Of a DNA stretch of 64,000 bases, positions 1 to 64,000 are shown in pieces. A model generated the notes under the pieces. It did not search any database. It was not told the origin of the DNA and saw nothing but the letters and a program-made list of their open reading frames with translations. Position 1 is the first letter of the stretch, and every line of letters starts with the position of its first letter. This stretch comes from Verrucomicrobiia bacterium DG1235 (GTDB taxonomy: Bacteria > Verrucomicrobiota > Verrucomicrobiia > Opitutales > Opitutaceae). Made by a program: the position numbers and the translations under genes. The DNA lies in the NCBI GenBank assembly GCA_000155695.1, contig DS990592.1, forward strand, positions 3,209,973-3,273,972, read 5' to 3'.

Positions 1-397
1 CGTATTCACCAAAGGAAAAAAAGCGAAGCTCGCCTTCAACTCCGTCGGCGGCTCCAGCTCCCTCGGCATGTGCAAGCTCCTCGCGGACGGAGCCTCCCTC
101 GTCACCTTCGGCGGCATGGACCGCGACCCAGCCCCCTTCCCCACACGCTACCTCATTTTCAACGACATCCGCCTCCGCGGCTTCTGGGTCAGCAAATGGT
201 ACGCCACCGCCCCTCGCCAAGAGATTCTCACCCTTCACAACGAGATTTTCTCCTTCATGGAAAACGCCAAGATCAAGGTCGACGTCGCCGCCACCTACTC
301 GCTGGAAGACTGGCCAAAAGCCCTCGAACACTCCTCCACCGCAGGCAAATCCGGAAAAGTCCTCTTCACCCCCGCCGCCGACCAAGGCCCCCACTAA
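1..397 (+). CDS. 2-enoyl thioester reductase (MDR family, MECR/Etr1 type), C-terminal part
   Basis: About 132 C-terminal codons of a zinc-free medium-chain dehydrogenase/reductase that reduces trans-2-enoyl thioesters with NADPH. The gene is open at the left window edge, and the reading frame starts at base 2. Seen: NSVGG at the end of a Rossmann strand, then a helix, then LVTFGGM, then RLRGFWVSKW. This order is typical of MECR-like reductases. The C-terminal segment (YSLEDWPKALEHS, then GKVLF) is the usual MDR closing strand-helix. The N-terminal catalytic tyrosine region lies outside the window. A related quinone oxidoreductase is the main alternative. Confidence 0.8.
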   Translation, partial: VFTKGKKAKLAFNSVGGSSSLGMCKLLADGASLVTFGGMDRDPAPFPTRYLIFNDIRLRGFWVSKWYATAPRQEILTLHNEIFSFMENAKIKVDVAATYSLEDWPKALEHSSTAGKSGKVLFTPAADQGPH

Positions 398-404
398 TTC
401 CCAA

Positions 405-430
405 ACTCAGCACTCACCACTCACCACTCC
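405..430 (+). repeat. CACTCACCACT-type intergenic repeat, copy 1
   Basis: A run of CACTCACC/ACTCACC units fills the short gap between the reductase stop and the next TTG start. The same phrase recurs at 45109-45141, 48867-48893 and 49806-49873, each time directly upstream of a start codon. Confidence 0.7.
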
Positions 431-438
431 AACCACCC

Positions 439-822
439 TTGCCACCCGAACCCTACAAATTCCGCAAAGGCGTAGAGCGACTCATCGCCAACTTCCGCGG
501 CATCCCTGAAAACTACGAAGGCGAGGCCCCAAAGACGGAGCGCGAAATGTCCGGCGTGCTGGACCGCATCCTCACAAAGTACAAGATTGGCGTTGATTCG
601 CTCGAAGATCGAATCAACGCCAGCTGGCCGCAAATCGTCGGCAGCGCAAACGCCACCAACTGCAGCCCCTCCCGCATCGAACGCGAACGCACCCTCCTCA
701 TAGCCGTATCCAATCCGATCATACGCCAGGAACTCGAGTTCAACAAACGCCTCATCCTGCAAAACCTCCACAAGATAAACGGCGGCAAAAAAATCCGCAC
801 CATCGTCTTCAAATCCGGCTAA
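439..822 (+). CDS. DUF721 / DciA-like protein
   Basis: A 127-residue basic protein of the DUF721 family, whose studied member DciA loads the replicative helicase DnaB in bacteria lacking DnaC. Seen: an N-terminal FRKGVERL segment, then ASWPQIVG near residue 65 and LLIAVSNPIIRQEL near 92-105. These match the family pattern of a W..IVG strand followed by a beta-strand/helix ending in R.EL. The frame stays open far upstream, but that part is the shadow of the preceding reductase. The TTG at 439, just after the CACTCACC repeat, is the first plausible start outside it. No Shine-Dalgarno sequence is visible. The function is inferred from the family only. Confidence 0.65.
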   Translation: MPPEPYKFRKGVERLIANFRGIPENYEGEAPKTEREMSGVLDRILTKYKIGVDSLEDRINASWPQIVGSANATNCSPSRIERERTLLIAVSNPIIRQELEFNKRLILQNLHKINGGKKIRTIVFKSG

Positions 823-827
823 TCACA

Positions 828-962
828 GTAGGGCTGGCGCGCTGGCGGTCGAAGCCTTGGCGGAGTCTGTTGGTCCAGACCGCATTGCAAGATCCAGCGC
901 CTGACTCCCGCTACCTCAAAAACCCACTTTCGCGAAGCGAAACCTAATTGGCCAAAGGCCAA
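828..962 (+). repeat. GTAGGG/CCAGACCG intergenic element with two palindromes
   Basis: This non-coding stretch starts with GTAGGGCTGG and contains GGTCCAGACCGC. It ends with two perfect small palindromes, TTTCGCGAAGCGAAA (928-942) and TTGGCCAAAGGCCAA (948-962). Related GTAGGG...CCAGACCG elements occur at 9027, 46591 and 63127. It lies between two convergent genes, so a transcription-termination role is possible. Confidence 0.5.
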
Positions 963-982
963 CCTGACAAATCTCTAGCGCC

Positions 983-1723
983 CTACCGGCTCCGCAGCTT
1001 CGACAACAGCCTTAGCAGCTCCACATAGAGCCAGACCAAGGTTACCAGCAGCCCAAACGCCGCATACCACTCCAAGTACTTCGGAGCCCCACGTTCCGCC
1101 CCTTTCTCGATAAAGTCAAAATCCAGCACCAAGTTCAGAGCCGCGATCACGACCACGAACAAGCTGAAGCCGATCCCCACGATTCCGCTCTCATGTATCA
1201 ACGGAATCGATACGCCAAAAAAGCCCAGCACCAAAGACAGCATATAGACGACAAAAATACCGCCCGTCGCCGCCGCTACGCCTAGCTTAAAATTCTCCGT
1301 CGCCTTGATCACGCCCGTCTTGTAGGCGAACAAAAGAGCGAACAATACGCCAAAGGTCAGCAATACCGCCTGAAAGACGATCCCCGGATACATCATCTCG
1401 AAAATCGCCGACAGCACGCCCAGCACGAGTCCTTCCACCACCGCGTAAATCGGCGCCGTAATCGGAGCCGCCGTCTTCTTGAAAACCGTAACCATCGCCA
1501 CGATCAAACCCAAGATGGACCCGCCAATGATCCACGGATAAAGCTCAGCCGGATTCTCCGCCGCGAACGCCTTTTCCCAGGTAAAAATCGCCGCCACCCA
1601 AAGTAGGCAAACAAGGATGCCCGTCTTATTCACCGCGCCATTGATCGTCATCGCCTCGCTGCCAGAGGCCCGATAGCCGACATCAAACGCCTTATCACTC
1701 AAAGCAGGATTGGAAGTTCTCAT
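983..1723 (-). CDS. Bax inhibitor-1/YccA family membrane protein
   Basis: A 246-residue integral membrane protein of the Bax inhibitor-1/YccA superfamily. The start is ATG followed by RTSNPALSDKAF; such an NPAL leader is common in this bacterial subgroup. About seven hydrophobic segments follow, at roughly residues 32-48, 62-82, 90-110, 116-134, 145-168, 175-200 and 218-242. The acidic residues in the last third (DFDFIEKGAE near 202-211) fit the conserved acidic loop of the family. Members elsewhere behave as ion leak channels or modulators of membrane proteolysis, but the role here is unknown. It stands alone, convergent with the dciA-like gene and separated from fumA by a terminator. Confidence 0.85.
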   Translation of the reverse strand: MRTSNPALSDKAFDVGYRASGSEAMTINGAVNKTGILVCLLWVAAIFTWEKAFAAENPAELYPWIIGGSILGLIVAMVTVFKKTAAPITAPIYAVVEGLVLGVLSAIFEMMYPGIVFQAVLLTFGVLFALLFAYKTGVIKATENFKLGVAAATGGIFVVYMLSLVLGFFGVSIPLIHESGIVGIGFSLFVVVIAALNLVLDFDFIEKGAERGAPKYLEWYAAFGLLVTLVWLYVELLRLLSKLRSR

Positions 1724-1801
1724 ATCCCCGAATCATGAGACTCGACCTCATCTTGCCAAGCACCATCAGTAGCGCCGCACATATGTCCGCAATTCTGAAG
1801 T

Positions 1802-1832
1802 AAAAAAAAGACGGACCTTCCGGTCCGTCTTT
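1802..1832 (-). terminator. Rho-independent terminator of fumA
   Basis: An 11-bp perfect stem (AAAGACGGACC, loop TTCC, GGTCCGTCTTT) is followed on the minus strand by eight T residues. It lies 30 bp beyond the fumA stop. Confidence 0.9.
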
Positions 1833-1861
1833 CAAAATTCAGGAAGAGCTTATCGCTCGCG

Positions 1862-3505
1862 CTACTTCGAGCACTTCACGTTCTGCTCTCGGATCAGCTT
1901 GAAGAAGTCGTTGCCCTTGTCGTCGACCAGGATAAACGCGGGGAAATCCTCAACCTCGATCTTCCAGATCGCTTCCATACCGAGCTCCTCGTACTCCACG
2001 AGCTCTACCTTCTTGATGCTATCCTGAGCCAAAATCGCCGCCGGACCGCCGATCGATCCCAAATAGAATCCGCCATGCGCCTTGCACGCATCGGTCACTT
2101 GCTGACTGCGGTTCCCCTTGGCCAACATGATCATGCTACCACCCGCCGCCTGAAATTGCTCCACGTAGGAATCCATGCGACCCGCTGTAGTGGGTCCGAA
2201 ACTACCGGACGGCATTCCCTTCGGAGTCTTGGCCGGACCCGCGTAATAAATCGGATGATCCTTAACGTACTGGGGAAGCCCTTCGCCCTTGTCCAAACGC
2301 TCCTTCAACTTCGCATGGGCAATGTCGCGCGCTACGATGATCGTGCCCTTCAGCGACAATCGCGTCTGCACCGGATACTGCGTCAGCTCCGCCAAAATCT
2401 CCTTCATCGGACGATTCAAATCGAGCTCGATTACCTTCTTCTCCGCCTTGGCCTTGAACGCCTCCGGGATGAAGCGAGCCGGATCCCCCTCGAGCTGCTC
2501 GAGCCAAACCCCTTCCTTGTTGATCTTAGCCTTGATGTTCCGATCCGCGGAACAAGACACCCCGATCCCCACCGGACAACTCGCACCGTGACGCGGCAAG
2601 CGGATGATCCGCACATCGAGCGCAAAGTACTTCCCGCCAAACTGAGCCCCGATGCCGCACTCGTTCGCCCGCTGCAAAATCTTCTTCTCCAACTCCACGT
2701 CGCGGAACCCACGACCCAAGTCGTTGCCCGTCGTCGGCATATTGTCCAAGTACTTGGTCGAAGCCAATTTCACGTACTTCAGATTCGCCTCCGCCGAAGT
2801 GCCGCCGATTACGAAACACAAATGATACGGAGGACACGCCGCCGTACCCAGACTCATCATCTTCTCGACCAAAAAGCTCTCCAGACGCTCTGGATTGAGC
2901 AAGGCCTTCGTCTCTTGATACAGAAAAGTCTTGTTGGCCGAGCCCCCGCCTTTCGTCACGAAGAGAAACTTGTATTCAGATCCTTGAGTCGCGTAGAGAT
3001 CTATCTGGGCCGGAAGATTCGTGCCCGTGTTCTTCTCCTCGTACATTGTCACCGGAGCCGTCTGCGAATAGCGCAAATTCTCCTTCGTGTACGTCTGATA
3101 AATTCCCTTGGAAAGCGCCTCCTCGTCGTTCGCGGCGGTCCAAACCTGCTGCCCCTTCTTGCCCATCACGATCGCCGTGCCGGTGTCCTGACAAAACGGC
3201 AACACGCCCTGAGCCGAAACCTCCGCATTGCGCAGAAGCGTGAGCGCCACGTGCCTGTCGTTCTCCGACGACTCCGGATCCTCCAGAATGCCAGCCACCT
3301 GCTTCAAGTGGGCCGGACGCAGCATAAACGAAACATCCCGAATCGCCGTCTTCGCCAGAAACGTCAGCGCCTCCGGATCAACCTTCAGGATCTCCTTTCC
3401 GTCGAATTCCTCCACGGAAACGAACTCCTTCGTCAAATGACGGTATTCCGTCTCGTCAGCGCCGGTTTCAATGATCGGCTGGTACTTAAAGTCTGGTGTC
3501 GCCAT
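1862..3505 (-). CDS. fumA: fumarate hydratase class I
   Basis: A 547-residue oxygen-sensitive [4Fe-4S] fumarase that interconverts fumarate and malate in the TCA cycle. Length and layout match E. coli FumA/FumB. The three cluster cysteines appear at C105 (PFCQDTGT), C224 (TAACPPYH) and C318 (GVSCSADRN), the same positions as in the E. coli enzyme as I recall it. The N-terminal alpha domain binds the cluster, and the C-terminal beta domain (from about residue 380, with [11 protein letters not shown]) completes the active site. The ATG at 3505 gives the typical [10 protein letters not shown] start. The gene is monocistronic and closed by a strong terminator. The enzyme suggests low-oxygen or iron-replete operation of the cycle; no class II fumarase is seen in the window. 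Confidence 0.95.
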
Positions 3506-3742
3506 GGCCCGAAACCTAGGCGCCGATCAGAATACCGCAAGCGCAGGTTAATTAGTTCTGCTTATCATTAGCGCTTTTGATCATACGCTTAAGTCGGACT
3601 CGTAAACAATCCTCGCTATCGCTGAAAGGAAACCATCTTAAATCTCCACTAAAAACCGAGAAAATTCCTAAATTTGCCCCGTCCTCGGCTTGCGAAGCCC
3701 ATAGCCCTGTTCTAGTCTTCTCGCGACCACCGTCTTCTCTGT

Positions 3743-6700
3743 ATGACGAAAACGCACCACCTAGGTTTAGGGAAAATCACACGCCTTAGGCGCGCTATTC
3801 CCACCCTCAATCCGAGTCTCCGAACTGAAACTCGCTGGAGCGCTGTTTTCCTTGCCATTGTCGTATCGATCGCCGCCTCCCATGGAGAAGCTCCGACCCT
3901 CATAAAATTCGGCAACCTCTCCACCGAAAACGGTCTGCCGCGCCAATCCGTACGCTCCATCGCCCAAAGCCCAGAAGGCATCCTCTGGTTCGGCCTGGAA
4001 AACAACGGACTCTGCCGATACGACGGGCAGTCTTTCGAGGTCTACAACGAGTCAGCGCCTCCTGGATACCAATTGTCCGACGATCATGTGGAAGCGATTT
4101 GTCCCGACTCGAACCGAAACATTTGGATCGGCACCGCGCGAGGCCTTAACCAACTGGAGCGAAACACCAACCGCGTCACTTGGTACCAACACGATCCAGA
4201 GGACCCAAACAGCCTCCCCAACGACCGTATCTGGGACATAGAAATCGCCTCAGACGGACGCCTTTGGATCGGGACAAACAGTGGATTGTGCCACTTCGAC
4301 CCGGAGACCAAACGCTTCACGCCAATCCCTCCTCCCGACGGGCGGGCGCCCGCTCGCGTCCGAGACCTGCTGTTCGACCGCAACGGCGATGTCTGGGTCA
4401 TGACCACCGCAGAAACCTACCGGGTCGATCAAGAGACGCTCGAAGCCAAGACACTGCCCTACGCCGCCAATGGTTTCGAACCACGCGAGTCCTACTGCGG
4501 CACCGAAGATCATCAGGGCCGGCTCTGGTTTTCGACGGATACCGGGCACATCGTCTTCGATCCAAAATCAAATTCTATCCGGCGAATCCCAATCCTCAAT
4601 GAAGATGGCAGCAATCGCCGAGGCGGTGGAGCCGTAGCCGCTACCGATCCGCAAGGCCGCGTCTGGTTTGGCACCTTCGCCGAAGGCTTCATCATCATCG
4701 ATCCTACTACCGAAAAAGTCCGTATACGCGACAGCCTGGCAGTCCTAAAAGGAGACAAACAACCCATCTCCACCCGATCCATGATGGTCGACGCGGATGG
4801 GCAACTCTGGATTGGCACCAAGTTTCACGGACTGGTGTACTACCACCCTCGCTTGGAAACATTCGCTCACTGGCCCTCCGAAACCTTCAATCGAGATAGC
4901 AACGCCAACGCGACCCCCCTTAGCATCGCCGCCGACCCAATAGGCTCCCTATGGATCGGCACCCACTACGCCGGGATCGCCAAGCTCGACCCCAAGACCG
5001 GCGTCGTTCGCAACTACGAAATCGACGCTCGAGACGATCGAGCCCAATGCCTCAAGATTCTACCAAACGGTAAGATTCTGTACGGCGGCATCCAAGGCCT
5101 TGGAGAGCTCGATCCCGAAACAGGAGCGAATCGCTTCGCCCTTCTTCACTCGGTCATGAGCATCACCCTCGGTCCCGATGAAGAAATTTTGCTCGGCACT
5201 GAATCAGGGCTCTTCACCCTCGATCCAGAAACTTTTCAAACCGCCCCATTCGCAGACGCGTCGCCCCAAGCCCTCGTAAAACTGAGCCAAATCGAAGCCA
5301 GAGTACTCTACCTAGATCCTAACAATTTCCTCTGGATCGCCTCTGAGAATGATTCGATATACCGCCTCGACCTCGCCCAAGGAAACCTCGAAAAACTAGA
5401 AGATCTCGCTGCCGAAAAACCTCCGCTCATCCAAGAGGGACGCTCCTTTCTTACCGACGCTGACGGCCTACTCTGGATCGCCACAAAAAGCTCCGGACTC
5501 GTCAGGTTCGATCCACAAACGCGGAATCTCAAGACCTTCACCACTCAAGTCGGTCTCCCCTCCAAGTCGACATTCGGCCTGCTACTAGGACCGGACGGAG
5601 CGATTTGGATCTCCAGCGACCAAGGCATATGTCGCTTCGATCCCAAAACCGAAAGCGTCAGCTACTTCGGCACTCAGCACGGACTACAATCCGAAGTCTT
5701 CGTACCCGACGCCCAAACCATCGGACCTGACGGACACTACTACTTCGCTGGACACAATGGCATAAACGCTTTCTGGCCCGACGAAATATCCGAAGAGGGA
5801 ATTGGAAGCGGGCTCATTTTCACCGAGGTTCTCGTCGGCAATGAAGTTCGCCTGCGGGACAGGGCAGAGATCCCTCCGCTCGCGCTCCAGCACAGCGAAA
5901 ACCAAATCATGATCAGCTTCTCCTTGCTCGACTACAGCAACCACGGTCGAAACGAATACGCCTATCGCATGAGCGGTCTCAATGACGACTGGGTCGAACT
6001 AGGAACAAGGCAAACCGTCAGCTTCAACTACTTGCCAGCCAATTCCTACCAACTCGAAATTCGGGCCAAACCACCGGGCGCCATGTGGTCGGAAAGCTCC
6101 CCCACGAAATCCTTGTCACTCACCATCGCCGCCCCTTTCTGGCAGACTTGGCCCTTCCGAGCAGCGGTAGTCAGCGCCCTATTCCTTCTGCTTCTCGCCA
6201 TTTACCTTACCCTCTACATCCGCGGCAAACTGATGCGGCGCAGACTCGAACGCGTCGTCAGCGAACGCACAAGAGAACTCACCGAAGCCAACCTCCAATT
6301 GACGACCCAAAAAAGCGAGATCGAGCAGAGTAGAAAAATCATCTCCCGCAGCCACGACGAACTTGAGGAGCTCGTCGGAGAACGCACACGAGAACTTGAG
6401 CGAGCTAAGAAGCACGCCGAAGAATCAGATCAGCTCAAATCCGCCTTCCTCGCCAACATGTCCCATGAAATCCGCACTCCGATGAACGCCATCATGGGAT
6501 TCTCAAGCATGATCGTTACCGACAAATTCTCCGACGACGAGCGACGCGACTTCACAAAAATCATCTACAACAACTGCACCAGTCTCGCCACCCTCATCGA
6601 CGATATCCTAGACCTGTCCGCCATCGAAGCCGGGCAGATCAAAATCGCAAAACGAGCCTTCAATCTAGACGGACTTCTCGATGAGCTCTCCGATTCCTTC

Positions 6701-7582
6701 GCCCTCCAAGTTTCGGAAAAAGACCCAACTCGCTTCAAACTCCTCTTCACCCGCCCACCAGAACTGCAATCAGCCATCGTCGTAAGCGATCCGCTTCGCC
6801 TACGCCAAATCCTCTCAAACTTGATCAGCAACGCCATCAAGTTCACCCAAGAAGGCCACGTATACGTCCGCTACGAATTCGAGAAACACCGCCCCCACGT
6901 TCGATTCACAATCGAAGACACCGGCATAGGCATCAGCCAAAAACATCTCGACGCAATCTGGCAGCGCTTCCGCAAAATAGAAGACGACACAAACACCCTC
7001 TTCCGCGGCACCGGACTTGGACTCCCCATCACCAAGAATCTCATCGAACTCCTAGGCGGCGAAATTAGCGTCGAGTCCGAAGAAGGCAAAGGCTCACGCT
7101 TTACCTTCTCTATTCCCAGAGGCTCAAATCTTCGAGCCGTCGATAAACCAACCCATCAGGACAATCCGCAAAAATCCCGTCCCTTAGACAAAAACGCTTC
7201 ACTCGAAAATTTGCCAACCGTGCTAGTCGCCGAAGACGAAGACTCCAACTTTCTCTACCTCTATCACCAGATCCCTAAAGAACGCGCCCGAATCATTCGC
7301 GCCTACAACGGCCAGGAAGCCATCGATATCTGCCACCGAGAATTCAAAAACATCGAACTCATCTTCATGGACATAAAGATGCCCATCATAGACGGCAAAC
7401 AGGCCGCCAGCCAGATAAAGCAATTCGCCCCGCACATCCCCATCGTCGCGAATACCGCATACGCAAGCCCCTCCGACCGGCAAAAAATAATGTCCCGCGA
7501 CTTCGATGGCTACATGAGCAAACCCACCTCGCTCGACGAAATCGAACGCATGCTCGACCAATTCCTCAAACTACAGGCCTAA
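3743..7582 (+). CDS. hybrid sensor histidine kinase with two-component-regulator propeller and Y_Y_Y domain
   Basis: A 1279-residue membrane sensor. After a signal-anchor-like segment (about 32-46) come roughly 14 Reg_prop repeats (residues 50-670, many with IWIGT or LWIGT cores), which form a periplasmic beta-propeller. A Y_Y_Y domain follows (about 710-790, with YAYRMSGLNDDWVELG), then one membrane helix (804-828), a coiled coil and HisKA with phospho-acceptor H908 (MSHEIRTPMNA). HATPase has an N-box near 1022-1037, a G1 box DTGIGIS and a G2 box GTGLGLP. A C-terminal receiver has acceptor D1210. Unlike Bacteroides hybrid two-component systems, no AraC-type DNA-binding domain follows, so signalling must pass to a separate partner. 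The ligand is unknown; polysaccharide fragments are typical for the family. The gene overlaps mpl tail-to-tail by 12 bp. Confidence 0.9.
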   Translation: MTKTHHLGLGKITRLRRAIPTLNPSLRTETRWSAVFLAIVVSIAASHGEAPTLIKFGNLSTENGLPRQSVRSIAQSPEGILWFGLENNGLCRYDGQSFEVYNESAPPGYQLSDDHVEAICPDSNRNIWIGTARGLNQLERNTNRVTWYQHDPEDPNSLPNDRIWDIEIASDGRLWIGTNSGLCHFDPETKRFTPIPPPDGRAPARVRDLLFDRNGDVWVMTTAETYRVDQETLEAKTLPYAANGFEPRESYCGTEDHQGRLWFSTDTGHIVFDPKSNSIRRIPILNEDGSNRRGGGAVAATDPQGRVWFGTFAEGFIIIDPTTEKVRIRDSLAVLKGDKQPISTRSMMVDADGQLWIGTKFHGLVYYHPRLETFAHWPSETFNRDSNANATPLSIAADPIGSLWIGTHYAGIAKLDPKTGVVRNYEIDARDDRAQCLKILPNGKILYGGIQGLGELDPETGANRFALLHSVMSITLGPDEEILLGTESGLFTLDPETFQTAPFADASPQALVKLSQIEARVLYLDPNNFLWIASENDSIYRLDLAQGNLEKLEDLAAEKPPLIQEGRSFLTDADGLLWIATKSSGLVRFDPQTRNLKTFTTQVGLPSKSTFGLLLGPDGAIWISSDQGICRFDPKTESVSYFGTQHGLQSEVFVPDAQTIGPDGHYYFAGHNGINAFWPDEISEEGIGSGLIFTEVLVGNEVRLRDRAEIPPLALQHSENQIMISFSLLDYSNHGRNEYAYRMSGLNDDWVELGTRQTVSFNYLPANSYQLEIRAKPPGAMWSESSPTKSLSLTIAAPFWQTWPFRAAVVSALFLLLLAIYLTLYIRGKLMRRRLERVVSERTRELTEANLQLTTQKSEIEQSRKIISRSHDELEELVGERTRELERAKKHAEESDQLKSAFLANMSHEIRTPMNAIMGFSSMIVTDKFSDDERRDFTKIIYNNCTSLATLIDDILDLSAIEAGQIKIAKRAFNLDGLLDELSDSFALQVSEKDPTRFKLLFTRPPELQSAIVVSDPLRLRQILSNLISNAIKFTQEGHVYVRYEFEKHRPHVRFTIEDTGIGISQKHLDAIWQRFRKIEDDTNTLFRGTGLGLPITKNLIELLGGEISVESEEGKGSRFTFSIPRGSNLRAVDKPTHQDNPQKSRPLDKNASLENLPTVLVAEDEDSNFLYLYHQIPKERARIIRAYNGQEAIDICHREFKNIELIFMDIKMPIIDGKQAASQIKQFAPHIPIVANTAYASPSDRQKIMSRDFDGYMSKPTSLDEIERMLDQFLKLQA

Positions 7583-8983
7583 CTCCGCCACAAACGCGTC
7601 GATAATTCCCCCAAACGAACCATTCGTGAAAAACACCACGAGCTGAGGGTCATCCCCTTCGCCCACCTTGCGTCGCAAATCACGAAGAAGCTCCTCATTC
7701 GACAAATACGCAGACGCGTCCACCCCCTTCGCTCGCAAATCAACCGCAAGAGACTCAGTATCCATAAGTTGGACACCAGAGCTATTTCGAGCCTTCACCG
7801 CTCCAATCATCGCCACCGATGATTCCCTCAAAGCCTCTATCGTAGCCCCACGCATAATCTCCAGACGCGACGTATTGCTCCTCGGCTCAAACGCCGCGAC
7901 TATCCGCCTGCCCAAGAAACGGGCCTTAAAAGCCACCAAGGTATCCCGCACCGCCGTCGCATGATGCCCGAAATCCTCAATCACCGTCAGAGAGCCACTC
8001 TCGAACCGCACCTGCTGGCGACGCTTCACCCCGCGATACCTGCCCAGACTCGCCAAATCAAAATCCAGCACTGCCCCACCCGAACTCAAAGCCGCCGCCA
8101 AGCTCGCCATCGCCGCGTTACGAGCATTGAAAAGCCCCGTCATTCCCCACTCGATCGAAGCCCAAGCCTTCCCCTGCCAGACCAAGTCAAAACGCGACCC
8201 GTTCTGCGTCGTCTCATAATTCTCGATACGCAAATCCGCATCATGCGCCGTTCCCACCTGATAGACCGTCGTAAAGTCCAGACCCGTCAGCGAAAGCGCA
8301 TTCTCGTCATCGCCATTTACCAGCACAAACCCATTCTGCGGCACCAAGCGAAGTAGATGCGAAAACGTCCGCTTCACATCCTGCAAATCCCGAAAGATAT
8401 CCGCGTGGTCAAACTCCAGATTATTCAAGATCACCACGCGCGGCTGGTAGTGGATGAACTTGCTCCGCTTATCGAAAAACGCGCTGTCATACTCGTCCCC
8501 CTCGATAACAAAAGCTCCGCCGTCTTTCCCTACCGCCCAGCCACGCTCCGGATCCAGCGGCGCCCCGCCAATCATGTACCCCGGCTCCGCCCCTCTCTGC
8601 TCCAGCAAATACGCCGCGATCGAAGTCGTCGTCGTCTTCCCATGCGTCCCCGTAACCACAATGTTGTTACGCTTGCTCAAAACAAAACGACGTAACACTT
8701 CCGGCAGCGAAACATACTCGATGGCCCGGCTCTCCAGTAAAAACTCCACCTCCACATTCCCCCGCGAATACGCATTGCCCACCACCACCAAATCAGGAGC
8801 CAATTTCTGCAGACGCTCCACGCCATAGCCCTCCATGATCTCCACTCCCGCCTCCTGCAGCAGCGTGCTCATCGGCGGATAAATCGCCTGGTCGCAGCCC
8901 AGAACCTCGTGCCCCAAAGCCCGCAACAACAAAGCCGCATTGCCCATCGCCGTCCCCGCAATTCCCAGAAAATAAATCCGCAT
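7571..8983 (-). CDS. mpl: UDP-N-acetylmuramate:L-Ala-gamma-D-Glu-meso-DAP ligase
   Basis: A 470-residue Mur-ligase-family enzyme that joins recycled murein tripeptide to UDP-MurNAc in the cytoplasm. Seen: an N-terminal Rossmann motif GIAGTAMG (7-14), the ATP-binding P-loop GTHGKTTT (112-119), and GDEYDSAFFDKRSKF. That last motif separates Mpl from MurC. The mid-domain NNLEFDHADIF is also typical. The start MRIYFLGIAG is canonical. The gene marks a DAP-type Gram-negative wall with peptidoglycan recycling. It follows priA on the same strand but with a long gap and a terminator-like hairpin between them. Confidence 0.93.
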   Translation of the reverse strand: MRIYFLGIAGTAMGNAALLLRALGHEVLGCDQAIYPPMSTLLQEAGVEIMEGYGVERLQKLAPDLVVVGNAYSRGNVEVEFLLESRAIEYVSLPEVLRRFVLSKRNNIVVTGTHGKTTTTSIAAYLLEQRGAEPGYMIGGAPLDPERGWAVGKDGGAFVIEGDEYDSAFFDKRSKFIHYQPRVVILNNLEFDHADIFRDLQDVKRTFSHLLRLVPQNGFVLVNGDDENALSLTGLDFTTVYQVGTAHDADLRIENYETTQNGSRFDLVWQGKAWASIEWGMTGLFNARNAAMASLAAALSSGGAVLDFDLASLGRYRGVKRRQQVRFESGSLTVIEDFGHHATAVRDTLVAFKARFLGRRIVAAFEPRSNTSRLEIMRGATIEALRESSVAMIGAVKARNSSGVQLMDTESLAVDLRAKGVDASAYLSNEELLRDLRRKVGEGDDPQLVVFFTNGSFGGIIDAFVAELGL

Positions 8984-9026
8984 CCCCGATGTGAAAAGAG
9001 ACCCTCCTCAAATGCGACGCTAAAAA

Positions 9027-9060
9027 CGTAGGGTTGGAGCTTGCTCCAGACCGCACTGCA
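9027..9060 (+). repeat. GTAGGG/CCAGACCG repeat with GGAGC-TT-GCTCC palindrome
   Basis: It reads CGTAGGGTTGGAGC, then TTGCTCCAGACCGCACTGCA, so that GGAGC TT GCTCC forms a small stem. The second half recurs at 46681-46693. Confidence 0.55.
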
Positions 9061-9074
9061 GGAGTTCCCAAGAA

Positions 9075-9111
9075 CCAAAAAGCCCCGAGACTAACCAAAA
9101 TCTCGGGGCTT
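9075..9111 (-). terminator. Rho-independent terminator, minus strand
   Basis: An 11-bp perfect stem (AAGCCCCGAGA / TCTCGGGGCTT, 10-nt loop) is followed on the minus strand by five T residues. The nearest upstream minus-strand gene, priA, ends 300 bp away, so it may end a long 3' UTR or a separate small transcript. Confidence 0.75.
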
Positions 9112-9345
9112 CTGTGGGAGAGAGTCGTTTAGAAGAGCAATAAGCTCATCTGCCTATAATAAACGGCCAACCGCTAAGTTCCTTAACCCATATCCAGTAA
9201 ACTCTTTGTAAACCCAGCGAACAAGATGCCCGAAGGACGCGCCACTCGCGCCACTCGCGCCATTCCGCAATGCAGAAGCCCCTCAGCCGTCATCAGACGG
9301 CTCCCCAAGCTCGGCCATCAGAGCCGAGCCACACTTCTCAAATAA

Positions 9346-9370
9346 ATTCGCGTCCATCCGCGGTCAAAAA
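9346..9370 (+). repeat. ATTCGCG/ATTCGTG-type repeat, copy 1
   Basis: It reads ATTCGCGTCCATCCGCGGTC followed by AAAAA. It shares its layout with copies at 55750, 55891 and 63211, all on the plus strand and all intergenic. Confidence 0.5.
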
Positions 9371-9413
9371 GCACACCCATCTTCCTCCCAAATCTAGTCC
9401 CGAACCCCAAACC

Positions 9414-11663
9414 TCAGCTCACCGACATCGGATCCACATCCAGAATCTGGATCACGTCCTTCGGCAAAATCACCTCCGCCTCCACCGTTTTCAGCTCCCG
9501 CATCAGCCCGCTCACGTTCGTCGTAAAGTACCAGATATGAAACCGGTACTGATCCTTCATCTTCTCGATCGAGCACGGCGTCGGACCGCGCATCTCGATC
9601 TTCCCCGCCATCCGCGCCTCCACCTTCCGCGCGAACTGCTCCGCAAAAAACATAGCCTTGTCCGCATTCCGACTCCGAAACACCTGCCGCACCAAATGCC
9701 GAAACGGCGGATACTGAAACTGCTCCCGCGACTCGATCTCCACCTCCAAAAACGCGTCCACCTCCCCGCGCCGGGCAAACTGGATCGGATCCGCGTGCGG
9801 CGTGAAGGTCTGCACCACCACCTCGCCGGCCAAGTCCCCGCGCCCCGCCCGTCCGCTCACCTGCACCAGCAGCTGAAACGTCCGCTCGTTCGCCCGAAAG
9901 TCCGGCACGTGCAGCGACAAATCCGCATCCACCATGCCCACCAAAGTCACGTTCGGAAAATCCAGCCCTTTCGCGATCATCTGCGTCCCCACCAGCAAAT
10001 CGATCTTCCCCTTGCGAAACTCTCCCAAGATCTCGCGAAACAAATGCTTCTTCCCCATCGTATCCGTATCGATTCTCACAATACGAGCCTTCGGCAAAAT
10101 GCTCTTCACCACATCCTCGATACGCTGCGTGCCGCTACCCTTGCCGCGAATCGCATCGCTCTTGCACTCCGGACAACGCCAAGGCGGATCCGCCTCGTGC
10201 CCGCACAAGTGACACTTCAAAGTATTGTCGCTCCGGTGAAACGTCATCGGCAAACTACAGTGCTTGCACTCCTCCACATGCCCGCACTCCGTACACATCA
10301 TCGTCGAGTTGTACCCGCGACGATTGATGAACAAAATACTCTGCTCCCCCTTCTCCCAACGGTCCCGCAGCTTCTCCGCCAGCAGCGACGATATCGTAAC
10401 CGGTTTCCGGGTACGCATCATCTCAATCCGCATATCCACCACATGCATGATAGGCAGCTGCCGGTCGTCGATCCGCTTCGTCAAACTGTCGAGCTTGTAT
10501 TTGCCTCGCTTCACATTGCGAAACGTTTCCAGCGACGGCGTCGCGCTGCCCAACACGCAAACCACACTCTCTAAATACGAACGATACACCGCCACGTCAC
10601 GCCCATGGTAACGCGGAGTCTCGTCCTGCTTAAAAGCTGGCTCATGCTCCTCGTCCACAATCACCAACCCCAAATTTGGTAGCGGAGCAAACACCGCCGA
10701 ACGCGCCCCTACCACTACCCGAGCCGTTCCGTTCGCAAGTGCCATCCAAGCATCCAGCCGCTCCCCGTCCGAAAGACTGCTATGCCACACCACCGCATGC
10801 GCATCCTTATGCTCCGTAAACCGCGACCGCAAGCGCCCCACCGTCTGCGGCGTCAACGCCACTTCCGGCACCAGAAACAGCACGCTCTTCCCTGCCTTCA
10901 GCGCTTCCTCCATCGCCGCAATATAAACCTCCGTCTTCCCCGATCCAGTAACACCGTAAAGCAAGTGTGTAATGAAAGTTCCAGTACGCACGCTCTCGAT
11001 TATACTCTGCACGCAAGTCGCCTGCTCTTTGTTTAAAACGATTTCCTGATTCGTCGCATACTCCACATCGCCCAGCTCGTCATCATACGCCACTCTCTCA
11101 ACCTTGCGAGCCTCCTCCGTAATGAACCCCTTCTTCAGTAATCCAGTGTAGGCCGCCGGCGACGCCCCCAACCGATTCAAAACCAAACTCTTCTTCTGCG
11201 CCCGAAACTGCTGCGCCAAAAACTGGTAAAGCTCGAACTGCTTGGGTGCCTTTTTTTCCAGCGCCGCCAAAGCCTCCGCATCCACCGTCTTCACCGCCGT
11301 GACATACTTGTCATGCTTCGCCTTCATCCCCTGCCGCACCGGACCGGGTATCATCGTTTCCAATACATTCTGGATACTCGCACCATAATACTGCCGCAGC
11401 CACGACCCCAGCCTCAGCAAGGCCGGCGTCATAATCGGCGTCGGATACACCAGATCAAGAACCAGCTTCAATTGCATCAACGGCAAATCCGGCTCGCACC
11501 CCTTCTCCACGATCAACCCAATCGTCTGCCTCCGCCCCAACGGCACCCGCACCAGCGAGCCGGGCTCCACCATCGCCTCCATCGAACCGGGCAAGCGGTA
11601 GTGCAAAGGCCGGTCGAAACCCGACATCAGCCACACGCAAACAACTGTCGCATCGAGACTCAT
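9414..11663 (-). CDS. priA: primosomal protein N' (replication restart helicase)
   Basis: A 749-residue superfamily 2 DNA helicase that rebuilds replication forks and loads the primosome. Seen: an N-terminal 3' DNA-binding domain (about 1-105) and Walker A GVTGSGKT (237-244). Walker B is DEEH (337-340). The zinc-binding insertion has eight cysteines (457, 460, 466, 469, 484, 487, 497 and 500). The helicase C domain contains GTQMIAKGLDFPNVTLVG. Length is normal. The ATG at 11663 lies head-to-head with the Fur-family gene, so the two share an intergenic region of only a few tens of bases. Confidence 0.96.
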   Translation of the reverse strand: MSLDATVVCVWLMSGFDRPLHYRLPGSMEAMVEPGSLVRVPLGRRQTIGLIVEKGCEPDLPLMQLKLVLDLVYPTPIMTPALLRLGSWLRQYYGASIQNVLETMIPGPVRQGMKAKHDKYVTAVKTVDAEALAALEKKAPKQFELYQFLAQQFRAQKKSLVLNRLGASPAAYTGLLKKGFITEEARKVERVAYDDELGDVEYATNQEIVLNKEQATCVQSIIESVRTGTFITHLLYGVTGSGKTEVYIAAMEEALKAGKSVLFLVPEVALTPQTVGRLRSRFTEHKDAHAVVWHSSLSDGERLDAWMALANGTARVVVGARSAVFAPLPNLGLVIVDEEHEPAFKQDETPRYHGRDVAVYRSYLESVVCVLGSATPSLETFRNVKRGKYKLDSLTKRIDDRQLPIMHVVDMRIEMMRTRKPVTISSLLAEKLRDRWEKGEQSILFINRRGYNSTMMCTECGHVEECKHCSLPMTFHRSDNTLKCHLCGHEADPPWRCPECKSDAIRGKGSGTQRIEDVVKSILPKARIVRIDTDTMGKKHLFREILGEFRKGKIDLLVGTQMIAKGLDFPNVTLVGMVDADLSLHVPDFRANERTFQLLVQVSGRAGRGDLAGEVVVQTFTPHADPIQFARRGEVDAFLEVEIESREQFQYPPFRHLVRQVFRSRNADKAMFFAEQFARKVEARMAGKIEMRGPTPCSIEKMKDQYRFHIWYFTTNVSGLMRELKTVEAEVILPKDVIQILDVDPMSVS

Positions 11664-11728
11664 AAAGACCCTAGAATTGAGCCCCTTCGCGGTTGACAGT
11701 TATTGAGAATGTATTGAGATTCCGGCAC

Positions 11729-12196
11729 GTGACGATCGACGACTGCAGAGAAAAGTTCAAAAGCTACTTGGTAAAGCACAACTTGCGCATGACTGGCCAG
11801 CGCATGGCAATCTTCGAGGCCGTTTTTAAGGAGACTTCCCACTTCACCGCCGAGGAGCTGCTGGATAAAGCCCGAGAAATCGACCGCACCGTCTCCCGGG
11901 CCACGGTCTATCGTTCCTTACCTATCCTCGTTGAGAGCAGTCTTGTGCGCGAAGTCGATATCGGCTCTAGCACCATGTACTACATGCCAAACACGGAGGA
12001 GGATCCGCATAAGGCGCAGGTCATCTGCAACGACTGCCAAAAGATCTTCGAGATCAGCGCGCCGTTTCTCCAATGGTACGGTAACAGCGTATCCGGAAAA
12101 CTGGGACTCACTCCGATTAGCCAGCGCCTGCAAGTCACCGCCTCCTGCGAAGAGCTAAAGGCTACCGGGACCTGCTCCAAACGGGACGCCCAGTAG
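11729..12196 (+). CDS. Fur-family transcriptional regulator
   Basis: A metal-dependent repressor of the Fur/Zur/PerR family, about 155 residues. Seen: a winged-helix core with LRMTGQRMAIFEAVF, then SRATVYRSL as the recognition helix, and a dimer domain containing HKAQVICNDCQKIFE. The single CxxC is followed near the C-terminus by CEELKATGTC as the likely second half of a structural zinc site. No ATG precedes the domain; the frame allows TTG at 11693 or GTG at 11729. I chose GTG because it leaves a normal-length N-terminus, but no Shine-Dalgarno sequence supports either. The direct repeat ATTGAGA-ATGT-ATTGAGA just upstream (from 11702) could be an autoregulatory site. Metal specificity cannot be read from the sequence. 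Confidence 0.85.
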   Translation: MTIDDCREKFKSYLVKHNLRMTGQRMAIFEAVFKETSHFTAEELLDKAREIDRTVSRATVYRSLPILVESSLVREVDIGSSTMYYMPNTEEDPHKAQVICNDCQKIFEISAPFLQWYGNSVSGKLGLTPISQRLQVTASCEELKATGTCSKRDAQ

Positions 12197-12240
12197 CCCG
12201 CAGCGATCGCTCTACTTCATCTCCCATCCCTAAAAACATG

Positions 12241-12280
12241 AAGAGAGCCGGTTCCCACAAACCGACTCCCCTCTTTTGTT
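12241..12280 (+). terminator. imperfect terminator hairpin
   Basis: AAGAG..CGGTT / AACCG..CTCTT forms a stem with a small internal loop, followed by TTTT on the plus strand. It lies between the convergent Fur-family and Sel1-repeat genes and could serve both. Confidence 0.55.
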
Positions 12281-12334
12281 GGATAGAGATCCTGTATCTC
12301 CTCCGGCGAGGTACCAGCTCGCCAAATTGTTTTC

Positions 12335-13690
12335 TTACCAATCAGCCTTTAGCTTAATAAGGCGTTTCTGAGATTCGCTATGCCCTTGACGAGCAGCTTG
12401 GCGATACCAGTTGATAGCTAAATTCTTGTCGCGGTCGATGCCTTCACCCTTTTCGAACATAGAGCCGAGATTGAACTGAGCGACCACGTCTCCATTGCTG
12501 GCAGCTTTCTTGTACCAAGCAGCCGCAAGGTCCAATTCACCATTCTTGGAATCTCCGCGAGAATAGTAGTAGCTAGCGATCGCTCGCATCGCCTTGGCGT
12601 GTCCAGCGTCGGCTGCCTTGGTTAGCCACTCGATGCCATACTCTTGACTGTGGACGACTCCCTTGCCCTTGAGAAAGGCCTGGCCGACGTGAAATTGAGA
12701 TTCGACATCGTCCTTCTCAGCGGCTCGAGAATACCAGTCGAAGGCCTTTCGATCACTCTCAGAAACGCCTATGCCGTCCTGGAAGACGCGACCAAGATTA
12801 CGATACGCTGGCACGTATCCGAGCTCGGCTGAGCTGCGGTACCAGAGAAGCGCCTTGCTAATGTCCTGATCGATGCCCCATCCGTTCTCGAAGCATTCAG
12901 CGAGAGCGTTCTGCGAGAAAGCGTTGCCGTTTTCCGCGGCGATAGAGAACCAATTGGCAGCTGCCGCGTAGTCGCGATCACCACCCATGCCATCACGGGC
13001 CATCGTGCCGATTACCGCGAGAGAGGCGTCGAAGCCGAGCTCCGCAGAGCGATTGAAGTGCTTACGAGCAGTCTCGAAGTCGCGCAGCTCCTCAGGTCCG
13101 TAGAAGCGGAGCTTCGCTAAATTATGCATGGCAACCGGATAATCGGGACGAAGGGCAATCGCCTTTTCGTACTGGAGAATCGCGCTGGCTGGCTTTCCGT
13201 CAACCTCGAGAGCGCGGCCGAGCTGAGCGTAGAAACGCGACTCTTCCGGATACTCCTCGATCGCCGCCTTACAAGCTTTGGCTGCCGCAGGAGCGTCGAG
13301 GTTCGCATCGACTACAGCGTCCACGACCGCGAACTCGTCATCCGGTATAGCTGAAAGGTGATCTGCTTCGTGCTCCGGAGCGTACTGCTTCACGAGGGCG
13401 GCCATGCCGACCGTTACGTCTTCGGAATCAAAAATCGCTGTGTAGGAGCCTTCCGCGACCGAGGTGACCTCGCCAGCGGCGATTTCGATCTGCTTACCGT
13501 CCAGCTCGCTGAGAGCGACGACCTGCTCGCCAACTACAACCTCAGCCTTTTCATCGATCGCTACGGTGAAGGCGCCCGTTTCAAGATTGTTTTCAGTGAT
13601 CTCGCCATCCACATCCGCGAATGACGTTTGCAGAGCCGCGACCGACATGACTGCGATAAAGGATGTTACTTTGCTAACGACGTTTTTCAT
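12335..13690 (-). CDS. secreted TPR/Sel1-repeat protein
   Basis: A 451-residue protein with a cleavable signal peptide (about residues 1-25, MKNVVSKVTSF... ending ...SFADVDG). A short beta-rich domain follows (about 26-90), then TPR units (about 130-190, with YAQLGRALEVDGKPASA) and about seven Sel1 repeats (195-445, with cores such as ALAECFENGWGIDQD and LGRVFQDGIGV). Sel1 repeats are protein-interaction solenoids. The product should be periplasmic or outer-membrane associated. No catalytic domain is visible and the partner is unknown. It is transcribed alone, with its promoter in the 320-bp gap shared with gltX. Confidence 0.85.
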   Translation of the reverse strand: MKNVVSKVTSFIAVMSVAALQTSFADVDGEITENNLETGAFTVAIDEKAEVVVGEQVVALSELDGKQIEIAAGEVTSVAEGSYTAIFDSEDVTVGMAALVKQYAPEHEADHLSAIPDDEFAVVDAVVDANLDAPAAAKACKAAIEEYPEESRFYAQLGRALEVDGKPASAILQYEKAIALRPDYPVAMHNLAKLRFYGPEELRDFETARKHFNRSAELGFDASLAVIGTMARDGMGGDRDYAAAANWFSIAAENGNAFSQNALAECFENGWGIDQDISKALLWYRSSAELGYVPAYRNLGRVFQDGIGVSESDRKAFDWYSRAAEKDDVESQFHVGQAFLKGKGVVHSQEYGIEWLTKAADAGHAKAMRAIASYYYSRGDSKNGELDLAAAWYKKAASNGDVVAQFNLGSMFEKGEGIDRDKNLAINWYRQAARQGHSESQKRLIKLKADW

Positions 13691-14010
13691 AGTGATAATG
13701 TATGGGTGGATTCGAACAGGCGGTCTTTTACCGGTAAGCCGAAGAACCAGGGAATAAGGATATACCTCTTCTTAATCGGCGCTGGACTCGGTGCCGTTTG
13801 CCTGGATTAAGCGAAAACTTAGGTTTTCTAAGGCATTCAGAGCCTCTTCTTCAGGGGTTGTTGAGTAATACTACTCCCCGCTTAAGCGCTAACTGACAAA
13901 GCCTAGAGCCAGCGAACAAACACAAGCGCTAGACTTTTCCTAGGGCTCGTGCGCCGGAAAGAAGCGCGAGCTTGATTCAGCAAGGCTTTCAGATAACTGT
14001 ACCGCGCTTT
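13691..14010. other. 320-bp divergent intergenic region, Sel1 protein / gltX
   Basis: No gene is seen. It carries a small hairpin GAAAAC-TTAG-GTTTTC (13813-13828). Nearer gltX lies a larger bulged stem GCTCG.GCGC / GCGCGAGC (about 13947-13974), which would fall in the gltX leader. Promoters for both divergent genes must lie here, but none is clear enough to place. Confidence 0.5.
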
Positions 14011-15387
14011 ATGTCACAGGTACGCGTAAGATTCGCTCCCAGTCCGACTGGCTCCACACACATCGGCACCGCTCGCACAGCCCTCTTCAATTGGCTGTAC
14101 GCTCGCAAAACCGGCGGCAAGCTCGTGCTCCGCATCGAGGATACAGATAAGGAACGCAACACCGACGCCGCCCTCGAGGAACTCCTCAACGGCTTGAGGT
14201 GGCTCGGCCTCAATTGGGACGAAGGCCCCGAAGTCGGTGGCGACGTCGGCCCCTATTTCCAGTCACAACGCGGCGACATCTATAAAGAGTACCTGCAAAA
14301 GCTCCTCGACGCCGGACGAGCCTACGAGAAAGACGGCGCCATATTCTTCAAACTCGAAGGCGAGCGCTACACCGAGTACGATGACTATCACAAAGCCGAA
14401 GTGGAAAAAGTCCGCACCGAGCCCGTCGTCATCGAAGACGTCATCCGCGGCAATGTCACCCGCCGCGAAGAGCGCGACTTCGTCATCGTGCGTTCAAACG
14501 GCGACCCCTCCTTCCATTTCGTAAACGTCGTGGACGATATCGCCATGGGCATCACCCACGTGCTGCGCGGCGAGGACCACCTGCCGAACACCTCCAAGCA
14601 CGTGGAGCTTTTCAACGCATTCGGCGTGAAGCCCCCCGTCTATGCTCACATGCCTATGATCCTGAAGGATCCCGCCCAAGGAAAAGGCAAGATGTCAAAG
14701 CGTGATAAGGGAGCCCTCATCGAAGAGTACCAGCAGCGCGACTTTCTACCGGAAGCCGTGGTCAACTTCATCGCCCTGCTCGGCTGGTCCCCGAAAGACG
14801 AACAGGAAGTGCTCACCATCGACGAGCTCATCGAACGCTTCGACATCAAAGACCTTCAAAAAGCCGGAGCTCGCTTCGACGAGAAGAAGATGTCCCACAT
14901 CAACTTCGAGCACATGAAGCGACTCCCCATCGAGCGCTACCTCCCGCCGGCCATCAGCTCGCTAAGCAAAGCAGGACTCGTGAACGACAGCACCGATCAG
15001 GACTATCTCAAGCGCGTCCTTGGCCTGTGCCAGCAAAAGATAAACAGCTTCGAAGACCTGCCCGCATTCTCCGCCTACTTCTTCACCGACGACTACACCG
15101 TAGACGAAAAAGTGCAGAAGAAACTGCTCAAACGAGCCGACGCCGCTGAGCGTATCCAAGAAATCATTCCCGTACTCGAAAACCTCGAAGGCTTCGAAGC
15201 CGTCACCCTCGAGCGCGGCATCCAAACCCTAGCCGACAAAAAGGAGCTCAAGATCTTCGCCTGGTTCCCGCTCCTGCGCTTTGCCGTCAGCGGTACAGGC
15301 GGCGGACCAGATCTCCTGCCCATGCTCGAAACCCTCGGCCGCGAAAGAGTAGTCAGCCGTTTGAAGAAGCTATCAAGCGCGCTGTAA
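14011..15387 (+). CDS. gltX: glutamyl-tRNA synthetase
   Basis: A 458-residue class I aminoacyl-tRNA synthetase that charges tRNA-Glu. The HIGH motif reads HIGT (17-20) and the KMSKS loop KMSKR (227-231). The anticodon-binding helical domain fills the C-terminal 150 residues. The frame is open upstream to a TTG at 13972, but family members begin right before [11 protein letters not shown], so the ATG at 14011 was chosen. glnS follows after 22 bp, an apparent operon. With a dedicated GlnRS present, this GltX is expected to be discriminating, though that was not tested. Confidence 0.95.
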
Positions 15388-15409
15388 AAACCTCCGTACC
15401 CATTTTCTC

Positions 15410-17083
15410 ATGACAGACGAAAAGCCATCGAACTTCATCCGCGATATCATCGACGAGGAACTTGCCGCCGGCAAACACAGCCAAATCGTTACGCGCTTTC
15501 CTCCCGAGCCCAACGGCTACCTCCACATCGGACACGCCTTCGCTATCGGAGTTTCCTACGGCATCGCACAAGACTACAAAGGACGCTTCCACCTGCGTTT
15601 TGACGATACGAACCCCGAAAAAGAAGAGACCGAATACGTCAACGCCATTAAGAAGGACCTCGAATGGCTCGGAGCCGATTGGGGGGGGAATCTTTTCTTC
15701 GCTTCCGACTACTTCGATCAGCTCTTCGACTGGGCCTGTCTCTTGATCAATGAAGGCAAAGCCTACGTCGACGACCTCACCCCGGAACAAATGCGAGAAT
15801 ACCGCGGCTCGCTTACCGAAGCCGGCAAGAACTCCCCCTACCGCGATCGCTCGCCCGAGGAAAACCTACAGCTCTTCAAGCAGATGGCGGCGGGCGAATT
15901 CGAAGAGGGAGCAAAAGTCCTGCGGGCCAAAATCGACATGGCTCATCCTAACATGAACATGCGCGATCCGGTCATGTACCGCATTCTCAAGGCTGATCAC
16001 CATCGCACTGGCGACAAATGGAAAATCTACCCTTCATACGACTTCACCCACGGTCAAAGCGACGCCATCGAAGGCATCACCCATTCGCTCTGCTCGCTTG
16101 AGTTCGAATTTCATCGCCCCCTCTACAACTGGTTTATCGAAAATCTGCCAGTACCACACGCGCCTCGCCAGATCGAGTTCGCGCGCTTGAATGTTGAATA
16201 CATCGTCACCAGCAAGCGAAAGCTTCTTCAACTGGTGAACGAAAATCACGTGCACGGATGGGACGACCCTCGCATGCCGACAATCGTCGGCCTTCGCCGC
16301 CGTGGCTATACTCCAGAGGCCCTAAAGGAGTTCTGCTACCGAGCGGGAGTCGCCAAACGCGAGCGCGTAAACGAGTATGCGCTTCTCGAATACTGCCTTC
16401 GCCAAGACCTTGAAGACAAGGCCCTTCGCCGCATGGCCGTGCTCGAGCCACTCAAGGTCGTCATCAAAAACTTCCCCGCAGAAACCGAGTACTACGAAGG
16501 GCCCAACCATCCTGCCGACGAAGCTCGAGGCACGCGTAAAGTGCCGCTTACCAAGGAGATCTACATCGAACGTGACGACTTCATGGAAGATCCTCCAAGA
16601 AAGTTCTTCCGTCTAGGGCTAGGCCGCGAAGTCCGCCTGCGCTACGCGTGCTACATCACTTGTACGGACGTAGTCAAAGACGCGGATGGCAACATCGTAG
16701 AGCTCCGAGCCACCTTCGACCCAGAATCGCGAGGCGGCTCAACTCCAGACGGACGGCGGGTGAAAGGCACGATCCACTGGGTCAGCGCTACCGAAAACGT
16801 GAAAATCGAAGCTCGCCACTACGAGCAGCTCTTCACCAAGACGGATCCCAACGAAGTGGAGGAAGGCCAAACTTTCCTCGACAACCTCAATCCGAATTCC
16901 GAGATCACTCTGAATTGCTACGGCGAGCCAGAGCTAGCGAATGCCCAAATCGGGGAGCCGATCCAATTCGAGCGCAAAGGCTACTATGTTTTGGATACAG
17001 ACAGCGCGGACGAGAAACTCGTCTTCAATCGCTCCGTTGGCCTACGTGACAGCTGGGGTAAAAAGCAACAAGGCAAGAAGTAG
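15410..17083 (+). CDS. glnS: glutaminyl-tRNA synthetase
   Basis: A 557-residue class I synthetase that charges tRNA-Gln directly. Seen: [14 protein letters not shown] with HIGH at 39-42, the KMSKS-like loop VTSKRKL, and the two C-terminal beta-barrel anticodon domains (about 340-550, with KGTIHWVS). Length equals that of the E. coli protein. Bacterial GlnRS is generally considered to have been acquired from eukaryotes and is patchily distributed; most bacteria use GatCAB transamidation instead. It sits 22 bp behind gltX, so glutamate and glutamine charging are probably co-expressed. Confidence 0.95.
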
Positions 17084-17159
17084 CGCGTTGCGTCAGCAGC
17101 GCAGAGGCTCTTCATCCAAGATCACGAGCCAAAGCTAGGCCTAACCAAATTCTGGATAC

Positions 17160-17190
17160 AAGAAACCCGCAGCTATTTTAGGCTGCGGGT
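17160..17190 (-). terminator. terminator between convergent glnS and response regulator
   Basis: A 9-bp perfect stem (ACCCGCAGC / GCTGCGGGT, 8-nt loop) is followed on the minus strand by TTTCTT. It best terminates the minus-strand cheX-regulator transcript but may act on both strands. Confidence 0.75.
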
Positions 17191-17233
17191 CTCAAGTGAA
17201 AGAAAACTAGTCTCCTAGCTTTGAAAACTAATT

Positions 17234-18355
17234 CTAGATGGACGCTTTCGCGTTCTCTACGGTGTCACAAAACTTCCAGTCCTTGGACTCTTCGAACTTC
17301 TTGCTTTCCTCGATGACAGCTTGGTTGCCAGTGAGGGCATACTTAAGACTGAGGTCGCGACAAGTCTTCATGGAAGTGAGGAGAAGCTTGATGACATCCA
17401 TATTCAAGGAAGCAACGTTCTGAGCGTCGAAGATGATCTTCGAAATACCGGCATTTACCGCTTCGCTGGTTTTATCCTTCAGGTAGCTGCTTACCTCATT
17501 GACCACGCTGGCATTGCAGGTCTTCGGCAAACGCACCGTCATGAAGCCTTCGCCCATCTGAAAGTACTTTCCGGACGAGTCTAGATTAACCGCTTTGCCA
17601 ATCTTGGTCTCGAGCTCTTCGAAGTCGATCGGCTTATGGATGATCGTGCTAAAGCCAGCTTGCTGCGCCCGCGCTTGTTCTTCTACCGCCGTCTTAACCG
17701 AAAGGCCGAATAGCGGCACGTACTTGGTCTTGGCATTGGAGCGAATAATGCGGAATAGCGTGATCGCCGCGTCCTCGGGAAGCGAAAGACTGATGATGAT
17801 ACAATCCGGCAGCTTCTTCTGGCAAAAATCTATCGCTTCACCCGTGGAGGCGACCCCTTTGACATTCCAAGGCGTGTGGCCGAATCCTTCTGTGATCTGG
17901 CTGATGATCGCTGGCTTGTCGTCGACTACGAGGATGTCGATCGGGTCATCGATCTTTTTCTGGATCGGAGCAGCCTCACCCATCGGGCGAAGATCCACCA
18001 CGCGGCTCACCTTGTCGACGAGCACGTTTTCCTTGAAAGGCTTAACGATGTAGTCTCTGACGCCGATCTTGGCGATCTTCATCACGTTTTCTCGACCCGC
18101 TTCCGCCGTGAGCATGATGACAGGAATGGCCTTGAGAGCGGGGTCGGACTTGAGCTTCGTGAGCATTTCGACCCCATCCATGACCGGCATGGTGATGTCG
18201 AGCAGGATGATGTCGGGAGTTACCTTCGCTGCCATTGCGAGGCCTTCGACGCCATTCTGCGCTTCTGTGATTTCACAGTCAAAGCCCTTGAAAGACTTTT
18301 TGACGATGATTCGGACGGTTTTTGAGTCGTCTACTGTAAGGATTTTTAAACGCAT
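17234..18355 (-). CDS. double-receiver response regulator with C-terminal STAS-like domain
   Basis: A 373-residue cytoplasmic signalling protein. The first receiver (1-120) has the acidic pair D9/D10, acceptor D53 (ILLDITMP) and the K of VKPF near 105. The second receiver (138-265) keeps VVDD and HKP but has S189 where the acceptor Asp should be (IIISLSLP), so it is probably a pseudo-receiver. The last 100 residues (about 275-373) show a STAS-like alternation of strands and helices (ISKIIFDAQNVASLNMDVIKLL). No DNA-binding or enzymatic output is seen. It lies 9 bp after the CheX-like gene, apparently in one sigma-28-type transcript, which points to chemotaxis or motility. Confidence 0.8.
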   Translation of the reverse strand: MRLKILTVDDSKTVRIIVKKSFKGFDCEITEAQNGVEGLAMAAKVTPDIILLDITMPVMDGVEMLTKLKSDPALKAIPVIMLTAEAGRENVMKIAKIGVRDYIVKPFKENVLVDKVSRVVDLRPMGEAAPIQKKIDDPIDILVVDDKPAIISQITEGFGHTPWNVKGVASTGEAIDFCQKKLPDCIIISLSLPEDAAITLFRIIRSNAKTKYVPLFGLSVKTAVEEQARAQQAGFSTIIHKPIDFEELETKIGKAVNLDSSGKYFQMGEGFMTVRLPKTCNASVVNEVSSYLKDKTSEAVNAGISKIIFDAQNVASLNMDVIKLLLTSMKTCRDLSLKYALTGNQAVIEESKKFEESKDWKFCDTVENAKASI

Positions 18356-18364
18356 GGTGGGAGA

Positions 18365-18898
18365 TTAGTTTTCTTCTTTCATGAGGACGTCGATGACGAA
18401 GGAGCGGCCGTCGCAATCGAACTTAAATATGCGCCTGAGGGCAACTTCCGCAGGCTCGATCGAAAAGTTCGAGCCACGCAAAATAGATGGAATCGTCATG
18501 CGGCATTCGTAGCCCTTGTTGCTCAGGTCATTCTTGAATGTACCGACAATCATGTTCGTAAGCTCGCCAATCGCGTCATTCACCAACTCGTGGTCTTCAG
18601 AGCCGATGTCCCCATCCTCCATATCCAAGAGCTTACAGGTGGCTTCCATCGCGAGAGGGAGTTCCATGAAAATATATATGATCCCGGTTAGATTACCAAT
18701 GAATCCTACCGTTCCCGCGATCATCGGAGTGTTCGAATCGACGGGCAACTGCATCCCTTCAGAGTGTGTGTCCTCCTCGATTTTGATCACTTCCTTGATG
18801 TTCGCCGTTCGCTCGAGCATCGTGCTAAATACGCTGTCGATCGCATTCTTAGCTAGCGACTGCAGCTCATCGTCTGAAATGGGGAATGTCTGTTGCAT
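18365..18898 (-). CDS. CheX-like chemotaxis phosphatase domain protein
   Basis: A 177-residue protein of the CheC/CheX/FliY family. The single signature helix reads NDAIGELTNMIVG (about 107-119), carrying the conserved E and N that insert into the receiver active site in CheX. The protein has no FliN domain. CheX-type proteins dephosphorylate CheY-P. The adjacent receiver protein 9 bp downstream is the obvious candidate partner. A site matching the sigma-28 consensus lies 32-58 bp upstream. No CheA, CheW or receptor is present in the window. Confidence 0.8.
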   Translation of the reverse strand: MQQTFPISDDELQSLAKNAIDSVFSTMLERTANIKEVIKIEEDTHSEGMQLPVDSNTPMIAGTVGFIGNLTGIIYIFMELPLAMEATCKLLDMEDGDIGSEDHELVNDAIGELTNMIVGTFKNDLSNKGYECRMTIPSILRGSNFSIEPAEVALRRIFKFDCDGRSFVIDVLMKEEN

Positions 18899-18929
18899 GA
18901 GAAAAATTGAGTACTTGGGTCCGCACTAT

Positions 18930-18956
18930 ATATCGTTCTCGGCATCGAAAGGTTTA
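18930..18956 (-). promoter_or_regulatory. candidate sigma-28 (FliA) promoter of cheX
   Basis: On the minus strand TAAA is followed by exactly 15 nt and then AACGATAT. This keeps the TAAA core and the CGATA core of the consensus TAAAGTTT-N11-GCCGATAA. It lies about 30 bp upstream of the CheX-like start. Confidence 0.6.
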
Positions 18957-19180
18957 GAAACAATTTGAGTCCTCTTTCGCCAGAAAAAGGCAATCTCACT
19001 CAGTCTTTTTCACGAAACGCTAGGTTCCTCCACCGATTCCCCCGAAGAATCGACTGAAAACTTGAGTCCATCCACATGAGACGCCCCAACTGAACTCCCC
19101 TGAGCCAGCAATTGTATTACACGAACTTTACCTGCTCCCCCTCCGTATTTGAGGGTGTTGAAACGCAAAAATCCGCTGAA

Positions 19181-20737
19181 CTACTCCTCGCCAGGAATGA
19201 ACTCTCCATCCGCGCGGTAGGCGGAAATCTTGTTCCTTAGCGTGCGGATACTAATCCCGAGCAACTTCGCGGCTTGCGTGCGATTCCCATCGGTAGTCTC
19301 CAGTGTCGCGAGAATGTGCTTCTTCTCGATTTCCTCGAGCGGTAGCGGAGGCGCGACCGTAGTCGTCTCACTTCCGCTCGCCGAAGATGGCTGGCTCGCC
19401 GCTGGCACCGACTGCGAAACTGGCTGCGGAGGCATGGCAGGGGGCGCTTCATAGAATCCGCCATTAACCGGGGGCGGAGCGGATTGCGGCGGATAGCCTC
19501 CGCCATACGCTGCTCCAGCTGCTTCTACCGGCGGATAGGGATGACCGGCAGGAGGAGCCATGACATTGGTCGGCATCGCGAACAGGCCAAGGTGTCCCTG
19601 CGCGATTGGCTGACCCGATTCCGCAAGGATCACCGCTCGCTCGACAGTGTTCTGCAACTCCCGCACATTTCCAGGCCAAGGATGACGCTCCAGCGCCTCA
19701 ACCGCTTCCGGGGCGAAGCCTTTGATCTGCTTGCCGTGCTTGCGTCCGAAGCTCTGGGCGAAATTCTTCGCGAGCAAAACCACATCTCCATCCCGATCCC
19801 GTAAAGGAGGAACCTGAATGGGAAAAACGTTCAGTCGGTAGTACAAGTCCTGCCGAAACATGCCGCGCTCGACGCTTTGGGCTAAATTGCGATTGGTCGT
19901 AGCGATGACGCGCACATCGACCTTGATCGTCTTGTTCCCGCCCACTCGCTCAAACTCTCTTTCCTGCAAGACCCGCAGCAGCTTCGCCTGCACCTTCGGA
20001 GAGATTTCGCTGATCTCATCGAGAAGAATCGTACCACCATCGGCCAATTCAAACCGCCCTTCCCGCCGCTGCGTGGCCCCAGTGTAGGCCCCTTTCTCGT
20101 GACCAAAAAATTCACTCTCGATCAGCGACTCGGAGATCGCCGCGCAATTGACGCGGATAAACGGTGCGCTTTTACGCGCGCTGCATCGATACAACTCATT
20201 TGCTACCAATTCTTTACCGGTACCATTTTCCCCGCATATCAAAACCGTCGCCTCCGTCGGGGCTACCTTGCGGATCACGTCCTTGAGCTGATTGATGAAA
20301 CCGCTCTTACCGATCAACTCGCCGCTCACCGTTGATTCGCTGGCCAGAAACTGGTTCACCCTCACCAATTGACGATAGTCGCGCGCCTTTTTGATCAGGA
20401 CGTCGATCTGCGAAGAGGAAAACGGCTTGATGATGTAATCGAAAGCTCCCGCCTGCATGCACTTCACCGCCGACTCCACCGTGCCGTAGCCGGTGATGAT
20501 CACCACCAGCGGAGGGTTCTGCATGCTCGAAACGCGCTCCAGCAACTCCGTGCCATTCCCGTCAGGCAAGTGCACATCCACGAAAAGAAGATCGTACTCG
20601 TCCTTGGAAAGGTGCTCATCCGCCTCGCTCAGAGTCCCCACGCTGCAAACAGAAAACCGCTTTCTGCGCAGCTGTTCCTCTAGGGCTTTGCGGATCACGA
20701 GCTCATCGTCGAGGATGAGAATTCTTTCCAAAGACAT
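19181..20737 (-). CDS. sigma-54-dependent response regulator (NtrC family)
   Basis: A 518-residue transcription activator. The receiver (1-122) has acceptor D54. The AAA+ domain (about 140-375) has Walker A GENGTGKE (169-176), the sigma-54 contact loop GAYTGA (216-221) and Walker B GGTILLDEI (234-242). A proline/alanine-rich linker of about 60 residues follows (roughly 395-455). A Fis-type helix-turn-helix ends the protein (about 470-512, TQAAKLLGISIRTLRNK). The linker is unusually long and low in complexity. Placement between the cheX pair and the flagellar island suggests a FlrC/FlgR-like role, but no target site was identified. Confidence 0.9.
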   Translation of the reverse strand: MSLERILILDDELVIRKALEEQLRRKRFSVCSVGTLSEADEHLSKDEYDLLFVDVHLPDGNGTELLERVSSMQNPPLVVIITGYGTVESAVKCMQAGAFDYIIKPFSSSQIDVLIKKARDYRQLVRVNQFLASESTVSGELIGKSGFINQLKDVIRKVAPTEATVLICGENGTGKELVANELYRCSARKSAPFIRVNCAAISESLIESEFFGHEKGAYTGATQRREGRFELADGGTILLDEISEISPKVQAKLLRVLQEREFERVGGNKTIKVDVRVIATTNRNLAQSVERGMFRQDLYYRLNVFPIQVPPLRDRDGDVVLLAKNFAQSFGRKHGKQIKGFAPEAVEALERHPWPGNVRELQNTVERAVILAESGQPIAQGHLGLFAMPTNVMAPPAGHPYPPVEAAGAAYGGGYPPQSAPPPVNGGFYEAPPAMPPQPVSQSVPAASQPSSASGSETTTVAPPLPLEEIEKKHILATLETTDGNRTQAAKLLGISIRTLRNKISAYRADGEFIPGEE

Positions 20738-20957
20738 ATTGCAGGAGCGAAAGTTGGTTGGGAGAGGGAATGCGACTAATTCAAGAAGCCACCTTATTTG
20801 GATGACTTATTAAGGTACCTATTTAGAAGAGGATTGAAACAAATACGAAAGCATAAATTGTAAAACGAAATTCAAAGAGCATCTCTTTAGTCACTTCCCT
20901 AAGGGAAAGGCCCGACTTTTTGAAGACTCCCCGTATACAGATTTTACACTCCGCAGA

Positions 20958-21959
20958 ATGCTCGAAGGCAAAACTATCCTCATCACCGGCGGCACCGGCT
21001 CCTTCGGGAAACGCTGCTGTCTTGAACTGATCAAATCAGGAACTCCGACCAAGATCATCATTCTCTCCCGCGACGAGCTGAAACAGTATGACATGGCGAA
21101 CAGCCCTGAATTCCAGGGCCTAAAAAACATCCGCTACTTCATCGGAGACGTGCGAGACAAGGAACGCCTCGCCAGAGCCATGACAGACGTCGACTACGTC
21201 ATCCACGCGGCCGCCCTCAAACAGGTTCCCGCCGCCGAGTACAATCCGCACGAGTTCATAAAAACCAACATCAACGGCGCCATGAACGTCGTCGACGCAG
21301 CCATCGCCTCCGGCGTCAAAAAGGTCGTAGCCCTCAGCACCGACAAAGCCGTCAACCCCATCAATCTCTACGGAGCCACCAAGCTCTGCTCCGACAAAGT
21401 CTTCATCTCCGCCAACAACTACTCCGGCAAGAAGGGGACCCGCTTCTCCGTCGTTCGCTACGGCAACGTCATCGGCAGTCGCGGATCTGTCATCCCACTC
21501 TTCCTAAAACAACGCGAAACCGGCACGCTCACCATTACGAAAGCCGAGATGACTCGCTTCGTCATCACCCTCGGAGCTGGCGTCCATTTCGCGCTTCGCT
21601 CCCTCGTGGACATGCTAGGCGGCGAGATTTTTATTCCGAAAATCCCGAGCTGCTCCCTCGGCGACCTGGCCAAAGCCGTAGCGCCCGACGCGAAAATCAA
21701 AATCATCGGACTTCGCCCCGGCGAAAAACTGCATGAAGCGATGGTGCCCGAAGACGAAGCGACACAGACCACCGAGCAAGAAGACCGATTCATCATCCAC
21801 CCAGCCCAGCCCTACTGGCACTACGAGGGCAAGATACTACACTCCGGAAAACAATGCCCCGAAGGCTTCAGCTACTCTAGCGAAACCAATCCAGACCAGC
21901 TCAATATCGAACAGATACAAGACCTCGTCTCCCGCTACCAAAAGCAAACCATAGACTAG
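20958..21959 (+). CDS. pseB: UDP-GlcNAc 4,6-dehydratase (inverting)
   Basis: A 333-residue short-chain dehydratase that performs the first step of pseudaminic acid synthesis, removing water from UDP-GlcNAc with C5 inversion. Seen: the NADP-binding GGTGSFG (11-17), the SDR triad region with STDKAV near residue 130 and the Y..K of LYGATK, and the PseB-typical TRFVITL. Length is normal. pseI follows after 8 bp in the same direction. The AT-rich 220 bp upstream should hold the promoter, but no consensus is clear. Confidence 0.93.
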   Translation: MLEGKTILITGGTGSFGKRCCLELIKSGTPTKIIILSRDELKQYDMANSPEFQGLKNIRYFIGDVRDKERLARAMTDVDYVIHAAALKQVPAAEYNPHEFIKTNINGAMNVVDAAIASGVKKVVALSTDKAVNPINLYGATKLCSDKVFISANNYSGKKGTRFSVVRYGNVIGSRGSVIPLFLKQRETGTLTITKAEMTRFVITLGAGVHFALRSLVDMLGGEIFIPKIPSCSLGDLAKAVAPDAKIKIIGLRPGEKLHEAMVPEDEATQTTEQEDRFIIHPAQPYWHYEGKILHSGKQCPEGFSYSSETNPDQLNIEQIQDLVSRYQKQTID

Positions 21960-21967
21960 GCCGCCCC

Positions 21968-23005
21968 ATGCCCCTGATCGATCAAATCCTCGATCCCGAA
22001 CAGCCCCCGATCATCGTCGCCGAACTCTCCGGAAACCACGGGCAAAATCTCGACACCGCCAAACGCATCATCGCAGCAGCAGCTAACGCCGGAGCCGATG
22101 CCGTAAAGCTGCAGACCTACACGCCCGACAGCATCACGCTCGATAGCGATCGCCCCGAGTTCATTGTCCAAGGCGGACTCTGGCACGGCCGACGCCTCCA
22201 CGACCTCTATCGCGAAGCCTGCACCCCCTACCATTGGCACGCCCCTCTCGCCTCCTACGCCCGCAAGCTCGGTATCGAGATTTTCAGTACGCCCTTCGAC
22301 GAATCCGCAGTCGAGTTTCTCGAAAAAACAATCCATCCAGAACTCCACAAGATCTCCTCCTTCGAGCTCACCCACCTTCCTCTTCTCAAACGCGTCGCCC
22401 AAACCGGCAAGCCCGTCGTCCTGAGTACCGGCATGGCAAGCGCCGAAGAGATTGACGAAGCTGTATCCACTTTACGAAACAACGGATCTGGAGAAATAAT
22501 CCTCCTAAAGTGCGTCTCCGCCTACCCCAGCGAGCCAGAGGGCTTCAACCTTCGCTCCATGCAGACCCTAGCCCAGCGCTTCAACTGCCAGTCAGGCCTT
22601 TCAGACCACACCCTCAGCAACGAGGTAGCAATCGCCTCCGTAGCCCTTGGAGCTCGCCTCATCGAGAAGCACGTCACCGATTCCCGAGCGGCCGGAGCTA
22701 TCGATTCCGCCTTTTCCCTCGAACCACCAGAACTTGCCGCGCTCGTCACCCAAAGCCGCCGCGCCCACGCCGCCCTCGGCTCAGCGGAAATTGCCGGCAG
22801 CCAACAAGACGCCAAACAAACCCACTTTCGACGTTCCATCTATGCCAGCCAGGACATTGAAGCAGGAGAGGTATTCACCACCGAAAATCTCCGCATCGTC
22901 CGCCCATCCCTCGGCCTTGGCCCAAAACATTGGGAAGAAATTCTAGGAACGACCGCTAAACGAAACCTCGCCGCCGGAACACCGCTATCAAAGCAGGACC
23001 TTTAG
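21968..23005 (+). CDS. pseI: pseudaminic acid synthase
   Basis: A 345-residue NeuB-family enzyme that condenses the 6-deoxy-AltdiNAc sugar with phosphoenolpyruvate. The TIM-barrel (about 1-275) has AELSGNHGQNLDTA (18-31) and KLQTYTPDSITL. The C-terminal SAF antifreeze-like domain spans about 285-345 (RRSIYASQDIEAGE). It follows pseB by 8 bp. Its 3' end overlaps pseG, on the opposite strand, by 18 bp. The EL-GNHG pattern and the pse neighbours favour PseI over the sialic or legionaminic synthases. Confidence 0.92.
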   Translation: MPLIDQILDPEQPPIIVAELSGNHGQNLDTAKRIIAAAANAGADAVKLQTYTPDSITLDSDRPEFIVQGGLWHGRRLHDLYREACTPYHWHAPLASYARKLGIEIFSTPFDESAVEFLEKTIHPELHKISSFELTHLPLLKRVAQTGKPVVLSTGMASAEEIDEAVSTLRNNGSGEIILLKCVSAYPSEPEGFNLRSMQTLAQRFNCQSGLSDHTLSNEVAIASVALGARLIEKHVTDSRAAGAIDSAFSLEPPELAALVTQSRRAHAALGSAEIAGSQQDAKQTHFRRSIYASQDIEAGEVFTTENLRIVRPSLGLGPKHWEEILGTTAKRNLAAGTPLSKQDL

Positions 23006-23971
23006 CGCCTCGAAAACACGAGCCGCCCCATTCGTATCCACTTCTGAATACGCATCTTTCTCTTTCCCCATAACCTTCCTCAAGGATTCCTCGAGATCCA
23101 ACTCTCCTCTCCTTTCGCTTTCGCAATGCAAAATCGGCATGCCCCAAAGCTCCTTCACTTTTCGAGCTGTCGCCGTCTGATTGTCAACAAGACTCACTCC
23201 CACAAACGGCAGTCGCATGGCCGCGCTTTCGTACAAACTCGTTCCGCATGCCACAATTCCAAACCGACAAATCTCCATCCAGCTCGCGAGCTCGGAAGCG
23301 CCCACTCTCTTTAACATCCGACTCCAGATAAACGGTTCCAAGCATCCCTCTAAGCCCCCCGATTCGCCCGCGACAACCACAGGAGCGAACTTGGCAGCGC
23401 TAAATCGCGACAAGCCAGTAAGCACCTTAGGCAGATAGCCAAACGGATCCGTCCCGCCCATCATAACCAGCACCGGCACAAGGTCAGAAGGCAACGTGAA
23501 CGCGACCGGATCCGAAGCCTCGCCAAACCCCATGCGCAGCAAGGCGTAACGCTCCCCCAACAGCACGGTCGACGCTTCATATGCCGCCTCGCGCAAACCT
23601 ATTTCTGTATTCAATACCAAATCGAACCCACGCATGCTTCGACGTTGCATATCATCAACTCCCGCCACAACTCCATCGGGATGCGTCGTTTTCCAAGCAG
23701 TCGCAAGGGCTTCGAGCTCCGCCTGCTCTGTATACATTTCATCGATGATTAGAATCGATGCAAGCTCTTGACCCTTTCCATCAAATCGAGAAAAGGAACT
23801 CGCCACATCCTCAGGCAGCGAGCCGGACTCCCCCTCCCCCCAAAGGATAGTCTCCCAGCCCCGCCGCCGAAACTCACCCGCCAAAGCGGAGCAGCGAATC
23901 ACATGCCCCCAGCCATTATTTCCACCAAAGGCGCACTTAAAAACGACTCTCTTCGCCGCCTCTGTACTCAT
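22988..23971 (-). CDS. pseG: UDP-2,4-diacetamido-2,4,6-trideoxy-beta-L-altropyranose hydrolase
   Basis: About 327 residues, a GT-B-fold hydrolase that removes UDP in the fourth step of the pathway. Seen: the glycine-rich NNGWGHVIRC near the N-terminus with the catalytic-type His, then MMGGTDPFG mid-protein and ACGTSLYE in the C-terminal domain. An upstream ATG at 23995 is possible. The ATG at 23971 was chosen because it gives the classic 4-bp ATGA overlap with pseC and starts just before the conserved core. No strong Shine-Dalgarno sequence distinguishes them. The protein runs convergent to pseI. Confidence 0.88.
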   Translation of the reverse strand: MSTEAAKRVVFKCAFGGNNGWGHVIRCSALAGEFRRRGWETILWGEGESGSLPEDVASSFSRFDGKGQELASILIIDEMYTEQAELEALATAWKTTHPDGVVAGVDDMQRRSMRGFDLVLNTEIGLREAAYEASTVLLGERYALLRMGFGEASDPVAFTLPSDLVPVLVMMGGTDPFGYLPKVLTGLSRFSAAKFAPVVVAGESGGLEGCLEPFIWSRMLKRVGASELASWMEICRFGIVACGTSLYESAAMRLPFVGVSLVDNQTATARKVKELWGMPILHCESERRGELDLEESLRKVMGKEKDAYSEVDTNGAARVFEALKVLL

Positions 23972-25107
23972 CGATTCAGAAAAGCTCGCAGACATTCAAT
24001 TACGTACGTCTGCTCCTCGTCCTCTAAAGACGGATACAGAGGCAAACTCAAGCATCCGGAATAAAACGATTCCACACCCGACAAAGACTTTACGGATGAG
24101 TTCGCGTAGTAGCTATGTCGATACACTGGCATGTAGTGCACCTGCACTCGAACATTTTTTTTGTGAAAGAATTCGTAAGCCGCCTTTCGCTCTGCCTCAC
24201 CTGAAAAGTGAACTACAAACAAATGATGAGACGAACCTAAATCCGTATTCGCGATTCGAATGCGCGAGGCGAATGGCGCCTCTGAAAACGCTTGCCGATA
24301 ACGAAACACAAGCTCCCGACGCCTTGCCACAAATTCCGGCAAGCGAGCCAGTTGGCTGACTCCGAGAGCTGCCTGAAGGTCGGTCATCCGATAGTGGTAG
24401 CCGAGTTCAGCTTGATCATAAAGCCAATCTTCGCGCGGCTCGATCCCATGCGTGCGAAGCCTTCGCACGCGTCTCGCAAGCGTCTCGTCATTAGTCAAAA
24501 TCGCGCCTCCCTCTCCCGCGCAAACATGCTTTACAGGATGGAAGCTCAATATTGCTGCGTCACTCCATTCACAAGAACCGCTACGCACCCCAGCTTCATT
24601 TGTAGCTCCTATACTGTGAGCCGCATCCTCGATAACAAAAGCCCCAGCGTTTGAGGCCACTTTTGCAATTCCCTCAAGATCCGGCATAGCTCCAGAGTAG
24701 GATACGGGCAGCAGCGCCTTGACCGAATCGCTCGCCTCAATCGCGGTCTGAAAACTCTGAGGCGACGCAAGACCTGTGCATTCATCTACATCGCAAAATT
24801 CGACATCCGCTCCGACGTAGCGTAAACAATTCGCAGTCGCCGCGAAAGTGATACCCGGCACGATGCCTCGATCTCCAATCCCAAGGCCCAGACCAAGACA
24901 ACTCAGATGCAAAGCGGCGGTACCGCTCGAAACTGCGACAGCGTAACGAGCTCCCGTTACTTCGCAGAGCATCGATTCGAACTCTCGAACACGTGGGCCT
25001 TGCGCCACGAAATCCGATTTTAGCGTAGCGATAACCGACGCGATATCCGATTCGTCAATACACTGACGACCATAGGGTATCGGATGCGGGTAAGGAGACA
25101 GGTCCAC
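23968..25107 (-). CDS. pseC: UDP-4-amino-4,6-dideoxy-N-acetyl-beta-L-altrosamine transaminase
   Basis: A 379-residue PLP enzyme of the DegT/DnrJ/EryC1 family, the second step of pseudaminic acid synthesis. Seen: SSGTAALHL (about 60-68) for PLP-phosphate contact, VIEDAAHS (about 155-162), and the Schiff-base lysine in SFHPVKHVCAGEGGA. Length is typical. Translationally coupled to pseG. A PseH acetyltransferase and a PseF cytidylyltransferase are needed to finish CMP-Pse but are not in this window. Confidence 0.9.
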   Translation of the reverse strand: MDLSPYPHPIPYGRQCIDESDIASVIATLKSDFVAQGPRVREFESMLCEVTGARYAVAVSSGTAALHLSCLGLGLGIGDRGIVPGITFAATANCLRYVGADVEFCDVDECTGLASPQSFQTAIEASDSVKALLPVSYSGAMPDLEGIAKVASNAGAFVIEDAAHSIGATNEAGVRSGSCEWSDAAILSFHPVKHVCAGEGGAILTNDETLARRVRRLRTHGIEPREDWLYDQAELGYHYRMTDLQAALGVSQLARLPEFVARRRELVFRYRQAFSEAPFASRIRIANTDLGSSHHLFVVHFSGEAERKAAYEFFHKKNVRVQVHYMPVYRHSYYANSSVKSLSGVESFYSGCLSLPLYPSLEDEEQTYVIECLRAFLNR

Positions 25108-25140
25108 GTATCAAAAAAAATTATACGAGAGACACCGTCA

Positions 25141-25521
25141 TCAAGCTCGACCTTTCAAGGTGCCAGATGACAATGAACGATCCGCTGGAGCAGAATACAC
25201 ACGCCTAAGCTTGTTCGCTGATATCGCGTTGAGTGTAAGCTTCCGAACCTCTTGACGATTGCCAGCTATCTTCTCTTTGAGGATTAGAGCATTGCTTTCC
25301 TCCCGCGCTTGAAGCACGGAGATGCGGCGACTTATATCCTCATTTTCCTCCTTCGAAGTACCCGCCTCGAGGAGAGCAAACTCCGCGATTACCTTGGCCT
25401 TCTTCTCTTGAAGCCTAAGCATCGGCTCAAAATTGCCTTCCCTTAGGCAAACAGTCTCGCGACGCGTGAAATCCTCGTAGGCTGCGAGTAATGTCATTCG
25501 TCTGGATAAGCGCTCGGGCAT
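25141..25521 (-). CDS. small helical protein, possible FlgN/FliT-type chaperone
   Basis: A 126-residue protein, almost wholly alpha-helical and highly charged. It begins with an LLAAYEDFTRRE helix, followed by a heptad-like region (about 20-90) rich in E, K, R and L. The tail is basic and Ser-rich. I do not recognise the family by motif. Position (just after fliS and its terminator, before pseC), size and helicity resemble FlgN or FliT export chaperones. Any structural-protein chaperone or a lineage-specific protein is equally possible. Confidence 0.5.
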   Translation of the reverse strand: MPERLSRRMTLLAAYEDFTRRETVCLREGNFEPMLRLQEKKAKVIAEFALLEAGTSKEENEDISRRISVLQAREESNALILKEKIAGNRQEVRKLTLNAISANKLRRVYSAPADRSLSSGTLKGRA

Positions 25522-25574
25522 GCTGGAAATCTGTATTCACTCGTCGCCGCTAGCAAAGCGAAAATGCGACAAAG

Positions 25575-25602
25575 AAAAAACCCAGCTCAATAAATGGCTG
25601 GG
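25575..25602 (-). terminator. terminator of fliS
   Basis: A six-base-pair GC stem (CCCAGC / GCTGGG) is followed on the minus strand by six T residues, 40 bp past the fliS stop. Confidence 0.75.
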
Positions 25603-25641
25603 CTTAGCAATGCGCGGGGCGATCCCGCGCAAAAGAAAGAC

Positions 25642-26091
25642 TTACGCCCGCAGCGACAATCCGCCGCCAATACCTGCTCCCAGGTTCGCCGGAGCGGGGC
25701 GATTCGTGACCGCCTGCTTGTTGAGCATATCGGCCCAAGCATCGCGAATCTCCTGAAAAAGCTTCAGAACTGTGTCGATCGGCTCCTCTATTTTCTTAAA
25801 GTTCGCCTCATTGAGCTTCACATTGTAAAACTCGTAGAGGTTGAACATGCGTTCGGAGAACTCCGCGCTTTTGTCCATGCGTAGCGAGCGCTGAAGCTCC
25901 GCGAAAATATTTTGGGCCTTGATCAGATTATTGCTGATCGTCTCGTTACGGTCCTTGATGTTCTCGATTTGAAACCCTTCCTTTGCCCGGTTCATGGCAG
26001 CGATGGCGCCATCATAGAGCATAAGAATCAGACGTTCGGGACTTGCGGACATGATTGCCGCTCGCTTGTAAGACGCTGCGTTAGATTTCAT
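25642..26091 (-). CDS. fliS: flagellin export chaperone FliS
   Basis: A 149-residue four-helix chaperone that binds the C-terminus of newly made flagellin in the cytoplasm. Seen: the family opening YKRAAIMSASPERLILMLYDGAI (about 8-30, here with ASPE for the usual TSPE), then LQRSLRMDKSAEFSERM and LYEFYNVKLNEAN, all typical of FliS. A short glycine-rich tail ends the protein. Its clients should be the two flagellins at 33 and 34.7 kb. In Bacillus, FliS and FliW also titrate free flagellin and so feed into CsrA control. No FliW is present in this window. Confidence 0.93.
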   Translation of the reverse strand: MKSNAASYKRAAIMSASPERLILMLYDGAIAAMNRAKEGFQIENIKDRNETISNNLIKAQNIFAELQRSLRMDKSAEFSERMFNLYEFYNVKLNEANFKKIEEPIDTVLKLFQEIRDAWADMLNKQAVTNRPAPANLGAGIGGGLSLRA

Positions 26092-26161
26092 TTAGTCGGT
26101 CAAAAATAGATATTTAACTTTGGTGCGGGCTTCAACTTACGTGTGGAACCCAGTTAGCTAC

Positions 26162-26446
26162 CTATTCTTCATCGGCGAAAGGCACGATGAGTTTAGCCAT
26201 GTCGAACATCATTTCCTTCGATGGAAAATTCGGGTCGTTGAGCAGTTCCTTGCCTTTGGCTACGACCTCTGGACGAACTTCTGGTTCGGAGCGGAGAGCG
26301 TCGAGAGCGCTGAGCTGAAGCTTGTCGCCTGATGCCGCTGCGGGACCGCTTGTCCCCTCGGAGGGCTTGGCAGAAACGTTTTGCCCGGACTTGCCGAGAT
26401 TCTGCGCATAGACGTGACTGGCGTTGTTTTGTGGATTTATGTTCAT
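26162..26446 (-). CDS. small protein with FlgM-like C-terminal half (candidate)
   Basis: A 94-residue protein. The first 40 residues are polar and likely disordered (Asn-, Ser- and Gly-rich). The second half has DKLQLSALDALR followed by PEVRPEVVAKGKELLNDPNFPS and a last helix MMFDMAKLIV. The D..QLS, VR.E.V and closing helix recall the sigma-28-binding half of FlgM anti-sigma factors. Position between fliS and fliD fits. The similarity is weak, so this is a suggestion. Confidence 0.5.
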   Translation of the reverse strand: MNINPQNNASHVYAQNLGKSGQNVSAKPSEGTSGPAAASGDKLQLSALDALRSEPEVRPEVVAKGKELLNDPNFPSKEMMFDMAKLIVPFADEE

Positions 26447-26557
26447 GACTATCAGGTGTTTGGTAGTGTCTTCGGACGTTTGTTAATCTTTTGTTAAGTT
26501 AATAAACGGCTCTCTCCCGAAGATCTTTAAAAAATATTTAAAGAAAAGTTAAATGCC

Positions 26558-27232
26558 TCACTGAATCGTATCGAACAGAGCATAGGCGACATACTTCGAA
26601 AAGCGAATCGGACTGTGCAATGACGTTTGGGTCTGCTGAAGCGGATACTGTGTGGTTGATTGCGTTTGGAAATACTTGCGAGCCGCGTTCGAGACCGCCG
26701 GATTCGCGGCGTCAAAGGTTTCGTCCGCCGCCCAGACGAGTTGGCCCGAATGGCCATCGAGCAGCTTAGCTCGTACGCCAAGGCCGACTGGCTGATACGC
26801 GTTGAAGAAAGTCACATCGATAAGCATCACCCCGTCGATAGCATAGATCTCGTGGAGCTTGGAAAGCAGTTTCGTGGGCAGAATCTCGACCGATGAGTAA
26901 CGCTCGACTCCGAAAATCTCGTTCATCCGATCCGGCTCAACCGTCACGAGCTCGAAAAGATTCAGCTTGCCGAGCTCTTGCGTGAAATTCTCCTCGATAA
27001 GCTCCATATCGATATGGTCGTAGCGGCCCTTGTAGAGAGGAAGCAAAGCTACCCGACGCAGGTGCTCCGGGAATTCCTTCACCTCGTGCACATTCGTGAC
27101 CTTATGCTTTTTGCCAAAAGTCGTGTCATGCTTGCTGTTCAGCGTGCTGACTGTTTTGCAGCCTCCGAGCGTCAACACTGCGATACTCGCAGCTACAAAA
27201 AACTGTAGAAGTGGTTTAGCCGTGAAATTCAT
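26558..27232 (-). CDS. lipoprotein of unknown function in flagellar cluster
   Basis: A 224-residue lipoprotein: signal helix 1-22, lipobox LTLGGC with acylated Cys at 25. The mature part has RRVALLPLYKGR, then a helix with FTQELGKL, then FELVTVEP and YAIDGVMLIDVTFFNAYQPVG. This alternation, with ALLPL and a conserved GV.L...V strand, resembles CsgG/LpoB/GNA1162-type periplasmic lipoproteins. It may have a part in the flagellar envelope complex, since it lies between fliD and the FlgM-like gene. Function unknown. Confidence 0.75.
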   Translation of the reverse strand: MNFTAKPLLQFFVAASIAVLTLGGCKTVSTLNSKHDTTFGKKHKVTNVHEVKEFPEHLRRVALLPLYKGRYDHIDMELIEENFTQELGKLNLFELVTVEPDRMNEIFGVERYSSVEILPTKLLSKLHEIYAIDGVMLIDVTFFNAYQPVGLGVRAKLLDGHSGQLVWAADETFDAANPAVSNAARKYFQTQSTTQYPLQQTQTSLHSPIRFSKYVAYALFDTIQ

Positions 27233-27280
27233 GCCTGTGGGAAACGTGAGTCATAGCGAATTTTCAGAACCAATATCAAG

Positions 27281-28984
27281 CTAAGCGTCGAACGCCGATA
27301 ATGCCGTTGCCTGGCTTTGAATGTTAGACTGTGCCGTTTCCATGGCGATGAAGCTGCTTTCCAATGCAGCTCTTCTAAATTCCAAGCGACGCTCCATCTC
27401 TTCGATCTGGTCATCGATGTCAGAGTTTCGCTCGGTATATGTCGACGAGATCGTATCCATGACCCCGTCGTTCTTTAGGAAGTTCTCGAGAAAATCGTCG
27501 AGTCTCCCTGAAAAGTTGTCATCCGCTCCTACAAAGAATTCCTCCAGCGTGGAGAGGTCATTCTCAAGAGCCGCGTCCAAGGCGGACGCATCCTTAATCT
27601 CAAGCTTCGAGGTACCGCTTATGAAGTCGATACCCATGTGCTCCAGGCGGAATAAGGTGCCGCTGCTAAGGTCGTCGATCGAGTCGAAGGCGAATCTACG
27701 TAGCTTTGAGTCGAGAGAGCTTAGCTCTCGGTTTCCAGCAAGTACCGCGGAAGTAACCTCATCGTCATCCACCTCGATCTTCGTCTTCTCGGAAATGTAG
27801 TCCTGCACGTCGTTGAACGCGGAGATGAAGGAGTTGATCTTAGTCTTCAGCGATGCCGTGTCCGATTCGATAGTGATCGTCTGAACGCCCTCTTCAGAAG
27901 CGCTAATGGTCACACCCTCCAAGCCGTGAGCATCCTGCGTGATTTTATTGCTGCGGCTCGACTTCGTCGCTCCACCATCAATCGAAAACTGAAGATCGTC
28001 GCCGACGCTCGCCGCGCCCGTAAGCCCGATGGCCGCCAGCAATCCATTGCCGCTGTCCTCAACATTCATCGAGTAAGCGCCGGTCTCGTTGTTGATCAAA
28101 CGAAACTGGTCCGAGGCGGAATCGAAGGACATCGTCACTCCCGCCGCTGAATCGTTTACTCGAGACATTAGCGTAGCCATGCTCTCAGTATCCGCGTCGA
28201 AATCGATCGAAACGCCATTGATATAAAAAGTGTCCGATCCGCTAACAGGTCCGCCGATGCCGCTGTTGGCTATGGTATCGCTAATGTCCACCACGCCCAA
28301 AGAGCTGCGGCTGGTCACCGTCGCGGTTCCGCTTCCTCCATCTTTTACTTCAAGCTGGAAGAGCTTCATCGCCGACAGAAAATTGCTCGTATCCTCTTCC
28401 GCTCCGAGCTCGAGCTGCCCTGAGGCGCTGTCGAGACTGATCGTATCAGAGACGCTATCATAACTGGCAGTCACCACGCCACTCGTCGCGATCGAGATAG
28501 CATCAAACACATCCTGCAGCGAATCCGTCTCGGCGATGGTGATCTCCTGGCCATTTACCGAAAACGTGCCCTCGCTCACATCCTTCGATATGCGCAGCGC
28601 CGAGATAAGCGTGTTCTCATCTCCCATTTCCGTAACAACGTCGGCGGAGCCTAGACGTCGAGTAGCGGTTGCTAGCTGGCTGACTGAGATTTCAAAATTC
28701 CCCTTGGCAGCCGCAGTCGTCGCAGAAGCCGTAATGTTCAGCGAATCATCAGAAAGCTCGGCTGACTTGGAATTGAAGAGGGATGTCTCGTTGAGAGCCT
28801 TCGTTTGAGACTGCAAAGTCTCAACCTTCTTCTTCAGCGTAGACAAGGCGTCTAGCTTCGAGGTGTTCGAAGACTTCTCGGCAGACAGGCGTTGCTGAGG
28901 AATCCGTTCGATCGTCATTAGCTGATCGATCATCGAATTCCAGTCGAAGCCACTGGCCAAGCCTGCTACATTGAAATTTTCCAT
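27281..28984 (-). CDS. fliD: flagellar hook-associated protein 2 (filament cap)
   Basis: A 567-residue cap protein that sits at the filament tip and folds flagellin. The N-terminal FliD domain has VAGLASGFDWNSMIDQLM (about 5-22), the usual family opening. The variable middle is rich in Ser, Asp and Thr. The C-terminal FliD_C domain (about 350-560) has SLKTKINSFISAFNDV and the terminal helix DDQIEEMERRLEFRR. Length is normal. A sigma-28-type promoter lies 36-62 bp upstream. Between promoter and start is a palindrome with GCGAC/GTCGC arms, the same arms found in the flagellin 1 leader. Confidence 0.94.
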   Translation of the reverse strand: MENFNVAGLASGFDWNSMIDQLMTIERIPQQRLSAEKSSNTSKLDALSTLKKKVETLQSQTKALNETSLFNSKSAELSDDSLNITASATTAAAKGNFEISVSQLATATRRLGSADVVTEMGDENTLISALRISKDVSEGTFSVNGQEITIAETDSLQDVFDAISIATSGVVTASYDSVSDTISLDSASGQLELGAEEDTSNFLSAMKLFQLEVKDGGSGTATVTSRSSLGVVDISDTIANSGIGGPVSGSDTFYINGVSIDFDADTESMATLMSRVNDSAAGVTMSFDSASDQFRLINNETGAYSMNVEDSGNGLLAAIGLTGAASVGDDLQFSIDGGATKSSRSNKITQDAHGLEGVTISASEEGVQTITIESDTASLKTKINSFISAFNDVQDYISEKTKIEVDDDEVTSAVLAGNRELSSLDSKLRRFAFDSIDDLSSGTLFRLEHMGIDFISGTSKLEIKDASALDAALENDLSTLEEFFVGADDNFSGRLDDFLENFLKNDGVMDTISSTYTERNSDIDDQIEEMERRLEFRRAALESSFIAMETAQSNIQSQATALSAFDA

Positions 28985-28993
28985 AGGTGCGTT

Positions 28994-29012
28994 GCGACTC
29001 TGCAGATGTCGC
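28994..29012 (-). promoter_or_regulatory. hairpin in fliD leader
   Basis: A stem GCGAC / GTCGC encloses a 9-nt loop just upstream of the fliD ATG. The arms equal those of the flagellin 1 leader hairpin, but the loop lacks GGA. Confidence 0.4.
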
Positions 29013-29019
29013 TTCTAGG

Positions 29020-29046
29020 TTATCGGATCGCTGCGGAATACCTTTA
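29020..29046 (-). promoter_or_regulatory. candidate sigma-28 (FliA) promoter of fliD
   Basis: On the minus strand TAAAGGTA is followed by an 11-nt spacer and TCCGATAA, matching 7 of 8 bases of the GCCGATAA element. The TAAA to -10 distance is the standard 15 nt. Confidence 0.75.
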
Positions 29047-29189
29047 GTAAAAAGAGGATTCCTAAGGTGATTTCTCCAACAGTATGCGACAATCCTCTAT
29101 CCAAAAACAACTTATGGGATGGATATAGCGTAATTTTTACAAAAATCGTCGCTTTTCACAGCCGCCTACACGGCCTCACCAAGCGACCG

Positions 29190-29783
29190 CTAGGAATTTC
29201 GCAGCATTTTTATCGCTCGATCAAGCTCCACCCGGTCATTCACACTCGCCAGAAACTGCCCCTCCGAAACCTCAACCCTCTCAATATCGGCGTCCTCCAA
29301 AAAACGCCGTAAGCTCGACCGCCCCTCGGCGGCCAGGGCCTCGAGTAAAGGCAATGCCTCCGCCTCATAAATCGAACACATCGGCTCGGGCTTCCCATCG
29401 CTCGCTAGGAACGAAGTCGCCAACTTGGAAGCATCCCGCCGATTCGCGATTTGAACAATATGGGCGACTTCCAAAAACGGCATATCGCAGGCCAAAACGA
29501 AAACCGGCAATCCCCGAGCCACTCGCAAGGCGGCTATCACTCCCGCCATTGGTCCGCTCGTCTCCGCCGCGTCCACAAGCGTATCCACCTCATGTGAAAC
29601 CTCTCGCTCACTCCCGGGATTCGACCCCACGCAGATTGCTCGCTTGGTACAGACCGTGTCGAGAAGTCCAAGGAGATAATCGAGCTGAGAAATCCCCGGC
29701 CTTACCTCAAGCGTAGCCTTGTCTTCTCCCATGCGCCGACTCTTCCCGCCGCATAGCACCGCACCTAGAATTTCTCTCTTCAT
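29190..29783 (-). CDS. mobA: molybdenum cofactor guanylyltransferase (MobA-like)
   Basis: A 197-residue nucleotidyltransferase that attaches GMP to molybdopterin. Seen: the N-terminal signature LCGGKSRRMGEDKA (about 10-23), TSGPMAG near 75 and the metal-binding ACDMPF (about 98-103). The C-terminal SLRRFLED helix is typical. It overlaps the stop of the upstream Maf-type gene by one base, so the two are cotranscribed, an odd pairing. A MOSC-domain gene lies at the head of the same minus-strand run. Other IspD/GlmU-like nucleotidyltransferases, such as a sugar-nucleotide enzyme, are less likely given LCGGKS. Confidence 0.85.
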   Translation of the reverse strand: MKREILGAVLCGGKSRRMGEDKATLEVRPGISQLDYLLGLLDTVCTKRAICVGSNPGSEREVSHEVDTLVDAAETSGPMAGVIAALRVARGLPVFVLACDMPFLEVAHIVQIANRRDASKLATSFLASDGKPEPMCSIYEAEALPLLEALAAEGRSSLRRFLEDADIERVEVSEGQFLASVNDRVELDRAIKMLRNS

Positions 29784-31579
29784 CAGCCGCTCGCAGAGGA
29801 AGCCTTCGATCTCGACGCAGAAGAGTCCATCGCCGCAAGCACGTGATAAGTCCCCTCAGCTATCGCCCACAAATAGGATTTCAAAGACTCCAACTCATCT
29901 CCATCCAACCCGTTTTGACGCGCAATTAAGGACCTCGCCCGTCGGTGGACATGCAATTCAAGCTTCAATTGCCCGTCCTCCAATATCGCCTTAAACGCCG
30001 CATCCGAATCCAGCATCGCATCGAGTTTCGCCTTCGACGCCCGAGCCTGCTCAAGCTCCCTCGCCCCAGTCTCAATTGCCAGGGCCTCTCGCAAGGCGAA
30101 AGAACAGGCCGATTCCGCATAGGAGCGAAACTCCCCTAACGCTTTGCCCACCTTGCCCTTGCCTGACCAATCCGCGCTCAAAATCGACTTTACGCGCGAC
30201 CAGCCCCTGGGCACATCGCCGCCGCCAAAAGATTCAAGAGCGGCCGGAGCCTTCTTCAATTCCAGATAGGGCATACCGTCGATACGAGCTCCCAGTCGGG
30301 AAAGATTATAAAGCGTGAGCCCTTGGCCATTCTTCAGCTTCAACTCCTTCGAATAAGCGCGAGCGAGCTCCTCAAACGTCCTCAGATAGACAAACAACTT
30401 CTCCTCGACCGGAACGCGATCAAGCGTATTGCCCGGCATCCAACGGCATTTCTGAAGATTCACGCGATCCGCGCCTTCATCACTATAGAAGGAGTCGCTC
30501 GCATGAAGCTGCCCATCTGCGCTCGCCGCCAAATCCTGTCCGACAAAAAACACCGCCGGACTTCCCAGTATCACAGCCAAGTCAAAGGCGCACGCCGACA
30601 CCGTACCTTGCTCGGTGACGAATGCCTCCCTGGTTCGACCCGCAGCCTTCCGAAAATAACTGGCCACCGTGTTTCCAAAAGACCAAGCAGCGACGCTTCT
30701 TCCAAATCTACGAACCACCTCTGGATACACCATAAATGGGCAGAGCAAAACCGTCTCGCCGAGCTCCACCCCATCAAATCCACGATCCGTCGTCTGATTC
30801 GGATCCGCCGCCAAAACGAAATGAGGCCGCACTCCCCCCCTCACCAAGGCGCGAATCGACGAATTCCCCGCCACGATCACCGCCCGATCCTGGGCCCAGC
30901 GCAGAAAATCCAAAGACTCGTCTAGCGAGGGCCCCGCCCCCGCCATGATGAGAGGCGCTCCCTTGAAGGCTCCCTGAAACTCGATCGGGTCGGGCGTCAA
31001 AACCAAGCTTCGGAGATTCTCCAAAGTGTTCCGCTGCCACAGCCCGGACTGGGTCAGATTCGTGCCGAACATCTTGCGCCACATCTCCAGCTGCCTCGCG
31101 AACTCGAGAAAAAACGCGGCGTAATAGTCCTCGGCCTCCACGAAAAAAGGAGCGAATATCAAAGGCTCAGCGTTCGAGTACTCCACCACCGTAAACGATG
31201 CCAGCGAACGGAAAAACGCGTCGTCCAGCTCGCCAACTCCAAAAAGAAGCCGATCATCCGACAAAAGCTCCTCCGCTGCCGCCGTCTTCAAAAATGCCTT
31301 GAAACGAACCACATCGGGCTCCGCGCAGAAAACCAGCCCGCTATCCTTAGGCATGGCTCTCAACAAAGCGAGCAGGTGAGAGCCGTCGCCCACTCCGCTC
31401 ACCGCGATCGCGATATCCGCTGGAATCTTAAAGTCCACAAGCCACCGCTCGATCAGACGATCCGGATCCGCAGACCGGCTTCGCCACGGAGCCAGGTCCA
31501 CCTCCCTCGACGGCGCATTAAGCACGCGTTGCTTCAAATGCATATGCCTTTCGGCAAATCGTTGTGCCGCCTTGCTCAA
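29783..31579 (-). CDS. Maf-type flagellin glycosyltransferase (DUF115/MptE-like)
   Basis: A 598-residue cytoplasmic protein. The central MptE-like/DUF115 domain (about 205-400) has MAGAGPSLDES (212-222), VIVAGNSSIRALV (233-245), RPHFVLAADPNQTT and FVGQDLAASADGQLHAS. These are hallmarks of motility accessory factors that transfer pseudaminic or legionaminic acid onto flagellin. The N-terminal domain carries a Rossmann-like AVSGVGDGSHL. The C-terminal 150 residues are helical. It overlaps the unknown 202-residue gene by 4 bp (ATGA) and mobA by 1 bp. With pseBCGI nearby and two flagellins downstream, pseudaminylation of flagellin is the inferred role. Confidence 0.88.
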   Translation of the reverse strand: MSKAAQRFAERHMHLKQRVLNAPSREVDLAPWRSRSADPDRLIERWLVDFKIPADIAIAVSGVGDGSHLLALLRAMPKDSGLVFCAEPDVVRFKAFLKTAAAEELLSDDRLLFGVGELDDAFFRSLASFTVVEYSNAEPLIFAPFFVEAEDYYAAFFLEFARQLEMWRKMFGTNLTQSGLWQRNTLENLRSLVLTPDPIEFQGAFKGAPLIMAGAGPSLDESLDFLRWAQDRAVIVAGNSSIRALVRGGVRPHFVLAADPNQTTDRGFDGVELGETVLLCPFMVYPEVVRRFGRSVAAWSFGNTVASYFRKAAGRTREAFVTEQGTVSACAFDLAVILGSPAVFFVGQDLAASADGQLHASDSFYSDEGADRVNLQKCRWMPGNTLDRVPVEEKLFVYLRTFEELARAYSKELKLKNGQGLTLYNLSRLGARIDGMPYLELKKAPAALESFGGGDVPRGWSRVKSILSADWSGKGKVGKALGEFRSYAESACSFALREALAIETGARELEQARASKAKLDAMLDSDAAFKAILEDGQLKLELHVHRRARSLIARQNGLDGDELESLKSYLWAIAEGTYHVLAAMDSSASRSKASSASG

Positions 31580-32184
31580 GTCTCTCCCCCTTCGTCCAAA
31601 GCCGGAATAACCACCCCGAGCAATTCCTCGCGAACCGCTCGCCAGCTCGTAGCCAAGGTGTCGGACAAGCGGTCCGAAAGCGCTACACAGTCCCGAGACT
31701 CAACTGCGTCCACCACGCGATCAACCGCAGCGATACTCGTCCCGAAAACCTCCTCGAAGCGCGACGCCCAGACAGACTCCGTCTCGCTGCCAAAATTCTG
31801 CAAGATCCCCAGACCCTCGATCAACGGACGCAACTTCTCCAAAAAAGCGACCACCTTAGCCTGCCCGTCCTGAAATCCGCTCCGAAGAACCAGCGTCGCT
31901 GTCGCGTCCGCGTCCCGAGCCCGCTCCTCGCAATCCGCGCTCCAAGTCTTGCACATCGCCAAAAGCTGCTCCTGCGGACTACTGGTCGTAAACGCGATGC
32001 TCGCAAACGAACCCGCTTCCAAAGCCGACTCGATCGGAAGCTCGCTCCCGTCCACTGCCACAGAGCTGATCACTCGTCCCTGGCCAGCTATAAAATTCTC
32101 GATCAACTCGCAAACCGCGCGACACGTGCCAGGAGCTTCCCCGTCAAACTCAACACTCTCGCCATCGATGAAAACCGTTCCCAT
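31576..32184 (-). CDS. unknown protein coupled to Maf glycosyltransferase
   Basis: A 202-residue acidic protein that I do not recognise. Residues 1-70 look like a small beta-rich domain (MGTVFIDGESVEFDGE, then VISSVAVDGSEL). The rest is helical with heptad-like Leu/Val spacing. No signal peptide and no membrane segment. It overlaps the Maf-type gene by 4 bp, implying translational coupling and a shared job. A cytosolic partner, a chaperone or a regulator of flagellin modification is conceivable. Confidence 0.65.
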   Translation of the reverse strand: MGTVFIDGESVEFDGEAPGTCRAVCELIENFIAGQGRVISSVAVDGSELPIESALEAGSFASIAFTTSSPQEQLLAMCKTWSADCEERARDADATATLVLRSGFQDGQAKVVAFLEKLRPLIEGLGILQNFGSETESVWASRFEEVFGTSIAAVDRVVDAVESRDCVALSDRLSDTLATSWRAVREELLGVVIPALDEGGET

Positions 32185-32190
32185 ACGCTA

Positions 32191-32694
32191 CTAGACAGAG
32201 GGCTCTAGCGACAATTCGCCCTTACCCAAAATACCCGACGAGAGAATCCTGCACCGCAATCCGCCTCTATTCTCAAGAGCCGCATGCGCCCCCGCCCCGA
32301 TCGACTCGTCCATCCACGGGCAAGGCTTGCACTGCTCCACCCCCCGCAACTCGACATCGCCCAATCTAAAATCCTTGCCCACCAGTCCGTTCAGATCAAC
32401 TCCACTCACTACGATGTTTCGGCGAAACTCCCGCAAATCCGGCACCTCCAAACCGAGATCCGACTCCATCGCGCGAATGTCCTCTAAAGCGATCAGGCTC
32501 AACTGGCCCTTGTAGTCCTCCTTGAAGTCGAAATAGCGATCGCCCACTAAGCCCCGACCCTTCACGCACTCTACCGAATCCACGCTCGTCGTGTTGTGGT
32601 TCAGCCGACTCTTCCCATAGCGACCTTTGAAATCGTGCCCGCTAGATATATAGATTTGGTGTATCAGGATCTTGGTGCTCATGAAGACATTCAA
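32191..32694 (-). CDS. MOSC domain protein
   Basis: A 167-residue protein with a MOSC fold, the sulfur-carrier domain found in Moco sulfurases and in YiiM-type reductases. Seen: KGRGLVGDRYFDF (about 45-57), GQLSLIALEDI, FRRNIVVSGVDLNGLVGKDF and the Cys-containing VEQCKPCPWMDE (about 115-126), where the first Cys is the candidate persulfide carrier. An inner ATG five codons in is an alternative start. It lies 6 bp before the unknown 202-residue gene and in one run with mobA, so molybdenum-cofactor metabolism may be mixed into this operon. Confidence 0.85.
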   Translation of the reverse strand: MNVFMSTKILIHQIYISSGHDFKGRYGKSRLNHNTTSVDSVECVKGRGLVGDRYFDFKEDYKGQLSLIALEDIRAMESDLGLEVPDLREFRRNIVVSGVDLNGLVGKDFRLGDVELRGVEQCKPCPWMDESIGAGAHAALENRGGLRCRILSSGILGKGELSLEPSV

Positions 32695-32861
32695 AGGTGA
32701 GAAACCAGAGCTATACGCCCCGACAACGCGAGCGCAATAGCGAAGCGAACGCCACAGCCCCTAACACGCACGCCCCTATCGTAAGCCCAAGCCTCCATCA
32801 GGCCGGTGAGTAGATTCCGCAGCTGGCTGAGCGAAAATAGCCATAACGATAGAGTTTTTCC

Positions 32862-32888
32862 TAAAGTTTCCAAGTGAGCTCCCGATAC
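32862..32888 (+). promoter_or_regulatory. candidate sigma-28 (FliA) promoter of flagellin 1
   Basis: TAAAGTTT (8 of 8), an 11-nt spacer, then CCCGATAC (6 of 8 to GCCGATAA). Predicted start near 32895 gives a leader of about 90 nt before the ATG at 32984. Confidence 0.85.
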
Positions 32889-32940
32889 TATCAGGAGTAA
32901 CAAAAACCACGGTGCAGCGGACACCCTAACCCCGCAAACT

Positions 32941-32956
32941 GCGACAAGGACGTCGC
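32941..32956 (+). promoter_or_regulatory. CsrA-type hairpin, flagellin 1 leader (upstream site)
   Basis: The perfect 5-bp stem GCGAC / GTCGC closes a hexaloop AAGGAC. CsrA binds GGA displayed in such loops. Confidence 0.65.
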
Positions 32957-32968
32957 GAAAACCTAAAA

Positions 32969-32980
32969 AACAAGGAAGTT
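32969..32980 (+). promoter_or_regulatory. Shine-Dalgarno of flagellin 1 in CsrA-like context
   Basis: AAGGA lies 7 bp before the ATG and is flanked by short arms AAC / GTT around the hexaloop AAGGAA. It is both the ribosome site and the second GGA motif of the leader, 26 nt after the first. Confidence 0.65.
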
Positions 32981-32983
32981 AAA

Positions 32984-33796
32984 ATGTCAGTAGTAATAAA
33001 CACCAATAGCGCAGCTATATCTGCGTCCAACAATCTAGCATCCAGCAATGCGATGCTTCAGCGTAGCCTCAACCGACTGTCTAGCGGGTCCAAAATAGTG
33101 AACCCAGCTGACGATGCCGGCGGCCTCGCCGTGTCAATGAAACTGTCCGCTACCATCAAACGTAACGCAGCAGTTAACAACAACATCAACAACGCTCGTT
33201 CCTTCCTACAAACACAGGACGGAGCTTACCAAACGGCCACCAAGGTGCTCGACCGTATGTCAGAACTCAAGGTTCTCGCAGACGACGTCACTAAGAACAG
33301 CACCGACAAGTCGAACTACAATACGGAGTTCCAGCAGCTCAAGAAGCAGCTCAGCGCCCTCACATCGGAAACATTCAATGGCGTCTCCCTCTTCAAGGCG
33401 GGCTCAGACACCTTGACTGTCGCCACCACCGAATCCGGTGGAAGCACGATGACGATCGATCAACCAGATCTAGCGTCGCAAATCGGCACCACCCTCCTGG
33501 ACGGAGACACCACGACAGTCACCGCCCTGAACCTCAGCACCGTCACCTCTGCGATTCAGTCAGTTGCGACCTTGCGAGCCACCAACGGCGCGCAGTCAAA
33601 CCGCCTGTCTTTCGCATCCGAGATGCTGACTGTGAACAAGGAGAACCTCGAGGCCGCGAACAGCCGTATCATCGACGTCGACGTCGCCGAGGAGTCCACA
33701 CAGCTCGCCCGATACAACATCCTGGTACAAGCAGGATCAAGTATGCTGCAGCAAGCTAACTCCTCCACTCAGATCGCTCTCAAACTTTTAGGTTAG
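32984..33796 (+). CDS. fliC: flagellin, paralogue 1
   Basis: A 270-residue flagellin, made of the D0/D1 core with a very short middle (about 140-185) and no D2/D3. Seen: the N-terminal MSVVINTNSAAI and RLSSGSKIVNPADDAGGLAVS. The C-terminal helix has NRLSFASEMLTVNKENLEAANSRI and ends MLQQANSSTQIALKLLG, the FliS-binding tail. The middle is rich in Thr and Ser, possible O-glycosylation sites. About 270 residues is short but common outside enterobacteria. It has its own sigma-28-type promoter and a structured leader. Codon use is close to the genome background. Confidence 0.96.
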   Translation: MSVVINTNSAAISASNNLASSNAMLQRSLNRLSSGSKIVNPADDAGGLAVSMKLSATIKRNAAVNNNINNARSFLQTQDGAYQTATKVLDRMSELKVLADDVTKNSTDKSNYNTEFQQLKKQLSALTSETFNGVSLFKAGSDTLTVATTESGGSTMTIDQPDLASQIGTTLLDGDTTTVTALNLSTVTSAIQSVATLRATNGAQSNRLSFASEMLTVNKENLEAANSRIIDVDVAEESTQLARYNILVQAGSSMLQQANSSTQIALKLLG

Positions 33797-34068
33797 TTAC
33801 TACTACGACATAGGTTCCCCGCCGACGGGCGGGGCGCCTAACCCGTAGCAGCCCAAAAAATCCTAAAAAAAGAGACTCGCGCCCAGCGACTGAACCTAGC
33901 GATTCAAAACATCGCCAAAGGCTACACGCTGCCAAAACGCAACGAGATCAGACCTCACAAAAACCAGCTATACAGGCAAACTGTATCTAAAAAACAAGGA
34001 CGTGCGTAAGTCGTATCAAAAACGCTAGAGCTCCTCATGACCCATTTGAGTAGAAATGCTCAAAATGC

Positions 34069-34095
34069 TAAATGAACCGCAAAAGCCTACGATAC
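34069..34095 (+). promoter_or_regulatory. candidate sigma-28 promoter upstream of flagellin 2
   Basis: TAAA, 15 nt, then TACGATAC (CGATA core intact). A transcript would start near 34102, directly before the AAGGATC hairpin. It would give flagellin 2 a leader of about 565 nt or make a separate RNA. Confidence 0.55.
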
Positions 34096-34103
34096 ACCAT
34101 CGC

Positions 34104-34120
34104 AACACAAGGATCGTGTT
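34104..34120 (+). promoter_or_regulatory. CsrA-type hairpin at predicted 5' end
   Basis: A perfect 5-bp stem AACAC / GTGTT with loop AAGGATC, at nucleotides 3-19 of the predicted transcript. Confidence 0.5.
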
Positions 34121-34172
34121 CAAAAAACAAGCGGCCCAATCGGGCGGCTCCTCTAAAAAAATGACTAGCAGC

Positions 34173-34184
34173 ATCAAGGATGAT
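34173..34184 (+). promoter_or_regulatory. AAGGAT site, duplicate of the flagellin 2 ribosome site
   Basis: ATC-AAGGAT-GAT followed by AAAGCA repeats the 17-bp leader phrase at 34650-34666 (ATCAAGGATGATAAAACA) with one change, but no flagellin follows here. Confidence 0.5.
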
Positions 34185-34623
34185 AAAGCAAGTTGTGTCG
34201 GACCAGACGGCGGATACCGCCAACACCGGACTGGACACAAACGGATCGCGCCAAAACCGCGTCCCCGACACTGCCGCCTACATGCCCTCTTCATTAGAGG
34301 CCTCGAGCGAGCCCTTCCGACCAGATCGCGACTGGTCCACCCTTGGAGATGCACTCCAGCCGATAGCGCAACCCCAGGCGACCAACACATCCGCCAAAAA
34401 ACGAAGCGCAGACTGCCCAGGAGCCAACACCGCCCGGCGACACGCCTCATACCAATTTCACCAACACCAACCAACAACCAACGAGCGCGAGTCCCACTCG
34501 TCGCCCCAAGCAATGATAAACGACCAACACCTTTCGAAAACACGGTTCTATCTCGAATAGACCCTGAAATGAATTTCCGCCAAATAGGCAGAAAAGCGAA
34601 CGCCTGACGCTACTCTCAGGCAT

Positions 34624-34645
34624 GCGGGGGCAAGGATGCCGCCGC
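34624..34645 (+). promoter_or_regulatory. CsrA-type hairpin, flagellin 2 leader (upstream site)
   Basis: An 8-bp GC-rich stem GCGGGGGC / GCCGCCGC with one mismatch closes the hexaloop AAGGAT. A second stem GCCTGA/TCAGGC (34602-34621) lies just upstream. Confidence 0.65.
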
Positions 34646-34649
34646 GCAA

Positions 34650-34661
34650 ATCAAGGATGAT
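34650..34661 (+). promoter_or_regulatory. Shine-Dalgarno of flagellin 2 in CsrA-like context
   Basis: AAGGA lies 9 bp before the ATG inside ATC-AAGGAT-GAT. CAAGGATG matches the SELEX-type CsrA consensus ACARGGAUG closely. It is 21 nt after the loop GGA of the upstream hairpin. Confidence 0.65.
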
Positions 34662-34666
34662 AAAAC

Positions 34667-35482
34667 ATGTCAGTTGTAATCAATACAAACTCATCGGCGA
34701 TTTCCGCCAAGAATAACCTGAACAAGAGTAACGCTATGCTGCAAAACAGCTTGGCTCGACTCTCCTCCGGTTCTAAGATCGTCAACCCTGCAGATGATGC
34801 AGGTGGTCTTGCGGTATCGATGAAAATGTCAGCAGCAATCAAACGTACTGCTGCAGTTAACGACAATATCGCCAACGCTCAGTCCTTCCTGCAAACTCAG
34901 GACGGCGCGCTCGGCACAGCCACCAAGATTCTGGACCGCATGTCGGAACTCAGAACTTTGGCGGACGACGTAACCAAGAACTCTACCGACATCGGTAACT
35001 ACAACACTGAGTTCCAAGCCCTCAAGGCTCAGCTCACAGACGTCACAGCAGAAAAGTTCAACGGCGTATCTCTCTTCACATCCGCCTCTGCAGCTACTAC
35101 GCTCAACGTCAAGACTACCGAAGATGCCGGCAAGTCCGTCAACATCAGCCAGGCTGACCTCGAGGATTCAGTTACGACTGCTCTCACCAGCAGCAGTGAC
35201 ACCCTCACAGCTACGGCGCTCTCGACTATCACGACCGGTATCCAGAACGTTGCTACTCTTCGCGCTACCAATGGTGCGGAATCTAGCCGTCTCTCGTTCG
35301 CGTCTGATATGCTCACCGTGAACCAGCAGAACCTCGAAGCCGCAAACAGCCGTATCATCGATGTGGATGTTGCCTCCGAGTCCACTGCCCTCGCACGTGC
35401 CAACATCTTGGTACAGGCAGGTTCTTCGATGCTGTCTCAGGCAAACGCTTCGAGCCAGGTCGCTCTTCGTCTCTTGGGTTAA
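34667..35482 (+). CDS. fliC: flagellin, paralogue 2
   Basis: A 271-residue flagellin closely similar to the first (MSVVINTNSSAIS, SSGSKIVNPADDAGG, C-terminal MLSQANASSQVALRLLG). The centre (about 140-185) is rich in Ala, Thr and Ser and is the most divergent part. Codons differ from paralogue 1: more GGT, GCT, CGT and TCT, a pattern seen in very highly expressed genes. It ends in a strong terminator. It is probably the major filament protein; this is inferred from codon use and the terminator. The long leader and the repeated GGA hairpins suggest tight translational control. Confidence 0.96.
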   Translation: MSVVINTNSSAISAKNNLNKSNAMLQNSLARLSSGSKIVNPADDAGGLAVSMKMSAAIKRTAAVNDNIANAQSFLQTQDGALGTATKILDRMSELRTLADDVTKNSTDIGNYNTEFQALKAQLTDVTAEKFNGVSLFTSASAATTLNVKTTEDAGKSVNISQADLEDSVTTALTSSSDTLTATALSTITTGIQNVATLRATNGAESSRLSFASDMLTVNQQNLEAANSRIIDVDVASESTALARANILVQAGSSMLSQANASSQVALRLLG

Positions 35483-35511
35483 TTCCGTTAACTCAGTCGA
35501 AAAATCTCAAG

Positions 35512-35540
35512 GTGGTCCCCGCAAGGGGGCCACTTTTTTT
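35512..35540 (+). terminator. terminator of flagellin 2
   Basis: GTGGTCCCC / GGGGGCCAC (9 bp with one G-U pair, loop GCAA) is followed by seven T residues. Confidence 0.93.
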
Positions 35541-35602
35541 GAGCCTCGATCAAACGCCAATTGAGGTTGCCCCACTCCAAGTCCTAGCCCATCAAAGAGC
35601 TC

Positions 35603-36577
35603 ATGCAAAAACCCACCGATACCCCTCGCAATATCCTTCTCCTTTCAGGAGGAAGCAAGGTCGCTATCGCCCGCATCGCCAAAAAGGCCGCCTTCAAGCG
35701 AGGCGTTTCACTCCATATTTTGGATACACACGAGCAAATCCCCAGCAAATCAATCGCCGACCAATTCACAATCCTCCCAAGACACTCCGAAGAAAACTGG
35801 AAAGCTTCGCTTATCGACTTCTGCAGAATCCAAAAAATAGGCTTACTCATCCCCACTCGCCACACCGAACTGCTCGCCCTCGCCTCCATTAAACCGCAGC
35901 TCGAAAGCATCGGAACAACCCTCAGCCTATCAGATTCAAAGACCCTCAACACCTGCATCCATAAATTAGATACCTATCACTTCTTAAGCGAACACAACAT
36001 TCCAACGCCCAAAACCTGCCCAAAAAGCTCCTTCGCAACACTACAGGACAAGTTAAACTTTCCGCTCATCGCCAAACCTGAAAACGGTTCCGCATCAGAG
36101 AGCATTGTCCAAATCAATAAGACGGAAGAGTTAGAAAACGTACCTATAAATTGGATACTCCAAGAGAAGGCGACAGGCAAAGAATTCACCGTAAACATCT
36201 ACCTAGATAGCAAAGGAAAACCTATTTGCGCGATTCCTCACGAACGCATCGTCATCGAGTCAGGCGAAGTCGCCCAAGCTCGAACGAAGCGACTACCCAG
36301 CCTGATCGACCTCTGCCTCAAGATTGCGGAGGCCCTGCCCCACGCCCGTGGAATCATCAACATCCAAGCCTTCTTCGACGAAGCGACAGGAAACATGTCT
36401 ATCATCGAAATCAACCCCCGAATCGGCGGCGGATACCCGCTTTGCAACGCCGCTAAAGGGCACTACATCGAGTGGCTCTGCCAAGAACACCTGGACGGGA
36501 AAACCCTCACTCCATTCGACGCGTGGACCAATGAGCTCCTCATGATGCGTTATCGAGATGCGGTTTTCAGCCTCTGA
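35603..36577 (+). CDS. ATP-grasp carboxylate-amine ligase-like protein
   Basis: A 324-residue ATP-grasp enzyme. Layout: an N-terminal pre-ATP-grasp Rossmann domain (about 1-110, NILLLSGGSKVAIARIAKKA), then DTYHFLSEHNIPTPKT, the ATP-binding strand FPLIAKPENGSASES (about 150-164), ILQEKATGKEFTVNIYLD, and metal ligands in SIIEINPRIGGGYPLC (about 268-283). The form is that of CarB-like single-domain ligases that join a carboxylate to an amine via acyl phosphate. Substrate unknown. It lies 62 bp behind the flagellin terminator and 102 bp before the ATPase gene. It might modify a sugar or peptide in flagellin glycosylation, but that is only a guess from position. Confidence 0.8.
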   Translation: MQKPTDTPRNILLLSGGSKVAIARIAKKAAFKRGVSLHILDTHEQIPSKSIADQFTILPRHSEENWKASLIDFCRIQKIGLLIPTRHTELLALASIKPQLESIGTTLSLSDSKTLNTCIHKLDTYHFLSEHNIPTPKTCPKSSFATLQDKLNFPLIAKPENGSASESIVQINKTEELENVPINWILQEKATGKEFTVNIYLDSKGKPICAIPHERIVIESGEVAQARTKRLPSLIDLCLKIAEALPHARGIINIQAFFDEATGNMSIIEINPRIGGGYPLCNAAKGHYIEWLCQEHLDGKTLTPFDAWTNELLMMRYRDAVFSL

Positions 36578-36679
36578 ACCGCCAATCGCCACTACTTTCA
36601 TCAAAAATTTAAAACTTTGCAGTTTAAGGTCGATTACCACCTTAGCTAAACTGCTCACTTGCTTACTCCCACATCCGTA

Positions 36680-38515
36680 ATGCAAACCGACTCGCAAGCG
36701 ACTTCAGACAACTCCCACAATCACTTCCTCCCTCGAAAGATGGAATTGGAAGCGCTCTCGCAAACCCTTCCAATTCGAGGTGTCGAAGCGAACAGCAAAC
36801 GCGTATTCAATATCTGGGGAGAGATAGGCGTCGGAAAAACATCCTTCATCTCTGAATTCCGAGAGTCGGAACTCATGAGCAAAGCCAAAGTTCTCTGGAT
36901 ACAACCTACTCGAAACGGCCCGCTAGACACCATTCCCGAATTCATTAGAGCCTGCGCCAAAACAATCCGCTACCCAGCAGAACCCGATAAAGAAAAGAAG
37001 ATCTCCGAACTACTCGAAAGCGTCCAACGTGGAAAGATCAATCCAATCGTATCCGACGATTCGATACTGATCACTCGTTCCAGCATAGCTAAGCAAAAGA
37101 AACCCTATATCAATCAAGCAGCGGCCTCCTCCGTCGGACGGACAGAAGTCGTACGCGACGACATCGAGATCAATGTCGGCCTCGGCGAAAGCAAATCGAC
37201 CAACCATGCAGAGGGATTCCTCGATGCCCTCCCACTCCAGTCTCTCGGAACCGACCTCACCATAATCTACATAGAGTCGCTCGAAAAGCTCTCCGTTTCG
37301 ATCGTCGATTGGCTGCGAGACTACGTCTTTCCAGCCGCAACAAGAGGAGCTTACCGTCGAAGCCTAGTTTTCCTAATCGAATCTCTCGACCCCATCAAAC
37401 TCGCCTACCCAAACGAAAACTGGGGAGAATGGTCAAACCTACTAGAAGACTTTCGCCTGTATCCACTCAGCAACAACGACGTCTACGAGTTTGGACTCGC
37501 CGCAGGCCTCGAGCCAGCGAAAGCAAAATTCCTTCGATATAAAAGCCTCGGCTACCCGGAAACGACCCATCAAGCCATCGCCAAGCTCAAATCACTGGAT
37601 ACCAGCCAAGCGGAAAGATTCCTAGCAACACTGCCGGAAGCGGACCAGCTCAAGGTCGCAGCTCTTTGCATACCGGAATCACTGTATCCAGATGACTTAG
37701 ACGTCCTCTTTGGATCTAAAAACGGCCAAAGCACTTTCCAATGGTTCAGCCAGCTACCCAACAATCAAGCAAAGCCAAGCTCCACAGGAAAATCCCTAGT
37801 ACTTAGCGACGCGCTTCGCTGCGTAGCTATCAACCGTTTCGCCGACAGTTCCGATCTGCAAACCTACGCCAAGAAATGGACTCCTATGGGGCGCGTCGTG
37901 CGCAACGTCCCATCGCGTTCGCAACGCTCCAAACTCCTGCTACTCTCAGGCCTATTCTGGATCGATGCCGCCCTCTGCAAAAATCTCTTTGGCGAGCAGG
38001 CCGAGAAAATTCTACCTTTCATCACGGAAACCCCTCTCGTTTTCAATCGACAGAAGGAATGCTACCGCATTTCCGAACGGCTGCGCTCCGATCTGCAAAA
38101 ATCCGCTCAGCTCATGTCTCACCCAGGGCTTGGAATCGTTCTGAAGAAAGCAAGCAAGCTATGGGCGGAAACCCAAGAAAAGCTGAACGCACAAATCGCC
38201 GAACTCGAAGCGAAAATTGAATCCCAACAAGGCGAAATCAACAACCTCGCCCGCAAGCAAAGCGAAACCCAAGCTCAAATCCGTATCCACGAACGCGAGA
38301 CAGACGACACTCAAACAGGATCCAAACCCTCCAGCATTCTCCCCAAGTGGCTCAGGTTCAGCAGCGATAATCAGGAAGAGAACGACTCTCCAGCCGGCTT
38401 GAAAAATCTCCTCGTCGAACTGAATCATCAGATTCACGAGCACGAGCAAAAGTCAGACGAGCTTGCCGCCAAACTGGAAACCGCCAAACAGGCCCTCAAA
38501 TTCCCTTTCGTCTAG
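36680..38515 (+). CDS. STAND-like P-loop ATPase with C-terminal coiled coil
   Basis: A 611-residue soluble protein. Walker A GEIGVGKT (47-54, K53); a Walker-B-like strand TIIYIESLEKL (about 195-205); a second hydrophobic strand RSLVFLIES before the arm; LYPLSNNDVYEFG and the GxP-type SLGYPETT near 290, both typical of STAND/AAA signalling ATPases. A winged-helix-like region follows. The last 115 residues form a long coiled coil split by a Pro/Ser-rich linker (about 550-575). No effector domain, signal peptide or membrane segment is recognised. The ATG at 36680 was preferred to a TTG seven codons earlier. Function unknown. Confidence 0.7.
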   Translation: MQTDSQATSDNSHNHFLPRKMELEALSQTLPIRGVEANSKRVFNIWGEIGVGKTSFISEFRESELMSKAKVLWIQPTRNGPLDTIPEFIRACAKTIRYPAEPDKEKKISELLESVQRGKINPIVSDDSILITRSSIAKQKKPYINQAAASSVGRTEVVRDDIEINVGLGESKSTNHAEGFLDALPLQSLGTDLTIIYIESLEKLSVSIVDWLRDYVFPAATRGAYRRSLVFLIESLDPIKLAYPNENWGEWSNLLEDFRLYPLSNNDVYEFGLAAGLEPAKAKFLRYKSLGYPETTHQAIAKLKSLDTSQAERFLATLPEADQLKVAALCIPESLYPDDLDVLFGSKNGQSTFQWFSQLPNNQAKPSSTGKSLVLSDALRCVAINRFADSSDLQTYAKKWTPMGRVVRNVPSRSQRSKLLLLSGLFWIDAALCKNLFGEQAEKILPFITETPLVFNRQKECYRISERLRSDLQKSAQLMSHPGLGIVLKKASKLWAETQEKLNAQIAELEAKIESQQGEINNLARKQSETQAQIRIHERETDDTQTGSKPSSILPKWLRFSSDNQEENDSPAGLKNLLVELNHQIHEHEQKSDELAAKLETAKQALKFPFV

Positions 38516-38572
38516 AAAACAAGCCCATTCCTTGGCTTGATTTTCGCGCCGGCGCCAATAACCTCACGCCGC

Positions 38573-40138
38573 ATGGTAACCGTCCGCGAAGCAAGGCTTG
38601 AAGACCTTCCACTACTAGTCGAACTCAATAAACTCTGCTTTCCAGCTATGGTGGAGGAAAACGTAGTGTGGACGACATCACAGCTGGCCAACCACCTGCG
38701 GCTCTTTCCACAAGGTCAACTCGTAGCCGAGGAAGACGGAGAACTCCTCGGAGGCATCTCAAGCCTCATCGTCGACTTAGGAGCGGACTCGTATCGAGAA
38801 CACACCTACGCAGGAATCACAGACGGTGGATACTTTCACAACCACAATCCCGAGGCCGATAGCCTCTACGGAGCAGATGTCTACGTACACCCAAAAGCTC
38901 GAGGCAAGGGAGTCGGACACCTGCTCTATCAGGCACGGCGCGACCTCTGCCAGCGCTTAAACCTTCGCCGAATCGTAGCAGGCGGTCGCCTACACAGCTA
39001 TCACGAACACGCGGAAAAGATGGCTCCGGAAGCCTACGTTTCCGAAGTGGAAAATGGACGAATAAAAGACCTCGTACTCAGTTTCCAACTACGAGAAGGA
39101 TTCGTCGTCCGAGGAGTCCTCAAAAATTACATCCAAGATCCCCTCAGCCGAAACTACGCCACCTTTCTCGAGTGGATCAACCCCGACTACCAACCCATCG
39201 AAAAGGACGGCCGCAAGGTCCGCGTCTCCTGCGTCCAGTACCAAGTCCGCGGAATCAACTCCTTCGAAGACTTCGCCGACCAAGTCGAGTACTTCGTGGA
39301 AACCGCCGCCGACTACCGCTCGGACTTCGTCGTCTTCCCAGAGTTCTTCTCAGTGCAGCTACTCTCCCAAAAGCTTCTCAAAAAACTCCCCGCCCTCGAA
39401 GGCATTCGCAAACTCTCGGAAATGACCTCCGAGTTCATGGACCTCATGGGACGACTCGCCCAAGAGTACGGCCTCTACATAGTGGCCGGCAGCCACCCCA
39501 TGGAAATCGACGGCAGCCTACAAAACGTATGCCCGATCTTCGCTCCCGACGGAAGTCATACCCTACAGCCTAAGCTCCACATCACGCCTTCCGAGAAAAA
39601 GTACTGGGGCATTAGCGGCGGAAACGACCTGCAAGTCATCTCCACCCCAAAGGCCCGCATCGGCATCCTCATTTGCTACGACTCGGAATTCCCCGAAGCC
39701 GCCCGCTACCTCGCCGACCAAGGAGCCGAGATCATCTTCGTACCCTATTGCACCGACAACCGACACGGTTTCCTCCGCGTACGCTACTGCAGCCAAGCTC
39801 GCGCCATCGAAAACCAAGTCTACGTCGTCACCGCCGGCATCATCGGCAACCTCCCAAGCGTGCCCGCCATGGACATCCACTACGGCAAGGCAGCCGTCTT
39901 CAGCCCGAGCGATCACGAATTCGCCCGAGACGGCATCCAAGCCGAAGCAGACTCAAACGTCGAAATGCTTCTCGTCACCGACCTCGACATCAACGACCTC
40001 TACCGCAGCCGCGCCTCCGGCAGCGTCACCCCGATGCTCGACCGAAGAAAAGACCTTTTCCAATTCACCAGCAACCTCCCCCACGACCGCAACCGCTCGA
40101 ACGACGCGAGCGGCGGCCCCATGCACCTCCCCGTTTAA
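38573..40138 (+). CDS. GNAT acetyltransferase fused to carbon-nitrogen hydrolase
   Basis: A 521-residue fusion. The N-terminal half (1-200) is a GNAT fold (VREARLEDLPLLVELN; acetyl-CoA loop near HPKARGKGVGHLLYQ). The C-terminal half (about 220-505) is a nitrilase-superfamily amidase with triad E257 (FPEFF), K334 (QPKLH) and C368 (LICYDSEFPE). Similar GNAT-nitrilase fusions exist in other bacteria. The substrate is unknown; a cycle of acylation and deacylation, or repair of an N-acyl metabolite, is possible. An upstream TTG at 38537 is an alternative start, but the ATG directly before VTVREARL fits the domain edge. Confidence 0.88.
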   Translation: MVTVREARLEDLPLLVELNKLCFPAMVEENVVWTTSQLANHLRLFPQGQLVAEEDGELLGGISSLIVDLGADSYREHTYAGITDGGYFHNHNPEADSLYGADVYVHPKARGKGVGHLLYQARRDLCQRLNLRRIVAGGRLHSYHEHAEKMAPEAYVSEVENGRIKDLVLSFQLREGFVVRGVLKNYIQDPLSRNYATFLEWINPDYQPIEKDGRKVRVSCVQYQVRGINSFEDFADQVEYFVETAADYRSDFVVFPEFFSVQLLSQKLLKKLPALEGIRKLSEMTSEFMDLMGRLAQEYGLYIVAGSHPMEIDGSLQNVCPIFAPDGSHTLQPKLHITPSEKKYWGISGGNDLQVISTPKARIGILICYDSEFPEAARYLADQGAEIIFVPYCTDNRHGFLRVRYCSQARAIENQVYVVTAGIIGNLPSVPAMDIHYGKAAVFSPSDHEFARDGIQAEADSNVEMLLVTDLDINDLYRSRASGSVTPMLDRRKDLFQFTSNLPHDRNRSNDASGGPMHLPV

Positions 40139-40181
40139 GGTTGCCACACCCCACACTATTCCGACAGCTATCTGCCGAAAT

Positions 40182-40718
40182 ATGATTCTCTCAGACAAAG
40201 CGATTCTCGAGGCGATGACCAAAGGCGAAATCGTCATCGATCCATACGACCGCGACGCGCTCGGCACCAACAGCTACGACGTACACCTTAGCAAGCACTT
40301 GGCCACCTACACCGCAGCCGTGCTCGACGCCCGCGAACACAACAAAATCGAGCATTTCGACATTCCGGAAGAAGGCTTCGTCCTCCACCCCGGCACCGTC
40401 TACCTCGGCTCCACCTTCGAGTATACCGAGACACACGCCCACGTCCCCTTCCTCGAAGGCAAAAGCAGCGTCGGACGCCTCGGTATCGATATTCACGCCA
40501 CCGCCGGCAAAGGCGACGTCGGCTTCTGCAACCACTGGACCCTCGAAATCTCAGCCGCTCAACCCGTGCGCATCTACGCCGGCATGCCCATAGGCCAACT
40601 CATCTATTTCCACGTCGAGGGCGATGTAGAAAACTACTACAACAAAAAGGCCTCCGCCAAATACACCGGCCGCTCCCCGCTCCCCATGGAGTCGATGATG
40701 TGGAAAAACAAGTTCTAA
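40182..40718 (+). CDS. dcd: dCTP deaminase
   Basis: A 178-residue trimeric enzyme of the dUTPase fold that makes dUTP for thymidylate synthesis. Seen: MILSDKAI, then GTNSYDVHLS, the substrate loop FLEGKSSVGRLG (about 90-101) and the C-terminal AKYTGRSPLP. Length and start are typical. It overlaps the convergent yidD by 4 bp and begins 43 bp after the fusion gene. Confidence 0.93.
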   Translation: MILSDKAILEAMTKGEIVIDPYDRDALGTNSYDVHLSKHLATYTAAVLDAREHNKIEHFDIPEEGFVLHPGTVYLGSTFEYTETHAHVPFLEGKSSVGRLGIDIHATAGKGDVGFCNHWTLEISAAQPVRIYAGMPIGQLIYFHVEGDVENYYNKKASAKYTGRSPLPMESMMWKNKF

Positions 40719-41032
40719 AGATAGTCCTTTAGACTGCGAACACGCTTCCCGTCACCGTTTTCCCGATACACCATTTTCGGTACCGGATCATAGCCGGATC
40801 CACCCCACGGGTTGCATCTTAATATCCGCCAAACCAGCAACCGCAACGCCTTCAGCAAAGGAAGCGTCCGCAAGCACTCGACCGCGTAATGAGAACACGT
40901 CGGGCTAAATCGACACGCGGCCCCCGCCCCAAACAAAGCATTCTTCAGAGGCGAAAGCGTCCACTGGTACACCCGTACCAGAAAAATGAATACTGCTGCC
41001 ACTCCACGGCTCAACTGTCGAACGATCACCAC
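40715..41032 (-). CDS. yidD: membrane protein insertion efficiency factor
   Basis: About 105 residues, the YidD/UPF0161 family. It is an inner-membrane-associated protein that helps YidC insert proteins. Seen: an amphipathic N-terminus (FLVRVYQWTLSPLK), FGAGAACRFSPTCSHYAVE with the conserved cysteines, then RILRCNPWGGSGYDPVP. The frame is open further upstream to 41131 (138 residues), but that would overlap the deaminase gene by 49 bp and exceed the usual size. One of the GTG codons at 41029-41032 is the likely start; this is uncertain. Confidence 0.88.
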   Translation of the reverse strand: MVIVRQLSRGVAAVFIFLVRVYQWTLSPLKNALFGAGAACRFSPTCSHYAVECLRTLPLLKALRLLVWRILRCNPWGGSGYDPVPKMVYRENGDGKRVRSLKDYL

Positions 41033-41082
41033 TTCGAGACCAAAATGCCAGCCACCCAAAAACTCCGCAAACAGAATTCCCG

Positions 41083-41538
41083 CTAAACGCCCGTGGAATG
41101 TCCGCGATAGCCCGGATTCAAAGCCGAACACTCCAAATCGAGCACGCCAGAGACCACTTCCACACCGGCAGCCTCCAACACTCTGACACCATTGCCACGG
41201 TGCTCCTCCGTCGGATCAGACGCCCCGACCACCACCCGGCGAATGCCCGCCTCTAGAATAGCATCGGTGCAAGCCCCCGTCCGACCCTGAGTCGAGCACG
41301 GCTCCAGCGTCACGTAAATCACCGCCCCCTCCTTGGGCTTGCGGCCCAAAGCCTCCAGCGCCTGCCGCTCCGCGTGAGGCCCGCCATCGCGCTCAAAATG
41401 ACCCTTCGCCACGATCTCGCCATCTTCGACGATTACCGCCCCGACCCGCGGATTCGGACTCGTCTTCACGGCATCCCCCCGGACCGCCTCACACACGGCC
41501 GCCCGCATGAAACTCTCGTCTCGCTGAATCTGTTCCAT
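41083..41538 (-). CDS. stand-alone RibD-type pyrimidine deaminase
   Basis: A 151-residue zinc deaminase of the RibD N-terminal type. Ligands H55 with catalytic E57 (HAERQAL), and C81 and C90 (EPCSTQGRTGAC). The first half (MRAAVCEAV and SPNPRVGAVIVEDG) is also RibD-like. The reductase half of a normal 370-residue RibD is absent, so this is either a split riboflavin enzyme whose reductase is elsewhere or a deaminase of another role. The start was placed at the ATG before EQIQRDESF rather than a TTG 14 codons upstream. Confidence 0.82.
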   Translation of the reverse strand: MEQIQRDESFMRAAVCEAVRGDAVKTSPNPRVGAVIVEDGEIVAKGHFERDGGPHAERQALEALGRKPKEGAVIYVTLEPCSTQGRTGACTDAILEAGIRRVVVGASDPTEEHRGNGVRVLEAAGVEVVSGVLDLECSALNPGYRGHSTGV

Positions 41539-41601
41539 AACTCGCCAGATCTTTTGCCTCCCAAGAGTATAAACGCTCAAAGGTATAGACCTGTATGCAA
41601 C

Positions 41602-42030
41602 TTATTGGTTTCCAGCGTTTTTCAAGCAAAGCTCAGCATAAGCTTTGATTCGCTTGCGCACATTAGTCAGCCCGTTTCGCCGATTTGGAGACAAATGCTG
41701 CGTCACACCCACCTCGCCTAGGAAGTCAGGCTCTAGAGCGATCACATCCTCAGGCCTCTCCCCGCTGTACAAGCCGCAAAGCAAAGCCGAAGTCCCCTTC
41801 GTGATCGCCGCATCCGAATCGGTGTGAAAGTAGCATTTACCCTCCTTAAACTCCGGATAAAGCCAAAGCCGAGAAAGACAGCCCTCGATCAAAAACGCGT
41901 CTATCTTAAACTCCTCAGCAAGCGGCGGATTCGTCTTCGCCCGATCAACAATGTAGGCAAAGCGCTCGAAATGGTCCTCAAACGGAGCCAATTCATCCAC
42001 CAACGCATCCCTTTTCGCTTCAATACTCAT
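41602..42030 (-). CDS. sufE: SufE-type cysteine desulfurase acceptor
   Basis: A 142-residue SufE-family protein that takes persulfide sulfur from SufS for Fe-S cluster assembly. Acceptor C51 lies in IEGCLSRLWLYPE, followed by FHTDSDAAITKG and SALLCGLYSGE, all family hallmarks. The ATG before SIEAKRDAL was chosen over one six codons upstream. No suf genes lie next to it. Confidence 0.92.
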   Translation of the reverse strand: MSIEAKRDALVDELAPFEDHFERFAYIVDRAKTNPPLAEEFKIDAFLIEGCLSRLWLYPEFKEGKCYFHTDSDAAITKGTSALLCGLYSGERPEDVIALEPDFLGEVGVTQHLSPNRRNGLTNVRKRIKAYAELCLKNAGNQ

Positions 42031-42178
42031 TACAAATGCAGACCACATTGAGATAACAACTCAAGTCGAGAGCGAAAACGAGTGAGCCAATCCCGCGCCT
42101 GCAAGCTTCCTATTTCAAAAATTTCCTCGAAATCCTCGCCAATCTCAGTCTCCTCCCTCCAGCGCAACTTCCGCCAAC

Positions 42179-43423
42179 ATGACCGAAAACCACGACTCAA
42201 AGCCCACCCCCCCGCGCAAATTCAAGCCCGTCCCCTTCGAGTACCACCAGGAAATCGAGCTCGAAATCGACACCCTCACCAACATGGGACAAGGCCTCGG
42301 ACGCATCGACGATTGGGTCGTCATGGTACGCTTCGCCCTGCCGGGGGAGCGAGTGAAAGCCCGCGTCTACCGCAACGACAAGAACTTCTCCGAAGCCGAC
42401 CTCGTCGAAGTCCTCACCCCCTCCCCGCACCGTATCGCCGCGCCCTGCCCAGTTTTCACCGAGTGCGGCGGCTGTCAGTATCAGCATTTCGAATACTCTG
42501 CCCAACTCGAATGGAAGACCCGGCAAGTCAAGGAACTGCTCTGGCACATGGTCCGCGTCGAACACCCCGTCCAGCCCGCCATCGCCTCGCCCAAACTCTA
42601 CGGCTATCGCTCCAAACTCACCCCCCACTTCCAAGTCCCCTATAAGGACAAGCCCATGACCATCGGTTTCCTCAAAGCCGGCACCCGCAGCCGCTACGTC
42701 GAAGTCGAGCACTGCCCGCTCATCTCCGACGCCATGAACGAGACCCTAACTGACGTCCGGGCCGACACCTTCCGCCGCCAAAAAGAAAAGCCTTTCAAGA
42801 AAGGCGGCACCCTCCTCATCCGCGAACACCTCGACGGCATTACCACCGACCCCAAAGCAATCATCCGCGAACAAGTCGGCGACATCACCTTCTCCTTTCT
42901 CGCAGGCGAATTCTTTCAGAATAACCCCTCCATCCTCCCCGCCTTCACCGGCTACGTGCGAGACAAAGCCCGCGACGCCGGAGCCAAGTACCTCGTCGAC
43001 GCCTACTGCGGCAGCGGACTCTTCTGCCTCACCGCAGCCAAGGACTTCGAAGAAGCCATCGGCATCGAAGTCTCAGAGCAATCCGTCCAGTACGCTGTCC
43101 AAAACGCCAAGGACAACCAAATCGAAAACGCCCGCTTCGCAGTTGGAGACGCCGCCGCCATCTTCTCCCAAATCAAGTTCCCCGGCGAGGACTCAGCCGT
43201 CGTCATCGATCCCCCGCGCAAAGGCTCCAGCGAAGACTTTCTCAACCAGCTCATCGCCTTCGGCCCGCGATCCGTCATCTACGTCTCCTGCAATCCCGCC
43301 ACCCAAATGCGAGACCTACAAGTCCTGCTAGGCGGCGGCTACGCCATCGACGAAATCCAGCCCTTCGACCTCTTCCCCCAGACACGACACCTCGAGTGCG
43401 TCGTCGTCCTAAAAAAAGCCTAG
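42179..43423 (+). CDS. 23S rRNA m5U methyltransferase (RlmD/RumA family)
   Basis: A 414-residue class I SAM-dependent RNA methyltransferase. Order: a TRAM RNA-binding domain (about 18-75, with GQGLGRIDDWVVMV), the Fe-S cysteines CPVFTECGGCQYQHF plus the Cys in HCPL, then the Rossmann part with DAYCGSGLFCLTAA (about 280-293). The catalytic motif is SCNPATQ, and the distal base HLECVVVL. RlmD (m5U1939) is the best guess; RlmC or TrmA-like specificity cannot be excluded. It is flanked by convergent regulator DNA. Confidence 0.88.
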   Translation: MTENHDSKPTPPRKFKPVPFEYHQEIELEIDTLTNMGQGLGRIDDWVVMVRFALPGERVKARVYRNDKNFSEADLVEVLTPSPHRIAAPCPVFTECGGCQYQHFEYSAQLEWKTRQVKELLWHMVRVEHPVQPAIASPKLYGYRSKLTPHFQVPYKDKPMTIGFLKAGTRSRYVEVEHCPLISDAMNETLTDVRADTFRRQKEKPFKKGGTLLIREHLDGITTDPKAIIREQVGDITFSFLAGEFFQNNPSILPAFTGYVRDKARDAGAKYLVDAYCGSGLFCLTAAKDFEEAIGIEVSEQSVQYAVQNAKDNQIENARFAVGDAAAIFSQIKFPGEDSAVVIDPPRKGSSEDFLNQLIAFGPRSVIYVSCNPATQMRDLQVLLGGGYAIDEIQPFDLFPQTRHLECVVVLKKA

Positions 43424-43444
43424 CGAGCCAGGAAAATTTAGCGA

Positions 43445-43840
43445 CTAGTTGTCGCCGCTCAAAATTCGGTCGACGATCTCGGCCAGCACCGCAGGCTTAA
43501 ATGGCTTCGAAAGCGCCGGATACTCCTTCCCCGCAACCGTGAGACGAGTCTCCTTACCAGTCGTGTTCGACTTGCTAAGGAGCGAGGTAAGAAAAATCAC
43601 CTTGAGATCATGCATCGAATTCGTGGCGCGCAATTGCTTCACCGCTTCCGATCCATGCATGTCTGGCAAAAGCACATCGACGATCATAAGATCAGGCTTC
43701 TCTTTCAGTGCCATTTCGATCGCGAAACGACCCTCATAGCTCTCGCGAACCTCATAGCCTTTCGTTCCCAAAAAAGTGGATACGAGGCGGGCAGAAGCTT
43801 TGTCATCTTCGAGTAGGATAATTTTCTTGGAGTCGGGCAT
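43445..43840 (-). CDS. single-domain response regulator
   Basis: A 131-residue free-standing receiver. Acidic residues E11, D12 and D13, acceptor D55 (LMIVDVLLPD), the Thr/Ser of FLTS and the K of SKPFKP are all present, so it should be phosphorylatable. No output domain. Such CheY-like proteins act through a partner. The hybrid kinase at 3.7 kb or unseen kinases could feed it. A gap of 125 bp separates it from the McsA-like gene. Confidence 0.9.
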   Translation of the reverse strand: MPDSKKIILLEDDKASARLVSTFLGTKGYEVRESYEGRFAIEMALKEKPDLMIVDVLLPDMHGSEAVKQLRATNSMHDLKVIFLTSLLSKSNTTGKETRLTVAGKEYPALSKPFKPAVLAEIVDRILSGDN

Positions 43841-43965
43841 TTGGAAAAATTCGTTGCTAAATAGATCGTCGAATTTTCAGCAAAACAGACTGTTATTTTT
43901 CAAATTTGGCTAATCTCCGTCATGTGCGTGGCTTTTAACAACGCTTTGATGGATTGCCCGACGAG

Positions 43966-44451
43966 TTAAGTCTCAAGCGACTTTATCTGGTCGCGCACTA
44001 CCGCCGCCATCTCATACTCCTCGCGACTCACATACTCGTCCATGCGACGCTTCAAAGCCGCCAACTCCTCAGGAGAAATCTCGCGCTTCTTCCCGCTCGG
44101 AACCTTGCCCACATGCGTCCCGCCTTTGTGCAGCTTTCGAATCACCGAATCGAGCTTCACCTCAAAAGTCTCGTAGCATTGCGCGCAGCCGAGACGGCCA
44201 TGCTCCTTAAAATCAGCCGGTGTTAAACCGCAGCTCGGGCACGACACCTGCTTTCCCTTGGAAATGCTCGGCTGCTTCCCCCCATCTTCACTATCGATCA
44301 AATCCCAGGACTTTCCCTGCTTCAGATCGAGCGCCTTGGGGCAGTTTGCGCATAGCCCCATCTTTACCGCTTCGCCATCCACAACCTTGGTTACGTGGAT
44401 CGAAATCGGCGCTTGGCAATGGGAACATTTCTTTGGACGGGTTTCGCTCAT
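43966..44451 (-). CDS. McsA-like zinc-finger/UVR-domain protein
   Basis: A 161-residue protein with four CxxC motifs in two zinc ribbons (CSHC and CANC; CPSC and CAQC) and a C-terminal UVR helix pair (ALKRRMDEYVSREEYEMAAVVRDQI, about 134-158). The layout equals McsA, the activator of the protein-arginine kinase McsB that marks proteins for ClpCP in Firmicutes. Here no mcsB or clpC is adjacent. It may act in proteostasis or metal stress. Confidence 0.85.
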   Translation of the reverse strand: MSETRPKKCSHCQAPISIHVTKVVDGEAVKMGLCANCPKALDLKQGKSWDLIDSEDGGKQPSISKGKQVSCPSCGLTPADFKEHGRLGCAQCYETFEVKLDSVIRKLHKGGTHVGKVPSGKKREISPEELAALKRRMDEYVSREEYEMAAVVRDQIKSLET

Positions 44452-44589
44452 TTGGTCAATTAGGCCTTACCCTATACTTCGGCCCAAACCACGCCCACCC
44501 TCAGCAAAAATTCCGAAAATCCTCACAAACCCAAGCCGCGCCCCCTCCTCCGCTCGACAGCAACCACGCCCCTCCGCATAAACGCCCCT

Positions 44590-45036
44590 ATGTCAGAACA
44601 CATCGCTACACTCTCGTGGACCCGCGGCGAAACCGCATTCGACTACAAAAGCTACTCCCGCAACCACAGCTGGGACTTCGGCCAAGGCACCTTAATTACC
44701 GCCTCCGCCGCTACCGACTACCTCGGCGACGCCTCCTGCGTCGACCCTGAGCAAGCCTTCGTAGCCTCCCTCTCCAGCTGCCACATGCTCACCTTCCTCG
44801 CCATCTGCGCCATGAGCAAAATCACCGTCGAGAGCTACAACGACCGCTCCGTCGGCCACCTCGGCAAAAACGAAGCCGGCAAGCTCGTCATCACTCGCGT
44901 CGATCTCTACCCGAAAGTCGTTTTCGCCGAAGGCTCCGAACCCAGCCCCAAGATGCTCGAACGCCTCCACCACAAAGCCCACGAAGAGTGCTTCCTCGCC
45001 AACTCCGTCACCTGCGAAATCCTCACCCACCTCTAA
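44590..45036 (+). CDS. OsmC/Ohr family peroxiredoxin-like protein
   Basis: A 148-residue OsmC-fold protein. The two reactive cysteines are in SLSSCHMLTFL (about 64) and HEECFLANSV (about 138). The N-terminal strands with LSWTRGETAFDYKSYSR fit the YhfA/OsmC-like subgroup. Family members reduce organic hydroperoxides. The stand-alone gene starts with ATG. Confidence 0.88.
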   Translation: MSEHIATLSWTRGETAFDYKSYSRNHSWDFGQGTLITASAATDYLGDASCVDPEQAFVASLSSCHMLTFLAICAMSKITVESYNDRSVGHLGKNEAGKLVITRVDLYPKVVFAEGSEPSPKMLERLHHKAHEECFLANSVTCEILTHL

Positions 45037-45050
45037 CTGCTAGCCACCTT

Positions 45051-45078
45051 GTAGGGCTGCCGCTCGCGGCACGCCGCA
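45051..45078 (+). repeat. GTAGGG element variant
   Basis: GTAGGGCTGCCGCTCGCGGC followed by ACGCCGC. It contains the palindrome CCGC-TC-GCGG and sits 15 bp past the OsmC stop. Confidence 0.45.
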
Positions 45079-45108
45079 AGTCCCTTTTCCCAATCCACAC
45101 CACCCCCC

Positions 45109-45141
45109 AGTCACCACTCACTCCTCACTACTCACCACTCC
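45109..45141 (+). repeat. CACTCACCACT-type repeat, copy 2
   Basis: TCACCACTCACTCCTCACTA then CTCACCACTC, ending 10 bp before the ATG of the symporter. Confidence 0.7.
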
Positions 45142-45151
45142 ATCTCCCGCC

Positions 45152-46579
45152 ATGTCCTCCATCGTCTCCTTCCTCAACGACATCATCTGGTCCAACTGGC
45201 TCGTCGGACTCTGCCTCCTCGCCGGACTCTACTTCTCCCTCGCCACCCGCTTCCTCCAAGTCCGTCAAATCGGGGCCATGGTCCGCTACCTCTTCTCCGG
45301 CAAGGAATCAGAAAACGGCCTCTCCTCCTTCCAAGCCTTCGCCCTCGCCGTCTCCGGCCGCGTCGGCACCGGCAACATCGTCGGCGTCGCCACCGCCATC
45401 GCCATGGGCGGCCCCGGCGCCGTCTTCTGGATGTGGCTCATCGCCTTCCTCGGCGCCGGCTCCGCCTTCGCCGAAGCCACCCTCGCACAAATCTACAAAA
45501 AAGAAGTCGACGGCCAATACCGCGGCGGCCCCGCCTACTACATCGAAAAAGGACTCGGCATCAAATGGTACGCCATACTATTCGCCCTCTCCACCATCCT
45601 CGCCTGCGGCCTCCTCCTCCCCACCGTCCAGTCAAACTCCATCGGCTCCGCCATGGAAAACGCCTTCGGCCTCGACCCCCTCTACTCCGGCCTCGCCGTC
45701 GTCGCCCTGCTCGCCCTCATCATCTTCGGCGGCGTCCACCGCATCGGCCACGTCGCCCAGCTCGCCGTCCCCATCATGGCCGCCGGCTACATCCTCGTCG
45801 CCCTCGTAATCATCGGAGCAAACATCTCCGAAGTCCCCGCCACCTTCGCCACCATCTTCCGCTCCGCCTTCGGCCTCGAGCCCGCCCTCGGCGGCATCCT
45901 CGGCGCCGCCATCCAGTGGGGCGTCAAACGCGGCATCTACTCAAACGAAGCCGGACAAGGCACCGCCCCCATCGCAGCCGCCACCGCCGAAGTCAACCAC
46001 CCCGCCAAGCAAGGCCTCGTGCAAGCCTTCTCCGTCTACGTCGACACCTGGTTCGTCTGCACCGCCACCGCCCTCATGATCCTCATCACCGACTCCTACA
46101 ACATCTTCGGAGCCGACGGCGCCGCCCTCGTAGAACACCTCCCCGGCGCCGAAACCGGAGCCGCATTCACCCAAAACGCCGTCGACACCCTCCTCCCCGG
46201 CTTCGGCTCCGCCTTCGTCGCCATCGCCCTCCTCCTCTTCGCCTTCACCACCCTTCTCGCCTACTACTACTACACCGAGTCAAACCTCGTCTACCTCTTC
46301 AAATCCGGCCCCGCCCGCCGCCGCGCCACCCAAGTCGTGCGCATCCTCTTCCTCGCCCTCACCTTCTACGGCACCCTCAAGTCCGCCAAGCTCGCCTGGG
46401 CCATGGGCGACGTCGGAGTAGGCCTAATGGCCTGGATCAACCTCATCGCCATCATCCTCCTCAGCCCCACCGTCTTCCGCTGCCTCAAGGATTTCGAAAG
46501 CCAGCAAAAGCTCGGACAAGACCCCACCTTCGACCCCGAAAAAGCCAACATCCCCCAAGCCACCTTCTGGAAAAAGTAG
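45152..46579 (+). CDS. sodium:alanine symporter (AGCS family)
   Basis: A 475-residue inner-membrane Na+/amino-acid symporter with about 11 helices. Seen: the AGCS signatures AVSGRVGTGNIVGVATAI (about 66-83) and WGVKRGIYSNEAGQGTAP (about 266-283), the latter spanning the substrate region. Length and start are typical. It would bring alanine or glycine into the cell. Strongly biased toward C-ending codons. Confidence 0.94.
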   Translation: MSSIVSFLNDIIWSNWLVGLCLLAGLYFSLATRFLQVRQIGAMVRYLFSGKESENGLSSFQAFALAVSGRVGTGNIVGVATAIAMGGPGAVFWMWLIAFLGAGSAFAEATLAQIYKKEVDGQYRGGPAYYIEKGLGIKWYAILFALSTILACGLLLPTVQSNSIGSAMENAFGLDPLYSGLAVVALLALIIFGGVHRIGHVAQLAVPIMAAGYILVALVIIGANISEVPATFATIFRSAFGLEPALGGILGAAIQWGVKRGIYSNEAGQGTAPIAAATAEVNHPAKQGLVQAFSVYVDTWFVCTATALMILITDSYNIFGADGAALVEHLPGAETGAAFTQNAVDTLLPGFGSAFVAIALLLFAFTTLLAYYYYTESNLVYLFKSGPARRRATQVVRILFLALTFYGTLKSAKLAWAMGDVGVGLMAWINLIAIILLSPTVFRCLKDFESQQKLGQDPTFDPEKANIPQATFWKK

Positions 46580-46590
46580 CACCAAAATGG

Positions 46591-46700
46591 AAGGGCCGGC
46601 GCCAGCGCCACGCCGCAGACCCCTTTCCGTAAGCGTAGGCTTGTACCTCTCGACGGGCGTAGCTCGGAGAGCGAAGACTGTTGCTCCAGACCGTATCTCC
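46591..46700 (+). repeat. composite GTAGGG/CCAGACCG element
   Basis: It starts AAGGGCCGGCGCCAGCGCC and ends TTGCTCCAGACCG. GGCGCC palindromes lie in the first half. It fills the gap between two convergent genes. Confidence 0.45.
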
Positions 46701-46729
46701 CCTTCGCAACCCTCGCGAACCCGCTTCGC

Positions 46730-47011
46730 TCAGATATTCCAACGCGTCTTCGCCTTCGCGCTCGGCTTGTGGATCTTGAAAACCTTCGGATCATGCGCCC
46801 GATTCGCCTTCTCCGCAGTCTCCTCGTCCAGCTCCTTCAGCAGCTCCATGATTTCCACCAAGGCATGCGACTTCGGGATATCACGCGCATTGCTGTGGGC
46901 GTAGTGCCCCTCGCAATAGATATGAATCGCCTTGCCGATTGACTTCGCCGCATCGCGCACATGGTCATTTATATAGCCATCATCATTCGGTTCAAATCGA
47001 CCCTTTTCCAT
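46730..47011 (-). CDS. small protein of unknown function
   Basis: A 93-residue hydrophilic protein. Seen: an N-terminal FEPNDDGYINDHVRDAAK, a helix with HIYCEGHYAH, then a second helix (VEIMELLKELDEETAEKANR) and a basic tail. No known motif. It runs antisense-convergent to the symporter. The start was set at an ATG five codons inside the longer frame, before EKGRF. Lower confidence because it is short. Confidence 0.5.
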   Translation of the reverse strand: MEKGRFEPNDDGYINDHVRDAAKSIGKAIHIYCEGHYAHSNARDIPKSHALVEIMELLKELDEETAEKANRAHDPKVFKIHKPSAKAKTRWNI

Positions 47012-47117
47012 AGCACGGAAAAACAACTCTCATCCACTTCCCTGTAAACGCCAAACTCCCACCCCAACTCATCCTCTCACCCCCTCCCAACAACAACCAG
47101 AACCCAGCACCCCTGCC

Positions 47118-48827
47118 TTGAAATACCTCACTTCCAGCGCCCTCTCCTTTCTCCGCGGCGAGACCGAATCCCGACGCCGCAACCTCCGCCTGCTCCTCCG
47201 CTTCATCGTCACCATCGTTATCGTAGTGACCATCTTCAGCGTGCTCTTCCACGTCATCATGGCATGGGAAGGCCAGCAGCACTCCTGGCTCACCGGCTTC
47301 TACTGGTCCCTCACCGTCATGTCCACCCTCGGCTTCGGCGACATCACCTTCCACTCCGACCTCGGCCGCATCTTCAGCATCATCGTCCTGCTCACCGGAG
47401 TCGTCTTCCTCCTCGTACTCCTGCCCTTCACCCTCATCGAATTCTTCTACGCCCCCTGGGTCGAAAGCCGCGCCAAACGAGCCATTCGAGAACGCGTCAA
47501 TCCCGACCTAACCGGCCACGTCATTCTCCTTCACTACGACCCCGTCTCCGCAGCTCTCATCGAAAAACTCGAACGACACGGCCACGACTACGCCCTCCTC
47601 ACCGCCGAGCAGGAAGAGTGTATCCGCTTAACGGATATGGGCGTCAACGCCTTCTGGGGAGACCCCCGCCAAGCCGCCACCTTCGAACGCCTCCGTCTCG
47701 ATCACGCAGGCATGGTCGCCCTCACCGGCGGCGACTTCGAAAACTCCCGCCTCGCCTTCACCATACGATCATTCCGAGCAAACATACCCATTATCGCCGC
47801 CGCCGAGTCCAAATCCTCCAGCGATGTCATCCGCCTCTCCGGCGCCAACAAAACCTTCCAGCTCCCCTCCCTCGTCGGCGAAGCCCTCGCCCGCCGCTCA
47901 CACGGCGGCAAATCCATCACCCACGTCGTCGCCCACTTCGACGAGCTCCTCATCGCCGAAGCCGTCGCCAACTGCCCCGAACTCGAAGGCAAAACCCTCG
48001 CCCAAGCCAACCTCCGAGCCAACTCCGGCGTCAACGTCATCGGCCTATGGGAACGCGGCGAATTCCTCCTCGCCAGCCCCCGCTCCACCATCAACCCAAA
48101 TACCGTCCTCCTCCTCGCAGGCTCAGAAAAACAACTCGAAACCTTCGACCAACTCTACCGCAAGTCCGACGAAACCCAAGGTCTCATCATCGTCATCGGA
48201 GCCGGCCGCGTCGGAGCCGCCGTCTGCCACACCCTCGAAGCCGAAAAAGCCAACTACCGCGTCATCGACCGCGCCGCCCGAGTCCTCAAACCCTTCGGCG
48301 AAAAAGCCATCCAAGGCGACGCCTCCTCCTTCGAAATCCTCCAGCAAGCCGGCATCATCGACGCCCGCACCGTCGTCATCACCTCCCACGACGACGACCT
48401 CGAAGTCTACCTCACCATCTTCTGCCGCAAGCTACGTCCAGACCTCCAGATCATCTGCCGCGCCACCCATCCCGAAACCATCAGCGAGCTCCACCGCGCC
48501 GGCGCAGACATCGTCCTCTCCTACGCCTCCATGGGCGCCAACATCCTCTCAAACTACTTCAAGCACTCCGACGTCCTCATGGTCGCCGAAGGCCTCAACA
48601 TCTTCCAAACACCCGCCCCACCCGACCTCGTCGGCAAAACCCTACTCGAAGAAAACCTCGTTCTAAACACCGGCTGCAACGTCATCGCCATGAAAACCGA
48701 AGACGGCCTCCAAGCCCCCCCAAATCCCAACCTATCCATCCCCCAAGGCGCAGAGCTCATCCTCATCTCCGACGCCGACTCCGAAGCACGCTTCTTCGAC
48801 CGCTATACCCCCAAAAAAGCCACCTAA
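47118..48827 (+). CDS. potassium channel with two TrkA (RCK) modules
   Basis: A 569-residue protein. Two membrane helices (29-48 and 87-109) flank a pore loop with the K+ selectivity filter TLGFGD (70-75). Then two tandem RCK units (TrkA_N: LTGHVILLHY at about 130-139 and IIVIGAGRVGAA near 350), each followed by a TrkA_C half. The form is a ligand-gated K+ channel of MthK type with duplicated regulatory domains in one chain. The only start in frame is TTG at 47118, followed by KYLTSSALS; no upstream ATG exists. Confidence 0.88.
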   Translation: MKYLTSSALSFLRGETESRRRNLRLLLRFIVTIVIVVTIFSVLFHVIMAWEGQQHSWLTGFYWSLTVMSTLGFGDITFHSDLGRIFSIIVLLTGVVFLLVLLPFTLIEFFYAPWVESRAKRAIRERVNPDLTGHVILLHYDPVSAALIEKLERHGHDYALLTAEQEECIRLTDMGVNAFWGDPRQAATFERLRLDHAGMVALTGGDFENSRLAFTIRSFRANIPIIAAAESKSSSDVIRLSGANKTFQLPSLVGEALARRSHGGKSITHVVAHFDELLIAEAVANCPELEGKTLAQANLRANSGVNVIGLWERGEFLLASPRSTINPNTVLLLAGSEKQLETFDQLYRKSDETQGLIIVIGAGRVGAAVCHTLEAEKANYRVIDRAARVLKPFGEKAIQGDASSFEILQQAGIIDARTVVITSHDDDLEVYLTIFCRKLRPDLQIICRATHPETISELHRAGADIVLSYASMGANILSNYFKHSDVLMVAEGLNIFQTPAPPDLVGKTLLEENLVLNTGCNVIAMKTEDGLQAPPNPNLSIPQGAELILISDADSEARFFDRYTPKKAT

Positions 48828-48866
48828 CCAAATTCCAACTCGAAACCAAACACCCAATCCCCAAAA

Positions 48867-48893
48867 TCACCACTCACTCCTCACCACTCACCA
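48867..48893 (+). repeat. CACTCACCACT-type repeat, copy 3
   Basis: TCACCACTCACTCCTCACCA then CTCACCA, 14 bp before the ATG of the dehydrogenase. Confidence 0.7.
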
Positions 48894-48906
48894 GCCAAAT
48901 CCAAAC

Positions 48907-49782
48907 ATGAAAAACAAAACCATCTCTTTCATCGGCCTCGGACGCATGGGCGCCAACATGGCCCGCCATCTACAAGATTCTGGATACACCATCGCCAGCC
49001 TCTACGATATAAATTCCCAGACCACCGCCAGCCTCGCCCAAGAGCTCAAGTCTCAAGCCGCCGCCACACCCGCCGACGCCGTAGCCGCCGCAGACATTAT
49101 CTTCACCGTCATCCCCGACGACAAAGCCATGGACGAGCTCTACTCCCCCGAGCTCCTCGCCCACGCCAAAGGCCGCCTCTTCATCAACTGCGCCACCCTC
49201 TCCCCCGAAGCGCACCAGCGCGCCGCCGAAGCCGCCCGCGACGCCGGAGGAGACGCCCTCGAAGCCGCCATGGCATCCTCCATCCCACAAGCCCGCAACG
49301 GCACCCTCTACCTCATGATCGGTGGCCACGAGTCCACCTTCGACACCAACAAATCCCTCCTCGAAGACCTGTCATCAGATCTTCAATACATCGGTCCCAT
49401 CGGATCCGCCGCCAAGGTCAAAGCCCTCGTCAACATGGTCATGAACATCAACACCGCTGGACTCGCCGAAGGACTCGGGCTCGGCGACGCCCTCGGCATC
49501 GACCTCCAAATCCTCAAGAAAGTCTTCTCCAAAACCGGAGCCAACTCCCGCGTTCTCGAGACCGACGCCGACGACATGCTCACCCGAGACCACGACTGCT
49601 ACTTCTCCGCCGCCCACGCCGCCAAAGACTCCGGCATCGCCAACGCCCTCGCCGCCCAAGCCGGCATCGCCGTCCCCCTCTCCCAAGCCACCGCCGCCCA
49701 ATACCAAAAACTCATAGCCGCCAACAAAGGCGAACTCGACAAATCCGCCGTCGCCGAACTCACCTTCAAAGGCCGCCAATAG
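48907..49782 (+). CDS. beta-hydroxyacid dehydrogenase family oxidoreductase
   Basis: A 291-residue NAD(P)-dependent enzyme of the 3-hydroxyisobutyrate dehydrogenase family. Rossmann GLGRMG (10-15), a substrate-loop region near 120-127 and catalytic-type K172 in AKVKALVNMVMN. The C-terminal helical domain ends with KGELDKSAVAEL. It may reduce succinic semialdehyde or glyoxylate-type substrates (GLYR-like); substrate not resolved. Confidence 0.87.
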   Translation: MKNKTISFIGLGRMGANMARHLQDSGYTIASLYDINSQTTASLAQELKSQAAATPADAVAAADIIFTVIPDDKAMDELYSPELLAHAKGRLFINCATLSPEAHQRAAEAARDAGGDALEAAMASSIPQARNGTLYLMIGGHESTFDTNKSLLEDLSSDLQYIGPIGSAAKVKALVNMVMNINTAGLAEGLGLGDALGIDLQILKKVFSKTGANSRVLETDADDMLTRDHDCYFSAAHAAKDSGIANALAAQAGIAVPLSQATAAQYQKLIAANKGELDKSAVAELTFKGRQ

Positions 49783-49805
49783 TGCCGAACGGCCCTCCCT
49801 AAAAT

Positions 49806-49873
49806 TCACCACTCACCACCCACTACTCACCACTCACTACTCACTACTCACCACTCACCACTTCCCACTCACC
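49806..49873 (+). repeat. CACTCACCACT-type repeat, copy 4 (longest)
   Basis: About 68 bp of CACTCACC, CACTACT and CACTCACTACT units runs directly up to the ATG of the hydrolase at 49874, with no ribosome-binding site between. Confidence 0.75.
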
Positions 49874-50602
49874 ATGGATACATCCACTCTCCAAAACCAA
49901 GCCGGTCAACGCCTCGACGCCACCTATCACCCCGCCCCCAACACCGCCTACCTCGCCATTCTCGGCCACGGAGTCACCGGCAATAAAGACCGACCCCTCA
50001 TCAAAGGCGTCGCCGAAGAGCTCGCCCGCCTCGGCATCCCCGCCCTCCGCTTCTCCTTCGCCGGAAACGGCAAGTCCGGCGGACGCTTCCAAGACTGCAC
50101 CATCACCACCGAGACCAAAGACCTATCCGCCATTCTCGATCAAGTCGCCAGCCCCGACCGCCACATCATCTACATCGGCCACAGCATGGGCGGAGCCGTC
50201 GGCGCCCTCGTCGCCGCACAAGAGCCAAAACGTATCCAAACTCTGGTGTCGCTCGCCGGCATGGTCGATACCGCAGACTTCTTTCGCCGCGAATTCGGCG
50301 ATACCACTCCGGACTCCGGCTTCATGTGGGACGAGCCCACCTGCCCCCTCTCCCAGACCGCCTGGGACGACGCCACCCAAACCATCAACACCACTCTCCC
50401 CTCCGCCGCCAAAGTCACCCAACCCTGGCTCCTCATCCACGGCACCGAAGACGACGTCGTTCCACCCGCCGATAGCCACGCAGCCCTCAAAGCCGCTACC
50501 ACCAAGACCAAGCTCGTCGAATACCCCGGCAACGACCACAGCTTCTCAGAAAACTCCTATCCCAAAATCGCCCAAGCCATCGTCAACTTCATCGACGCCT
50601 AG
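49874..50602 (+). CDS. alpha/beta hydrolase
   Basis: A 242-residue serine hydrolase. Nucleophile S104 in GHSMGG, oxyanion-type GHG (31-33), acid in GTEDDVV (about 196-202) and His in GNDHSF. The RFSFAGNGKSGG loop is like that of short-chain acyl hydrolases. Substrate unknown. The gene starts at the end of the repeat array. Confidence 0.88.
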   Translation: MDTSTLQNQAGQRLDATYHPAPNTAYLAILGHGVTGNKDRPLIKGVAEELARLGIPALRFSFAGNGKSGGRFQDCTITTETKDLSAILDQVASPDRHIIYIGHSMGGAVGALVAAQEPKRIQTLVSLAGMVDTADFFRREFGDTTPDSGFMWDEPTCPLSQTAWDDATQTINTTLPSAAKVTQPWLLIHGTEDDVVPPADSHAALKAATTKTKLVEYPGNDHSFSENSYPKIAQAIVNFIDA

Positions 50603-50754
50603 CCGCAAACACCCGTCCACTCAGTTCCAAAATTATACCTCACTCAAATCCACCTTATGCATTCGTGAGAATAAGTCGAAATCCTAGCCGTCCGCGTTCC
50701 GACTAGCAATTAACACAAGGAAGCCTACCTTGGAGAAGCTCGCAAAGCTTCCCC

Positions 50755-53250
50755 ATGAAAAGAAACCGCTTCCTCCTCGCCCTCCTCACCACGCTCGGAC
50801 TCGCATCGACTAGCCTCTCTCAAGCCCAACTCGCCCTCAACGAGCTCGAATACCTCGAGACCCAAGGCCTCAACGTCATGCTGGCCCACGACTACTACCC
50901 CGAGGGACACCAAGGCGGAGTCAGCATCATCCAAAACGGCCTCCGCGTCGCCACCAACGGCGACCTCAGGCTCGAACGCACACCCGGCCAGTGGTCCCCC
51001 ATCCCTGCCAAAATCGGCGACCGCACCATCGATGCCGCCAGCGAAGCCATCTCCTGCCGATTCCAGTACCCAGATCACAAACGAAACCGCAAAGGCTTCA
51101 ACCCAATCGAGTATCCAGATCTTGAATTCGCATATACCCTCACCATTCAGCCCGCGGCCGACAACTCCTTCACCATCACTGTAGACCTCGACGAGCAACT
51201 CCCCCCCGAATGGGACGGCCAAGTCTCCTTCATGCTCGAACTCTTCCCCGGCTTCCTCTTCGGAAAATCCTTCGATATGGACGGTCAACAACAAGGCCTC
51301 TTCCCCATCCAAGCCAACGGACCAGGCGACTACGACGCCAACGGCAAATACCAAATCCAAGCCCTCGCAAAAGGCGACGCCCTCTCCATCGCTCCAGAAT
51401 CCGACGCCCAACGCCTCCTCATCAAACGCCAAATCGGAAGCGAACTCGAGCTCGTAGACGGCCGCGGCCTGCACGACAACGGCTGGTTCATCGTCCGCTC
51501 TACCCTCGCCAAAGGCGCCACCCGCCAAGCCCTCAAATGGACCATAACTCCAAACGTCATTGAAAACTGGATATCCGAACCCGTCATCCAAGTCTCCCAA
51601 GTCGGCTACCACCCGAAACAACAAAAACACGCCATCGTCGAACTCGACAAAAACGACTCAGCCCGCCCCACCCTCTCCCTAAACCGCCTCCTCCCCGACG
51701 GCTCCCTCCAGCCCATCGTCAACACCACCACAGAAGACTGGGGCCGCTTCCTGCGCTACGACTACCTCCGACTCGACTTCAGCGAAGTCCGCCAACAAGG
51801 CACCTACCTCGTCACCTACGGCGACCTACGCAGCAACCCCTTCCGCATCGCCAGCGACATCTTCACCCGCCACGTCTGGCAACCCACTCTCGAATACTTC
51901 CTCCCCGCGCAAATGTGCCACATGCGCGTCAACGACCGCTACCGCGTCTGGCACGGAGCTTGCCACCTCGACGACGCCCGCCTCGCCCCGCTCGACCACA
52001 ACCACTTCGACGGATATATCCAAGGACCGGATACACGTACCCACTACCAGCCCGGAGAAAACGTCCCCGGCCTCAATCGCGGCGGTTGGCACGACGCAGG
52101 CGACGACGACCTACGCGTCGAATCCCAGGCCGGCACCATTCTCGGCCTCGTCCAGACCTATGAAGCCTTCAATCAGCTCTACGACAACACCACTATCGAC
52201 CAAAACACCCTCACCGTCGAAATCCACCAGCCCGACGGCATCCCAGACATTATCCAGCAAATCGAGCACGGAGCCCTCACCGTCGCCGCCGGTTATCGTG
52301 AACTAGGCGTCCTCTACCGAGGCATCATCAACCCCACCCTCCGCCAATACGTCATTCTAGGCGACACCGTCAACATGACCGACAACCTCCCCTTTGATTC
52401 AAGCGTATCTAAAGATCAAATACCAGAAATCGGACAAGGCGTCACCGGATCCCCCGACGACCGCTGGGTCTTCACCACCCGCCGCTCCCCACGTCACGAA
52501 GTCATCGGAGCCTCCGGCCTCGCCGCAGCCGCCCGCGCCCTCGAGTCCCATAATCCCGAGCTAGCAGCCGAATGCCTCGCCTACGCGGAAAAGCTCTGGA
52601 CCGAAATCGAAGCCGAGGACCTTCAAAAAATCCCCCTCGCCATCGAGCTCCTCCTCTCCACCCACAAGCCCGAATACGCCAATTTCATCGCCCAACAAGC
52701 CAACCCCATCGCCGAACGCTTCGAATTCCTCGGATGGCGCGTCTCCCGCGTGATCGATCAAATCACCGACAAAACCTTCCATCAAAAATTCCGCGCCGCT
52801 GCCGAAGCCTACTCCAAAGAAATCATCGAAGCCGAAACCAAAACCCCCTACGGCGTTCCCTACGAACCCGACATCTGGGGAGCCGGATGGGGCATCCAGC
52901 GCTTCGGCGCCCAACAATACTACCTCCACCAAGCCTATCCCGAGCTCTTCTCGAAAGACCTCATGCTCAACGCCCTCAACTTCGTGCTCGGCTGTCATCC
53001 CGGAACGAATACAGCATCCTTCGTCTCCGGAGTCGGCTCCAAGTCACTCACCGTCGCCTACGGCCTCAATCGCGCCGACTGGTCCTTCATCCCCGGAGGC
53101 AGCGCCTCCGGCACCGCCCTCATTCGCCCCGACTACCCAGAACTTCTCACCTGGCCCTTCCTGTGGCAACAAACTGAATACGTTCTCGGCGGCGGCACCA
53201 CAGACTACCTCTTCCTCGCCCAAGCAGCCGACTACCTCCTAAACCAATAA
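50755..53250 (+). CDS. glycoside hydrolase family 9-type enzyme
   Basis: An 831-residue secreted protein with signal peptide 1-24 (MKRNRFLLALLTTLGL). After an N-terminal region of unknown fold (about 25-275) comes a CelD_N-like immunoglobulin domain (about 280-370, VIQVSQVGYHP). The (alpha/alpha)6 barrel follows. Catalytic-type aspartates D447 and D450 sit in GGWHDAGDDD and a C-terminal acid E808 in QQTEYVLGG. The motif FVSGVGSKS replaces the usual YVTGFG of plant-type GH9. Cellulase, xyloglucanase or exo-glucosaminidase activity cannot be told apart from sequence. It is likely periplasmic or exported, for polysaccharide use. Confidence 0.82.
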   Translation: MKRNRFLLALLTTLGLASTSLSQAQLALNELEYLETQGLNVMLAHDYYPEGHQGGVSIIQNGLRVATNGDLRLERTPGQWSPIPAKIGDRTIDAASEAISCRFQYPDHKRNRKGFNPIEYPDLEFAYTLTIQPAADNSFTITVDLDEQLPPEWDGQVSFMLELFPGFLFGKSFDMDGQQQGLFPIQANGPGDYDANGKYQIQALAKGDALSIAPESDAQRLLIKRQIGSELELVDGRGLHDNGWFIVRSTLAKGATRQALKWTITPNVIENWISEPVIQVSQVGYHPKQQKHAIVELDKNDSARPTLSLNRLLPDGSLQPIVNTTTEDWGRFLRYDYLRLDFSEVRQQGTYLVTYGDLRSNPFRIASDIFTRHVWQPTLEYFLPAQMCHMRVNDRYRVWHGACHLDDARLAPLDHNHFDGYIQGPDTRTHYQPGENVPGLNRGGWHDAGDDDLRVESQAGTILGLVQTYEAFNQLYDNTTIDQNTLTVEIHQPDGIPDIIQQIEHGALTVAAGYRELGVLYRGIINPTLRQYVILGDTVNMTDNLPFDSSVSKDQIPEIGQGVTGSPDDRWVFTTRRSPRHEVIGASGLAAAARALESHNPELAAECLAYAEKLWTEIEAEDLQKIPLAIELLLSTHKPEYANFIAQQANPIAERFEFLGWRVSRVIDQITDKTFHQKFRAAAEAYSKEIIEAETKTPYGVPYEPDIWGAGWGIQRFGAQQYYLHQAYPELFSKDLMLNALNFVLGCHPGTNTASFVSGVGSKSLTVAYGLNRADWSFIPGGSASGTALIRPDYPELLTWPFLWQQTEYVLGGGTTDYLFLAQAADYLLNQ

Positions 53251-53272
53251 GCAGAGGAAGCCTCCGAACTCG

Positions 53273-53839
53273 CTATTCCTTCGTCTCCAGATCCTCTGGA
53301 TCAACCGTCAAATTCGCCACTTCGTCATCGCTCATTTGAGCGCCTTCGCTGCTATTGCGACGATCTTCAAGCAGCTGGATGATGGCCGGATTCCAAACGC
53401 CAAGCCCCTCAGACTTCGCCTTTTCCTGGGCTTCAGCCAACTCGCCGTCACCGCTCGCTTCAGAAACGAGCCAACGCGCAAAGCCATGACGAACCAAGAC
53501 CGCATTCACATACTCCCCGCCGAGCGTCCGCATCTCAGCCGTCATCATATCAGAAGAATCAACGACCACAGGCTTGATCTTCACCTGTTGCCCGCGAAGC
53601 GATCCCTCCAAAAATTCAAAGATCTTGTCGTCCAGCATTTCAGCTTCAGCCGCCGGAGAAATGCCAAAAAGCTTCACCACCACAGACCTGCCTTGCCCGA
53701 AATCGACAGCGAAAGCGTCCTTCTTTAATATCTCTTTTACGACGCCCTCCCTATCGTGATCCTCAGATTTCTTATTTAAAAGAAAGTACATAGCCAATAT
53801 CACAACGGCTACGATGAATAGAATGGGGACAATCGACAT
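53273..53839 (-). CDS. membrane-anchored SNase-like (thermonuclease fold) protein
   Basis: A 188-residue protein with an N-terminal membrane anchor (about 4-21) and an SNase/OB-like domain (about 32-155). Family-like parts are VVVKLFGISPAAEAE, TLGGEYVNAVLVRHGFARW and EAQEKAKSEGLGVW. The arginine and glutamate residues usual at the nuclease active site are not evident: the first Arg position reads VVKLFGIS. It may be a non-catalytic or diverged member. The acidic C-terminal tail (about 160-188) is Asp/Glu-rich. Confidence 0.75.
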   Translation of the reverse strand: MSIVPILFIVAVVILAMYFLLNKKSEDHDREGVVKEILKKDAFAVDFGQGRSVVVKLFGISPAAEAEMLDDKIFEFLEGSLRGQQVKIKPVVVDSSDMMTAEMRTLGGEYVNAVLVRHGFARWLVSEASGDGELAEAQEKAKSEGLGVWNPAIIQLLEDRRNSSEGAQMSDDEVANLTVDPEDLETKE

Positions 53840-54033
53840 CGTGTTGGGGTGAGTACGTTACGCTATGTACCCTGCAAATAAAAATAATATCAGCAAGGCA
53901 AATATGCCCTAGGTAAACGACCCCTCCCTGCATTTCTTAACCCAATCTTTTTACAATCCTACCCAGCATGGACCGAAGTTCCAGCATACATTTTATTTGA
54001 ATACAAACGCCGCCATCCCTACAGCAAAACCCA

Positions 54034-54855
54034 ATGATTGAGGCCGAACTCATTTCCAGTCTGCAAAACCCACGGGTCAAAAACCTGGTCAAACTCCGCG
54101 ACCGCCGACCGCGCAACCAACAAGGACTCTTCATAGCCGAAGGCTACCGAGCCATCTCCAGAGCCCTCGAGAAAGACGTCGTCCCCACTGAGATCTACTT
54201 CTGCCCAGACTGCTTCCTCGGAGATAACGAAGACGCCCTCCTCGCCCAGGCCCAAGCCGCCGGAGCTACCCTCTTCGAACTCTCCAAACACGCCTTCGAA
54301 AAAGTCGCCTACCGCGACCGCCCCGAGGGACTCCTCGCCGTCATCAAGCAATGGAACCACACGCTCGACGACCTCCAACTCTCCGATCCACCCTTCCTCC
54401 TCATCGTCGAAGCCATCGAAAAACCGGGCAACCTCGGCACCATCCTACGCTCCGCCGACGCCGCCGGAGTGGACGCCGTCATCTGCTGCGACTCCGTCAC
54501 CGACCTCTTCAACCCCAATGCCGTACGCTCCTCCACAGGCGTGCTCTTCTCCATGCCGACCGTAACCGCCTCATCAGATGAAGTGATAAAGTGGATACGA
54601 CAAAAAGGCATCCGCACCATCGCCACCACACCGCATACCGACATTCTCTACACCGACACCGACCTCCGCGGCCCGCTCGCCATCGTCATGGGCAGCGAGC
54701 AATTCGGCCTATCCGAAAAATGGCTGTCAGCCTGCGACACCAAAGTCCTCATCCCCATGGCCGGCCAAGCCGACTCCCTAAACGTCGCCATGGCCACCCT
54801 CATCACCCTCTTCGAAGCCGTCCGCCAACGCCCATCGCCAATTCATAATTCATAA
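54034..54855 (+). CDS. SpoU/TrmH-family RNA 2'-O-methyltransferase
   Basis: A 273-residue SPOUT methyltransferase. N-terminal substrate-binding domain (about 5-100, SLQNPRVKNLVKLRDR), then motif I LIVEAIEKPGNLGTILRSAD (about 128-147), motif II IVMGSEQFGLS and motif III IPMAGQADSLNVAMA. A 2'-O-methylase of rRNA or tRNA; RlmB/TrmH/TsnR specificity is open. Its last four codons and stop are read from the AATTCAT heptamer array at 54840. Confidence 0.9.
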   Translation: MIEAELISSLQNPRVKNLVKLRDRRPRNQQGLFIAEGYRAISRALEKDVVPTEIYFCPDCFLGDNEDALLAQAQAAGATLFELSKHAFEKVAYRDRPEGLLAVIKQWNHTLDDLQLSDPPFLLIVEAIEKPGNLGTILRSADAAGVDAVICCDSVTDLFNPNAVRSSTGVLFSMPTVTASSDEVIKWIRQKGIRTIATTPHTDILYTDTDLRGPLAIVMGSEQFGLSEKWLSACDTKVLIPMAGQADSLNVAMATLITLFEAVRQRPSPIHNS

Positions 54856-54874
54856 TTCATAATTCATAATTCAT
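54840..54874 (+). repeat. five-copy AATTCAT heptamer array
   Basis: Five perfect AATTCAT units. The first ones encode the C-terminal I-H-N-S and the TAA stop of the SpoU-family gene. The array ends 11 bp before the GTG start of the next gene. Seven is not a multiple of three, so unit gain or loss shifts the downstream spacing. Confidence 0.85.
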
Positions 54875-54885
54875 AATTTTAAAAC

Positions 54886-55635
54886 GTGCGCCTCTCCCGC
54901 CTACAGAAAAACTTCGAAAGCCTCGCCGCAGAAGACCCCCTCTGGACCGTCCTCTCAGACAAGTCTAAGAAAGGCGGCAAGTGGGACCCCGAAGAGTTCT
55001 ACCAGTCCGGCGAAGACTGCATCCGCGGCCTCCAAGAACGCCTCGCCCAAATTGACATCTCCCTCGCAGGAGCCACCGCTCTAGACTTCGGCTGCGGCGT
55101 CGGACGCCTCACCTTCCCCCTCTCCCGCCGCTTCGAAAAAGCCATCGGCGTCGACATCTCAAAGTCCATGATCGACGCCGCCAATCAAAACGCCAACCGC
55201 GGAAAAAATTGTCAGTTTATTCTGAATACAGAAAACACCCTCTCCTTTCTTTCGCCTGAAAGCCTCGACTTCGCCTACTCGGACATCGTCTTCCAGCACA
55301 TCGCCCCCCGCTACTCCAAACGCTACTTCATCGAGATCGCCAAAGCCCTAAAGCCAAGCGGCATCTTCGCCTTCCAACTCCCCAGCCACCTCATCCACGG
55401 CAACCCCTTGAAAAAACGCCTCGGCTACACCCTCAAAGCCATCGCCCAAAAACTAGGCATCGGCCAAGCCTACTTTGAGATGAACGCCATCCCCAGCACC
55501 CAGCTCATCCCCTTCATGGAGCAACGCGCCGGTCTCAAACTCCTCACTCACTGGGACTATCCCGCCGCCGGACCCAACTGGCAAAGCTACCTCTACATCT
55601 TCCAAAAGCCGACTGCCGAGCAAGGAATAGAATAA
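54886..55635 (+). CDS. class I SAM-dependent methyltransferase
   Basis: A 249-residue methyltransferase. Motif I is DFGCGVGRLTFPL (about 67-79), the acidic strand end GVDISKSM near 90, then SLDFAYSDIVFQHI (motif IV region) and FAFQLPSH. It resembles small-molecule or lipid methylases of UbiE type. The start is GTG directly after the heptamer array. Substrate unknown. Confidence 0.85.
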   Translation: MRLSRLQKNFESLAAEDPLWTVLSDKSKKGGKWDPEEFYQSGEDCIRGLQERLAQIDISLAGATALDFGCGVGRLTFPLSRRFEKAIGVDISKSMIDAANQNANRGKNCQFILNTENTLSFLSPESLDFAYSDIVFQHIAPRYSKRYFIEIAKALKPSGIFAFQLPSHLIHGNPLKKRLGYTLKAIAQKLGIGQAYFEMNAIPSTQLIPFMEQRAGLKLLTHWDYPAAGPNWQSYLYIFQKPTAEQGIE

Positions 55636-55749
55636 GCCCATACCTTCCAAACACCCGCAACCAATCGCCTCTTCTCTTGCGATCCCCACCAAAGACCGCT
55701 CCCGAGTCATCAGACTCGTCTCCATACGCCTCCCAAAACCAAACCACCC

Positions 55750-55775
55750 CATTCACGTCCATTCACGGTAAAAAA
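55750..55775 (+). repeat. ATTCGTG-type repeat, copy 2
   Basis: ATTCACGTCCATTCACGGTA followed by A residues; same layout as 9346-9370. Confidence 0.5.
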
Positions 55776-55890
55776 ACACCGCTCAGTTCACAGCAAACCT
55801 ATCTCAGCGTCATCAGTGGTTCTAACTCAGCAAAACCCGATCGATTCCCACTCCGTGCTCCAAGTCCCTATCACCCAACCCAATTCCCTC

Positions 55891-55925
55891 TTCGTGAGAA
55901 TTCGTGTCATTCGTGGGCAAAAAAA
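55891..55925 (+). repeat. ATTCGTG-type repeat, copy 3
   Basis: TTCGTGAGAATTCGTGTCAT followed by TCGTGGGCAAAAAAA. Confidence 0.5.
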
Positions 55926-55946
55926 CATCACATCAGAATCACCCAC

Positions 55947-56891
55947 TCACCGGAACGCCCGCCACAACAACCCACGTCGAGGAGCGAACACCCAAGCCAG
56001 CAGAAACATCCCAAAAATCACAGTGCTGATCGCCCCCGCAGTCGAGATGTCCAGCCACAAAGCAAAGTGCATTCCGAAAAAAGCCCCCAGCAAAGCGATC
56101 ACCAGCGTAATCCCCAGTATCACCGGCAGCCGGTCCGATAAAAGCGACGCCGTCGTACCCGGAAAAATCAACATCGCGATCACCAGTACCGCGCCCACCG
56201 CCTCGAACGAACTCACCACCACGATCGCCAGCAACGACATCAACGCATGATGCATCACCGCCGGGTTCATCCCCATCGAGCGAGCCAATCCCGGATCAAA
56301 CGAACTCACCACCAACGGCCGATAAAAAAGTATCACCAGAACCACTACAAGTAGCGAAACTATCCCCATCCGCATCACCGATCCAGGAGCCTCGAACAAG
56401 CCGAAAAACGAGCTCAGAGGCTCAAGTGTCACATGCTCGATCTCGCCGTACAAAACGCAGTCCGTATCCAGATCCACATTCTCTCCATAGAGCGATACCA
56501 AAACCACCCCGAAAGCGAACAAGGTCGTAAACACGATCCCCAACGCCGCATCCGTTTTGATGCGCGACTTCTGGTGAATGATTTCAATCAAGCCCGTCGT
56601 CAAAATACCCGCGCCCACCGCGCCCAAAAACATCGGCAGCGTATCGCGACTCTGCGATACCAGAAACGCGATCACCAGCCCGGGCAACACGCTATGGCTA
56701 ATCGCGTCACCCACTAGCGCCATGCGACGCCACACGATAAACGTTCCTATAAACCCGCAGGCCGCCGTCACAAAAAAGCCCATCAAGAAAATCCAGATAA
56801 AGGGATCCAAAAGCTCCGTCCAAGGTTCGACAAAAACCTGCTGAAACGAAAATTCCGGAATAAGTTGCGACCAAATGTCCATCGTATCCAC
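55947..56891 (-). CDS. metal ABC transporter permease (Zn/Mn type)
   Basis: A 314-residue inner-membrane permease of the ABC-3 (TroC/ZnuB) family with about eight helices. Family-typical parts are FIVWRRMALVGDAISHSVLPGLVIAF (about 49-74) and the later AVGAVLVIAMLIFPGTTA. It starts 7 bp after the stop of the fused permease gene, so both permeases and the ATPase form one operon. Heterodimeric membrane part of the transporter is likely. The substrate-binding protein is not in the window. Confidence 0.92.
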   Translation of the reverse strand: MDTMDIWSQLIPEFSFQQVFVEPWTELLDPFIWIFLMGFFVTAACGFIGTFIVWRRMALVGDAISHSVLPGLVIAFLVSQSRDTLPMFLGAVGAGILTTGLIEIIHQKSRIKTDAALGIVFTTLFAFGVVLVSLYGENVDLDTDCVLYGEIEHVTLEPLSSFFGLFEAPGSVMRMGIVSLLVVVLVILFYRPLVVSSFDPGLARSMGMNPAVMHHALMSLLAIVVVSSFEAVGAVLVIAMLIFPGTTASLLSDRLPVILGITLVIALLGAFFGMHFALWLDISTAGAISTVIFGMFLLAWVFAPRRGLLWRAFR

Positions 56892-56898
56892 CTGCTAA

Positions 56899-58443
56899 TT
56901 ACTGATTTGGCATCCTATACCCAGTTGCCTTCTCCCCTGGAGAAACTTGAGTTAGCGAGCGTTGCACGTCCGCCAAGCTTGGGATGAGCTTCCCATGCGG
57001 ATCCTCAGACGGATAGTCGAGCAAACGCTCCAGACGACGCACCGTCTCCTCCCCAAGCACGTGCTCGATCACTTCCGCGTCATCGTGCACATGGTCCGGC
57101 TCGTACTCAGCTTGATTAGTAAGATACAACTCCCAAAGCCGGTGATTCCGCACCACCGCGCACGCCTTCAGCCACCCATCAGGATTCAAAAACGCAAACG
57201 ACTTCCCCTCGATCTCCTTTAAATCGCAAACCCCCGTTGCCACCAAATCAGCCAAACGACGCCGCGTATCCGCAGCCGGCTCGTTCATCCGCTCAGCCAA
57301 ATCCGTCAGTTTGACCCCTTCACCCGCAAAGCCATGGGACTCACGCACCTGATAAATCGCCTTCAATGTATTCTCATTACGAATACGCGCCTCACGACTC
57401 CGTCGCTTCCGCCAGCGAGAGACAAGCCCATGCCGCGGAGAAAACAGAAAGCACAAGGTAAACACCGAACTGGCCGCCAAAACCATCAAAGGTCCCGTTG
57501 GCAAACTATTCCCAAGAAACGAGAAAAACGCCCCAAGCACTCCAGAGAATATTCCAAACACGCTCGCCAGAATCAGCATCCGGTGCATCCGCTCCGTAAG
57601 CAAGTAGGCCGAAGCAGCTGGGATCACTAGCATCGCCGACACTAGCACCGCCCCCACTGCCTGCAGAGAAACAACCACCGTAAACGCCAGCAACATCATC
57701 AGCAGATAGTGAAACAAGCCCGCCGGCAAACCCATCGCCTTCGCAAACCCGATGTCGAAACTGCCAATCAAAAACTGACGATAAAACACCAGCACCAACA
57801 CCACCGCCGCCAGAGCGACCCCGCCAATCATCCACACCTCCACCGACGAAAGCGCCGCCGCCTGGCCAAACAAAAACTTGTCCACTCCCGACTGCGTCCC
57901 GGTCGGAAGCTTCTGTATCCGATTCATCAACACAATGCCAATCCCATAAAAGCCCGCCAGCACCATGCCCAGCGAACTATCCTCCTTTATGTGCGTCGTC
58001 TTTTTGATCAGATTCACCATAACCGTACCGAGCACGCCAGCCACCGTCGCCCCAATGAAGATCGCCACCGGGTCCTTCTGCCCGGCCACCAAGTAGCCAA
58101 TCGCCACCCCCGGCAAAACCGCATGCGATAGCGTGTCCCCAAAAAGCGACAGCTTCCGCACCACAATAAAACTCCCCAGCAAGCCGCAGCTAATCCCCAA
58201 AAAAACCGACCCGAGCAAAGCCGTCCGCACCACCGCATCCTTCATCGTGAAAAACCGCCAGACCTGCTCCACGAAAACAGTCTCTTGCATGTCCCCGATC
58301 CGAGCCCCCTGCGCCGAAGCCGCAAAAGCCAAACCCATCAAAACCGCCAATACGCCACGCGGTGCTCCCCTGTCCGCCGTAGCCTTGGCAAAGGAGGAAG
58401 TCCGCGCCCACCATCTCAAAACGTATCCAATATCCAACTTCAC
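56899..58443 (-). CDS. metal ABC transporter permease fused to DtxR/MntR-like domain
   Basis: A 514-residue two-part protein. The permease (about 60-345) has VVRKLSLFGDTLSHAVLPGVAIGYL and AVGAVLVSAMLVIPAASAYLL. The C-terminal 150 residues form a winged helix (ENTLKAIYQVRES..., LTDLAERMNEPAADTRRRLADLVATG) and a dimer-type part with HRLWELYLTN and HDDAEVIEHVLGEE, typical of DtxR/MntR repressors. This membrane-linked arrangement is known in some Bacteroidetes and Verrucomicrobia. The N-terminal 35 residues contain the SFAKATAD repeat at 58369-58398, so the true start may be the ATG at 58338 or at 58290. Confidence 0.88.
   Translation of the reverse strand: MKLDIGYVLRWWARTSSFAKATADRGAPRGVLAVLMGLAFAASAQGARIGDMQETVFVEQVWRFFTMKDAVVRTALLGSVFLGISCGLLGSFIVVRKLSLFGDTLSHAVLPGVAIGYLVAGQKDPVAIFIGATVAGVLGTVMVNLIKKTTHIKEDSSLGMVLAGFYGIGIVLMNRIQKLPTGTQSGVDKFLFGQAAALSSVEVWMIGGVALAAVVLVLVFYRQFLIGSFDIGFAKAMGLPAGLFHYLLMMLLAFTVVVSLQAVGAVLVSAMLVIPAASAYLLTERMHRMLILASVFGIFSGVLGAFFSFLGNSLPTGPLMVLAASSVFTLCFLFSPRHGLVSRWRKRRSREARIRNENTLKAIYQVRESHGFAGEGVKLTDLAERMNEPAADTRRRLADLVATGVCDLKEIEGKSFAFLNPDGWLKACAVVRNHRLWELYLTNQAEYEPDHVHDDAEVIEHVLGEETVRRLERLLDYPSEDPHGKLIPSLADVQRSLTQVSPGEKATGYRMPNQ
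58369..58398 (-). repeat. SFAKATAD-type dispersed repeat inside the permease frame
   Basis: The minus strand reads SSFAKATADR; the neighbouring frame reads CQGYGGQ. I recall both peptides recurring in unrelated predicted proteins of several bacterial phyla as translations of one short DNA repeat. Here it lies in the N-terminal extension of the permease. Confidence 0.55.
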
Positions 58444-59210
58444 TTCGCTTCCCTAACCTTGTTCGCCACCTCCGACAAGATCGTCAGACGCCCGCCATAA
58501 GTCTTCTGCAGCAGCTCCTGCGTAAAGACCTCCTCAGTCGGCCCAAACGCCACCAGGCGCATATTCAGCAGCATCAGCATATCGAAGTAAGTCTGCGCCG
58601 TCGGCAGATCATGATGCACCACCAGAATCGTCTTGCCGCGATTCTTCAGCTCCCGCAGCAGCTCGATGATCGCCGCCTCCGTCGACGCGTCCACACCCAC
58701 AAACGGCTCGTCCATCAAATACAAGTCGCTCTCCTGAGCCAAAGCACGCGCCAGAAACACCCGCTGCTGCTGCCCTCCAGAAAGATTCGAAATCTGCCGC
58801 TTCGCATACGGCAGCATCCCGACCTTGTCCAAACTCTCCGCCGCTATCTCCTTGTCCGCCTTGCTCACGCGGCCCATCAAGCCGATGCGTCCATACCGCC
58901 CCATCAGCACCACATCCATCACGTTCACCGGAAAATCCCAGTCCACCGACTCCCGCTGCGGCACGTAGCCCACCCGACTCGCGTTCTTCGCAAACGACTG
59001 CCCAAAAACCTTCACCCAGCCTCCCGTCGTCGGCACGATTCCCATGATCGCCTTGATCAGCGTCGACTTGCCCGCCCCGTTCGGCCCGACAATACCCACC
59101 AGCTTGCCCTCAGGCACCTGCACGTCCACGCCGTACAACACCGGCCGCTTGTCGTAAGCCACCGTCAAATCATGAGTCTCTAAAGGGACTTCTTGCATAA
59201 CTGAAGCCAT
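58440..59210 (-). CDS. metal ABC transporter ATPase (Mn/Zn type)
   Basis: A 256-residue ABC ATPase. Walker A GPNGAGKST (42-50), Q-loop near VPQRES (84-89), signature LSGGQQQR (143-150), Walker B LMDEPF (165-170), H-loop VHHD. It resembles ZnuC/MntA. A 4-bp overlap with the fused permease implies translational coupling. An internal ATG at residue 5 is an alternative start. The 56 bp upstream contain an inverted repeat that could be the operator. Confidence 0.92.
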   Translation of the reverse strand: MASVMQEVPLETHDLTVAYDKRPVLYGVDVQVPEGKLVGIVGPNGAGKSTLIKAIMGIVPTTGGWVKVFGQSFAKNASRVGYVPQRESVDWDFPVNVMDVVLMGRYGRIGLMGRVSKADKEIAAESLDKVGMLPYAKRQISNLSGGQQQRVFLARALAQESDLYLMDEPFVGVDASTEAAIIELLRELKNRGKTILVVHHDLPTAQTYFDMLMLLNMRLVAFGPTEEVFTQELLQKTYGGRLTILSEVANKVREAK

Positions 59211-59265
59211 CTAGGGGCTTTCCTGCCAGCAAGCAAGCTTAGTTTGAAGAGGGCTTGTCTTGTAT

Positions 59266-59279
59266 TTTGATCAATCAAA
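59266..59279. promoter_or_regulatory. TTTGAT-CA-ATCAAA inverted repeat, candidate metal-repressor operator
   Basis: A perfect 6-bp inverted repeat with a 2-bp centre, 56 bp upstream of the transporter operon. Similar AT-rich palindromes serve Fur/DtxR/MntR-type repressors. Confidence 0.4.
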
Positions 59280-59398
59280 GAAGCAGCCCTAATCACGCAA
59301 ACCCGAACTTACGCTCAATCGAAAGAACCACTTCAGCGTCCCCAGACCATAGACCAACTTGCTTCAGCAACTAACCAAAACTCGAAATCCATCCCACC

Positions 59399-59767
59399 AT
59401 GTCCAAAGTATCCCTCGTCGCTCGCTACCTCCTCGCTCTCATGATGCTCGTATTCGGGCTCAACAAATTCATGGGATTCATGCCCATGCCGGAGCTCACC
59501 GGCGACGCCGCCACCTTCATGGCAGCCATCGGCAGCTCCTACATCATCACCACCCTCGGCATTCTCTACATCCTCAGCGCCATTCTACTCGCAGCGAACA
59601 AAGCCGTCGGGCTCGCCACCGTCATCCTCGCCCCCCTCGCCTTCAATGCCTTCATGTTCCACCTCACCCTCGATCCCGCAAACATCGGAGGAGCCGCCGT
59701 CTTCGTCATTCTACTCGCGCTCGTCATGATAGGAAACGCCTCCAAATACAAATCCCTCCTCGCCTAA
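59399..59767 (+). CDS. DoxX-family membrane protein
   Basis: A 122-residue protein with four hydrophobic segments (about 5-23, 42-62, 66-86 and 95-113). VARYLLALMMLVFGLNKFMGF is the DoxX-family opening with the conserved G.NK.. turn. Quinone-linked or terminal-oxidase-associated functions are proposed for the family; none is proven here. It is divergent from the metal transporter across 188 bp. Confidence 0.82.
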   Translation: MSKVSLVARYLLALMMLVFGLNKFMGFMPMPELTGDAATFMAAIGSSYIITTLGILYILSAILLAANKAVGLATVILAPLAFNAFMFHLTLDPANIGGAAVFVILLALVMIGNASKYKSLLA

Positions 59768-59823
59768 AAAACGCCAAGAAGCACCACCCCTCATACTTCG
59801 TACTTCATAATTCATCATTACCC

Positions 59824-59854
59824 AAACGCCCTCCCAAAAACTGGCAGGGCGTTT
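59824..59854 (+). terminator. terminator of doxX-like gene
   Basis: AAACGCCCT / AGGGCGTTT, a 9-bp stem with a 13-nt loop, lies just before ppc. It covers the TTG at 59853, so that codon is not a likely ppc start. Confidence 0.7.
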
Positions 59855-59921
59855 GCTATGCCCGACGCTTACGCTTGCCCAAAACGAAAAGGCAAAGAAT
59901 CTCCTTCCCGAACAACAAGCC

Positions 59922-62654
59922 ATGTCCTTCTTCGAACAACACATCTCCACCGGCCTCAAAAAAATCGACCGCGATATCGATCACCTCCTCGCCTGCGCAA
60001 GCGAAGTCCTCACCGAGATCGGTGAACCTGAGCTCGCTCCCCTGCTCAACCGCCAAAACCCCCAGTCCGGAGCCATCCCCGCCGAGAAGACCGCCCAAGT
60101 CCTCTCCATCGCCTTCCAGATAATGAACCTCGTCGAGGAAAACGTCGCCAACCAAGCCGGACGTAACCTCGAAACCGAAAAACAAGCCACCGCCGATACC
60201 GGCTCATGGGGCTACTGGCTCAAACGCATCGCCGAAACCTCGCCCTCAAAAGGCGACCTCTTCCAAACCATCCGCCGCGCCAGCGTCTACCCCGTCCTCA
60301 CCGGACACCCCACCGAAGCCAAGCGACCCTCCGTACTCGCCCAGCACCGCAAGCTCTACCAGCTCCTCGTCGAACTGGAGAACAACATGTACACCCCCGT
60401 CGAACGCGGCGAATTCCGCGATCGCATCAAAGCCACCATCGAGCTCATCTGGCGCTCCGGAGAAATCCTCGTCGAAAAGCCCGACGTCGCCTCCGAACGC
60501 GACAACATCCTCGCCTACCTCACCCAGAAATTCCCCGTCGCCATCGAAATCTCAGACTCCCGCTTCCGCGCCGCCATGTCCCAGGCCGGTATCGAGTGGG
60601 ACGAGTCCGACATCGCCTCCTACCCCCATATCAAACTCGGCAGCTGGGTCGGCGGAGACCGCGACGGCCACCCCTTCGTCACCGCAGACGTCACCGCTGA
60701 AACTCTCGCCAATCTCCGTACCGCCGCTCTGGATACACTCGCAAAAAAGCTCAAGCAGCTCGCGCGAGACATGCCCCTCTCAAAGCTCTTCCAAACACCG
60801 CCGCCCGAACTCCTCAAACGCATCTCCCAGCTCGACCCCAAATGCGACGACCCCAACTCCATCGAAGAACCCTGGAAACGCTTCGTCGAACTCGTCCGCG
60901 AAAACCTGCCACGAGGCAAACGCGCCCATAAAAGCTACCGCCAGCCAAGCGAAGTCATCGCCGACCTCCAACGACTCAAAAACGCCCTGCAAAACGCCGG
61001 AGCGCGACGCCTAGCCGTCACCTACGTTCTCCCCATAATCCGCTTTCTGGATACCTTCGGCTTCCACATGGCAGCCCTCGACATTCGCCAAAACTCCGGC
61101 TACCACGACCGAGCCATGTCCCAGCTCCTCGCCGCCGCCGGAGTCACCGACGGAGAAAACTTCGCCGAATGGACCGAACAGCAACGCGTCGAATTCCTCT
61201 CTGAAGAGCTCACCCACGCCCGACCCTTCGCCCAAGACCACGGTCAGCTCGAGCTCGAAGCCCGCGAAGCAATCGGCAGCCTCAAAGTAGTTGCAAACCA
61301 AATACGCGACTACGGACGCGCCGCCATCGGACAAGTCATCATCAGCATGACTCGCTCCCTCTCCGACCTCCTCGTCACCTACGCCCTCTGCCGCGAAGCA
61401 GGCCTCACACGCATGACCGACCGAGGCAACATCTGCCTCGTCCCCATCTCCCCCCTCTTCGAAACACTCGACGACCTCGAGAACAGCGAGTCCATCATGG
61501 ACGCCTTCCTCTCCCACCCAGTCACCAAAGCCAGCCTCCCCTGGCAACAACGCGCCCTCGACGAAGGCCTCGCCAACTACGGCGTGCCCACCCCAGATCC
61601 CGACGCCCCCCTCATCCAAGAAGCCATGCTCGGCTACTCGGACTCCAATAAAGACGCCGGCATCATCGCCAGCCAATGGGGCCTCTTCAACGCCCAAAGC
61701 CGCCTCATCGCCCTCGCCGAAAAACACGGCGTCGCCATTCGCTTCTTCCACGGTCGCGGAGGCACCGTCAGCCGCGGAGCCGGCCCCACCCACCGCTTCC
61801 TCGAAGCCCTTCCCGCCGGATCCCTCACCCACGGCTCCCGCGTCACCGAACAAGGCGAAGTCATCGCCCAAAAATACAGCAACTTTCTCACCGCCGCCCG
61901 CAGCCTCGAACTCCTCATCGCAGGCTCCGTAGGCCCACAACTTTCCGAAAGCCCGAACACCCCGAGCCCCGAGCTCGTGGAAGCCATGTCATTCCTTTCC
62001 GAATACAGCTCCAAAACCTACCGCTCCCTGCTCCAAGAAGAAAACTTCCTTACCTTCTACCGGCAAGCCACCCCCATCGACGCCCTCGAACAAAGCCGCA
62101 TCGGCTCCCGCCCCTCGCGTCGTAGCGGCAAGCCCAGCCTCAAAGACCTCCGCGCCATACCCTGGGTCTTCAGCTGGAACCAATCACGCTTCTACATGCC
62201 AGGCTGGTACGGAGTCGGCTCCTCCATCACCGCCCTCAAAAAAGAAAAGCCCGAGCTCTACAAAGCCCTCAAAAAGTCAGCCCGCAGCTGGCCCTTCATC
62301 CGCTACGTCCTCTACAACGTGGAAACCAGCATCGAGAGCGCCGATACCCTCATGATGCAGTCCTACGCAGAACTTGTATCCAACGACTCGATACGCGACA
62401 AATTCTTCAAGCTCATCACCGACGAAAGAGCAGCCACCCGCGAAGCCCTCCAAGAGCTCCTCAACGGCCCGCTCGAAACCCGCCGGCCCCGCTTCTTCAA
62501 GACCCTCCACGCCCGCGACAAATGGCTCGACCTCCTGCACGCCCAGCAAATCGAGCTCCTCGCCGCCTGGCGCCAGTCCGGCTCCGAAGAAGACCTCCGC
62601 CGCGTGCTCCAAAGCATCAACGCCATCGCCGCCGGCCTCCGTACCACCGGCTAA
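59922..62654 (+). CDS. ppc: phosphoenolpyruvate carboxylase
   Basis: A 910-residue enzyme that makes oxaloacetate from PEP and bicarbonate, feeding the TCA cycle. Catalytic H129 in TGHPTEAKR; GSWVGGDRDGHPF (about 241-253); GRGGTVSRGAGPTH (about 606-620); the C-terminal FSWNQSRFYMPGWYGVG. The ATG at 59922 was preferred to an upstream TTG inside a hairpin because MSFFEQHIS leads directly into the family start. Length fits. Confidence 0.95.
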   Translation: MSFFEQHISTGLKKIDRDIDHLLACASEVLTEIGEPELAPLLNRQNPQSGAIPAEKTAQVLSIAFQIMNLVEENVANQAGRNLETEKQATADTGSWGYWLKRIAETSPSKGDLFQTIRRASVYPVLTGHPTEAKRPSVLAQHRKLYQLLVELENNMYTPVERGEFRDRIKATIELIWRSGEILVEKPDVASERDNILAYLTQKFPVAIEISDSRFRAAMSQAGIEWDESDIASYPHIKLGSWVGGDRDGHPFVTADVTAETLANLRTAALDTLAKKLKQLARDMPLSKLFQTPPPELLKRISQLDPKCDDPNSIEEPWKRFVELVRENLPRGKRAHKSYRQPSEVIADLQRLKNALQNAGARRLAVTYVLPIIRFLDTFGFHMAALDIRQNSGYHDRAMSQLLAAAGVTDGENFAEWTEQQRVEFLSEELTHARPFAQDHGQLELEAREAIGSLKVVANQIRDYGRAAIGQVIISMTRSLSDLLVTYALCREAGLTRMTDRGNICLVPISPLFETLDDLENSESIMDAFLSHPVTKASLPWQQRALDEGLANYGVPTPDPDAPLIQEAMLGYSDSNKDAGIIASQWGLFNAQSRLIALAEKHGVAIRFFHGRGGTVSRGAGPTHRFLEALPAGSLTHGSRVTEQGEVIAQKYSNFLTAARSLELLIAGSVGPQLSESPNTPSPELVEAMSFLSEYSSKTYRSLLQEENFLTFYRQATPIDALEQSRIGSRPSRRSGKPSLKDLRAIPWVFSWNQSRFYMPGWYGVGSSITALKKEKPELYKALKKSARSWPFIRYVLYNVETSIESADTLMMQSYAELVSNDSIRDKFFKLITDERAATREALQELLNGPLETRRPRFFKTLHARDKWLDLLHAQQIELLAAWRQSGSEEDLRRVLQSINAIAAGLRTTG

Positions 62655-62663
62655 AAAGGTCGC

Positions 62664-62682
62664 GTCCGCTGTCCCAGCGGAC
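62664..62682. repeat. hairpin GTCCGCTG-TCC-CAGCGGAC
   Basis: A perfect 8-bp stem with a 3-nt loop, 10 bp after ppc. It has no T-run on the plus strand. It may be a repeat element or a weak terminator. Confidence 0.5.
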
Positions 62683-62693
62683 ATCCCTCCAAG

Positions 62694-63092
62694 CTAATCC
62701 AAAAACCGCTCCCGCTCCCCAGCCGTCGGGATGCGGCACGCCTCCCTCTTGCCAAACCACTTATACCGCCGCCTCGCAAACGCATCGTAAGCCCAGTCTC
62801 GCCACTCCGCCGGGATCACCTTCAACACATAAAACACCCGCCAAACGCCACCCAAAGCACGCCCGATCTCCAGCAAAGCATCCGTTCGCGTAAAAAGCCG
62901 TTCCCCATCCCAAAAACAAATCGTATCCACATCTTCCCGACGCTCCTTCGGCAAAAGAGCCTTCGCCGTCTCCCCCTGAATCGGCGAAAACCAAAGCACC
63001 CGCTCATCATCCAGCCTCAGCAACCAATCCACCGACCAATTGCAAACCCCACACACCCCGTCAAAAAAAACAATCTTCCGCCCAACATCCAT
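62694..63092 (-). CDS. DCC-family thiol-disulfide oxidoreductase (DUF393)
   Basis: A 132-residue protein with the DUF393 signature FFDGVCGVCNWSVDWLLR near the N-terminus, the DxxCxxC from which the family is named. A redox thioredoxin-like role is presumed. The ATG before DVGRKIVFF was chosen. Neighbours give no hint. Confidence 0.85.
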   Translation of the reverse strand: MDVGRKIVFFDGVCGVCNWSVDWLLRLDDERVLWFSPIQGETAKALLPKERREDVDTICFWDGERLFTRTDALLEIGRALGGVWRVFYVLKVIPAEWRDWAYDAFARRRYKWFGKREACRIPTAGERERFLD

Positions 63093-63126
63093 CCCAGCAA
63101 CCTTACTTCCCAAAACCGTTCAGTCA

Positions 63127-63154
63127 ACGTAGGGTTCTCGATCCAGAACGCACA
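63127..63154 (+). repeat. GTAGGG element variant
   Basis: CGTAGGGTTCTCGATCCAGA followed by ACGCAC; related to 9027-9060. Confidence 0.4.
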
Positions 63155-63210
63155 ACCAATCCTCAATCCCGGGCTATCAATCTGACAAACACTTAAGACT
63201 TGGTCATTTT

Positions 63211-63240
63211 CATTCGTGAATTTTCGTGCAATTCGTGGGC
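63211..63240 (+). repeat. ATTCGTG-type repeat, copy 4
   Basis: ATTCGTGAATTTTCGTGCAA followed by TTCGTGGGC, the clearest copy, with three ATTCGTG/TTCGTG words. Confidence 0.55.
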
Positions 63241-63261
63241 AGTCTTCTCTTTCAGCACGCT

Positions 63262-63294
63262 CCAAAAAAAGGACGCCCCTCACAGAGCGTCCTT
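63262..63294 (-). terminator. terminator of sucD
   Basis: AAGGACGC / GCGTCCTT, an 8-bp stem with a 10-nt loop, followed by seven or more T residues on the minus strand. Confidence 0.88.
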
Positions 63295-63322
63295 CATAAA
63301 AATCAATCTTCGTTCGTGCAGC

Positions 63323-64000
63323 CTAGCTAAGCGTCACACCCTTAGCCTTCGCCGACCTCAACAAAGCGTCAGCCATATCCGAAGGCGTATCCGCTACTTC
63401 GATACCGCACTCCTTGAAGACCGCGATCTTCGCTTCAGCCGTGTCTTCCGCTCCGCCAACGATCGCGCCCGCATGACCCATGCGGCGCCCCGGAGGAGCA
63501 GTCGCCCCGGCGATGAATCCCGCCACGGGCTTCGTGCAATTTTCCTTGATCCAACGAGCCGCTTCCACTTCCGCGTTGCCACCGATCTCGCCGATCAAAA
63601 TTATGCCATGCGTATCCGGATCTTCATTGAAGAGCTTGATGACGTCCAAGTGCGAAGTCCCGTTAACCGGATCGCCGCCAATGCCCACGCAAGTGGATTG
63701 GCCAATGTCCTTAACCGTCAGCTGGTAAACCGCCTCGTACGTCAAAGTGCCGGAACGCGAAACCACGCCCACGTGCCCCTTCTTGTGAATGTATCCAGGA
63801 GCGATCCCGATGCGGCAACCGCCACTCGAATCCTCACCCTCGCCAGGACTTACCAAGCCCGGGCAATTCGGCCCGACCAAACGCGTCGAGCTGCCTTCCA
63901 TCGCACGCTTCACGCGAACCATGTCGCGAACCGGAATTCCCTCCGTGATCGCTACCGCCAGCTCTACCTTCGCGTCGACGCACTCTAGAATAGCGTCAGC
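63323..64000 (-). CDS. sucD: succinyl-CoA ligase alpha subunit, C-terminal part
   Basis: 226 codons of SucD, open at the right window edge. Seen: [45 protein letters not shown] and the phosphohistidine segment [12 protein letters not shown]. Together with SucC it makes GTP or ATP from succinyl-CoA in the TCA cycle. sucC would be expected upstream, outside the window. Confidence 0.94.

Follow-up and report, generated by a model that had tools for sequence, protein, structure and literature searches.

The mRNAs of flagellin 1 and flagellin 2 of a marine Verrucomicrobiota bacterium carry a conserved, folded leader that likely provides a two-site landing pad for CsrA. The new element is a covarying H-type pseudoknot, predicted from aligned sequences, just upstream of the CsrA-type hairpin in flagellin leaders. 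Taken as a whole, each leader is very probably a CsrA-dependent translational switch of the kind set out in the last section. Both genes lie on the plus strand of the window, the 64-kb stretch of DNA that was analyzed, as do the leader and intergenic features described below. Because the nearest named loci come from Pelagicoccus species and from strain K14 of the Puniceicoccaceae, the window would represent a Pelagicoccus-like member of Opitutia, judged from these neighbors.

Paired CsrA-type sites in the flagellin leaders

Flagellin 1 (32984..33796, with the Pfam domains Flagellin_N and Flagellin_C) is preceded by a putative sigma-28-like promoter (TAAA-N17-CGATA, 32862..32887), assigned by pattern match together with its presumed sigma factor. 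In 22 of 30 listed loci, the pattern is located 121-133 nt ahead of the locus's first flagellin. Counted from this predicted promoter and its presumed transcript start, the flagellin 1 leader would be ∼85-90 nt long. It contains the CsrA-type hairpin P3 (GCGAC-AAGGAC-GTCGC, 32941..32956), in which an AAGGAC hexaloop is closed by six pairs including a U-G (-8.4 kcal/mol, z -2.99), and a second CsrA-type site, P4, at the Shine-Dalgarno sequence (AAC-AAGGAA-GTT, 32969..32980). Flagellin 2 (34667..35482, with the same two Pfam domains) is likewise preceded by P3 with an AAGGAT hexaloop (GCGGGGGC-AAGGAT-GCCGCCGC, 34624..34645; -16.3 kcal/mol) and by P4 at the Shine-Dalgarno sequence (ATC-AAGGAT-GAT, 34650..34661). 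Both P3 hairpins are backed by folding and covariation.

The first-pass annotation had placed an AAGGAN hexaloop hairpin in each leader and a second AAGGA between short arms at the Shine-Dalgarno sequence. Its coordinates and letters are correct for both hairpins, and fold prediction of both leaders forms them with the energies given above; in leader 2, one of the eight arm pairs is a G·G mismatch. The second AAGGA is present as described, between arms that are weak and, folded alone, yield 0 kcal/mol in leader 1 and -0.8 kcal/mol in leader 2. Compared with shuffled sequences, leader 1 as a whole folds no better (z -0.28) and leader 2 folds better (z -2.55). The two leaders share no long sequence identity, as the annotation had said, yet they can be aligned over their whole length by architecture.

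The CAAGGA motif alone proves little, since it is common in the window (48 occurrences against 29 expected), and its enrichment was set aside as uninformative. A search for double hairpins, defined by A[AC]GGA loops on two stems of at least 3 pairs, 15-35 nt apart, returned exactly two matches in the 64-kb window, one at each flagellin leader, and none on its minus strand. In 60 order-1 Markov sequences, the same search gave a mean of 0.05 matches per strand and a maximum of 1.

Comparison of the arms in relatives, which the first-pass annotation had proposed as a check, revealed conserved arms and loops with compensatory changes. A set of 141 leaders was collected by a flagellin N-terminus rule, free of structural selection, that missed some starts; one leader was kept per identical first 60 bases, and starts with fewer than 110 upstream bases were excluded. 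An ANGGA motif lies 8-26 nt ahead of the start in 135 of the 141 leaders and is missing from the ribosome site in six. A strict upstream ANGGA hairpin was found in 104/141, and 102/141 combine it with the ribosome-site ANGGA; the other 37 fail the strict hairpin rule, some of them having larger loops by eye. Among the 121 leaders in which both loops could be measured, 107 have a loop-to-loop spacing of 18-22 nt. The available text of PMC4894983 cites 18 nt as the spacing optimum for CsrA sites.

Covariation of the sites was scored on 142 distinct rows, taken from the best 150 of 157 matches to a model, R1, that includes the P3 and P4 pairs; because the rows are related by descent, their cell counts are not independent events. 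P3 is paired in 99.0% of cells, and all five of its pairs show two-sided changes. On the structure-blind alignment A2 (described below), P3 is paired in 98.6% of cells, compared with 81.1% after shuffling. For P4, whose folding is weak, the outer two pairs are formed in 90.5% of cells, with some two-sided changes, and the inner pair in 62.4% of rows.

A reading without CsrA, with the second AAGGA as a plain Shine-Dalgarno sequence and the upstream hairpin serving ribosome standby or mRNA stability, is very improbable. AAGGA is in itself a good Shine-Dalgarno sequence and the P4 arms are thermodynamically weak, both of which fit such an arrangement. Against it, the letters of the P3 loop are near-constant in 112 leaders unselected for structure (A in 100, G in 108, G in 106, A in 110), whereas the stem letters vary with pairing kept, a combination that is the mark of loop recognition. 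The narrow loop spacing and the tracking of flagellin by csrA and fliW (see below) also argue for sites read by CsrA.

A stricter double-hairpin scan, requiring a first stem of at least 5 pairs, was run on 79 loci (L066-L144, 1.40 Mb with both strands counted). It gave 78 distinct matches, 70 of which lie no more than 30 nt from a flagellin start that the rule had identified. Five of the remaining eight read as flagellin starts that the rule had missed. Of the last three, one lies at the end of locus L115, which leaves just two residues to read, one is the K14 intergenic element (L067:4456), and one looks spurious (L131:2713). CsrA-like sites precede most related flagellins and almost nothing else.

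A predicted pseudoknot upstream of the CsrA-type hairpin

The first-pass reading of the leaders was incomplete, as it had missed both a covarying pseudoknot upstream of each hairpin and the third site pair that lies between the genes. In the flagellin 1 leader, the predicted pseudoknot spans 32911..32935, with stem S1 at 32911-32914/32922-32925 and stem S2 at 32917-32920/32932-32935. In the flagellin 2 leader, it spans 34595..34621, with S1 at 34595-34598/34608-34611 and S2 at 34602-34607/34616-34621, and it is preceded by a further candidate hairpin with one mismatch (34574..34594), seen by eye in the sequence and the alignment. Two covarying stems, each with a strand in the loop of the other, a short L1 and a longer L3 together point to the H-type geometry. 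L1 measures 1-3 nt in 101 of 103 selected leaders, and L2 0-1 nt in 84 of them. A pseudoknot score of at least 22 was reached by 92% of 123 leaders compared with 20% of dinucleotide shuffles, and a score of at least 26 by 63% compared with 5%. Of the 121 leaders with any such structure, 104 place it 4-6 nt from P3.

Alignment A2 was derived from these 123 leaders, of which 103 passed the pseudoknot filter and 83 remained after an 80% identity cut; seven were then removed by hand, followed by L120, L129 and L139, leaving 73 rows. On these preselected rows, S1 is paired in 85.8% of cells (66.1% when shuffled) and S2 in 78.3% (63.1% when shuffled). The covariation scores of S1 (0.469) and S2 (0.449) were reached by none of 500 shuffles, and the top covariation in slid versions of A2 was 0.107 and 0.240, respectively. 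Counts of pairs with two-sided changes were less telling, being matched by 53 and 93 of the 500 shuffles.

Because A2 had been preselected, the tests were repeated on 112 nonredundant leaders unselected for the pseudoknot and on the 142 R1 rows. In the 112 leaders, the top six of 3160 column pairs in an APC-corrected G-test come from P3 (three), S2 (two) and S1 (one); pairs fitting no helix follow, and the remaining S2 pairs fall outside the top 30. The raw ranking also places P3, S2 and S1 pairs among the highest, together with many that fit no helix, for which the APC corrects. R1 was built without S2, and on its 142 rows S2 is paired in 78.0% of cells (63.1% when shuffled) with a covariation of 0.433 (0.201 when shuffled), both values reached by 0/500 shuffles; shuffles did attain two of the five measures (two-sided change in 298 of 500, further pair types in 24 of 500). 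Since many R1 seed rows are among the matches, these rows do not form a test set independent of A2.

RNAalifold, which does not allow pseudoknots, predicts S1 and P3 only. This output would suit upstream helices that are mutually exclusive alternative hairpins, switching between two states without any pseudoknot. We consider such a switch quite unlikely, since S1 and S2 have no nucleotides in common and the loop lengths fit the classical H-type, so that nothing forces the stems apart. The pseudoknot, our preferred reading, had no counterpart in Rfam 15. At gathering scores, neither the window nor the loci of 16 relatives matched any family, and relaxing the cut-off to E up to 1 for 32600-34800 brought no match either; a known Rfam family for the leader was rejected on this basis.

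The leader is specific to flagellin genes. In its own genome, R1 matched two places at E up to 1, both of them the window leaders, in a search that scored 150 of 1450 first-look candidates, so that weaker places could be missed. Across 38 genomes, it matched 41 places in 19 genomes, and each of these 41 places directly adjoins the start of a flagellin gene. When 240 genomes were drawn evenly from the phylum, whether flagellated or not, and searched with stricter filters, 14 gave R1 matches; 13 of these belong to the same family, the genome itself among them, and the fourteenth to a different family within the class. R1 also matched records labelled Chthoniobacter or Spartobacteria (L085, L120, L129 and L139).

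A third site pair between the flagellin genes

The region between flagellin 1 and flagellin 2 was compared in nine genomes, eight of the genus plus G015 (L048). It holds a conserved island (34047..34094) composed of a dyad (TGAG-N8-CTCA, 34047-34062) and a putative sigma-28-like promoter matching the pattern TAAA-N17-CGATA (34069-34094). The promoter pattern is found in seven of the nine genomes and also in L068, where it occurs without a CsrA-like pair. Downstream lies the third pair of CsrA-like sites, with site A as a hairpin near the predicted transcript start (AACAC-AAGGATC-GTGTT, 34104..34120) and site B at 34173..34184 (ATC-AAGGAT-GAT). This pair is clear in six of the nine genomes, and a seventh, L053, has it with a weak site B; L046 shows only part of the pair and L047 lacks it.

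Across six genomes (the window and L049-L053, with L046, L047 and L048 left out), mean pairwise identity is 0.75 for the dyad and promoter, 0.76 for site A and 0.83 for site B, compared with 0.33 for the spacers. Site A keeps its pairing despite changed letters, with AACAC/GTGTT in the window, GCAC/GTGC in L053 and CCTC/GAGG in L048. No further copy of the intergenic element was found in the genome itself. A coding explanation is unlikely: a frame from 34161 (MTS-x-IKDDKAS) has ∼11 codons common to most Pelagicoccus, with lengths and later residues that differ, and its start pattern was not found in L047 or L048.

The simplest reading of the region is a flagellin 2 promoter with a long leader. 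The intergenic promoter is most likely the start of the flagellin 2 transcript, ∼565 nt upstream of the gene, and a leader beginning there would hold four CsrA-type sites. Within the stretch between the two flagellins, the pattern identifies no other such promoter, which counts against assigning the third pair to a small RNA of its own, transcribed under sigma-28 and sequestering CsrA, rather than to the flagellin 2 leader. A small RNA is a tentative possibility: it would account for a promoter of its own, two ANGGA sites in a single genome copy, and two conserved islands within a diverged region. However, no conserved terminator was seen by eye after site B, and L068 has the promoter pattern without the pair.

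A third explanation, that the pair is a relic of a lost middle flagellin gene, would draw on the tandem flagellin arrays of relatives, in which leaders stand ahead of the genes. It is unlikely, as a tblastn search of the nine intergenic stretches with both flagellins returned a single, insignificant match (11 residues, E 7.9), and as the sites have retained far higher identity than the spacers. The long flagellin 2 leader remains the preferred interpretation of the third pair.

csrA, fliW and the proposed switch

The genome search for csrA and fliW proposed by the first-pass annotation found one copy of each, adjacent to each other and ∼1.4 Mb from the window. csrA scores 80-81 bits against PF02599 (cut-off 27), and fliW, directly upstream of it, scores 118 bits (cut-off 25); the gene order is flgL-like/fliW/csrA/flagellin. 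The best solved-structure matches are 1t3o for CsrA and 5dmb for FliW, which we take to be from Bacillus subtilis and Geobacillus, respectively. The CsrA of this genome retains L4 and R44, two CsrA residues marked in the available text of a review (PMC7652899). The genome has five flagellin-domain genes, one of them flgL-like, and only two carry the leader.

In a panel of 38 genomes (the genome itself and 37 relatives), the 22 genomes with csrA are also the 22 with fliW. Flagellin is found in 24, among them all 22 genomes with csrA and fliW; the two with flagellin alone are G008 and G021. csrA is missing from all 14 genomes that lack a flagellin match. As all 22 csrA genomes among the 38 carry flagellin, the distribution suggests that the flagellum, and not carbon metabolism, is the main target of CsrA in this group. 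In G008, both flagellin matches begin at contig ends, and the G021 genome is 81% complete.

The presence of csrA and fliW and the conservation of arms and loops support the CsrA-switch reading of the first-pass annotation, in which CsrA would bind the leaders. In the proposed mechanism, sigma-28 would transcribe flagellin mRNA late in flagellum assembly, and one CsrA dimer would bridge the two ANGGA loops of a single mRNA, that of P3, a high-affinity site, and that of the weakly folded hairpin P4. CsrA on P4, at the Shine-Dalgarno sequence, would block the ribosome. Export of flagellin would free FliW from flagellin to bind CsrA and lift the block, and a rise in cytoplasmic flagellin would restore it. 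By analogy with known systems, this bridging, ribosome block and relief by FliW should operate here. The pseudoknot, which usually sits 4-6 nt ahead of P3, would most likely stabilize the mRNA or shield P3 and P4 from base pairing with RNA further upstream.

A more elaborate version is a two-input riboregulator. Its pseudoknot would dock or sense a second partner (FliW, some other protein or a small molecule) in concert with the CsrA dimer site, and the extra pair of Pelagicoccus, at the 5' end of the flagellin 2 transcript, would act as a CsrA sponge ranking the two flagellins. We regard this version as doubtful.

The leaders should work like those of Campylobacter flaA and Bacillus hag. As described in the available text of PMC4894983, Campylobacter jejuni flaA likewise has two adjacent ANGGA stem-loops, 21 nt apart and the second over the ribosome site (mostly 18-22 nt between loops here); it is also transcribed by sigma-28, shows compensatory changes in relatives and has FliW as antagonist. 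It differs in belonging to another phylum, in a leader of 45 nt that is too short for the pseudoknot found here, and in that CsrA binding was demonstrated, whereas here it is inferred from sequence (PMC4894983). The flaA mRNA also titrates CsrA (PMC4894983). B. subtilis hag is alike in its two CsrA sites, one over the Shine-Dalgarno sequence, and in its protein antagonist FliW, as far as described in the available parts of PMC7652899 and PMC6529632; the likeness is one of description rather than alignment, and the word pseudoknot is absent from the available portion of PMC7652899. In E. coli flhDC, a pair of CsrA sites lies close to the 5' end of the mRNA, which resembles the predicted place of the intergenic third pair; there, CsrA protects the mRNA from RNase E (PMC7652899).

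Searches of an open-licence literature library, judged by their listings and the openings of abstracts, yielded no report of CsrA control of flagellin in Verrucomicrobiota or of a pseudoknot in a CsrA flagellin leader. The leaders described here, with their predicted CsrA binding, would extend CsrA-FliW control of flagellin to Verrucomicrobiota. They also add to CsrA flagellin leaders a covariation-supported pseudoknot that had no match in Rfam 15 as searched. With a folded leader that combines a likely CsrA pad and a pseudoknot, flagellin output is therefore probably matched to flagellum building in this group of Verrucomicrobiota.

Flagellin leaders elsewhere in the genome and in relatives

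A further flagellin gene lies immediately 3' of csrA in the genome's own csrA/fliW locus (L001, 1864-2757) and appears to be without this leader: R1, the model of the flagellin leader, gives zero matches there among the 150 of 1450 first-look candidates scored. Among the relatives' loci, seven flagellin leaders carry an ANGGA hairpin 83-89 nt 5' of the start. In L062 (starts 2021 and 5963), L078 and L112 (start 3955), this hairpin is additional to P3, the predicted upstream CsrA-type hairpin, while the leaders in L057, L079 and L062 (start 4520) have it with no rule-detected P3.

Conserved elements between the flagellin genes

A GC-rich hairpin follows flagellin 1 (window 33803-33848), with 0.93 mean identity across six genomes and no clear U run. 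Just 5' of the intergenic sigma-28-like promoter, a conserved dyad, TGAG-N8-CTCA (34047-34062), is a possible operator. Upstream of the flagellin 2 leader, the C-rich, G-poor stretch 34452-34513 (CACCAACACCAACCAAC) is also conserved (mean identity 0.63 versus 0.33 in spacers, six genomes), and may be a Rho loading site.

An open frame beginning MTS-x-IKDDKAS (34161-34195) was also observed, overlapping intergenic site B, the second of a CsrA-like pair. About 11 of its codons are common to most Pelagicoccus, with divergence beyond them, and the frame may be a leader peptide or a chance occurrence.

Other proteins of the flagellar region

Adjoining fliS, a 94-aa protein (26162-26446) appears FlgM-like by eye; it matched nothing in Pfam. 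The flagellar region also encodes a protein with an MptE-like domain (29783-31579), which may be a flagellin glycosylation factor.
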